Shown here: positions 1 to 32,650 of the stretch, one piece after another | Numbering within the stretch: position 1 is the first letter of the stretch | Layout of the letters: each line of letters starts with the position of its first letter | Assembly: GCF_001953305.1 (NCBI RefSeq) | Contig: NZ_MTFE01000010.1 | Location: forward strand, 2,357,826 to 2,390,475 | Length of the DNA stretch: 32,650 bases | Direction of reading: 5' to 3' | Origin: Cnuella takakiae | Lineage (GTDB): Bacteria > Bacteroidota > Bacteroidia > Chitinophagales > Chitinophagaceae | Notes under the pieces: model-generated | Database searches by the model: none | The model's input: the letters and a program-made list of their open reading frames with translations, nothing else | Told to the model about the DNA's origin: nothing | Program-made: the position numbers and the translations under genes

Positions 1-9
1 GTTCTCCTT

Positions 10-807
10 TTAATAGATGTAACCCAAAGCTGTCCGGTCGTTGGCATTGAACGGCCGGTCGGTATTGCTGCCCAGGCAGGCAAGCATCCAACTGTTGGGG
101 TCAGCTGCTGTTGGCGTGCCTGGAATATGCACAGCGCCTACGGTGCCGCTGCCTTCGTTGGAGGCGCTGCCACCGCAGCTATAAGCCCGGTTCATATAGT
201 CGGTATGCCGGAAGCCAATGCAATGACCTATTTCGTGTGCAATAACGGTGGTCATAAACCCGGAAGGATAGTTGGCGTAGGCATTTGCATATTTCACCTC
301 GTTATAAGGATTGCCGCCACTTGGAAAACCCGCAGAAGCAATATACTGGCGGGTATTTACCAACCGGATATTGATATTGCCACCACTGCCTACCCTGCGA
401 AAGGTGATATTCAGGTTCTGGGCATTGTAACGGGCAAGGGCGTTGTTGATGGCTGTGGACAGGGCCGCGTTGACACTGCCACTTGCGCTCACCGTAATTT
501 CACGCCGGCCTCCATTGGTATTTACCAGGTTAAAGGTCCGGTACTGCTCTTCCGAGGCAATCACCAGGTTGGGAGAGGTGGGCATCGTTTGCAGGTCATC
601 GGTGGTTAGTACAATATCGCCTTCCACCAGGTAGCCACCTTCAATTTTTTGTACTTCGCTGGTGCTAAAACCTTTTGCCTTGATAAGGCCCAGGGTATTG
701 GCGTCTACGGGCTCGTTTGCTTCTGGTTCCTTCACATTTTTGGTACAGGCCTGAAACAGCAGCAACATGCAACTGCCGAATACAAAGGGTGCGATCGTCT
801 TTTTCAT
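10..807 (-). CDS. Secreted HEIGH-type zinc metallopeptidase (M57-like lipoprotein), copy 1
   Basis: The 265-residue product has a lipoprotein signal with a likely lipid-anchored Cys21 (LLLFQAC). The zinc site HEIGHCIGFRH spans residues 191-201, with H191, H195 and H201 as predicted ligands and E192 as catalytic base. This HExxHxxGxxH pattern and the Cys-containing C-terminal part (SCGG near 210, MLAC near 241) fit the dual-action HEIGH metallopeptidase family (M57-like). The family is inferred to degrade extracellular or surface protein; the substrate cannot be told. It is closely similar over its whole length to the next gene on the same strand (942-1778), so the two arose by tandem duplication. 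The start is the ATG that begins the signal peptide, and both copies are preceded by a similar CACACA-type sequence. Confidence 0.88.
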   Translation of the reverse strand: MKKTIAPFVFGSCMLLLFQACTKNVKEPEANEPVDANTLGLIKAKGFSTSEVQKIEGGYLVEGDIVLTTDDLQTMPTSPNLVIASEEQYRTFNLVNTNGGRREITVSASGSVNAALSTAINNALARYNAQNLNITFRRVGSGGNINIRLVNTRQYIASAGFPSGGNPYNEVKYANAYANYPSGFMTTVIAHEIGHCIGFRHTDYMNRAYSCGGSASNEGSGTVGAVHIPGTPTAADPNSWMLACLGSNTDRPFNANDRTALGYIY

Positions 808-882
808 GTGTGTGTATTAAGGGTTAAAGAAAAAAGAGCGAAAGGTGCAGGGTTTTCAGTGGGTATTACGGCAGGGCTTGTT

Positions 883-906
883 GTGGCTCAAAACAAGAAG
901 AGCCAC
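883..906 (-). terminator. Weak hairpin between the two metallopeptidase genes
   Basis: A perfect 7-bp stem (GTGGCTC with GAGCCAC) closes a 10-nt A-rich loop downstream of the stop codon of the second metallopeptidase gene. No clear T-tract follows on the minus strand, so termination is only a possibility. Confidence 0.25.
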
Positions 907-941
907 CATACGGCGGCCCTTCCTTCTTTGGCAAGCAAGCA

Positions 942-1778
942 TTAGTACAGGTAGCTCAATGCAGTTTTATCGTTAGCGTTGAACGGACGGTTTACATTAT
1001 CACCGATACAAGCCAGCATCCAGCTGTTGGGATCGGCAGCAGTAGGCGTACCGGGAATGTGCACGGCCCCTACACCGGTATTAGCCTGGCCTTCGTTGCT
1101 CTTGCGGCCACCGCAGCTATAGGCACGGTTCATATAATCGGTATGGCGGAAGCCAATGCAGTGACCCAGCTCATGCGCCATAATGGTAGCAATGTAGTTT
1201 ACATTGGTGCTGCCGGTGCTGGTGCTATAGTGGTAGGTGTTCATATTTACAGCATTATAAGGGTCGCCGGTGCTGTTGGGGAAGCCAGCCGAACCCAGCG
1301 TGTTGCTCACCTCGTAAAAGGCAACTACCGTAATATCGGTACCTGCGGTGCCGGGTGCTACGCGCTGAAATTTTACGGTAAGGTTTTCGGCATTGTAGCG
1401 GGCAATTGCGGCATCAAGGGCGGCGCCAAAAGCTGCGTCGTGTTGTGCCGAGCTGTTGTTGAGGGCAACCTGGATGGTCGGATGTTTGGCTACACTTACA
1501 AGGTTAAAGGTTCGGTACTGCTCTTCCTGAGCCACAATCATATTGGGCGAGGTGGGCGATTGGTTCAGCGAAGCCGCCGATACCAGTATATCGCCTTCAA
1601 CGAGGTAGTCATTACCTACTTTCTTGATTCCTTCTACACTAAATCCTAAGCGCTCAATTTTGGAAAGATCATTTGCATTAAAGGTCTCGGGTGTCTCAGC
1701 CTTCAGGTCTTTTTTGCAGGAAGGCAGGGTGGCGGCAAGCATCAGGATCGCAGATGCCGCGAGCAAGGTTTTCTTCAT
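942..1778 (-). CDS. Secreted HEIGH-type zinc metallopeptidase (M57-like lipoprotein), copy 2
   Basis: The 278-residue paralogue has the same architecture as the 10-807 gene: a lipoprotein signal with Cys21 (ATLPSCKK), a pro- or linker region, and the zinc site HELGHCIGFRH at residues 202-212 followed by TDYMNRAYSCGG. A longer reading frame extends upstream to 1913, but those 45 residues are unlike a signal peptide. The ATG at 1778 starts MKKTLLAAS, a normal signal sequence, and is chosen. The C-terminal block SNEG...GAVHIPGTPTAADPNSWMLAC is almost identical in both copies, while the region before the zinc site differs and carries extra Ser/Thr residues here. That suggests divergence in substrate recognition (inference). 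It is divergent from the T9SS protease gene at 1977. Confidence 0.88.
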   Translation of the reverse strand: MKKTLLAASAILMLAATLPSCKKDLKAETPETFNANDLSKIERLGFSVEGIKKVGNDYLVEGDILVSAASLNQSPTSPNMIVAQEEQYRTFNLVSVAKHPTIQVALNNSSAQHDAAFGAALDAAIARYNAENLTVKFQRVAPGTAGTDITVVAFYEVSNTLGSAGFPNSTGDPYNAVNMNTYHYSTSTGSTNVNYIATIMAHELGHCIGFRHTDYMNRAYSCGGRKSNEGQANTGVGAVHIPGTPTAADPNSWMLACIGDNVNRPFNANDKTALSYLY

Positions 1779-1976
1779 GTGTGTTTTCCTTTGGAGGGTT
1801 AAGAGATGCAATTGTTGTGTTGGTAATTTACAATTTGTTAACACATGAGGAAATGTTTTAAGGCAACAAGGTTGCAAAAACCAGCATCTGCCCTTTGGAT
1901 GTTGCAGGTTCATCGTATAAATACGGAGAAATTTAGTGGTTCTGCCGGGGTGAAATATGGCTAAATTGCTGGTCTG

Positions 1977-4541
1977 ATGATCCGGAAATTATTATTTGGG
2001 TTTTTGTGCATGGTGGGCCTGCAGGCAAGTGGGCAAAAATGGAGCGTCACCAAATTTGCTCCCGCATTGCAGGAGCAACTCCCGGTACTGCTGCAAAAGC
2101 GCGCTACAGATAGCGTTGACCTGGTCGTTAGCTGGAAAACCAGCGCACCCAATTTTTCCGGGCGCATCTTACAGGTATATAGCCACCAAATTCAGGTGGT
2201 ACGGCTGGCACCCGGTTCCTTGTCCCGGTTTTTGCAATTGGATGCCCTTCAATTTGCCAGCCTTCGGCAGGCGCCGGTGCCCGAACTTACCACAGGTAGC
2301 ATGGATATCAGCCTTAACCGGCTGGCTGCCGCACATTACTTTTTTCCGGAAATTAAAGGAGGGGGGCAGCATATCTCCATCCGCGAGCAACGCTTTGACA
2401 CAGCCGATATAGACCTTTGGGGAAGGGTGCTTGCCTCCGGCGTGGAAGGCGGTAACCCATCCACCCATGCTTCGCTGATGGCCACCATTGCGGCTGGGGG
2501 AGGCAATACCTCGCCGGAAGCTATGGGGGCTGCACCGGGCGCAATGGTTTCCGCTGCTGGTTTTGCAAACCTGTTGCCCCTGCCCGATACACAGGTACAA
2601 CGCTTGGGCATACAGGTTCAAAACCACTCCTATGGTACTGTTGTAGAAAACTATTACGGTCCTGAGGCCGCTGCTTACGATCAGCAATCCGCTAACCTGC
2701 CTTCCCTGTTGCATGTTTTTTCCGCGGGCAATTCGGGGCAGGCGCCAGGTTCGGGTCCTTACCCGGGCCGGGCCGGTAGGGCCAACCTGACCGGTAATTA
2801 TAAATACGCCAAAAATGTACTGACAGTGGGAGCGCTGGATTCCTTTGGCGTTGTGCCCCTGCTTTCCTCAAAAGGACCAGCATTCGACGGCCGGATTAAA
2901 CCCGAACTCACCGCCTTTGGCGAAGATGGCAGTTCGGGGGCAGCGGCCCTGGTGTCGGGCGCAGCTGCATTGGTTCAGGATGCTTATCAACAGGACCAAG
3001 GCTCCAGGTCTCCTTCAGCCCTGGTGCGGGCGGTATTAATCAATAGCGCTTTCGAGGTAGGTGCTCCGGGGCCCAATTACAGTTCGGGTTATGGTGGATT
3101 AGATGCGCTGGCCGCCATTCGTATTATCAAAGGAAAACAATACCGGGTGCTCAGGGTTCAAAAGGGAGCACAGGTGGTGATACCAGTTGAGGTGCCTGCC
3201 GGTATGGCTAAATTGAAACTGACCCTCAGTTGGACCGATGCCGCTGCTGTCATCAATTCCTCAAAAGCACTGGTCAACGATTTGGACATGGAACTGCGCC
3301 ATTCAGGGACCATCTACCGTCCCTGGGTATTGAATCCAAATCCCGATTCGCTGGACCTTGCTGCACGAACCGGGGTGGATACCCTGAATAACAACGAACA
3401 GATTGCCCTACAGACCCCGGCTCCCGGATTGTACCAGTTGGTAGTTGATGGCCGCAAGTTGGTTGGGGAAAGCCAGGAGCTGGCAGTGGCCTGGCAAATG
3501 GATAGCATCGGCAAGTTCCAGTTTACCTACCCTGTTGGCAACACCGCGCTGGAAGGGGGACGGAGTATGCTGGTACGGTGGCAAACTGCGCTACAGGAGC
3601 GTGGAACCCTGGAGTGGGCAACGCCGGGAGGCAGCTGGCAGCGCATCAGTGAAAACACCCCCCTTGATCAATCCTATGTTCGCTGGCAGGTACCCGATAC
3701 CTTGGGACAGGTGCAACTCCGGATGGTTGTAGGACAAGGTACAAGCTACTTATCCGACACATTTGTGGTGAGTCGCCAGCCAGCACTGAGGGCCGGGTTT
3801 GTTTGTGGCGATTCGGCGCTGCTTGCCTGGACACCGCAGCAGGGTGCGGTCTTTCAACTGTACCAATTGGGTGAACGCTATTTAGAGCCCATCCGGGCAG
3901 TGCAGGATAGCCAGGCAGTAGTGCGCTTAGAATCTGACCGAAGCGGCATCTATAGCGTTGCTCCCCTGGTAAGCGGAAAACCTGGATTGCGCTCCTTTGC
4001 TTTCAACGTTTTCAATGCAGGGATAAGCTGTTATCAGAGCGGCTTTTTTGTACAGGAGCAGGATGAGCGCTCCATTTTGCTACGGGCCCAATTGGGCACC
4101 CTGTATGGCCTTAAATCGGTACGGGTGCAAAAAAAAGGTGGTGGCGTATACCGGGATATGGGGCAAGCGCTTAAACCTAACCTTTCCTTTTCGGTACGGG
4201 ACAGCCTGCCGGAGCGGGGTTATAATTTTTACCGGGTAGTGCTGGTATTGCAGGATGGCCGGGAAGTTGCCGGCGAACCATTGGCCGTTTTTCATTTCGC
4301 CGGTTTACCGGTACAAGCATATCCAAACCCGGTGCAGCAGGGGGGCAACCTTTACCTCCAAAGTATTTTGCCGGGGAAGTATGCCGTACAGGTGTTTGAT
4401 CTGTATGGCATACAATTGCAAAGCATACCGCTTCAGGATGTAACTAATCCCATTTCAGTGCGCTGGTCTGCAGGGATGTATTTTTTAAAAATTATCAGTG
4501 ATGAAGGCAGGGTAGGCGTCACACGTATTGTGGTGTATTAA
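1977..4541 (+). CDS. Secreted subtilisin-like (S8) protein with T9SS sorting domain
   Basis: The 854-residue product has an N-terminal signal peptide (residues 1-19, ending ASGQ), an S8 fold at about 125-385, Ig/Fn-like segments in the middle, and a C-terminal type A type IX sorting domain (about 780-854, starting AYPNPV and ending with basic and beta residues). S8 features seen are H164 (STHASLMATIAAG), the oxyanion Asn252 (SAGNSG) and the nucleophile Ser320 in GSSGAAA, preceded by SSKGPAFDGRIKPE. Where family members usually have the Asp motif (DTG), this protein reads ISIREQRFD, with Glu137 in the expected place, so activity is uncertain. Export would be across the outer membrane by T9SS, to the surface or medium. 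It lies next to two secreted metallopeptidases, which suggests a proteolytic locus. Confidence 0.88.
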   Translation: MIRKLLFGFLCMVGLQASGQKWSVTKFAPALQEQLPVLLQKRATDSVDLVVSWKTSAPNFSGRILQVYSHQIQVVRLAPGSLSRFLQLDALQFASLRQAPVPELTTGSMDISLNRLAAAHYFFPEIKGGGQHISIREQRFDTADIDLWGRVLASGVEGGNPSTHASLMATIAAGGGNTSPEAMGAAPGAMVSAAGFANLLPLPDTQVQRLGIQVQNHSYGTVVENYYGPEAAAYDQQSANLPSLLHVFSAGNSGQAPGSGPYPGRAGRANLTGNYKYAKNVLTVGALDSFGVVPLLSSKGPAFDGRIKPELTAFGEDGSSGAAALVSGAAALVQDAYQQDQGSRSPSALVRAVLINSAFEVGAPGPNYSSGYGGLDALAAIRIIKGKQYRVLRVQKGAQVVIPVEVPAGMAKLKLTLSWTDAAAVINSSKALVNDLDMELRHSGTIYRPWVLNPNPDSLDLAARTGVDTLNNNEQIALQTPAPGLYQLVVDGRKLVGESQELAVAWQMDSIGKFQFTYPVGNTALEGGRSMLVRWQTALQERGTLEWATPGGSWQRISENTPLDQSYVRWQVPDTLGQVQLRMVVGQGTSYLSDTFVVSRQPALRAGFVCGDSALLAWTPQQGAVFQLYQLGERYLEPIRAVQDSQAVVRLESDRSGIYSVAPLVSGKPGLRSFAFNVFNAGISCYQSGFFVQEQDERSILLRAQLGTLYGLKSVRVQKKGGGVYRDMGQALKPNLSFSVRDSLPERGYNFYRVVLVLQDGREVAGEPLAVFHFAGLPVQAYPNPVQQGGNLYLQSILPGKYAVQVFDLYGIQLQSIPLQDVTNPISVRWSAGMYFLKIISDEGRVGVTRIVVY

Positions 4542-4572
4542 GGCATGAGCTTATTATGGTCATGCTTGCCTT

Positions 4573-4643
4573 ACAAACAAAAAAAAGGACGACAAATAAC
4601 GAATACCATTCTTGAAACTGGTGTCCGTTGTCTGTCGTCCTTT
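4573..4643 (-). terminator. Long hairpin terminator of malate dehydrogenase gene
   Basis: Outer arms AAAGGACGACA (4584-4594) and TGTCGTCCTTT (4633-4643) are perfect complements. The 38-nt interior also pairs (ACGAATACCA against TGGTGTCCGT, one mismatch and one wobble). Read on the minus strand the hairpin follows the mdh stop codon and is followed by a run of eight T. Confidence 0.8.
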
Positions 4644-4658
4644 GTCCGGGGTCGGTAC

Positions 4659-5591
4659 TTATGCCATTGTCTTCAGCACATCGTTCATGCTGCGTACGGC
4701 ATCGGCACTTTTTTGAAAGAGGGCTTTTTCCTCTTCGTTGAGGTTCAGGTCTACGATGCGTTCCCATCCTTTGCGGCCTAGAATAACGGGAACACCCATA
4801 CAGATATCTTCCTGCCCATATTCGCCTTCCAGCAAAACGCTGCAGGCAATCAGTTTCTTTTCATCCCGCACAATAGCTTCCACAACGGCAGCACCGGCGG
4901 CGCCGGGCGCATACCATGCCGATGTGCCCAGCAGCTTGGTGAGGGTTGCACCTCCCACCATGGTGTCGGCGGCAACTTTTTGGAGTTGTTCGGCAGCAAT
5001 AAAGTCCGAAACGGGTGCCGGTCCCCAGCTGGCCAGACGGGTAAGCGGGATCATGGTCGTATCGCCATGGCCACCAATGACCATTGCATTGAGGTCGCCG
5101 GGCGAGCAGCCCAGCGCCATGGACAGGTAGCAGCGGAAACGGGCACTGTCCAGTGCGCCGCCCATACCAATAATGCGGTGTTTGTCGATGCCGGTAGCCT
5201 GCAGTGCCAGGTAGGTCATCGTATCCATGGGGTTGGAGATGATCACGAAAACGGCATCTGGTGAGTGTTCCAGAATCTGCTGGCACACCCCGCGAACGAT
5301 ATTGGCGTTTACGCCAATCAGTTCCTCGCGGGTCATACCGGGTTTGCGCGGAATGCCAGATGTAACCACCACCACGTCCGAACCCGCAGTTTTGCTGTAG
5401 TCGTTGGTACTGCCAACAATACGGGTGTCGAAATGCAGCAGGGCGGCCGTTTGGGTCATATCCAGGGCCTTGCCTTCTGCAACGCCTTCCTTGATGTCGA
5501 GTAAAACCAGTTCTTCGCACAATTCCTTGCGGGCGATATTATCTGCAACGGTGGCGCCAACAGCGCCTGCACCTACTACAGTTACTTTCAT
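4659..5591 (-). CDS. mdh: Malate dehydrogenase
   Basis: This 310-residue cytoplasmic enzyme oxidises malate to oxaloacetate with NAD+ in the TCA cycle. The Rossmann motif GAGAVG is at residues 7-12, and Asp32 at the end of beta-2 indicates NAD rather than NADP. The substrate loop reads IPRKPGMTR with Arg82 and Arg88; Arg at the first position is typical of malate rather than lactate dehydrogenase. Asn120 (ISNPMD), Arg151 (DSARFR) and the catalytic His175 (GGHGDTTM) are present, so all key residues are intact. The length fits the LDH-like bacterial malate dehydrogenase group. It is a single-gene unit: a strong terminator follows and a word-repeat region lies upstream. Confidence 0.97.
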   Translation of the reverse strand: MKVTVVGAGAVGATVADNIARKELCEELVLLDIKEGVAEGKALDMTQTAALLHFDTRIVGSTNDYSKTAGSDVVVVTSGIPRKPGMTREELIGVNANIVRGVCQQILEHSPDAVFVIISNPMDTMTYLALQATGIDKHRIIGMGGALDSARFRCYLSMALGCSPGDLNAMVIGGHGDTTMIPLTRLASWGPAPVSDFIAAEQLQKVAADTMVGGATLTKLLGTSAWYAPGAAGAAVVEAIVRDEKKLIACSVLLEGEYGQEDICMGVPVILGRKGWERIVDLNLNEEEKALFQKSADAVRSMNDVLKTMA

Positions 5592-5625
5592 GGTGATGAT
5601 TTAAAGGTGAGAAGATTCATTGTCT

Positions 5626-5657
5626 TGAAGATAGGGGAAGTGGTGGATATAAAACAA
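5626..5657 (-). promoter_or_regulatory. Possible mdh promoter
   Basis: On the minus strand, TTG (5657-5655) is followed after 21 nt by TATCTTCA (5633-5626). This resembles the Bacteroidota TTG and TAnnTTTG promoter, with two mismatches in the -7 element. It lies 35 nt upstream of the mdh start. Confidence 0.35.
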
Positions 5658-5674
5658 GAGGGCAATCAGGAATG

Positions 5675-5840
5675 GGCGATGAGTTATGAGTAAACAGTGA
5701 TGAATAAGGCCAAAGGAATTATGAGGGATGAGTTGGGGTTTGTAAAAGGTGGGGGGGCGATACCATAGATGCACTCACCACTTAATATTTACTATTCACT
5801 ATTCGTTACGCATCACTGATCATTCATGACTCATCACGCC
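5675..5840. repeat. Word-type inverted repeat, GATGAGT vocabulary
   Basis: The left arm (5675-5707) is made of variants of GATGAGT/TATGAGT/GTGATGAAT. The right arm (about 5791-5840) carries the reverse-complement words (CACTATTC, ATCACTGATCATTC, ATGACTCATCACGCC). GGCGATGAGT at 5675 pairs with ACTCATCACGCC at 5829 with a two-base offset. About 85 unrelated nucleotides lie between, including a G-run. The right arm reaches the stop codon of the thioredoxin-like gene. No coding sequence is seen inside. Confidence 0.65.
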
Positions 5841-5844
5841 TCAC

Positions 5845-6339
5845 TCATTTGAATGTCTGTAAGATTCGCTCCAGCGGCATGGATCCTTCAAAGCCGGTGA
5901 TAAGGGTTCCTTTTTTATTATAAAATGCCAGGTAAGGCAGGTTGTGGATACCATAAAAGGAAGGAAGGATATAACTGAAATCCTTGCCCACTACCAAACC
6001 GGGTATTTGCTTCAGGCCATATTTTTCAACAAAGGCATTCATCTGCCACAAGGGTTGCAAGGTAGCCATGATGATATGCAGGTCTTTCAACTTTTCTTTA
6101 TTGGCTACAAATTCTTCTGCGGTATGCTGGCAGTGGCTGCAATCGGGGCTAAACAGCATGAGCAGTACCGGCTTTTTCCTGGGCACATCTTCCCGGGTAT
6201 ATTTGGAAGTACTGTCTGCCAGCAAAAGCTGCATGGGGGGCAGGGTAGGAAAACGCAGGTAGGGAGCCTGGGCAGGCGCCTGCTGGCCATGGCTGGCAAA
6301 AAGACTCAGGCTTAGGATGAGGGTGAATAGGTAACGCAT
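5845..6339 (-). CDS. Secreted thioredoxin-like (TlpA/ResA-type) protein
   Basis: The 164-residue product has a signal peptide (MRYLFTLILSLSLFASHGQ) and a thioredoxin fold. The redox motif CSHC is at residues 67-70 inside MLFSPDCSHC, and the likely cis-Pro is Pro135 (HNLPYLAFY). It probably works in the periplasm as a thiol-disulfide reductase or antioxidant; the partner is unknown. The reading frame extends 16 codons upstream to 6387, but the ATG at 6339 begins a clean signal peptide and is chosen. The N-terminal part (PYLRFPTLPPMQLLLADSTS) is typical of Bacteroidota TlpA-like proteins. Upstream it faces efp across a word-type inverted repeat. Confidence 0.85.
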   Translation of the reverse strand: MRYLFTLILSLSLFASHGQQAPAQAPYLRFPTLPPMQLLLADSTSKYTREDVPRKKPVLLMLFSPDCSHCQHTAEEFVANKEKLKDLHIIMATLQPLWQMNAFVEKYGLKQIPGLVVGKDFSYILPSFYGIHNLPYLAFYNKKGTLITGFEGSMPLERILQTFK

Positions 6340-6341
6340 GT

Positions 6342-6496
6342 GGATGAATGTGAAAATGTGAAAATAGCGAAATGTAACAATGGCCACTTAACTATTGAGT
6401 GTTGTACGAAAAATGCAGGTAATTGTAAAAATGCACTGATGCTGCACTTGGGAAAACTCATTTTCAAATTTTCAAATTTTCACATTTGCTCATTCC
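6342..6496. repeat. Word-type inverted repeat, GAAAATGTGAAAAT vocabulary
   Basis: The left arm (6342-6374) reads GGATGAATGTGAAAATGTGA and continues with GAAAATAGCGAAATG. The right arm (6459-6496) holds the reverse complement words TTTTCAAATTTTCA, TTTTCACATTTGC and TCATTCC. The 84-nt spacer carries no gene. The repeat lies between the start of the thioredoxin-like gene and the efp promoter, so unlike most other copies it is not at a gene's 3' end. Confidence 0.6.
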
Positions 6497-6506
6497 CAAA
6501 CCCGCA

Positions 6507-6539
6507 TTTGCTCATTTCCCCTCTTTTGCCTTAGCTTTG
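6507..6539 (+). promoter_or_regulatory. efp promoter (Bacteroidota housekeeping type)
   Basis: TTTG at 6507-6510 and TAGCTTTG at 6532-6539, spaced 21 nt, match the TTTG/TAnnTTTG pattern exactly. Expected transcription start is near 6546, giving a leader of about 40 nt before the efp ATG. Confidence 0.75.
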
Positions 6540-6585
6540 CCCGCCTGATTGGTAAAATCAAATAATTAATCGAACATAATCTTTT

Positions 6586-7149
6586 ATGGCATCAACATCA
6601 GACATCAGTCGTGGTTTGATCATTAAACTGGACGGCAGCTTGTACAAGGTGGTGGAGTTTGGCGAAAACAAAACCGCTCGTGCCGCCGCTAAAGTATGGG
6701 CCAAGCTTTCCGGTGTGGACAACAAACGTTCCATCGAAAAAACCTGGAACAGCGGTGATAGTATCTTCCCTGTGCGTGTAGAACGTAAGGAGTACCAGTA
6801 CCTGTATAAAGACGATACCGGTTACAGTTTTATGGACAACGAAACCTTTGAGCAGGTAACCGTTGCCGAAGAATTGATTGATGCACCCCAGTTTTTGAAA
6901 GAAGGCCAGGTTGTTTCTGTGTTAATCAATACGGAAACCGAAAGCCCCATGAGCGTGGAGTTGCCCGATAAAATTGAACTGCTGGTTACCTACAGCGAAC
7001 CCGGTTTGCGCGGCGATACCGCCACCCGTACGCTGAAGCCCGCCACTGTTGAAACCGGCGCTACTGTAAACGTACCGCTGTTTGTAAACGAAGGTGAAGT
7101 GATTCGTGTAAACACCAAGTCTGGTGAATACGTAGAACGCGTGAAATAA
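6586..7149 (+). CDS. efp: Elongation factor P
   Basis: This 187-residue cytoplasmic translation factor enters the ribosomal E site and relieves stalling at polyproline. Start MASTSDISRGLIIKLDGSLY and the three beta-barrel domains (EF-P KOW-like 1-60, central OB 66-125, C-terminal OB 129-187, with SGEYVERV at the end) fit the family, and the length is normal. The tip loop, which normally reads PGKGxA with the modifiable Lys (Lys34 in E. coli), here reads FGENKTARAAAK, so Lys29 is the probable equivalent but the flanking Pro-Gly and Gly are absent. The gene has its own promoter (6507-6539) and terminator (7168-7207), so it is monocistronic. Confidence 0.95.
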   Translation: MASTSDISRGLIIKLDGSLYKVVEFGENKTARAAAKVWAKLSGVDNKRSIEKTWNSGDSIFPVRVERKEYQYLYKDDTGYSFMDNETFEQVTVAEELIDAPQFLKEGQVVSVLINTETESPMSVELPDKIELLVTYSEPGLRGDTATRTLKPATVETGATVNVPLFVNEGEVIRVNTKSGEYVERVK

Positions 7150-7167
7150 GCTTTTGCCTAAATCATT

Positions 7168-7207
7168 CAGGGGAAGCGCATCCTTCCGGTGTGCTTCCCC
7201 TGTTTTT
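7168..7207 (+). terminator. efp intrinsic terminator
   Basis: A 13-bp stem (CAGGGGAAGCGCA at 7168-7180 with TGTGCTTCCCCTG at 7190-7202, one G-U pair) is followed by TTTTT. It begins 18 nt after the efp stop. Confidence 0.92.
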
Positions 7208-7307
7208 GTAACTGCCAGGCAGTGCACCCATCCATACCGCTATTTCAACAAAGGTTCTATCTTAGACGCCCTGTCAGAACCCAAAAAATTCTAATAAATT
7301 GAAACAA

Positions 7308-7793
7308 ATGGATTTCAAGCAAATACAGGAGTTGATCCAACTCGTTAACGACTCCAACCTGGGAGAAGTTTCCATCGAGCAAAAGGATTTCAAGATCACC
7401 ATCAAGCAGAAGGAAGAACACGTAACCCAGGTGGTGGCTTCTATGCAAGGCGCACCCGCACTGCCCCAACAGGCTTATGCACCCGCCGCACTGCCCCAGG
7501 CAGCTCCAGCCGCTGCTGCACCTGCAGCACCCGCAGCCGAATCCAACAGCAATCTTATTACCATCAAGAGCCCGATGATCGGTACTTTCTACCGCCGTCC
7601 TTCTCCCGACAAACCCAACTTCCTGGAAGTGGGCGATGACGTAACTACCGGTAAAGTGGTGTGCATCATTGAGGCCATGAAGCTCTTCAACGAAATCGAA
7701 AGCGAAGTTTCCGGCAAAGTGGTGAAAATCCTGGTTCAGGATGCATCGCCCGTGGAGTACGACCAGCCGCTGTTTTTGGTGGAGCCCGCATAA
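7308..7793 (+). CDS. accB: Biotin carboxyl carrier protein of acetyl-CoA carboxylase
   Basis: The 161-residue carrier subunit shuttles carboxyl-biotin between AccC and the carboxyltransferase in the first step of fatty-acid synthesis. Its N-terminal domain (1-45, MDFKQIQELIQLVNDSNL) is followed by an Ala/Pro-rich flexible linker (about 48-78) and a biotinyl domain (about 82-161). Biotin attaches at Lys125 in EAMKLFNEIE, the Bacteroidota variant of EAMKM. A TTG three codons upstream (7299) is in frame, but the ATG at 7308 matches the family start. No terminator lies between this gene and the inserted cassette before accC, so read-through to accC is possible. Confidence 0.95.
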   Translation: MDFKQIQELIQLVNDSNLGEVSIEQKDFKITIKQKEEHVTQVVASMQGAPALPQQAYAPAALPQAAPAAAAPAAPAAESNSNLITIKSPMIGTFYRRPSPDKPNFLEVGDDVTTGKVVCIIEAMKLFNEIESEVSGKVVKILVQDASPVEYDQPLFLVEPA

Positions 7794-7802
7794 AGCAGGA
7801 AA

Positions 7803-7847
7803 GTTAATTAGCTAATTAGCCAATGTGCTGATGTGCTAATTGACGAT
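7803..7847. repeat. Left inverted repeat of four-helix-bundle cassette
   Basis: The arm carries TAATTAGCTAATTAGC, then CAATGTGCTGATGTGCTAAT. It is the imperfect reverse complement of the arm at 8278-8315: both share TAATTAGCTAATT and ATGTGCTAA. It begins 10 nt after the accB stop codon. Confidence 0.7.
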
Positions 7848-7848
7848 T

Positions 7849-7884
7849 ACAGGTGGTTTTGTATTTTCTGGCAAAACCACCTGT
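7849..7884 (+). promoter_or_regulatory. Perfect 13-bp hairpin directly before the four-helix-bundle start
   Basis: ACAGGTGGTTTTG (7849-7861) and CAAAACCACCTGT (7872-7884) are perfect complements around a 10-nt loop. The second arm ends one base before the ATG at 7886, so the folded RNA would cover the ribosome-binding region. It could be a protein-binding site or a translational control; no T-tract follows, so it is not a normal terminator. Confidence 0.6.
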
Positions 7885-7885
7885 A

Positions 7886-8236
7886 ATGATTGAAGATGAA
7901 ATCAGGGCCAATCCATTGCTTCGTTTATCCATTAACTTCTCCATACTGGTAATACAATATTGCGAAGTGTTGGATCAAAACCGTAAGCATGTGATTGGTA
8001 AACAACTTTTGCGTGCCGCCACTTCCATAGGTGCAAATGCCATGGAAGCACAAAATGCTGAAAGTAAGGCTGATTTCATTCATAAAATGAAAGTAGCCGG
8101 CAAAGAAGCAGATGAAACCCAATACTGGCTGATCCTCTGCAAGCATGCTAAAAGCTATCCTGATTGCTCCCATTTGTTTCCAAAGCTTGAGGAATTGCAG
8201 AAAATATTGAATGCAATACTGGGTTCTTCAAAATGA
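7886..8236 (+). CDS. Four-helix-bundle protein (23S rRNA intervening-sequence family)
   Basis: The 116-residue product reads NPLLRLSINFSILVIQYCEV, then KQLLRAATSIGANAMEAQNA, and KMKVAGKEADETQYWL. These match the four-helix-bundle family first described from open reading frames in 23S rRNA intervening sequences and related to diversity-generating-retroelement Avd proteins. The biochemical role is unsettled; related proteins are small, basic and bind nucleic acid. Upstream in-frame codons from 7853 exist, but they lie inside the hairpin and the ATG at 7886 (MIEDEIRANP) fits the family start. The gene sits between accB and accC and is flanked by inverted arms (7803-7847 and 8278-8315), which suggests insertion as a cassette. 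Confidence 0.88.
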   Translation: MIEDEIRANPLLRLSINFSILVIQYCEVLDQNRKHVIGKQLLRAATSIGANAMEAQNAESKADFIHKMKVAGKEADETQYWLILCKHAKSYPDCSHLFPKLEELQKILNAILGSSK

Positions 8237-8277
8237 AACTTTGAAACAAGTTTTTGAAAAGCTTGTGTGGCTGTTTT

Positions 8278-8315
8278 TAGCACATTAGCATATTATCAAA
8301 TTAGCTAATTAGCTT
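8278..8315. repeat. Right inverted repeat of four-helix-bundle cassette
   Basis: The arm reads TAGCACATTAGCATATTATC, then AAATTAGCTAATTAGC. Its reverse complement matches the left arm at 7803-7847. It ends 9 nt before the accC ATG, so the cassette fills almost the whole accB-accC gap. Confidence 0.7.
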
Positions 8316-8324
8316 CTTATCCTC

Positions 8325-9662
<1,338 letters not shown>

Positions 9663-9680
9663 GTACTATCTGACCTATAA

Positions 9681-9716
9681 CAAAGGGCTGCAGTGATGCA
9701 GCCCTTTGTTTTTTCC
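9681..9716 (+). terminator. accC intrinsic terminator
   Basis: A perfect 13-bp stem (ACAAAGGGCTGCA with TGCAGCCCTTTGT) closes a GTGA tetraloop and is followed by TTTTTT. It starts 19 nt after the accC stop codon. Confidence 0.95.
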
Positions 9717-9822
9717 AATATTTCAAAACGTACACTCTTTTGGATAAATATGTTTTGATAAAAGCAGGAAGCAATATTGGGCAGTAACATGTGGCAGCCC
9801 CATTGGTGCGGATGTGCAAAGT

Positions 9823-9853
9823 AAAAGCCGGCGATCAAAGAGCGCCGGCTTTT
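9823..9853 (-). terminator. Terminator of the small basic secreted protein gene
   Basis: AAAAGCCGGCG (9823-9833) and CGCCGGCTTTT (9843-9853) form a perfect 11-bp stem with a 9-nt loop. It directly follows the minus-strand stop at 9856. It could work on both strands because each side carries an A/T run. Confidence 0.8.
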
Positions 9854-9855
9854 AT

Positions 9856-10236
9856 TTATTTTCTCCTGTGATTACGGTGTGGGTTGCCTACCCCTTTTTG
9901 CCATCCAAGGTGCTTGCCATTATTGCCCTTCTTGTATTTGTATTTGCCATTTTTGTTTTTGTACTTACCGTATTTATAGTCTTTGCCATATTCCCGCGAC
10001 CTTTCGCCATACCTGCGGTCATCATCGCGGCGGATATTACGGTCGTTGTACACGATGTCACGGTTGCGGTTGCGCTCCCTGATTACGCCTTTGGCTTCAT
10101 CGGTAGTAGACCGGTTAGGATCATAGTCGCGGCGTTCTCCGCTGATTACGCGCTTTGCTTTATTGGTAGTGGAAGATTGTGCCTGGCTGCAGGCAACACA
10201 TAATACAGCAAAAAGTAGGGTCAAGATTTGTTTCAT
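9856..10236 (-). CDS. Small, highly basic secreted protein of unknown function
   Basis: The 126-residue product has a signal peptide (MKQILTLLFAVLCVACSQAQ); Cys16 could be a lipid site but the lipobox is poor. The mature part is rich in Arg, Lys, Asn, Tyr and Gly with no hydrophobic core. Two related units are visible (AKRVISGERRDYDPNRSTT and AKGVIRERNRNRDIVYNDRN), followed by an Arg/Asp stretch and a Lys-Tyr-Gly-Asn tail (KYGKYKNKNGKYKYKKG). It is probably disordered and exported, and may bind anionic polymers or the cell envelope, but I do not recognise a family. It is followed by its own terminator and preceded by the metalloregulator gene. Confidence 0.7.
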   Translation of the reverse strand: MKQILTLLFAVLCVACSQAQSSTTNKAKRVISGERRDYDPNRSTTDEAKGVIRERNRNRDIVYNDRNIRRDDDRRYGERSREYGKDYKYGKYKNKNGKYKYKKGNNGKHLGWQKGVGNPHRNHRRK

Positions 10237-10323
10237 GGCTGTTGTATTTAATCCTAAGAAGGAAAAACGATGCCATGGTAAAAAACAGGAATTAAAATAA
10301 TTCGTTAAAGGAAAGCACCTTAT

Positions 10324-11001
10324 TTATTGGTTTGCACCTTCAGGTAAAACAAGAATATTGGCTGCTACTTTTTCACTGATCACCATATTGCGCTTACCCA
10401 CCGATACATTAAAGGAACGGTCAAAGGCGTTTATACCATTTACCTGTAACCTGATACCGGGCTTTACCTGTACCTGTTGTAAATAATCCAGGAAGGCATC
10501 TGAGGTTTCCGCAAAATGCTGCACCAGGTAATTTTTTCCAGGTGTGCAATCCGTCACCGGAATGGATTGGAGCACTTTCAGGTGGCCCTCTTTATCTGGT
10601 ATGGGATCGCCATGTGGATCAAAGGCGGGAAAGCCCAGGAAAGTTTCCAGCCGGTCTACCAGGTCGGCACTTTCAATATGTTCCAGTTGCTCGGCCAGCT
10701 CATGCACCTCGTTCCAGTTGTAATGCAGTTTATCTACCAGGAACACTTCCCAAAGCCGGTGTTTGCGGATGATGACCAGGGCTTTTTGCCTGCCGGTATT
10801 GGTTAGTTGAATGGATCGGTCGGGGAGCAGTGATACCAATTCTCTTGCCTCCAATTTGCGCACCATTTCCAACACGGTAGCCGGGTTCAAATCCAGCATC
10901 TTGGACAGGGCAGCATTGGTAAGCTTGCGGGTACCTTTCTGTTCCAGTTTGTACAGCGCCTTCAGGTAGTTCTCCTCGGAGTAATAAGCAAAATGGGCCA
11001 T
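10324..11001 (-). CDS. DtxR/MntR-family metal-dependent transcriptional regulator
   Basis: The 225-residue product has an N-terminal winged helix-turn-helix (about 5-65: YSEENYLKALYKLEQ, LTNAALSKMLDLNPATVLEMVRKLE), a metal-binding and dimerisation domain (about 70-140, with RKHRLWEVFL, HELAEQLEHIES and the FGFP-like LGFPAFDPHGDPIPD), and a C-terminal SH3/FeoA-like domain (about 155-220). The His and Glu residues around HELAEQLEHIES match the metal-ligand region of the family. Whether it senses iron or manganese cannot be decided. It is divergent from a TonB-dependent receptor, and a 14-bp inverted repeat between them is the likely operator, so repression of metal uptake when metal is plentiful is inferred. 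Confidence 0.93.
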   Translation of the reverse strand: MAHFAYYSEENYLKALYKLEQKGTRKLTNAALSKMLDLNPATVLEMVRKLEARELVSLLPDRSIQLTNTGRQKALVIIRKHRLWEVFLVDKLHYNWNEVHELAEQLEHIESADLVDRLETFLGFPAFDPHGDPIPDKEGHLKVLQSIPVTDCTPGKNYLVQHFAETSDAFLDYLQQVQVKPGIRLQVNGINAFDRSFNVSVGKRNMVISEKVAANILVLPEGANQ

Positions 11002-11046
11002 GTGTAAAATTAGGGGAAGCCAGCGAATTATTTTTGGTTATGCAAA

Positions 11047-11078
11047 TATCATTTATTTGGTATCCCAAATAAATGATA
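11047..11078. promoter_or_regulatory. Probable DtxR/MntR operator between regulator and receptor
   Basis: TATCATTTATTTGG (11047-11060) and CCAAATAAATGATA (11065-11078) are perfect 14-bp inverted arms around TATC. The site lies 45 nt from the regulator start and 12 nt before the receptor ATG, overlapping the likely receptor promoter (TTTG at 11056-11059, TAGCTTTA at 11077-11084). Its position and symmetry suit a dimeric winged-helix repressor acting on both genes. Confidence 0.7.
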
Positions 11079-11090
11079 GCTTTACCTTAC

Positions 11091-13376
11091 ATGAAACGAA
11101 AACTGTTTGGCCTCCTGGCTGGCTTATGTCTATGTATTGCCCTGTACGCACAGGAAGCAAAACTGCAGGTGACGGTACGCTATGGGCAGGACGCAGTGGG
11201 TGGTGCCACTATTTCGGTTGGTAAAAACAAGGTCGTTGCCGATAGCTTGGGCAAAGCAGCAATTTTGGTTGTACCAGGCAGGCACCTGTTGCAGGTTTCG
11301 GCAGTAGGTTATACACCGGTTCGGCAGTTTTATACGCTAAAAGAAGAGGAAGACCGATCGGTTGAAATAGCGCTGGAACAGGAAAGTACCACCCTGAACG
11401 GCGTGGTGGTTACCGGTACGATGAAAGCGGTTTCCAGGCTGCAAAGTCCCATTTCGGTAGAAGTGTACCAGCCAAAATTTTTTGCCAAAAACCCGACCCC
11501 TTCCGTGTTTGAAGCCATGCAGCAGGTAAACGGCGTACGCCCCCAAATAAACTGCAGTGTCTGCAATACCGGGGATATTCATATCAACGGCCTTGAAGGA
11601 CCTTATACCATGGTTACTATCGATGGAATGCCCATCGTAAGTTCGCTGGCAACGGTGTATGGTTTGTTTGGGCTGCCCACCCAATTGGTAGATAGGGTAG
11701 AAGTGGTGAAAGGTCCCGCATCCGGCCTCTATGGCTCCGAAGCTGTGGGTGGTTTGATCAACATTATAACCAAGTCGGCGGATAAAGCGCCGCGTTTCAG
11801 CGGACAGGTAATGACCACCTCCTGGGCGGAGCACAACGCGGACCTGGGTGCCAAGATCAATGTAGGGAAACATGCCGCACTGGTGGGATTGCATTATTTC
11901 CGGTACAACAATCCTATCGATAAGAACGGGGACAATTTCACCGACCTCACCCTGCAACACCGGGTTTCGGTTTTTAATAAATGGAGTTTTAAACGCAAGC
12001 AGGCCCGTGCGGCCTCGCTGGCTGGCCGGTATTTCTGGGAAGACCGCTGGGGCGGTGAGCTACAGTGGAACAAATCTTTCCGGGGTGGCGACAGCGTATA
12101 TGGGGAGGCCATCAACACCAAGCGATGGGAGCTGATTGGGAACTACCAATTACCTGTAGCCGAAAAGTTGAACCTGGCCGTATCTGCAACAGGTCACCAG
12201 CAACGTTCGTTTTATGGCGCTACGCCGTACAATGGCGACCAGCGGATCCTGTTTGGCCAGCTTACCTGGGATAAGGAAATGGGTACCAGGCACAGCCTGC
12301 TTTTGGGCGCAGCAACCCGTTACAATTTCTATGATGACAATACCACCGCAACTGCGGACACTGCCACCAAGGCCAATCAACCCGATAAGGTAGTGCTGCC
12401 TGGCCTGTTTGTGCAGGATGAATGGAAATGGAATACAACACAGGTATTGCTGATGGGCCTGCGTTATGACCACCATCCCGTGCACGGTTCTATATGGACG
12501 CCGCGCATCGCTTGGAAATGGAACAGCACGCCCCGTTCTGTTTTGCGGCTGAATGCAGGAACCGGCTTTCGGGTGGTAAACCTGTTTACAGAAGAACATG
12601 CGGCACTTACCGGCGCCCGCGCCGTGGAGATCAGGGAAGCCCTGCGGCCCGAGCAGAGTTATAACCTGAATGCAAACTATACCACACCCCTGGTAAGTGG
12701 TTCCCAGTCCCTCAACCTGGATGTATCGGTGTGGTATTCGTATTTCCACAACCAGATCATTCCCGATTACGATACGGACCCAAATAAAATTATTTACAGC
12801 AACCTGGATGGGTATGCGGTATCCAAAGGGTTTTCTGCCAACCTGGATTTTAATATCCATCAAAGGTTGAAGGGCATGGTTGGTGCTACCCTGCAGGATG
12901 TGCGCCGTGTAGAAGCCCGCAATGGTGTTAAAGAGAAAATCCGGCCGGTGTTAACGGAGCAGTGGAGTGCTACCTGGGGCATCACCTATACGGTACCTGC
13001 TGCGGGGCTCACCTTCGATTATACGGGAAATATTTATGGACCCATGCGGTTGCCGCTTGCTGGCCCGCTCGATCCCAGGCCGGCATATTCGCCGGTATGG
13101 AGCGTGCAAAACCTGCAGGTAACAAAATGGTTTTCGGAAAAGTGGGAGCTGTTTGGGGGGGTAAAGAACCTGCTGAACTGGACGCCTGCCAAAAACCTTC
13201 CATTCCTGATTGCCCGGGCCAACGATCCCTTTGACAAACAGGTGAAATATGATGCTTCAGGCGCAGTGCAGGCAACTGCCGCCAACCCATATGCCCTCAC
13301 CTTTGATCCTACTTATGTATTTGCACCCAACCAGGGCCGCCGGTTGTTTTTGGGTATTCGGTACCAATTGAAGTAG
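11091..13376 (+). CDS. TonB-dependent outer-membrane receptor
   Basis: The 761-residue receptor has a signal peptide (MKRKLFGLLAGLCLCIALYAQ), an N-terminal carboxypeptidase-like beta domain (about 25-95), a plug domain (about 105-225, with VVVTGTMK, DIHINGLEGPYTMVTIDGMP and VEVVKGPASGLYGSEAVGG), and a 22-strand type barrel to a C-terminal aromatic/basic end (GIRYQLK). The plug has a Cys-x-x-Cys pair (C155 and C158) just before DIHINGL. The ATG at 11073 is in frame but lies within the palindrome; the ATG at 11091 gives a proper signal peptide. The regulator next door suggests the substrate is a metal or metal chelate (inference); the exact ligand is unknown. Confidence 0.93.
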   Translation: MKRKLFGLLAGLCLCIALYAQEAKLQVTVRYGQDAVGGATISVGKNKVVADSLGKAAILVVPGRHLLQVSAVGYTPVRQFYTLKEEEDRSVEIALEQESTTLNGVVVTGTMKAVSRLQSPISVEVYQPKFFAKNPTPSVFEAMQQVNGVRPQINCSVCNTGDIHINGLEGPYTMVTIDGMPIVSSLATVYGLFGLPTQLVDRVEVVKGPASGLYGSEAVGGLINIITKSADKAPRFSGQVMTTSWAEHNADLGAKINVGKHAALVGLHYFRYNNPIDKNGDNFTDLTLQHRVSVFNKWSFKRKQARAASLAGRYFWEDRWGGELQWNKSFRGGDSVYGEAINTKRWELIGNYQLPVAEKLNLAVSATGHQQRSFYGATPYNGDQRILFGQLTWDKEMGTRHSLLLGAATRYNFYDDNTTATADTATKANQPDKVVLPGLFVQDEWKWNTTQVLLMGLRYDHHPVHGSIWTPRIAWKWNSTPRSVLRLNAGTGFRVVNLFTEEHAALTGARAVEIREALRPEQSYNLNANYTTPLVSGSQSLNLDVSVWYSYFHNQIIPDYDTDPNKIIYSNLDGYAVSKGFSANLDFNIHQRLKGMVGATLQDVRRVEARNGVKEKIRPVLTEQWSATWGITYTVPAAGLTFDYTGNIYGPMRLPLAGPLDPRPAYSPVWSVQNLQVTKWFSEKWELFGGVKNLLNWTPAKNLPFLIARANDPFDKQVKYDASGAVQATAANPYALTFDPTYVFAPNQGRRLFLGIRYQLK

Positions 13377-13440
13377 CTGGAATTTTCTTGCAATTAACCT
13401 GTGGTATCAAACACCTCCTATCTTGAGTGGAGCGGGAGCA

Positions 13441-13803
13441 TCACCCCTGGTGCAACCGGTGCACAATCAGGAAGGAGATTACAATCAGGAGGAGTAACAG
13501 CAGGATGCCAGCCCACAACACGGGTTGTGCCTTGATCCCCATCTTTTCGCGGAACGCTTTCTTTTGCGCTGTTTTCTTCTTCAGGTCGCGGTGCAACTGG
13601 TCGAGCAGGAACTGCAACCTTGCCGGGTCCTGTACCTGTTGCAGGCCCTCCAGCGCATCGGCTTCAAAATCGGTGTCCAGCAGATATTTTTCCACCTCGT
13701 GCTGCTCGGCAGGCGGCAGGGTGCCCTGCAGGTAACGCATCAGGGTATCGGGGTCGATTCCGGAAGGGAACTGGTTCAATATGTCTTTAAGTTGCTCAGA
13801 CAT
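13441..13803 (-). CDS. Probable membrane anti-sigma factor
   Basis: The 120-residue product has an N-terminal soluble part that resembles anti-sigma N-terminal helices (residues 18-50, DTLMRYLQGTLPPAEQHEVEKYL), a charged linker (HRDLKKKTAQKKAFREK), and one C-terminal transmembrane helix (about 95-115, WAGILLLLLLIVISFLIV). The zinc-binding His-x3-Cys-x2-Cys set of many anti-sigma factors is absent. The start codon overlaps the stop of the ECF sigma gene by one base (TGATG), so the two are translationally coupled, and inhibition of that sigma factor at the inner membrane is inferred. No periplasmic sensing domain follows the helix, unlike longer family members. Confidence 0.75.
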   Translation of the reverse strand: MSEQLKDILNQFPSGIDPDTLMRYLQGTLPPAEQHEVEKYLLDTDFEADALEGLQQVQDPARLQFLLDQLHRDLKKKTAQKKAFREKMGIKAQPVLWAGILLLLLLIVISFLIVHRLHQG

Positions 13804-14378
13804 CAGGTGGTGCGGTCTTTTAATTTGCGTTCCAGCATCAGGCGCAGGTTGCGTTTGCCGTTTTGAATATAGCTTTTTACTTGTAAAAGGGAGAAACCGG
13901 TGCGATCACTGATCTGCTGGTAACTCATTTTCTGCAGGTAAAAAAGCGATACCGATAGGCGTTGTTCCTCGTTTAGTTCCTGTATGGATTCTTCCAGCAA
14001 AGAAAGGGTGGTTTCCTGTTCCAGCAGTTCCCCATTGGGCTGGGCAGGCTGGTGAGGGTGATGCTCGTCCTGTAGTTCCTTTACCTGTTTGTTCTGCCTG
14101 TTGCGCAACCGCATCAGGCTTTCATTTTTGGCCACCATGTACAACCAGCTTTTGAAATAGGTTACCTGGTGCTTGTTGATGTCGGTAAGTACTTTAAGGT
14201 AAATCTGCTGTACACAATCCCTGGCTTCTTCTTCGTTCTTCAGGTATTTCATACACACACCCAGCAGCAGCAGGGTATAACGCTCCAGCAATATGCCCAT
14301 CCACTGCTGATCGCCATCCTGTTGGTAGCGCTTCAGCAATTGGGTATCGGTCATATCGGCAAAGGCTTTTCCTTTCAC
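13803..14378 (-). CDS. RNA polymerase ECF-type sigma factor
   Basis: The 191-residue product has sigma-70 region 2 (about 10-85: LLKRYQQDGDQQWMGILLER, with KNEEEARDCVQQIYLKVLTD and YFKSWLYMVAKNESL) and region 4 (about 125-185: LNEEQRLSVSLFYLQKMSYQ, then GFSLLQVKSYIQNGKRNLR). The linker contains a His/Pro/Gln-rich stretch. It directs RNA polymerase to a small regulon; the promoter it reads cannot be told. The anti-sigma gene overlaps its 3' end. The 148 nt upstream, to the stop codon of the permease gene, hold no other gene. Confidence 0.93.
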   Translation of the reverse strand: MKGKAFADMTDTQLLKRYQQDGDQQWMGILLERYTLLLLGVCMKYLKNEEEARDCVQQIYLKVLTDINKHQVTYFKSWLYMVAKNESLMRLRNRQNKQVKELQDEHHPHQPAQPNGELLEQETTLSLLEESIQELNEEQRLSVSLFYLQKMSYQQISDRTGFSLLQVKSYIQNGKRNLRLMLERKLKDRTT

Positions 14379-14526
14379 AAGTGTCGGGGGTTGCTCATAA
14401 GATGCACCAGTGGTGCTGATTGCATAGCAGGAGCGGGAATTTTTATTTAGGATGATTGGTTTACTGGTGATTAAAAAACGGGAACAAACAAAATGCTGTG
14501 AATAAGCAACAAGGAATGATCCGTAA

Positions 14527-14952
14527 TCATTGACCTTTAAACCATTTCATCACCATGGCATCCCAGCCCATCATACGGACGGCTGTGTACAACAAAAGGA
14601 TGGCAAATATTTTCTTAATGGTTTCCTGTGGCAGTGCAAGTGCAAGTTTGGATCCTAGAAATCCGCCGGCAACAAAAGCTAAAGCCATGATCAGCACAAT
14701 ACGGTAATCAATAAATCCTTTGTTGTAGTAGTTGAGAACGGCAAGTATGCCAACAGGAAGCATGAGTAAACCCAGCGAAGTGCCTTGTGCCTGGTGTTGG
14801 GTAAAGCCCAGGAAGAAAACAAGGGCCGGCACAATGATGATACCACCACCAACGCCTACCAGGCCACTGAGCGTACCGGCCGCAAGGCCAATTAGGGCCA
14901 GAAGCAAGATGGTTTCCGTTGGCATGGGTTTCCTGGTTGGTGGAGTAGACAT
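14527..14952 (-). CDS. Half-size TSUP (TauE/SafE) family permease
   Basis: The 141-residue membrane protein has about four transmembrane helices and the family signature GTLSGLVGVGGGIIIVPAL (residues 26-44). Full-length TauE/SafE proteins have about 250 residues with two such halves; this one has a single half, so it would need to work as a dimer. Half-size members are known among bacteria, so truncation is not required to explain it. Transport of sulfite or another sulfur or organic anion is the family role; the substrate is not predictable here. It lies downstream of ppa, with a 16-bp inverted repeat between them that may stop transcription. Confidence 0.85.
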   Translation of the reverse strand: MSTPPTRKPMPTETILLLALIGLAAGTLSGLVGVGGGIIIVPALVFFLGFTQHQAQGTSLGLLMLPVGILAVLNYYNKGFIDYRIVLIMALAFVAGGFLGSKLALALPQETIKKIFAILLLYTAVRMMGWDAMVMKWFKGQ

Positions 14953-14958
14953 AAAAAA

Positions 14959-15023
14959 AGTTTGAAGTTTATAGGGTGGTTTTCAGCAAACAATGCTGCC
15001 TACCAAACTATAAACTTCAAACT
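14959..15023. repeat. Inverted repeat, AGTTTGAAGTTTATAG vocabulary
   Basis: AGTTTGAAGTTTATAG (14959-14974) and CTATAAACTTCAAACT (15008-15023) are perfect complements with a 33-nt spacer. The right side continues with a repeated word (GCAAACT). The repeat lies between ppa and the permease gene and ends close to the ppa stop codon. On the minus strand it could form a terminator, because a run of seven T follows at 14959-14953. Confidence 0.75.
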
Positions 15024-15033
15024 GCAAACTAAC

Positions 15034-15600
15034 TTATTCGCCGTACTTTTCTTTGTACAGGTTGATGGCATCGTTTACAATACCGTAAGCTTCTTCGCGG
15101 CTCAGGAAGTTGTCGATGCGTACTTCTTTTTCTTCCAGCACCTTGTATTCTTCAAAGTAGTGCTTCAACTCGTTAAAGAAGTGACGGGGCAGTTCGTCGA
15201 TGCTGCTGATGTGGTTTACCGAGGGATCGTTGGCAGCAACGGCAATGATTTTATCGTCCTCTTCGCCGTTGTCGATCATTTGCATGTTACCAATCACTTT
15301 GGCTTCTACCAGGCAAAGGGGCTGAATGGTTTGGGAGCAAAGAACCAGGATGTCGAGCGGATCGCCATCGAGACCAAGGGTTTGGGGAATAAACCCGTAG
15401 TTAACAGGGTAGTGGAACGAGGAATAAATAACACGGTCCAACTTCAGCAGGCCGGTTTCTTTATCGATTTCGTACTTGGTACGTGAGCCTTGAGGAATTT
15501 CGATCAGGGCAGTAACTACTGCAGGAGCGTTTTCACCAAAGTGGGCACCATGCCAGGGGTGTAATACAGTTGTTGTTTTGTTGATAATAGCCATATCCAT
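15034..15600 (-). CDS. ppa: Inorganic pyrophosphatase, family I
   Basis: The 188-residue enzyme hydrolyses pyrophosphate to two phosphates with Mg2+, pulling biosynthetic reactions forward in the cytoplasm. The family signature GLDGDPLDILVL is present, with catalytic Asp78, Asp80 and Asp83; EIPQGSRTKYEID and HYPVNYGFIPQT precede it, and the Lys/Tyr/Arg substrate residues are intact. The start is the ATG at 15600, which overlaps the crcB stop (TAATG); a second ATG at 15594 could also serve. The overlap implies translational coupling to crcB. Fluoride is a classical inhibitor of this enzyme family, so the pairing with a fluoride channel makes biological sense. Confidence 0.95.
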   Translation of the reverse strand: MDMAIINKTTTVLHPWHGAHFGENAPAVVTALIEIPQGSRTKYEIDKETGLLKLDRVIYSSFHYPVNYGFIPQTLGLDGDPLDILVLCSQTIQPLCLVEAKVIGNMQMIDNGEEDDKIIAVAANDPSVNHISSIDELPRHFFNELKHYFEEYKVLEEKEVRIDNFLSREEAYGIVNDAINLYKEKYGE

Positions 15601-15959
15601 TAATGAAACAATTTATAACCACAAAAAGTGGCAAGCAATCCAAGTACTAGGCTGGTGGTTAAATACAGGATAAAGGGAATGGTTCGGCCCGATTGCAACA
15701 GTTGTATGCTTTCAAGCGTAAAAGCGGAAAAAGTAGTGAAACCACCACAAAGCCCGGTCATCAGCAACAGGCGGCCTTCGGTATTAATTACACCCTTTTG
15801 AAAAAGGGCCCAGAAAATTCCGATCAGCAGGCATCCTGTAATGTTGACAGCAAATGTACCATAAGGAAAGGATTGTGCAGGCAAGAGTTTTTGCCCCGCA
15901 AAACGGAGCATACTGCCGGCAGCACCGCCCAACCCAACCAGTAACCATTGCTGCATCAT
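15600..15959 (-). CDS. crcB: Fluoride channel CrcB/Fluc
   Basis: The 119-residue membrane protein with four helices works as an antiparallel dimer that lets fluoride leave the cell. It has the N-terminal GGAAGSMLRF (11-20), Asn39 (FAVNITGCLLIG), and the central GGFTTFSAFTLES motif (72-84) with the phenylalanines and Thr/Ser that line the pore. The length is typical. The start overlaps the stop of the upstream lipoprotein gene (ATGA), and its own stop overlaps the ppa start (TAATG), so three genes form one coupled unit. A second Met one codon later is also possible. I see no fluoride riboswitch directly before the gene, as the space is coding. Confidence 0.95.
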   Translation of the reverse strand: MMQQWLLVGLGGAAGSMLRFAGQKLLPAQSFPYGTFAVNITGCLLIGIFWALFQKGVINTEGRLLLMTGLCGGFTTFSAFTLESIQLLQSGRTIPFILYLTTSLVLGLLATFCGYKLFH

Positions 15960-16381
15960 TGTGCAGGTGCTGTTGCCGGAAAGGAATACTTCAGGTCAAT
16001 CAGCCATTTGCCGTCTTGCAAAACCACCTTTACGGAGTCTTCTTTCTTTTTGTAGGAATTGGAATAATGAATCACGCTTTCCTTTTCAGACTTTTCCTCC
16101 ACCGAGCTAACGATGATGGAAGCCTTGCGGTAAGCGGTGCGTGCACCCACGTCGAGGCGCTGCTGATAATTGCGTTGCGCCAGGTCCATATAGGCGTTGT
16201 TGAGTGAGTCGTCCACCACCATTTTGCGGGCATCTTCCCACTTGCCGTCAAGGGCAAGCCTGATAAAATTGCGGGCGGCGTCTACCTCGTTTTCCGAGGA
16301 CTGGGTTGTATCGCTGCGATCGGTGCCACTGCAGGCACAAAAAAATTGCAGGAACAAAAAGCCGGTGACTATGCTTCTCAT
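15956..16381 (-). CDS. DUF4878-like lipoprotein
   Basis: The 141-residue product has a lipoprotein signal (lipid Cys17 in LQFFCACSG). The body after a Ser/Asp-rich linker fits the NTF2-like DUF4878 pattern: an N-terminal helix (NEVDAARNFIRLALDGKWED), a middle helix region and beta strands (YRKASIIVSSVEE, ESVIHYSNSYKKKEDSVKVV, LQDGKWLIDLKYSFP). The family role is unknown. The stop codon overlaps the crcB start by four bases (ATGA). Whether its work is linked to fluoride or only to shared transcription cannot be decided. The gene follows phoH on the same strand after an inverted-repeat region. Confidence 0.8.
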   Translation of the reverse strand: MRSIVTGFLFLQFFCACSGTDRSDTTQSSENEVDAARNFIRLALDGKWEDARKMVVDDSLNNAYMDLAQRNYQQRLDVGARTAYRKASIIVSSVEEKSEKESVIHYSNSYKKKEDSVKVVLQDGKWLIDLKYSFPATAPAQ

Positions 16382-16391
16382 TCCTGCAAAA

Positions 16392-16477
16392 ATAATGAGT
16401 AATGGTGATGAATGAGGAGTAATGAAAAATGAGTAGGGTTACACGTCACTCTTTACTCCTCACTGATTACTCATTCC
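16392..16477. repeat. Word-type inverted repeat, AATGAGTAATG vocabulary
   Basis: The left arm (16392-16437) reads ATAATGAGTAATGGTGATGA and continues with ATGAGGAGTAATG and AAATGAGTAGG. The right arm (16445-16477) contains CACTCTTTACTCCTCACTGA then TTACTCATTCC, the reverse complement words. The right arm covers the last codons and the stop codon of phoH. It may act as an mRNA 3' end between phoH and the DUF4878 gene. Confidence 0.65.
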
Positions 16478-17489
16478 TATCTTTTCTGAAATACTGCTTT
16501 CGTTCCTGTTTTTCCTGCTCTTCCTGTTCGGCCTCGCGCTGTCCTTCCTTGTCGTAAGCTTTAAGGATGGCTTTAACCAGGCGGTGGCGTACTACGTCTT
16601 CCTCGTCCAGCTCGATGTACCCGATACCGTCAATGTTGCGCAGAATGCGGCTGGCTTTTGCCAAGCCGGACCGCTGGTTGCGCGGCAAATCCACCTGGGT
16701 AAGGTCACCGGTGATGATGGCCTTGGCATTGCCGCCAATACGGGTCAGGAACATTTTGATCTGAAGGTCGGTAGCGTTCTGTGCTTCGTCCAAAATGATA
16801 AAACAGTTGTCCAAAGTACGGCCACGCATGTATGCCAACGGTGCTATCTCGATGGTGCGGGTGCTCATGTAATATCCCAGCTTGTCGGCAGGAATCATGT
16901 CATCCAACGCATCATACAAAGGACGCAGGTAGGGATCGATCTTCTCCTTCAGGTCGCCGGGAAGGAAACCCAGGCTTTCGCCTGCTTCTACAGCGGGTCG
17001 GGTAAGAATGATTTTTTTCACCACCTTGTTTTTCAGGGCGCGTACAGCCATGGCTACAGCGGTATAGGTTTTACCGGTACCGGCAGGGCCGATGGCAAAA
17101 ACAACGTCGTTCTTTTCGGCGGCTGTTACCAGTCGCTTCTGGTTGGCGGTGCGGGCTCGCACGGTTTTGCCATTGGGGCCAAACACCAGCACATCGGCGG
17201 GGTTGCGCTCCACAAAGTTGTCTACCGTTTCGGCGTCATCGCCGCCAAGGATTTGCTCAAAGTAATTTTCACTCATGTGGCCGTTTCGTTCTAAGAATTG
17301 GATAATGAGGTCAATTTTTTCTTTGGCGCCTTCCACCTGCTCTGGTGCGCCACTCAGCTTGATCTGGGTGCCGCGGGAAAGGATTTTCAGGAGCGGGAAC
17401 TTCTTTTTCAAAAGATCCAGTTTGCCATTGTTCACACCAAAGAACTCGATAGGGTTTACGGTTTCGAGGTTGATAATCGTGTCTCTCAA
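16467..17489 (-). CDS. phoH: PhoH-family ATPase
   Basis: The 340-residue product has a KH-like N-terminal part (about 10-70: LKILSRGTQIKLSGAPEQVE, then AKEKIDLIIQFLER) and a PhoH ATPase domain (about 115-320). The Walker A motif GPAGTGKT is at 134-141 and Walker B ILDEAQNAT at 232-240. A charged Glu/Gln/Lys/Arg tail follows (about 313-340), partly lying in the word repeat. PhoH proteins are cytoplasmic RNA-associated ATPases; the genuine function is not settled. The start is the first Met of a normal family N-terminus. The 377 nt upstream are non-coding. Confidence 0.94.
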   Translation of the reverse strand: MRDTIINLETVNPIEFFGVNNGKLDLLKKKFPLLKILSRGTQIKLSGAPEQVEGAKEKIDLIIQFLERNGHMSENYFEQILGGDDAETVDNFVERNPADVLVFGPNGKTVRARTANQKRLVTAAEKNDVVFAIGPAGTGKTYTAVAMAVRALKNKVVKKIILTRPAVEAGESLGFLPGDLKEKIDPYLRPLYDALDDMIPADKLGYYMSTRTIEIAPLAYMRGRTLDNCFIILDEAQNATDLQIKMFLTRIGGNAKAIITGDLTQVDLPRNQRSGLAKASRILRNIDGIGYIELDEEDVVRHRLVKAILKAYDKEGQREAEQEEQEKQERKQYFRKDRNE

Positions 17490-17866
17490 TGCACTTTAGT
17501 TTAATGTTCTGAATTCCGGCTTATTCCCGGGTGGGTACTGCTTGGTTTCATTCCAGAGGCAGTAAAAAGGTAGGCTATTCAGCGGACCTTTTATGTTGTA
17601 CTTATACACACTTGTGTATTAAATATTGTGCCCAAAACTGCACAGAAATGTGTATTTCGACGGGTGTGCGGAAGGGGTGGATAAGTTTAACGAAAACGAG
17701 GTAATTAGCTAATGAGCCAATTAGCTATTGTGCTAAAATAGCACATCAAGCATTCGGTATTATGGATGCGATTCATTGCTGTTACAGAAGGATGGCGAAA
17801 AGCATAAAAAACGGTGCTGCCTTTTATGCTTAGCACATTAGCACGTTATCCAATTAGCTAATTTTT
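17490..17866. other. Non-coding gap between phoH and the YD-repeat gene
   Basis: No coding sequence is supported here. The first 210 nt (17490-17699) should hold the phoH promoter on the minus strand, but I find no clear match to TTG-N20-TAnnTTTG. A small palindrome ACACACTTGTGT lies near 17612. The rest is the inverted-repeat element at 17699-17866. Confidence 0.6.
17699..17866. repeat. Non-coding inverted-repeat element, TTAGCTAAT vocabulary
   Basis: The left arm (17699-17745) reads GGTAATTAGCTAATGAGCCA and continues with ATTAGCTATTGTGCTAAAA. The right arm (17829-17866) reads CTTAGCACATTAGCACGTTA then CCAATTAGCTAATTTTT. They are imperfect reverse complements of each other and share words with the arms around the four-helix-bundle gene at 7803 and 8278. 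The interior of about 80 nt is non-coding and contains a 10-bp hairpin (AAGCATAAAA at 17800, TTTTATGCTT at 17822) that could end transcription from the YD-repeat gene. The element looks like a gene-less relative of the 7803-8315 cassette. Confidence 0.65.
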
Positions 17867-18694
17867 CTATTGGTAGCTATACTCCACCTTGCCGGTCAGC
17901 TCTTTTTGCTTGTTGTAAATGGCTTCACGGGTGCGCAGGCCCTGCGGGTTGTACTGGTACCGCCAGATGGTGTAATTGGAGTTGTTGGACGGGAATGTAA
18001 TCCGCTGGATCACCTGGCCCTTGTCGTTGTACTCAAACATATACTCAGGTAACAAACGTTTGGCCTTACTGTTGAAACGGACTATGTCGGTAAGCTGGTT
18101 TTTGTCGTTGTAATAATAATATACCGGCTCGCCTTTTACGCCATTGCGCAGGCTGTGTTCCTCTATGATATTGCCCTTTTCGTCTTTCACAAAGCTGAGG
18201 GCGGTTACCTCCCTGCCGTTGCGGGTACGGGTCATGGCTTTTACCTGGTCGCCTTCATACTGCCACTCGTGGGTTTCGGTGATGGGAAATCCACCTTTCG
18301 CATCGGTGACCAGTGATTTAACCAGCAACAGTTTACCATCGGGCCGGTAATTGTACTCCGTAGTGCTGATGCTGGTTGCGCTGCTGTCTACCGTTTTTAC
18401 CACGCGGCCCGCGGCATCGGCATAAGTGGTGAGCACGGTTGCCGCATCTTCGCCGGTTTGGGTTACGGTACGCAAAATGCCACTGCCTGCATCAAATTGC
18501 TGCGCTACAGAAAAACCTTCGGTACGGGTATTGTCCCCATCAAACGAAGCAAGGGCCACCCGCTTTACATTGCCTGCTTTGTATGCCTGCATTTGTGTGT
18601 TGCTTTCGGCTGTACCCACAATGTCCTTATAGTAATATTGGGCGCTGGCCTGCAGCGAACAAATGGCGGTAAACAAAAGAAGGAATGTTTTCAT
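17867..18694 (-). CDS. Secreted YD/RHS-like repeat protein
   Basis: The 275-residue product has a signal peptide (MKTFLLLFTAICSLQASAQ) and then a string of short beta-hairpin repeats with the pattern Y/F-x-Y-N-x-x-G-x-(L/V/I): YNYRPDGKLL, FVKDEKGNIIEE, YYYNDKNQLTDIV, FEYNDKGQVIQRI, YQYNPQGLRTREAIY. These are like YD/RHS repeats but far fewer than in toxins or wall-associated proteins, and no toxin domain follows. It is probably periplasmic or surface located; the function is unknown. The frame extends upstream to 18733, but the ATG at 18694 begins the signal peptide. It is divergent from the DUF3667 gene. Confidence 0.8.
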   Translation of the reverse strand: MKTFLLLFTAICSLQASAQYYYKDIVGTAESNTQMQAYKAGNVKRVALASFDGDNTRTEGFSVAQQFDAGSGILRTVTQTGEDAATVLTTYADAAGRVVKTVDSSATSISTTEYNYRPDGKLLLVKSLVTDAKGGFPITETHEWQYEGDQVKAMTRTRNGREVTALSFVKDEKGNIIEEHSLRNGVKGEPVYYYYNDKNQLTDIVRFNSKAKRLLPEYMFEYNDKGQVIQRITFPSNNSNYTIWRYQYNPQGLRTREAIYNKQKELTGKVEYSYQ

Positions 18695-18765
18695 CGGTAA
18701 TTTTTGAGCCCAACAAATGTAACGCATCGGCAACGGAAGCTGTTGTGCATCCTGTTAAGTGTAGG

Positions 18766-18778
18766 AATAGGTCCTATT
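18766..18778. promoter_or_regulatory. Short palindrome between divergent genes
   Basis: AATAGG and CCTATT flank a single T, 19 nt before the DUF3667 start and about 70 nt from the YD-repeat gene. It may be an operator. It is short enough to be coincidence. Confidence 0.25.
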
Positions 18779-18797
18779 TTTAACAAAAATCTACTAC

Positions 18798-19880
18798 GTG
18801 TCGCATCAACCAGAACGAGCCGAGAAAAACTGTATGAATTGTGGAACCACTGTTGCCGGCAGGTATTGCCAGCAATGTGGCCAGGAGAATGTGGTCAGCC
18901 ACATGCATTTTTTTGCGCTTACACAGCATTTTGTTTTTGATATCTTTCATTTCGACGGCAAGTTCTTCGATACGCTCCGCTACCTGCTGTTCAGACCTGG
19001 CTATGTGCCAGCGCAGTTTATGGCTGGCAGGCGGATCAGCTACCTGGACCCCGTGCGGATGTATCTGTTTACTTCAGCCCTCTTCTTCCTGTTTTTCTAC
19101 ACCATTGCCAAAACAGACAATTTTGGTCAAATCACCGGTCAGAATGAACTCTCCAAGGCAGAACGGTTTGATTTTGCCTCGCGTTATTTGGCAGACGGCC
19201 GTAAGACTGTTTCCGATACCGGATTGCAACCACTGAATATTCTCATCGATAGTAATTACATCGTGATCACTGATTTTGGCAATAATGCCTTTGTGCCGGT
19301 AGACTCTGTTTACCCGTACCAGTGGCAACAGGATGGAAAAAAGTTTGCTGCCCGCAAAGTGGGTAAGGATTCGGATTTGCAGTTGGAGAGTAAATCCGAG
19401 TGGCTGGAACAGGGCCTCAAAGGAAAATGGAAAAAATATAAATCCAAATTTGACGGCGACACGGAAGCCATGATCAGCGACTTTTCAAACAAGCTGGTAC
19501 ACCGCTTTCCCTACCTGCTTTTTCTTTCCCTTCCGTTTTTTGCAGCCATCCTGAAGTTGCTGTACCGCCGCAAAAAACAACTGTTCTATTTCGATCATGC
19601 CGTGTTCACCCTCTATCATTACGTCTTTAGTTTTATCCTGCTGCTCCTGGTATTTGCCTCTTATGGGCTGGAGGAACGTACCGGCCTGGGTATTTTTTCC
19701 TGGCTCACCACGTTTTTGGTACTGGCATGGCCGGTTCACCTGCTATTTGCCATGAAAAGATTTTATGTACAGGGTTGGGGCCGCACGGTCACTAAATTTG
19801 TGCTGCTGAACATTATGGGATTGATGGTATTGTTGCTGTTGTTCCTGTTTTTCCTCTTCTATTCTGTTTATACAATTTAA
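18798..19880 (+). CDS. DUF3667 membrane protein with zinc ribbon
   Basis: The 360-residue product has an N-terminal zinc ribbon with Cys12, Cys15, Cys24 and Cys27 (NCMNCG ... RYCQQCGQ), followed by a conserved block (HFDGKFFDTLRYLLFRPGYV, with RRISYLDPVRMYLFTSALFF) and several membrane helices (about 88-106, 235-255, 270-292, 300-325, 335-357). The family is common in Bacteroidota and has no assigned role. The start is GTG at 18798: the next in-frame ATG (18834) would remove Cys12 and break the ribbon. The gene ends 4 nt before mazG, so they are probably co-transcribed. Confidence 0.88.
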   Translation: MSHQPERAEKNCMNCGTTVAGRYCQQCGQENVVSHMHFFALTQHFVFDIFHFDGKFFDTLRYLLFRPGYVPAQFMAGRRISYLDPVRMYLFTSALFFLFFYTIAKTDNFGQITGQNELSKAERFDFASRYLADGRKTVSDTGLQPLNILIDSNYIVITDFGNNAFVPVDSVYPYQWQQDGKKFAARKVGKDSDLQLESKSEWLEQGLKGKWKKYKSKFDGDTEAMISDFSNKLVHRFPYLLFLSLPFFAAILKLLYRRKKQLFYFDHAVFTLYHYVFSFILLLLVFASYGLEERTGLGIFSWLTTFLVLAWPVHLLFAMKRFYVQGWGRTVTKFVLLNIMGLMVLLLLFLFFLFYSVYTI

Positions 19881-19883
19881 CTT

Positions 19884-20654
19884 ATGCAAACCCAAAGCGG
19901 AACCTTCGAGCGCTTGGTAACCATCATGAACGAACTGCGCGAGCAGTGCCCCTGGGACCGGAAGCAAACCATTCATACCCTGCGGCAGATGACCCTTGAG
20001 GAAACCTACGAACTGACGGATGCCATTACCGAAAGCGACTGGCAGGGCATCCGCGAAGAACTGGGCGACCTGATGCTGCACCTGTTGTTTTACTCCAAAA
20101 TAGGCACCGAGCAGGGGCAGTTTACCCTCGATGATGTGATCAATGGTGTATGTGAAAAACTGATTGCAAGACATCCACATATTTACGGCGATGTAAAAGT
20201 GGAAAACGATGAAGATGTAAAACGCAACTGGGAGCAGATCAAGTTACAGGAAGGCAAGAAATCGGTGCTGAGCGGCGTACCCAAAACTGCACCCGCCCTG
20301 ATCAAGGCCATGCGCCTTCAGGAAAAAGCAAAGCAGGTAGGCTTTGAATGGGAAAACAAAGACCAGGTGTGGGAAAAGGTAAAAGAGGAAGAAGCTGAAC
20401 TCCAGGAAGCCATCGAAAGTGAGGACCCTGTTAAAGTAGAAGAGGAGTTTGGGGACCTGTTGTTTTCGTTGGTAAACTTTGCACGATTTTTGAAAGTGGA
20501 CGCCGAAAACGCCCTCGAAGTCACCAATAAGAAATTCATCCACCGCTTTTCCCTGATGGAAGCCCTCGCCAATAAACGCGGTAAGCCCCTGAACGAACTG
20601 AGTCTTGCGGAAATGGACGACATCTGGAACGAGATCAAACGCCAAAAAGATTGA
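19884..20654 (+). CDS. mazG: Nucleoside triphosphate pyrophosphohydrolase MazG
   Basis: The 256-residue cytoplasmic enzyme hydrolyses (d)NTPs, including non-canonical ones, to monophosphates and pyrophosphate. There are two MazG domains. The first has the metal-binding LEETYELTDAI and EELGDLMLHL (Glu39, Glu40, Glu43, Glu59, Asp62); the second has EEEAELQEAI and EEFGDLLFSLVNFARFL. Start MQTQSGTFERLVTIMNELRE and CPWDRKQT are typical. The length matches the E. coli protein. The stop TGA overlaps the TTG start of the histidine kinase (TTGA), suggesting coupling. Confidence 0.95.
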   Translation: MQTQSGTFERLVTIMNELREQCPWDRKQTIHTLRQMTLEETYELTDAITESDWQGIREELGDLMLHLLFYSKIGTEQGQFTLDDVINGVCEKLIARHPHIYGDVKVENDEDVKRNWEQIKLQEGKKSVLSGVPKTAPALIKAMRLQEKAKQVGFEWENKDQVWEKVKEEEAELQEAIESEDPVKVEEEFGDLLFSLVNFARFLKVDAENALEVTNKKFIHRFSLMEALANKRGKPLNELSLAEMDDIWNEIKRQKD

Positions 20655-23600
20655 CTGCACCCAACTTTAGAAAGCTGATCCCCAAACACAGCCTGCTGCT
20701 TTCGGCCCTGCTGTTGCTGGGGATTTCTTTTGTCACCGGATTCCTGTTCCGCTCATCGCCCGTGGCCAACCTGGAAGAAAAGGCCCTGGAGCGCTACCTG
20801 CACCGCCAGGAAGCCGACTTCAACAAATTCCTGACAGACACTCCCATGCTGCGACGCCTGGTGCAGCAAAATGAACCGTTCAAGAACTTTGAGCAACTGA
20901 CCGCCCGGAAGTATGGCATATACCTTTATGCCGAAACCCTTTTTGGCCAGGACCTCATTTTTTGGAACAGCAACCAGGTGATGCCGGATAGCCAGGCCCT
21001 GAAAGCACCGGAAGGCGTTTTTTTCCAGCGCTTTTCCAACGGGTATTACGTGGTGCGCAAACAAAACCTGCAGCTACCCGGCATGACCAACAGGGTGCAG
21101 GCTTATGCACTCATTCCCATTTACTACCTCCACAACAACCGTTCCCGCTATCTTACTACCCGTTTTGCCCACGACGAGCATGCTCATCAAAAGATCAACC
21201 TGAGCATGGAGCAAACGCCATTCGCAGTGGCCAGCCTCGACAAAAAGCCGCTGTTCTACATCCTGCGCAAACCCTATACGCCTACTCCATCAGCCGATAC
21301 GCTTAGTTTTTTACTTCGGATGACGGCCCTGCTCTTATTTGCCATTTACCTGCACCTGATAGCAGAAGGCGTGGTACGCCGCAAGGGCGCCCTGCGCGGG
21401 GTGGGCCTGCTGGTGGGGAGCTTGCTGGTGTTAAGGGTACTGGTGTTTTTACTGCCCGAATTTTTCCATGTCCAGCAGTTCCGGCTTTTTAGTCCCGGGG
21501 TGTATGGCTCCAACTGGCTCCATCCCACTTTAGGCGATCTCTTGCTCAATGCTGCCGTGTTTTGTTGGATGGTACTATTTGCATGGTACCAGACAGGTGC
21601 GGTCAAGCATTTGCCCGGCTGGCTGCATGGCAAACGGAAATATTTTGCGGGCGGACTTGCACTCTTTGTATTGATACTGGCCACCTTTCAAATGGCCGAT
21701 GTGGTAAGAACCTTGGTGTCGGATTCAACGATTTCTTTCCAGGTAAACGATTTTTTTACTTTGGACAGTTTTACCGTTGTAGGCTTTGTGGTGCTGGCGC
21801 TCCTTAGCTTGGGTTATTACTATTTTTCACGCCTGCTTTTTCGCTTTATATTCCCGGCATTCGAAAAGCGCTTTTACCTTATCTACTTTATCATCGGGCT
21901 TGCGGGGCTGCTTTATTTAAGCCTGCTTACGGGCAATCCCATCGTGCTGTTCCAGATACCGGTTTTGTTATGGCTCCTGGTTTACACTTTCCTGGTATGC
22001 CAGCAGCAATTTATCATCAACCGGTTCCGCATTACGCTTGCAGGAGTGTTGTTTTGGATCTTTGTGTTTTCAGCATCGCTTTCACTGATTGTGTTGCAGG
22101 AAAACAGGATAAAGGAGGAGCAATGGAAAACCAAACTTGCCGAGCAGCAAGACCAAAAGTCCGACCCCTCGCAGGAACGTACTTTAAGCATCGGCCTTAT
22201 TTACCTGGACAACGAGTTCTTCCTCAAAAATTTTGACCGCTTTCGCCAGCCCGCGTCTAACAGGTTGCTGCGGGACAGCATCACCAGGGAGAACTCTTTT
22301 ACCACCTACCTGAAGGCTTATGCTACCCAGCTGTATGTGTTTGATTCGGCTCAAAACGGACTGTTTAATGATGACGGGAAAACTTTTGCCGAACTGAACA
22401 ATGTATATACCAACCGGAGCAAGCCCACACAGATCACCAACCTGTATTACCACGAACCTTCCTACGACCAGGTGATTTATCTTACCAAGCGGGAGGTGCA
22501 GGATTCGGGCCGCAATGTAGGCACGGTGTTTATCGTCAGTACGCCCACTAATTTCACCGGCGAAACCTTTTTGCCCGAGTTGTTCAGCAATGTTGGCCGC
22601 AACGATATCGAGAGCTCACCGGTTTATGCCTATGCTGTTTATCAAAAAGGCATCCTGCAATCGCAACAAACTAAGTATCCCTTTAAAACTTCGCTTACCT
22701 ACAGGGATGTGCCCACGCAATCTTTTGAAACCCGTAGCAATGGCGAGTATGATGAATTGTGGTACAAGGTAAGCGGTACCAAGATCGTGGTGATTACCAA
22801 AAAGCGTGACCGTTTCCTGGAGAGCATCACCCTGTTTTCTTACCTCTTTTGTTCCTTCCTCTTTATGGTGGCCCTGCTGCACCTGTTGGCCTTGCTGCTC
22901 CGTGCAGCCTATGGCTGGAAAATCGTTTCTCTTTTTTCGGAAATCAGCATCCGCTCGCAGGTACATGGTACCATCATCTTTGTGAGCCTGTTGTCATTTT
23001 TAATTATTGGTGCCGCCACCATTACTTTTTTCGTTCAGCGGTACAACCGGAATAACATCGATAAGATCAGCCGTACTTCGGGCATTGTGATGCGCGAAAT
23101 GCAAAACCGTATCCGCAACCTGGGTAGCCTGCAGAATGCATTTACCGTGGGCGATTCGGCGGCATCGCAAGACCTGCAACGATTGGTAAACGAAGTGGCA
23201 CAAATCCATTTTTTGGATGTAAACCTGTATGATGTGCAGGGCGAGTTGCGCTACAGCTCTATTGAAGAAGTGTACAAACGAGGTGTGCTCAGTACGAAGA
23301 TGCAGCCGCTTGCTTTTTATCACCTCAACCGGATGCGGCAGGCGCAGTTTGTACAAGAGGAAGATATCAGCGAACTGAAATACCTCAGTTATTATGCAGC
23401 CGTTCAGGAACCCGAAAGCGGCGAAGTTTTGGCTTACCTCAACATTCCTTACTTCACTTCGCAAATAGACCTGCAACAGGAGATTTCAAACTTCCTGGTG
23501 ACCATCATCAACCTTAATGCTTTTATCTTCCTGATATCCGGTATCATCGCTTTGTTCATCACCAACCGCATCACGCGGTCATTTTCAGTTATTGGTGATA

Positions 23601-24412
23601 AGATGCGTGCAATACAGCTAGGGCGAACCAACGAAGAAATTGTTTGGAACCGCAAGGACGAAATAGGTGAACTGGTGGTGCAATACAACAAGATGGTGCA
23701 CCAGTTGGAAGCTTCTGCGGCTGCACTTGCCAAAAGCGAAAGGGAAGGGGCCTGGCGTGAGATGGCACGGCAGGTGGCCCATGAAATCAAGAACCCGCTA
23801 ACCCCCATGAAGCTTAGCATCCAGTACCTGCAAAAAGCCATCAACAGCGACCAGCCCAATGTACAGGAGCTAACCGAACGGGTAGCCGGTACCCTGGTAG
23901 AACAGATCGATCACCTGTCGAAGATCGCAGCCGATTTCTCGCGCTTTGCCAATATTGGCAACCAGCAGGTAGAGCGTTTTGACCTGCACGATGTGTTGGA
24001 ATCGGTAGTGCAGTTGTACCGTGCCAATCCAAAGCTCAAATTGCTGTGGCGACCTGTACCCGCACCTGTTTGGATAGATGCCGACAAGACGCATATCAAC
24101 CGCCTTTTTGCCAACCTCTTTTCAAATGCGGTGGAAGCCTGCAACAGCAATGAGGAATGCATCATCAAACTGGAAGAAGCTCTGGAAGAAAATAAAATAT
24201 TGATTCGCGTAAAAGACAATGGCGAGGGCATCCCGGTGGGGATGCAGGACAAAATCTTTGTACCCAATTTTACTACCAAGAGTTCAGGTACCGGTTTGGG
24301 ACTTGCCATGAGCAAGGGCATTGTAGAGCAAGCCGGTGGCCGCATCTGGTTTGAAACAGGCGAAGGTGCAGGAACTACTTTCTTTGTGGAGTTGCCTATG
24401 TCTGATTACTGA
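20651..24412 (+). CDS. Large polytopic sensor histidine kinase (NtrY-like)
   Basis: The 1253-residue product has a first membrane helix at about 13-33 and an extracytoplasmic region (34-215). A block of about eight helices follows (219-481), with a second extracytoplasmic region (485-725) and helices at about 727-750 and 773-795. A third sensor region (800-945) precedes the last helix (946-971) and a HAMP domain (972-1025). The catalytic core has the phospho-acceptor His1044 (ARQVAHEIKNPLTPMKLS), an N-box (NLFSNAVEAC, 1155-1164), G1 (DNGEGIP) and G2 (SGTGLGLAM). VAHEIKNPLTP is typical of NtrY-like kinases. The start is TTG at 20651: the next ATG would remove the first helix. No response regulator is next to it. 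Word-repeat sequence reaches its last codons. Confidence 0.93.
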   Translation: MTAPNFRKLIPKHSLLLSALLLLGISFVTGFLFRSSPVANLEEKALERYLHRQEADFNKFLTDTPMLRRLVQQNEPFKNFEQLTARKYGIYLYAETLFGQDLIFWNSNQVMPDSQALKAPEGVFFQRFSNGYYVVRKQNLQLPGMTNRVQAYALIPIYYLHNNRSRYLTTRFAHDEHAHQKINLSMEQTPFAVASLDKKPLFYILRKPYTPTPSADTLSFLLRMTALLLFAIYLHLIAEGVVRRKGALRGVGLLVGSLLVLRVLVFLLPEFFHVQQFRLFSPGVYGSNWLHPTLGDLLLNAAVFCWMVLFAWYQTGAVKHLPGWLHGKRKYFAGGLALFVLILATFQMADVVRTLVSDSTISFQVNDFFTLDSFTVVGFVVLALLSLGYYYFSRLLFRFIFPAFEKRFYLIYFIIGLAGLLYLSLLTGNPIVLFQIPVLLWLLVYTFLVCQQQFIINRFRITLAGVLFWIFVFSASLSLIVLQENRIKEEQWKTKLAEQQDQKSDPSQERTLSIGLIYLDNEFFLKNFDRFRQPASNRLLRDSITRENSFTTYLKAYATQLYVFDSAQNGLFNDDGKTFAELNNVYTNRSKPTQITNLYYHEPSYDQVIYLTKREVQDSGRNVGTVFIVSTPTNFTGETFLPELFSNVGRNDIESSPVYAYAVYQKGILQSQQTKYPFKTSLTYRDVPTQSFETRSNGEYDELWYKVSGTKIVVITKKRDRFLESITLFSYLFCSFLFMVALLHLLALLLRAAYGWKIVSLFSEISIRSQVHGTIIFVSLLSFLIIGAATITFFVQRYNRNNIDKISRTSGIVMREMQNRIRNLGSLQNAFTVGDSAASQDLQRLVNEVAQIHFLDVNLYDVQGELRYSSIEEVYKRGVLSTKMQPLAFYHLNRMRQAQFVQEEDISELKYLSYYAAVQEPESGEVLAYLNIPYFTSQIDLQQEISNFLVTIINLNAFIFLISGIIALFITNRITRSFSVIGDKMRAIQLGRTNEEIVWNRKDEIGELVVQYNKMVHQLEASAAALAKSEREGAWREMARQVAHEIKNPLTPMKLSIQYLQKAINSDQPNVQELTERVAGTLVEQIDHLSKIAADFSRFANIGNQQVERFDLHDVLESVVQLYRANPKLKLLWRPVPAPVWIDADKTHINRLFANLFSNAVEACNSNEECIIKLEEALEENKILIRVKDNGEGIPVGMQDKIFVPNFTTKSSGTGLGLAMSKGIVEQAGGRIWFETGEGAGTTFFVELPMSDY

Positions 24413-24442
24413 TTACTCATCACTTATCATTCACCACTCACT
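24403..24442. repeat. Lone word-type arm at convergent gene ends
   Basis: The words GATTACTGATTACTCATCAC, then TTATCATTCACCACTCACTTCC, match the GATGAGT/TGATGA vocabulary (reverse orientation) of the 5675 and 16392 repeats, but no partner arm is present. It spans the stop codons of both the histidine kinase and the PolX-like gene. Confidence 0.55.
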
Positions 24443-26084
24443 TCCCCAGCCAGGCTTCAAATTTAGCCCTGCTAAACGAACTGATATTGTTTGCCGCAGT
24501 GAGTCCTCCTTTCTGAGCTACGAGCACGCCATATTTGATATTGGCAAAATCGTCCAAGGAGTGCGCATCGGGATTTACCGAAAGCAATACGCCTTTTTCA
24601 AGTGCATATGCAATCCAGCGCCAGTCCATGTCCAGCCGTTCAGGCGCAGCGTTAATTTCAATGGCCACATGGTGGGCAGCACAGGCATCAATGATGGCTT
24701 TATGATCAATAGGATAGGAGGGGCGGCGCAGGAGCCTGCGACCGGTGAGGTGGCCCATGATGTGAACATGCGGGTTGGTAATGGCGCCCATCAGCCTTTG
24801 CATGGCTTTGTCTTCTTCCATGTCCAGGTTGCTGTGGATGCTGGCAATCACCAGGTCGAAGGAGGCCAGCACCTCATCGCTATAGTCCATGGTGCCGTCA
24901 GCAAGGATATCACATTCAATGCTTTTAAAAATCCGGAATGGCGCCAGTTGTTTATTCAGGTCATCAATCAGTTTGTGTTGCTGTTTGATGCGTTCTTCGC
25001 TCAGCCCATTGGCATAAAATGCTGCCTTGCTGTGATCGGAAATAACGAGGTATTCAAACCCACGCCGAATGAGTTCATGGGCCATCTCTTCCAAAGTATG
25101 TGCGCCATCGCTCCAGTTGCTGTGCGAATGGATCAGTCCTTTGATCTGGCTGGTTTGTAACAATCCGGAAGCATCAAAATTGGTTTGTTCAATGATGCTT
25201 TTGCGTTCCCGCAAATAAGCTGGTATAAAAGGTTTTTGTGATGCTTCAAAGATGGTAGTTTCGGAAGCTTGTGCATCTAAGCCATGTGCTGCTTGCCACG
25301 CTTCCAGGAACTCTGTACTGCTGCTGGTTTGAAAAAGAATGGTGCCGAAGTTGTCGTTAGTTGCCTGGTGAAACGAAAGCACAAAACCCTCTTCTGTTTG
25401 CATCACCAGTTTCGTCCCGGTATCTTCCTGCAGTCGCAACCCCATTCGTTGCAGGTGGGAGCGTAGTTCGTCCTTATCTATGGTAACTACCCACTCCAGT
25501 TGGTCGATCACTTCAAGTTGGCGGCGGTAAGCTCCGGTAGGTTCTACCTGGGCTGCAGGAAATGCTTCTTTCAATTTAAGCGTAAAGGCTTCCATAAAAG
25601 CCTCCGTTTGGGCATAAAGGAACTTACCCTTACTTTCCTTAATAAAGTTGATAGAGCCCAGGATCTTTTCCTGTGTTTTGACGCCAAAGCCTTTTTGCGT
25701 AGCAATATTGTTGCTGGCACAGGCTGCTTCCAATGCTTCAATGGTGCTGATATGGAGGTCCTTCCAAAGCGTGTTGATCTTTTTGGGTCCCAGTCCTTTG
25801 ATGTTCATCATCTCCAGCACGCCTGCAGGTGTTTGCTGGATCAGTTCTTTCAGCACATCCATCTCGCCTGTTTGCAGCAGCTGGACGATTTTCTGGCCTA
25901 CGCTTTCGCCAATGCCTTTGATGGCAAACAGTTGCTTTGGTTCAATTGCAGAAAGGTCTACCTTTAGCTTCTCGATGGTAAAGGCTGCCGACGCATAGCT
26001 CTTTGATTTGAATGCATTCTCCCCATGTATGTCCATCAGTTTTGCCAACAGCGAAAACTGTTCTGCGATCGCGTAGTTATCCAT
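24438..26084 (-). CDS. PolX-like PHP phosphoesterase with degenerate polymerase domain
   Basis: The 548-residue product has an N-terminal helix-hairpin-helix DNA-binding domain (about 1-155, with IKGIGESVGQKI and NIKGLGPKKINTLW), a polymerase-beta-like domain (about 160-300) and a C-terminal PHP domain (about 315-548). All nine PHP metal ligands are visible (His319, His321, Asp326, His351, Glu390, His417, His445, Asp506, His508). In the polymerase part GAYRR (184-188) is kept, but the DxD catalytic pair of PolX is replaced by Gln195 and Glu197 (VIDQLEWVV). DNA synthesis is therefore unlikely, while 3'-5' exonuclease or phosphoesterase activity in base-excision repair remains possible. The ATG at 26084 (MDNYAIAEQF) is chosen over upstream codons that do not resemble the family. 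Confidence 0.9.
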   Translation of the reverse strand: MDNYAIAEQFSLLAKLMDIHGENAFKSKSYASAAFTIEKLKVDLSAIEPKQLFAIKGIGESVGQKIVQLLQTGEMDVLKELIQQTPAGVLEMMNIKGLGPKKINTLWKDLHISTIEALEAACASNNIATQKGFGVKTQEKILGSINFIKESKGKFLYAQTEAFMEAFTLKLKEAFPAAQVEPTGAYRRQLEVIDQLEWVVTIDKDELRSHLQRMGLRLQEDTGTKLVMQTEEGFVLSFHQATNDNFGTILFQTSSSTEFLEAWQAAHGLDAQASETTIFEASQKPFIPAYLRERKSIIEQTNFDASGLLQTSQIKGLIHSHSNWSDGAHTLEEMAHELIRRGFEYLVISDHSKAAFYANGLSEERIKQQHKLIDDLNKQLAPFRIFKSIECDILADGTMDYSDEVLASFDLVIASIHSNLDMEEDKAMQRLMGAITNPHVHIMGHLTGRRLLRRPSYPIDHKAIIDACAAHHVAIEINAAPERLDMDWRWIAYALEKGVLLSVNPDAHSLDDFANIKYGVLVAQKGGLTAANNISSFSRAKFEAWLGK

Positions 26085-26219
26085 GCAGCGAAGATAGGAC
26101 AAGGGGATTTCGGATGTTGGAATGCAAGCTTCCATTGGTGTATATGACCCGGATAATTCTGAAAGCATTGTGCTATCAAGCAGCGCACACAGATATTGTA
26201 AGCCCTGTTCTTCACCAGT

Positions 26220-26250
26220 AAAAAAAAAGTCCCGGCCGAAGCCAGGACTT
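26220..26250 (-). terminator. Terminator of the histone-H1-like gene, UUCG tetraloop
   Basis: On the minus strand AAGTCCTGGC and GCCGGGACTT pair fully (one G-U) around a TTCG tetraloop closed by C-G, followed by a run of T (26228-26220). It follows the stop codon of the H1-like gene. Confidence 0.92.
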
Positions 26251-26273
26251 TATAAAAAAGATCATTGAAGTAA

Positions 26274-26615
26274 TTACTTCGAACCCTTTCCAGCCTTTGC
26301 TTTAGCAGCAGTGGCTTTCTTAGCGGGAGCAGCCTTTTTTGCTACTGCCTTTTTAGCAGGCGCAGCTTTCTTAGCGGCGGCCTTCTTTACAGGGGCAGCT
26401 TTTTTGGCTACGGTCTTTTTAGCAGCAGCTTTTTTAGCAGGAGCAGCAGCCTTTTTGGCTACCGTCTTCTTAGCAGCGGCTTTCTTGGCGGGAGCAGCTT
26501 TTTTAGCTACGGTTTTCTTAGCGGCGGCTTTCTTTGCAGGAGCAGCAGCCTTCTTAGCCGTAGCTTTTTTTGCGGGTGCAGCTTTCTTAGCCGCAGCCTT
26601 TTTTGCAGTTGCCAT
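26274..26615 (-). CDS. Lysine/alanine-rich histone-H1-like protein
   Basis: The 113-residue product is almost only Lys, Ala, Pro, Val and Thr, built from AAKKAAPAKKA-type units. The longer unit AAAKKTVAKKAAPAKK recurs three times, with or without one extra Ala. Such H1 C-terminal-like proteins bind DNA non-specifically and compact nucleoids; the specific function in Bacteroidota is unproven. No folded domain is seen and the protein is disordered by composition. The start ATG gives MATAKKAAAKK. It is separated from rpmA by a long terminator and has its own terminator, so it is probably a single-gene unit. The repeats make copy-number change and sequencing error likely. Confidence 0.88.
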   Translation of the reverse strand: MATAKKAAAKKAAPAKKATAKKAAAPAKKAAAKKTVAKKAAPAKKAAAKKTVAKKAAAPAKKAAAKKTVAKKAAPVKKAAAKKAAPAKKAVAKKAAPAKKATAAKAKAGKGSK

Positions 26616-26640
26616 AATGAGTAGAATTTAATGGTTAGAA

Positions 26641-26695
26641 AAAAAACTTTTCCGGGTAAAAATAGTTTAACTATTTCTATCCGGAAAAGTTTTTT
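26641..26695 (-). terminator. Terminator of the rplU-rpmA operon
   Basis: AAAAAACTTTTCCGG (26641-26655) and CCGGAAAAGTTTTTT (26681-26695) are perfect 15-bp arms, and the interior folds further (AAATAG with CTATTT). On the minus strand it follows the rpmA stop and ends in a run of T. It separates the ribosomal-protein genes from the H1-like gene. Confidence 0.88.
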
Positions 26696-26723
26696 GCAAC
26701 CATCATGCCACGAAGGCAGCTAC

Positions 26724-26987
26724 TCAAGCAGTAACAGCAGGTGTAACCGAAACGTAAGTGCGATCGTTTCTTCCTTTGCGGAATTCAACTGTGCCATCGG
26801 TAAGAGCGAACAGGGTCCAGTCTTTACCTACGCCTACGTTTTTACCAGGATGGTAAACAGTACCACGCTGACGTACGAGAATGTTGCCATTAACAGCGGG
26901 TTGACCGCCAAAGATTTTAACGCCCAGACGCTTGCTTTGCGAGTCGCGGCCGTTCTTTACACTACCTTCACCTTTCTTGTGTGCCAT
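26724..26987 (-). CDS. rpmA: 50S ribosomal protein L27
   Basis: The 87-residue ribosomal protein reaches the peptidyl-transferase centre. The N-terminus [20 protein letters not shown] and the body [20 protein letters not shown] then [20 protein letters not shown] are diagnostic. No N-terminal cleavable extension of the Firmicutes type is present. It follows rplU by 85 nt in the usual order, and a strong hairpin terminator follows. Confidence 0.98.
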
Positions 26988-27072
26988 GGTATGTGGAGTT
27001 TATTAGTTCTGAGTTAATAGTGGATAGTTGGTACAACAGCAAGATGTTTGTGTCTTGCAGCCGTTACAACAA

Positions 27073-27375
27073 TTAAGCAATATCAGCAATGCGGATTCTG
27101 CTGAAGAGGGTGCGGTGACCTTTCTTCTTACGGAAACCTTTACGACGTTTTTGCTTGTAAGCAATTACTTTATCGCCCTGAACATGGTCAAGGATTTCGG
27201 CCTGTACTTTCACGCTTACAGCGTTGCCTACGGACAGGTTGCCGTCGGCATCAGCCAGCAATACGTCAGAAAATTCTATTTTGTCACCAGCGTTGCCACC
27301 TACGTGAGGCACGTACAAAGTCTGGTCTTTTTCCACCTTAAACTGCTGGCCGGCTATTTTTACTACTGCGAACAT
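27073..27375 (-). CDS. rplU: 50S ribosomal protein L21
   Basis: The 100-residue ribosomal protein binds 23S rRNA. MFAVVKIAGQQFKVEKDQTL, the central SDVLLADADG and the C-terminal basic YKQKRRKGFRKKKGHR are typical of L21. It is the first gene of the rplU-rpmA pair and has a clear upstream promoter. Confidence 0.98.
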   Translation of the reverse strand: MFAVVKIAGQQFKVEKDQTLYVPHVGGNAGDKIEFSDVLLADADGNLSVGNAVSVKVQAEILDHVQGDKVIAYKQKRRKGFRKKKGHRTLFSRIRIADIA

Positions 27376-27397
27376 AACGGTTCAAAAATTAGGACGG

Positions 27398-27428
27398 CAA
27401 AAGTACAGGAAAGTTTGAAACCTACCAA
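27398..27428 (-). promoter_or_regulatory. rplU promoter (Bacteroidota housekeeping type)
   Basis: On the minus strand TTG (27428-27426) is followed after 20 nt by TACTTTTG (27405-27398), an exact match to TAnnTTTG. It lies 22 nt upstream of the rplU start codon. Confidence 0.78.
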
Positions 27429-27591
27429 CAAAATGTTGTTTTTAGGAAATTCTTGGCGGTGGTAAGTTTAGGGTTTGGAAACGCCGAAATGGAATCCGCC
27501 TTTGCCGGTTGCGGCAAATGTAGTTAAACACGCCGCAGCCAGCGCATTTTGCGGCCACCTTTACGGCTTCTTTCGGGCCGGCCTGAACCGC

Positions 27592-27643
27592 CATCCCAAA
27601 TCCCAATTCCGAAATCGGCATCCCTTTTCTGAAATCCCAAATC
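27592..27643. repeat. Word-type array, AATCCCAAAT vocabulary
   Basis: ATCCCAAATCCCAATTCCGA, then AATCGGCATCCC and TTTTCTGAAATCCCAAATCG form an array of short near-repeats before the GH3 gene. I find no convincing inverted partner nearby. Confidence 0.5.
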
Positions 27644-27673
27644 GCTTACCTTGCAACCCAACTAAAGAATGAA

Positions 27674-29167
27674 ATGAAGGTTAAATCATTGCTGGCCAAG
27701 CCGCTGGCTTATTATGTGCATGCGCATATCCGCAAAAGCATGCATACTGCCGTGGCTGACCAGGAGGCCATATTGAAAAAACTCCTTGCCGCCGCTGCCC
27801 AAACCGAGTTTGGCAAAGACCACAACTTTGGTTCGCTGCATAGCCACAACGAGTTCAGACAGGCTGTGCCAATACGCGATTACGAGCAGATCAAACCTTA
27901 TATCAACAAGGTAAAAGAAGGCAAGCACAATATCCTATGGAAAGGCAAGCCCATTTATTTTGCCAAAACATCGGGTACTACCAGCGGCGTCAAATATATA
28001 CCCATCACCAAGGATTCTATTCCCAACCATATCAATTCGGCCCGTAATGCCCTGCTTTGCTATATGGCCGAAACCGGCAACAGCAGTTTTGCCGATGGCA
28101 AAATGATCTTTTTGTCCGGCTCGCCCGAACTGGAGCGCATTGCCGATATACCAACAGGCCGCCTGAGTGGTATTGTTAACCATCATATTCCCAGCTACCT
28201 GCGTACCAACCAGCTTCCCAGTTACCCTACCAATTGTATTGAAGACTGGGAAACCAAGCTGGATAAAATCATTGAAGAAACCATCAGCAAGGACATGCGG
28301 CTTATAAGCGGCATTCCGCCATGGATGCAGATGTATTTCGACCGGTTGGCAGAGCGCTCCGGAAAAAAGGTTGGCCAGTTATTTCCCAACTTCTCCGTGC
28401 TGGTACATGGCGGAGTAAACTTTCAGCCTTACTCCGCACGCCTTTTTGAAACCATCGGCCGTAAGGTGGATGCCATCGAAACCTTCCCGGCTTCGGAAGG
28501 CTTTTTTGCTTTCCAGGATACCCAGGATGGCGAAGGACTTTTGCTCAATACCGACAGTGGCATCTTCTTCGAGTTTGTTCCGGCAGGAGAAATTTTCAAC
28601 GAAAACCCAACCCGGCTTTCGCTGCGCGATGTAAAAGTGGGCGAGAACTACGCCCTCATCATCAACAGCAATGCAGGCCTGTGGGGGTACAATATTGGCG
28701 ATACCATCAAGTTTGTGTCGGTAGATCCTTACCGCATTGTGGTATCGGGCCGCATCAAACACTTTATATCCGCTTTTGGCGAACATGTGATAGGCGAGGA
28801 GGTAGAACATAGCCTGCTGAAGGCAGCCCGCGATCAAGGCGTTCAGATCACCGAATTTACAGTGGCGCCCATGGTTGAGCAGGGCAAGGGCAAGAGCTAC
28901 CACGAATGGTTTATTGAATTTGACGAGGTGCCGGCCAACCTGCAGGCCTTTGCCGACAGCGTAAATGAAAACCTCCGCCAGAAAAATATTTACTACGACG
29001 ACCTTATTCGTGGCAGTATCCTGCTGCCGCTCCGGATTTCGGTAGTACGCAAAAACGGATTTATCGATTACATGAAATCGATCGGTAAGTTGGGTGGTCA
29101 GAACAAAGTGCCCCGCCTGAGCAATGACCGCAAGATTGCGGATGAACTGAAACCTTGGACTATGTAG
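27674..29167 (+). CDS. GH3-family acyl-adenylating protein
   Basis: The 497-residue product resembles the GH3 family, named for plant enzymes that join amino acids to auxin or jasmonate, and belonging to the acyl-AMP-forming ligases. The nucleotide-binding loop is KTSGTTSGVKYIPIT (about 96-110). Further motifs are VHGGVNFQPY, ETFPASEGFFAFQD, the YRIVVSGRIKHFISAFGEHV block (about 353-372) and a C-terminal lobe with a Lys-rich end. The reaction and substrate in bacteria are unknown; ATP-dependent joining of a carboxylate to an amine is the family reaction. The ATG at 27674 follows a short out-of-frame ATG at 27669. It is separated from dxr by a word-type repeat. Confidence 0.88.
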   Translation: MKVKSLLAKPLAYYVHAHIRKSMHTAVADQEAILKKLLAAAAQTEFGKDHNFGSLHSHNEFRQAVPIRDYEQIKPYINKVKEGKHNILWKGKPIYFAKTSGTTSGVKYIPITKDSIPNHINSARNALLCYMAETGNSSFADGKMIFLSGSPELERIADIPTGRLSGIVNHHIPSYLRTNQLPSYPTNCIEDWETKLDKIIEETISKDMRLISGIPPWMQMYFDRLAERSGKKVGQLFPNFSVLVHGGVNFQPYSARLFETIGRKVDAIETFPASEGFFAFQDTQDGEGLLLNTDSGIFFEFVPAGEIFNENPTRLSLRDVKVGENYALIINSNAGLWGYNIGDTIKFVSVDPYRIVVSGRIKHFISAFGEHVIGEEVEHSLLKAARDQGVQITEFTVAPMVEQGKGKSYHEWFIEFDEVPANLQAFADSVNENLRQKNIYYDDLIRGSILLPLRISVVRKNGFIDYMKSIGKLGGQNKVPRLSNDRKIADELKPWTM

Positions 29168-29239
29168 GTTTGGAGTTGGGTGTTTGGGGTTGGGTGTTGT
29201 TTAACTCCTAACCCCAAACTCCCAACCCCTAACTCAAAC
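29167..29239. repeat. Word-type inverted repeat, GTTTGGGGTTGGG vocabulary
   Basis: The left arm (29167-29199) reads GTTTGGAGTTGGGTGTTTGG then GGTTGGGTGTTG. The right arm (29202-29239) has AACTCCTAACCCCAAACTCC, then CAACCCCTAACTCAAACT. They fold on each other with a tiny loop. The element touches the GH3 stop codon and ends 24 nt before the dxr ATG. It could end GH3 transcripts. Confidence 0.7.
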
Positions 29240-29263
29240 TTCCCTTACTTTGCGCTACTAATC

Positions 29264-30433
29264 ATGAATCAATCCGGATCAACAAAACGCATCGCCATAT
29301 TTGGTTCCACCGGCTCCATAGGTACACAGGCGCTTGAGGTGATTGAGGCCAATTTAGGCCTGTTCACCGCCGAGGTGCTTACTGCCAACAGCAATGCCGA
29401 ACTGCTCATTGAGCAGGCTTTGAAGTTTCAACCCAATATTGTTGTTATTGGCGATGATAACCGCTATGCCGAAGTGCGCGATGCTTTGAAAAATACCGAT
29501 GCCAAGGTTTTTGCAGGCGAAAAGGCATTGGAAGAAGTGGCCAGCATGGACTGCTACGACCTGATGCTGGCAGCCATTGTAGGCTATGCAGGGCTGAAGC
29601 CTACCCTGAATGCCCTGAATGCCGGCAAGCCTATTGCCCTGGCCAATAAGGAAACCCTGGTGGTAGCCGGCGATATTGTAATGCGCACCGCTTACGAAAA
29701 GCGGGTGCCCGTGATCCCGGTAGATTCGGAACACTCGGCCATTTTCCAATGCCTGGTAGGCGAGGTGCGCAATCCCATTGAAAAGATCATCCTGACGGCA
29801 TCGGGTGGGCCTTTTTTAGGGAAAAAGCCAAACTTCCTGGTCAATGTGCGCCGCGACCATGCCCTCCAGCATCCCAACTGGAGCATGGGTGCCAAGATCA
29901 CCATTGACTCGGCTACCCTGATGAACAAGGGCCTTGAAATGATCGAGGCCAAATGGCTCTTCAACCTGCAGCCCGACCAGATTGAGGTGGTGATCCATCC
30001 CCAAAGCATCATCCACAGCATGGTGCAGTTCCAGGACGGCAGCATCAAGGCACAAATGGGGCTCCCCGATATGAAGCTGCCCATTCAGTACGCGATGGCT
30101 TTCCCACGGCGTGTTGCCAACGACTTTCCGCGCTTGGATTTCCGTAAAACCCGCACCCTCACTTTTGAAGAGCCCGATGTACGCACCTTCCGCAACCTGG
30201 CCCTAGCCATGGAGGCACTCAACAAAGGCGGCAACCTTCCCTGTATCATGAACGCGGCCAACGAGATAGCGGTGTATGCCTTTCTGCGCAACAAGATCGG
30301 GTTCCTGGAAATGACCGATGTAATTGAGAAGACCATGGAAAAAGTGAGCTTTCTGCAGCAGCCTTCGCTGGAGGAGTATTATGAAAGCGATGGTGAAGCC
30401 CGCAACTACGCTGCGGACCTGATCCAGCTCTGA
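29264..30433 (+). CDS. dxr: 1-deoxy-D-xylulose 5-phosphate reductoisomerase
   Basis: The 389-residue enzyme makes 2-C-methyl-D-erythritol 4-phosphate with NADPH in the non-mevalonate isoprenoid pathway (the fosmidomycin target). Seen are the NADPH loop GSTGSIG (14-20), NKETLVVAG, the metal/substrate residues VDSEHSAIFQ, ASGGPF, SMGAKITIDSATLMNKGLE and HPQSIIHSMV. The C-terminal domain contains NAANEIAVYAFL. The frame continues upstream to 29180 through the word repeat, but the ATG at 29264 (MNQSGSTKRIAIFG) is the right start. It lies directly before rseP, a common pairing. Confidence 0.96.
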   Translation: MNQSGSTKRIAIFGSTGSIGTQALEVIEANLGLFTAEVLTANSNAELLIEQALKFQPNIVVIGDDNRYAEVRDALKNTDAKVFAGEKALEEVASMDCYDLMLAAIVGYAGLKPTLNALNAGKPIALANKETLVVAGDIVMRTAYEKRVPVIPVDSEHSAIFQCLVGEVRNPIEKIILTASGGPFLGKKPNFLVNVRRDHALQHPNWSMGAKITIDSATLMNKGLEMIEAKWLFNLQPDQIEVVIHPQSIIHSMVQFQDGSIKAQMGLPDMKLPIQYAMAFPRRVANDFPRLDFRKTRTLTFEEPDVRTFRNLALAMEALNKGGNLPCIMNAANEIAVYAFLRNKIGFLEMTDVIEKTMEKVSFLQQPSLEEYYESDGEARNYAADLIQL

Positions 30434-30648
30434 GGCTCCTTAAATCTGGGTTAAAGCCCGGGTGTAAAGCCGCGCACCTCCAATTCCTATGGTACCTAAG
30501 CTTAAATTGCAAGGCAGGCGCCCATAAAAGCTACAAATACAATAACTACTGCTATCGCAGTGATTAATGTTTTGTTTGCAAAGGTTTGCCTGAACCCTTA
30601 TTCTAACTAAGATATTCACCCCTGCCACCCGCAGGGCATCAAGAAACT

Positions 30649-31998
30649 ATGGTTTTATTAGCTGTAAACTGGTCGGCTTTTTTTGCCAATGTGGGCCAAT
30701 TCATTCTTTCCTTTTCTATCCTGGTAGTGCTGCACGAACTGGGGCATTTTCTGCCGGCTAAATGGTTCGGCTGCCGCGTAGAAAAGTTCTATCTGTTTTT
30801 CAATCCCTGGTTTTCGCTTTGGAAAAAGAAGGTGGGCGAAACCGAGTATGGTTTGGGATGGGTGCCCCTTGGCGGTTATGTAAAGATCTCGGGGATGATT
30901 GACGAGAGCATGGACAAGGAGCAATTGAACCGGCCCGCAGAATCCTGGGAGTTCAGGAGCAAACCGGCCTGGCAGCGCCTCATCATCATGCTGGGAGGTG
31001 TTACCGTCAACTTCATCCTGGCACTGGTGCTTTTTGCCATGATCCTTTTTGTTTGGGGCGAGGAACGTTTACCCATGCAAAGCCTGAAATACGGCATTGC
31101 AACCGATTCGCTGGCAACAGCTGTTGGCCTCCGTGATGGCGATCAGATCAAGGCACTCAATGGTAAGCCGGTACAGTACTACGGAGATTTTATGAAGGAC
31201 TTGGCATACAGCGAAGCCGTACAGCTTACGGTAAACCGCAATGGCGCAGATACCACGGTACATTTTCCTGAAGGCACGGTAAGGCAGCTTACCAAAAACC
31301 AGTTGCGCGGTTTTGTTACCCCCCGTATTCCTATTATCGTTGACAGCGTAAGCAGTGAAATAAAAACGAATTCCGGCGAGTTGAAAAAGGGTGACCGTAT
31401 TGTAGCCCTGAACGGTCAGCCCACAGGTTACTTCGACGACTTCAACGAAACAAAATTGCAGTACAAGGGCAAGCCCATTACGCTCAGCGTGCTGCGCGGC
31501 ACCGACACTGCCCGGGTAGGCGTTACCGTAAAAGAAGATGGGTCAATTGGATTCTTTCCCGTTGGTCCCGCTAAATTGTTTGCAACAGAAAAGAAAGATT
31601 ATTCTTTTGTGGAAGCCATTCCTGCAGGTGCCAACTATGGCGTAGAGCGGCTGGGTGAGTATGTAAATGGCATTCGCCTCCTGTTTACTTCTAAAGAGCA
31701 TAAGGTGAGCGACAACCTGGGCTCGGTGATTTCCATTGGTAAGACCTTTGGAGGCGCCTGGGACTGGCAGCGTTTCTGGACCATGACTGCACTATTTTCC
31801 ATTATCCTGGCATTCATGAATATCCTGCCCATTCCGGCACTGGATGGTGGCCATGCGCTGTTTACACTTGCCGAAATGATTACCGGCCGCAAACCCAGCG
31901 ACAAATTCATGGAATATGCCCAGATGGCGGGTATGGTGTTGCTGCTGGGCCTGATGCTTTATGCCTTTGGCCTGGACATCTGGCGGTTGATCAGGTAA
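30649..31998 (+). CDS. rseP: RseP-type site-2 intramembrane metalloprotease
   Basis: The 449-residue inner-membrane protease has the zinc site HELGH at residues 29-33 in the first helix and the second motif LPIPALDGGH at about 393-402 with Asp399. Between them are two PDZ-like domains (about 140-200 and 215-290). The family cuts transmembrane anti-sigma factors and signal-peptide remnants. A candidate anti-sigma target lies 17 kb away in the same window, though no link is shown. It follows dxr after 215 nt with no clear feature. Confidence 0.94.
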   Translation: MVLLAVNWSAFFANVGQFILSFSILVVLHELGHFLPAKWFGCRVEKFYLFFNPWFSLWKKKVGETEYGLGWVPLGGYVKISGMIDESMDKEQLNRPAESWEFRSKPAWQRLIIMLGGVTVNFILALVLFAMILFVWGEERLPMQSLKYGIATDSLATAVGLRDGDQIKALNGKPVQYYGDFMKDLAYSEAVQLTVNRNGADTTVHFPEGTVRQLTKNQLRGFVTPRIPIIVDSVSSEIKTNSGELKKGDRIVALNGQPTGYFDDFNETKLQYKGKPITLSVLRGTDTARVGVTVKEDGSIGFFPVGPAKLFATEKKDYSFVEAIPAGANYGVERLGEYVNGIRLLFTSKEHKVSDNLGSVISIGKTFGGAWDWQRFWTMTALFSIILAFMNILPIPALDGGHALFTLAEMITGRKPSDKFMEYAQMAGMVLLLGLMLYAFGLDIWRLIR

Positions 31999-32024
31999 AC
32001 CTTGTATAAACTTTGTCGAAGCTT

Positions 32025-32069
32025 GTAAATGAAACTGCCATCTCTTAAAAGGGTGGCAGTTTTATTTAC
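32025..32069 (+). terminator. rseP terminator hairpin
   Basis: GTAAATGAAACTGCCA (32025-32040) and TGGCAGTTTTATTTAC (32054-32069) pair over 16 bases with one G-U pair. The second arm contains TTTTATTT, so the T-tract lies inside the stem. It starts 27 nt after the rseP stop. Confidence 0.82.
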
Positions 32070-32233
32070 AGCAATTGCTACTTAAAGCCTGTTTGACACT
32101 TGCTGCTATTTACTACTTGGCGGCGCACCAATTTTAAGAAAAACAAAACCGTCTGTTGGTGTCATTTTCGCTATTTTCGCAGTTCGGGTCAGGATAAATC
32201 TTATATCCGGCTTGTGCCTTATCAACTTCCTTT

Positions 32234-32602
32234 GGGGGTGTTTGGCTTTGACAGCATAGATCTTTGAGCGTGTAAGCATGTCGAGCGTTGGATAATTAGC
32301 TCGTAAATCTGAATACCCAAACTCTAAATGGCGAATCTAACTTTGCCATGGCTGCCTAATCAGTGATTAAGTAGTCATTAGGGCCGCCGCACAGGTTTGC
32401 CTTTTACCAAGTGCCGCCGCCGACTCAAAACAAATAAAGGTTGCTGCAAGGGAAGGCTGTGACCCTTGCTTAAGACCATCCAGCTAAGTATTGCATTGGT
32501 TTGTTCCGTTCCTGTGCAGTGCCGACAAACAATTCGGAAATAAACATGTAGAAAGCGTTTGAATATCATGTTTGGACAGCGGTTCGACTCCGCTCACCTC
32601 CA
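32234..32602 (+). ncRNA. ssrA: Transfer-messenger RNA (tmRNA)
   Basis: The 5' end GGGGGTG pairs with CACCTCC at the 3' end (7 bp, one G-U) to form the tRNA-like acceptor; the discriminator base is A at 32602 and CCA is not encoded. The T-arm is GCGGTTCGACTCCGC (32580-32594). The 5' part GTTTGGCTTTGACAGCATAG carries the tRNA-like D-loop region. The tag frame starts with GGC at 32330 and reads Gly-Glu-Ser-Asn-Phe-Ala-Met-Ala-Ala, stop TAA at 32357-32359. tmRNA frees stalled ribosomes and marks the peptide for proteolysis. The length of 369 nt is normal. It is one-piece, not circularly permuted. Confidence 0.95.
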
Positions 32603-32605
32603 CTT

Positions 32606-32634
32606 GGGCGGACTTTGTCCGCCCTTTCTTTTTT
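32606..32634 (+). terminator. ssrA intrinsic terminator
   Basis: GGGCGGAC (32606-32613) and GTCCGCCC (32617-32624) form a perfect 8-bp stem with a TTT loop, followed by TTTCTTTTTT. It lies 4 nt after the tmRNA 3' end. Confidence 0.93.
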
Positions 32635-32650
32635 ATCTACTATCAGGAGC

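Follow-up and report, generated by a model that had tools for sequence, protein, structure and literature searches.

An IVP/S23 gene between inverted word arrays at accB-accC, and a proposed family of elements in which protein and word are paired

Introduction

Why does a gene of the IVP/S23 (four-helix-bundle) family sit between accB and accC in Cnuella takakiae, enclosed by inverted repeats, and do the gene and the repeats belong together? The locus lies in a stretch of 32,650 nucleotides that was analysed as a whole (the window), from a genome of 5.7 Mb (G000). The literature cited here credits S23/IVP proteins with 'no known function' and leaves the origin of the rRNA intervening sequence unclear (PMC4990558, in part), and it describes no evident mechanism by which intergenic heptamer repeats spread (PMC4679880, in part).

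Gene, arms and hairpin at the accB-accC locus

The locus has the following features, given by their positions in the window.

7326..7793, plus strand: accB, biotin carboxyl carrier protein, left neighbour (TIGR00531, E 1.3e-50)
7801..7839, plus strand: left arm, with 8-nt units AATTAGCT AATTAGCC AATGTGCT GATGTGCT at 7806-7837, ending ..GCTAA
7846..7887, plus strand: hairpin, 16 bp and perfect, with a 10-nt loop; its 3' end runs into the ATG of the IVP gene
7886..8236, plus strand: IVP/S23 gene, 116 aa, 'four helix bundle protein' (PF05635, TIGR02436)
8277..8315, minus strand: right arm, inverted, AATTAGCT AATTTGAT AATATGCT AATGTGCT when read inward (8279-8310)
8325..9662, plus strand: accC, biotin carboxylase, right neighbour (TIGR00514, E 1.1e-219)

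The enclosed gene matched the profiles PF05635 (E 8.9e-20; 71.3 bits versus a curated cut-off of 33.8) and TIGR02436 (E 3.3e-25; 88.4 bits versus a curated cut-off of 24). We took the ATG at 7886 as its start; the open reading frame list starts at an in-frame GTG at 7853. The arms are 39 nt each and 85% complementary, with 437 nt between them; the left arm lies 7 nt past the accB stop and the right arm 9 nt ahead of accC. An earlier note on this DNA had described a four-helix-bundle gene between accB and accC and inverted arms of about 40 nt at its ends, and the profile matches and arm measurements confirm both points. Missing from that note was the tandem structure of the arms. Both are arrays with a period of 8, built from about four units per arm of the word AATnnGCT when read towards the IVP gene. 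No transposase or nuclease was found between the arms, as judged from the open reading frame list and the profile match of the enclosed gene. Rfam matches elsewhere in the window were to tmRNA only, and there was no rRNA around the IVP gene.

The inverted-arm score of the locus was 27. Among 573 random positions, all taken from 432.65 kb of the window's genome, two scored at least 20 and none scored at least 22. These scores, together with the genome-wide word counts below, rule out a lone chance repeat at accB-accC. In the RNA fold calculated for 7794-8324, one arm pairs with the other and the open reading frame lies in the loop. The energy of this fold was -185 kcal/mol versus a mean of -127 for 100 shuffles (z -9.0). 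Lying at the ATG of the IVP gene, the 16-bp hairpin could hide its start codon. Among the 11 loci folded, it was present in the window's genome alone: of the ten relatives, two (L315 and L317) had weaker hairpins of other sequence and the rest had nothing comparable, which rules out a conserved hairpin ahead of the start.

Dispersed copies of the word in the window's genome

The word of the arms recurs throughout the genome. There were 29 occurrences of ATTAGCTAATTAGC and none of its sequence read backwards. Around the matches to ATTAGCTAATTAGC we identified 65 chains of at least three word units, 45 of which had exactly four. Neighbouring chain pairs were convergent in 17 of 26 cases, a count that includes some chains overlapping on both strands, as AATnnGCT is partly palindromic. 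The inner end of the arm, AATGTGCTAA, was kept over 44 arms, and the sequence past AATGTGCTAA was not conserved. The arm size in this word family is near-constant and the family is dispersed. Of the 20 arm pairs measured, 19 were gene-less, with interiors of 17-123 nt, and one, that of the window, carried a gene in an interior of 441 nt.

We compared the variable dinucleotides of 17 arm pairs. The match within elements was not better than that between elements (0.449 vs 0.510), which rules out, for these pairs, a stem maintained by compensatory change. Because the arms of one element are no more complementary at the variable letters than arms taken across elements, recognition of the word is favoured over selection for a perfect stem.

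Further arrays without a gene lie in the window. Each is listed with its best match among the 77 IVP flanks described in the next section.

5782..5844: gene-less array; best match L004 of the window's genome (GAGTGAT word)
6460..6494: gene-less array with the word AATTTGAA, upstream of efp; best match just 14 (L006 of the window's genome)
24402..24441: gene-less array; best match L004 of the window's genome
29168..29235: gene-less inverted array; best match L005 of the window's genome (TTGGGGT word)

In 432.65 kb of this genome there were 20 period-7 arrays, versus none in shuffles; one of the 20-kb samples overlaps the window by about 2.2 kb.

Inverted word arrays at IVP loci

We analysed 77 IVP loci from the window's family: eight from the window's genome, 29 returned by searches and 40 chosen by hand (five IVP-rich genomes; G020) from the rows listed among 186 matches. 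One locus with a short flank (L042) was left out. The inverted-arm score was at least 20 at 52 of the remaining 76 loci and at least 22 at 43 of them; in direct orientation, a score of at least 20 was reached at five. Small genes with intergenic flanks served as controls, and 2 of 87 from five IVP-bearing genomes and 2 of 22 from eight IVP-free genomes scored at least 20. The inverted score alone is unspecific, as 9 of 20 loci with a Y1_Tnp gene reached 20 through palindromes of their own. Arrays on both sides were found at 38 of 76 IVP loci versus 1 of 87 small genes and 0 of 20 Y1_Tnp loci, and at none of the small genes from IVP-free genomes. Scores below 20 were obtained for 24 of the 76 family loci and for 6 of 12 plasmid loci.

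The words at IVP loci have 7-8 letters and differ between copies. Among 100 IVP flanks with an array over threshold, the period was 7 or 14 in 82 and 8, the length of the window's own word, in 13. The window's genome has eight IVP genes, with eight different words as judged by eye. In seven of them the inverted arms reach 20 or more; the remaining one (L003), with a score of 15, has near-palindromic word arrays on both sides. A cassette confined to TAATTAGCTAATT arms is ruled out, since IVP copies have words of their own.

Arrays were also denser where IVP genes occur: 67 in 832.65 kb from five IVP-bearing genomes (at least five of which look like coding repeats by eye) versus 3 in 400 kb from eight IVP-free genomes. 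Among other Bacteroidota, IVP genes were detected in 88 of 118 genomes, and 13 of 30 loci scored at least 20 versus 11 of 300 mismatched arms. In a set of 79 named IVP loci, from which one with a short flank (L252) had been left out, 36 scored at least 22; mismatched arms did so in 10 of 632 cases, and direct orientation gave 14 of 79. More than 100 IVP-related genes that we examined sit between arrays of their own words. This pattern suggests that a type of element has been overlooked, one that matches each protein to a single repeat word.

Protein and word vary together

Similarity between IVP proteins was correlated with similarity between their arms (r 0.21). A correlation as high was obtained in none of 2000 permutations over 2175 non-syntenic pairs from different genomes. 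This test used the 70 of 77 loci with a detectable array; the seven loci with no array were left out. For the 18 pairs with a protein similarity of at least 0.6, the mean arm similarity was 0.50 in the same orientation and 0.23, the background value, in the opposite orientation. By eye, the words within one protein clade have a common core (GTGA, TTAGC/GAGC, GGAC/GTCC, GTTGATnn).

Gene-less arrays were compared with the IVP flanks of their own genome. An own-genome flank was the best match for 27 of 35 arrays in the window's genome (3.6 expected; ties shared) and for 12 of 13 in G020 (0.7 expected). The corresponding counts were 0 of 6 in G004, 1 of 5 in G026 and 1 of 6 in G007 (0.8, 0.8 and 0.6 expected), for which not all IVPs of the genome were included. 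Matching to the own genome was strong, then, in two of the five genomes. In added stretches, 4 of 5 arrays of G020 best matched its own IVPs (three of its four IVPs; one tie), and 0 of 9 arrays of G004, G003 and G026 did so, two of those from G003 being close. Protein is coupled to word, and arm pairs that have the same word but no gene lie scattered between genes.

The accB-accC junction and the clade of the window's protein

In a first sample of 39 relatives, all 28 accB-accC junctions that could be parsed were without a gene, with gaps of 18-211 nt; G012 was unparsed and ten relatives had no such locus. Many of the longer gaps held a gene-less array hairpin, the word of which differed between genera. 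The same-genus genome G004 has accB-accC arms of AATTAGCA/AATGTGCA/AATTTGAA and no gene. Among IVP-free genomes, G002, G034, G035 and G038 had gaps of 18-52 nt with no arrays, and G024 had an array-like gap. By eye, junctions neighbouring accB-accC also carry different words in different genera. The accB-accC junctions of the relatives included no clean empty site, at the nucleotide level, from which a target duplication could be read, and no such duplication was found.

A search with the window's protein gave matches at E 1e-8 in 85 of 147 genomes of the family. Among the best 30 loci of this clade, the window's included, inverted arms scored at least 20 in 23, and about 27 by eye had AATnnGnn words (nnGCT, nnGAT, nnGAA, nnGCA and others). 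Nine of the best 30, from nine genomes including the window's, occupy accB-accC. The other clade loci lie elsewhere, and the clade keeps AATnnGnn arms at several unrelated sites. The neighbours of these other loci, judging from translations, are presumably a succinate-dehydrogenase-like pair, an ATP-synthase pair and others; the word cores of the clade and several of these gene names were read by eye. A summed count of at least 5 for three words of the AATnnGnn class was found in 20 of 35 genomes with a core-clade protein versus 11 of 112 genomes without one (p 3e-8), where the core-clade cut-off (best E up to about 1e-25) was chosen after viewing the list and the word patterns read backwards also match, in five genomes in each of two word counts and strongly in G256. 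Two genomes of one genus, G179 and G249, had 306 and 266 pattern matches to AATnnGAT word pairs and 51 and 29 to AATnnGCT; this abundance is possibly due to a recent expansion.

The IVP protein is under purifying selection. Among six close pairs from the clade, dN/dS was 0.059, 0.075 and 0.102 in three, dS was saturated in two, and one pair was identical. The loci L329 and L330 are identical over the gene.

With the gene at accB-accC in the window's genome and eight others, a fresh insertion at this junction is ruled out and the IVP gene is an old resident; no movement of it was observed. The gene-less arms, changing words and occupied slots across relatives indicate that slot, arms and gene have separate histories. 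The earlier note had proposed a repeat-bounded cassette and had pointed to the accB-accC junction of relatives as a place to look for an empty site. The part of that proposal in which protein and arms belong together stands: 52 of 76 IVP loci have arms, protein and word are coupled, and the clade keeps AATnnGnn at several sites. The idea of a fresh insertion does not, given the nine occupied genomes and a dN/dS of 0.06-0.10 in three close pairs. Relatives in the first sample had the junction without a gene (28 of 28 parsed), many with a gene-less hairpin. A spread of arms with no link to four-helix-bundle genes, which the note had named as speaking against a cassette, was half observed: gene-less pairs of the window's word outnumber the gene-bearing one by 19 to 1, yet the words are statistically tied to IVPs, both within a genome (strongly in two of five) and within a clade.

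Other phyla and a second protein family

Inverted word arms were also found outside the Bacteroidota. Of 28 IVP loci from other phyla, 21 scored at least 22 versus 8 of 224 mismatched arms. These were taken from 30 loci returned, leaving out two partial matches (L394 and L397), and about ten repeat loci of the named or plasmid sets. They come from an archaeon, a Clostridia MAG, Atribacterota, KSB1, a Phycisphaerales MAG, a MAG labelled Limnohabitans (L281 of G264, which may be mis-binned), and plasmids of cyanobacteria and Gemmatimonadota. Twelve of 24 places with plasmid IVP loci were scored; six reached at least 30 and six were at most 17, and one (L338) scored higher in direct than in inverted orientation. 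As a separate observation, IVP genes occur inside CRISPR operons of cyanobacterial plasmids (L338, L341 and L344), twice between cas6 and cas4 and once between cas10 and a cmr3-family gene.

Both of the small control genes that scored at least 20 in IVP-bearing genomes were of the GxxExxY type (PF13366, PDDEXK_3). The GxxExxY genes found between inverted arms are listed here.

L108:3164-3595: in the window's genome
L195:8599-8979: in G007
L404: at this locus
L406: at this locus
L407: at this locus

The genes at L108 and L195 were found through their arms and so provide no independent test. Among plasmid homologues of GxxExxY, inverted arms scored at least 22 in 3 of 4; L405 was without them. 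The words at GxxExxY genes seem to be of 8-9 nt, for example CGCAACGG and CACAGAGGA. On these small numbers, word arms may enclose genes of at least one protein family besides IVP, that of a predicted nuclease.

A proposed element and the alternatives

On balance, and with some reserve, we favour the view that these loci form a family of 'word-arm' elements, in each of which an IVP/S23 gene lies between inverted arrays of a 7- or 8-nt word and the protein recognises that word. Word binding and mobility are what we infer for such an element. The IVP protein would bind the tandem words, in DNA or RNA, and recognition of the word would have spread the arm pairs or would maintain them. The copy with the gene would be autonomous and the short hairpins without one would not, a relation like that of a RAYT to its REPs. 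When transcribed in an operon, the arms would form a stem of the kind seen in 23S rRNA intervening sequences, and intergenic sites, like the tips of rRNA helices, may be places where an insert does little harm. In the crystal, the nearest solved relatives of the IVP protein (2gsc and 2rld) consist of five chains, and the S23 protein of Xanthomonas is described as a toroidal homopentamer (PMC4990558, in part). A protein ring that binds tandem words by its subunits might, as a guess, set the near-constant length of the arrays.

Several other explanations were considered. Each IVP could regulate expression post-transcriptionally by binding its word in many mRNAs, with its own flanks autoregulatory and the arrays acting as regulatory sites between operon genes. 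We hold this to be rather unlikely, although it has points in its favour: many arm pairs lie by eye between operon genes and would fold when transcribed, the IVP protein is under purifying selection, and the TAACTGA heptamers of another group were suggested to act in translation (PMC4679880, in part). A conserved regulon is hard to fit to a junction that has different words, or none, across genera, and the arms form an inverted pair on both sides of the IVP gene, as at the ends of an element. A different history, in which the arrays spread by other means and IVP genes settled in existing hairpin loops, as they do in rRNA loops, would account for the gene-less state of most arm pairs, for the gene-less hairpins in accB-accC of many relatives, and for array words with no obvious IVP of their own, such as AATTTGAA in the window's genome. 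We judge this history improbable, as the protein clade and the word co-vary over genomes and over unrelated sites, the eight IVPs of the window's genome have eight different words by eye, and IVP-free genomes have arrays at about a tenth of the density.

Avd acts with a reverse transcriptase in diversity-generating retroelements, and the IVP fold is kin to that of Avd. An IVP might likewise act with a reverse transcriptase that copies the stem-loop RNA, and the strong fold of the transcribed element is consistent with this. Dependence on a reverse transcriptase of the same genome is ruled out by the window's genome, which has eight IVPs and no RVT_1 match at E 1e-5; reverse transcriptases occurred in 6 of 28 IVP-bearing versus 4 of 12 IVP-free genomes. 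A past enzyme acting in trans is conceivable, and a retroelement partnership as a whole seems to us highly improbable. That the arrays are REPs of a Y1/RAYT transposase, unconnected with the IVP, we find scarcely credible. Y1_Tnp genes were matched in 22 of the 28 genomes with an IVP and in 7 of the 12 without one, and Bacteroidetes TnpA_REP of subclass 2.6 are described as flanked by 'atypical secondary structures' (PMC6006769, in part). However, six IVP-bearing genomes had no Y1_Tnp match, and the 20 Y1_Tnp loci from the same genomes had flanks of another, palindromic kind, none with arrays of period 7 or 8 on both sides. The flanks of these 20 loci rule out the arms as RAYT REPs.

Likeness to known systems

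On the best reading, the proposed word-arm element resembles a REPtron in how it works and a 23S rRNA intervening sequence in how it is built, while being a member of neither group. It shares with the rRNA intervening sequences a protein of the same family inside the loop of a stem with inverted ends. Unlike them, the element in the window lies between the protein genes accB and accC and not inside a 23S rRNA gene, it ends in word arrays, the word is a different one in each copy, and there are dispersed copies with no gene. In the intervening sequence of Coxiella the ends are inverted and three to four heptamers stand in tandem next to the S23 start codon; its authors thought that the S23 protein is not made in vivo (PMC4990558, in part). 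In the part cited, these heptamers are described upstream only, whereas word-arm elements have arrays on both sides (PMC4990558). With REPtrons the likeness is that a gene lies between inverted copies of dispersed intergenic repeats, and that gene and repeat are matched and co-evolve (PMC6006769, in part). The window's gene is similarly flanked by an inverted, dispersed and matched intergenic repeat, the match to the own genome being strong in two of five genomes. In contrast to REPtrons, the enclosed gene is PF05635 and its product is unrelated to the HuH Y1 transposases (PF01797), and the repeats are arrays of 7-8 nt words and not single palindromes.

Intergenic heptamers (Xanthomonas GGGAATC, Nostoc GGGGAYT, Beggiatoaceae TAACTGA) resemble the word arms in being degenerate tandem heptamers, mostly intergenic. 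Those of Nostoc reportedly include few inverted pairs. The GGGAATC heptamers of Xanthomonas mostly have four units and are often convergent, with 70 convergent pairs in one genome (PMC4692102, in part). The same Xanthomonas species encodes an S23 protein, XCC0516. The difference is that these heptamers were described without a protein partner, and the terms 'S23', 'four helix' and 'helix bundle' are absent from the cited parts of PMC4679880 and PMC4692102. Like MITEs and insertion sequences, word-arm elements have short gene-less copies with ends in common with the gene-bearing copy; unlike them, they have no transposase and their ends are tandem words.

In the open-licence literature (that is, outside subscription journals and preprints), we found no report linking S23/IVP proteins with heptamer arrays. 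More broadly, and with about even confidence, we propose that bacterial and archaeal IVP/S23 proteins may be word-specific partners of intergenic heptamer or octamer arrays, which have been described one by one in cyanobacteria, Xanthomonas, Beggiatoaceae and others. Each protein-word pair would be a lineage within a new class of hairpin elements, the rRNA intervening sequences would be members that landed in rRNA, and the GxxExxY nuclease may supply the missing enzyme. A matched pairing of protein and word, if true, would join the puzzles of S23 function, of the origin of rRNA intervening sequences and of the spread of heptamers. It is directly testable, as it involves one small protein and one short repeat, and words can be swapped between proteins.

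Other observations

The Y1_Tnp loci (L349-L368) often have palindromes in their flanks, for example AGCCCGAAGGGCT and CCACGGTTTCAACCGTGG, and represent a separate, RAYT-like repeat system. In the window itself, the tmRNA gene lies at 32234-32605 and encodes the tag peptide GESNFAMAA. An open reading frame at 26274-26615 is made of alanine-lysine repeats (AAKKAAPAKK), which we take to be histone-H1-like in look.
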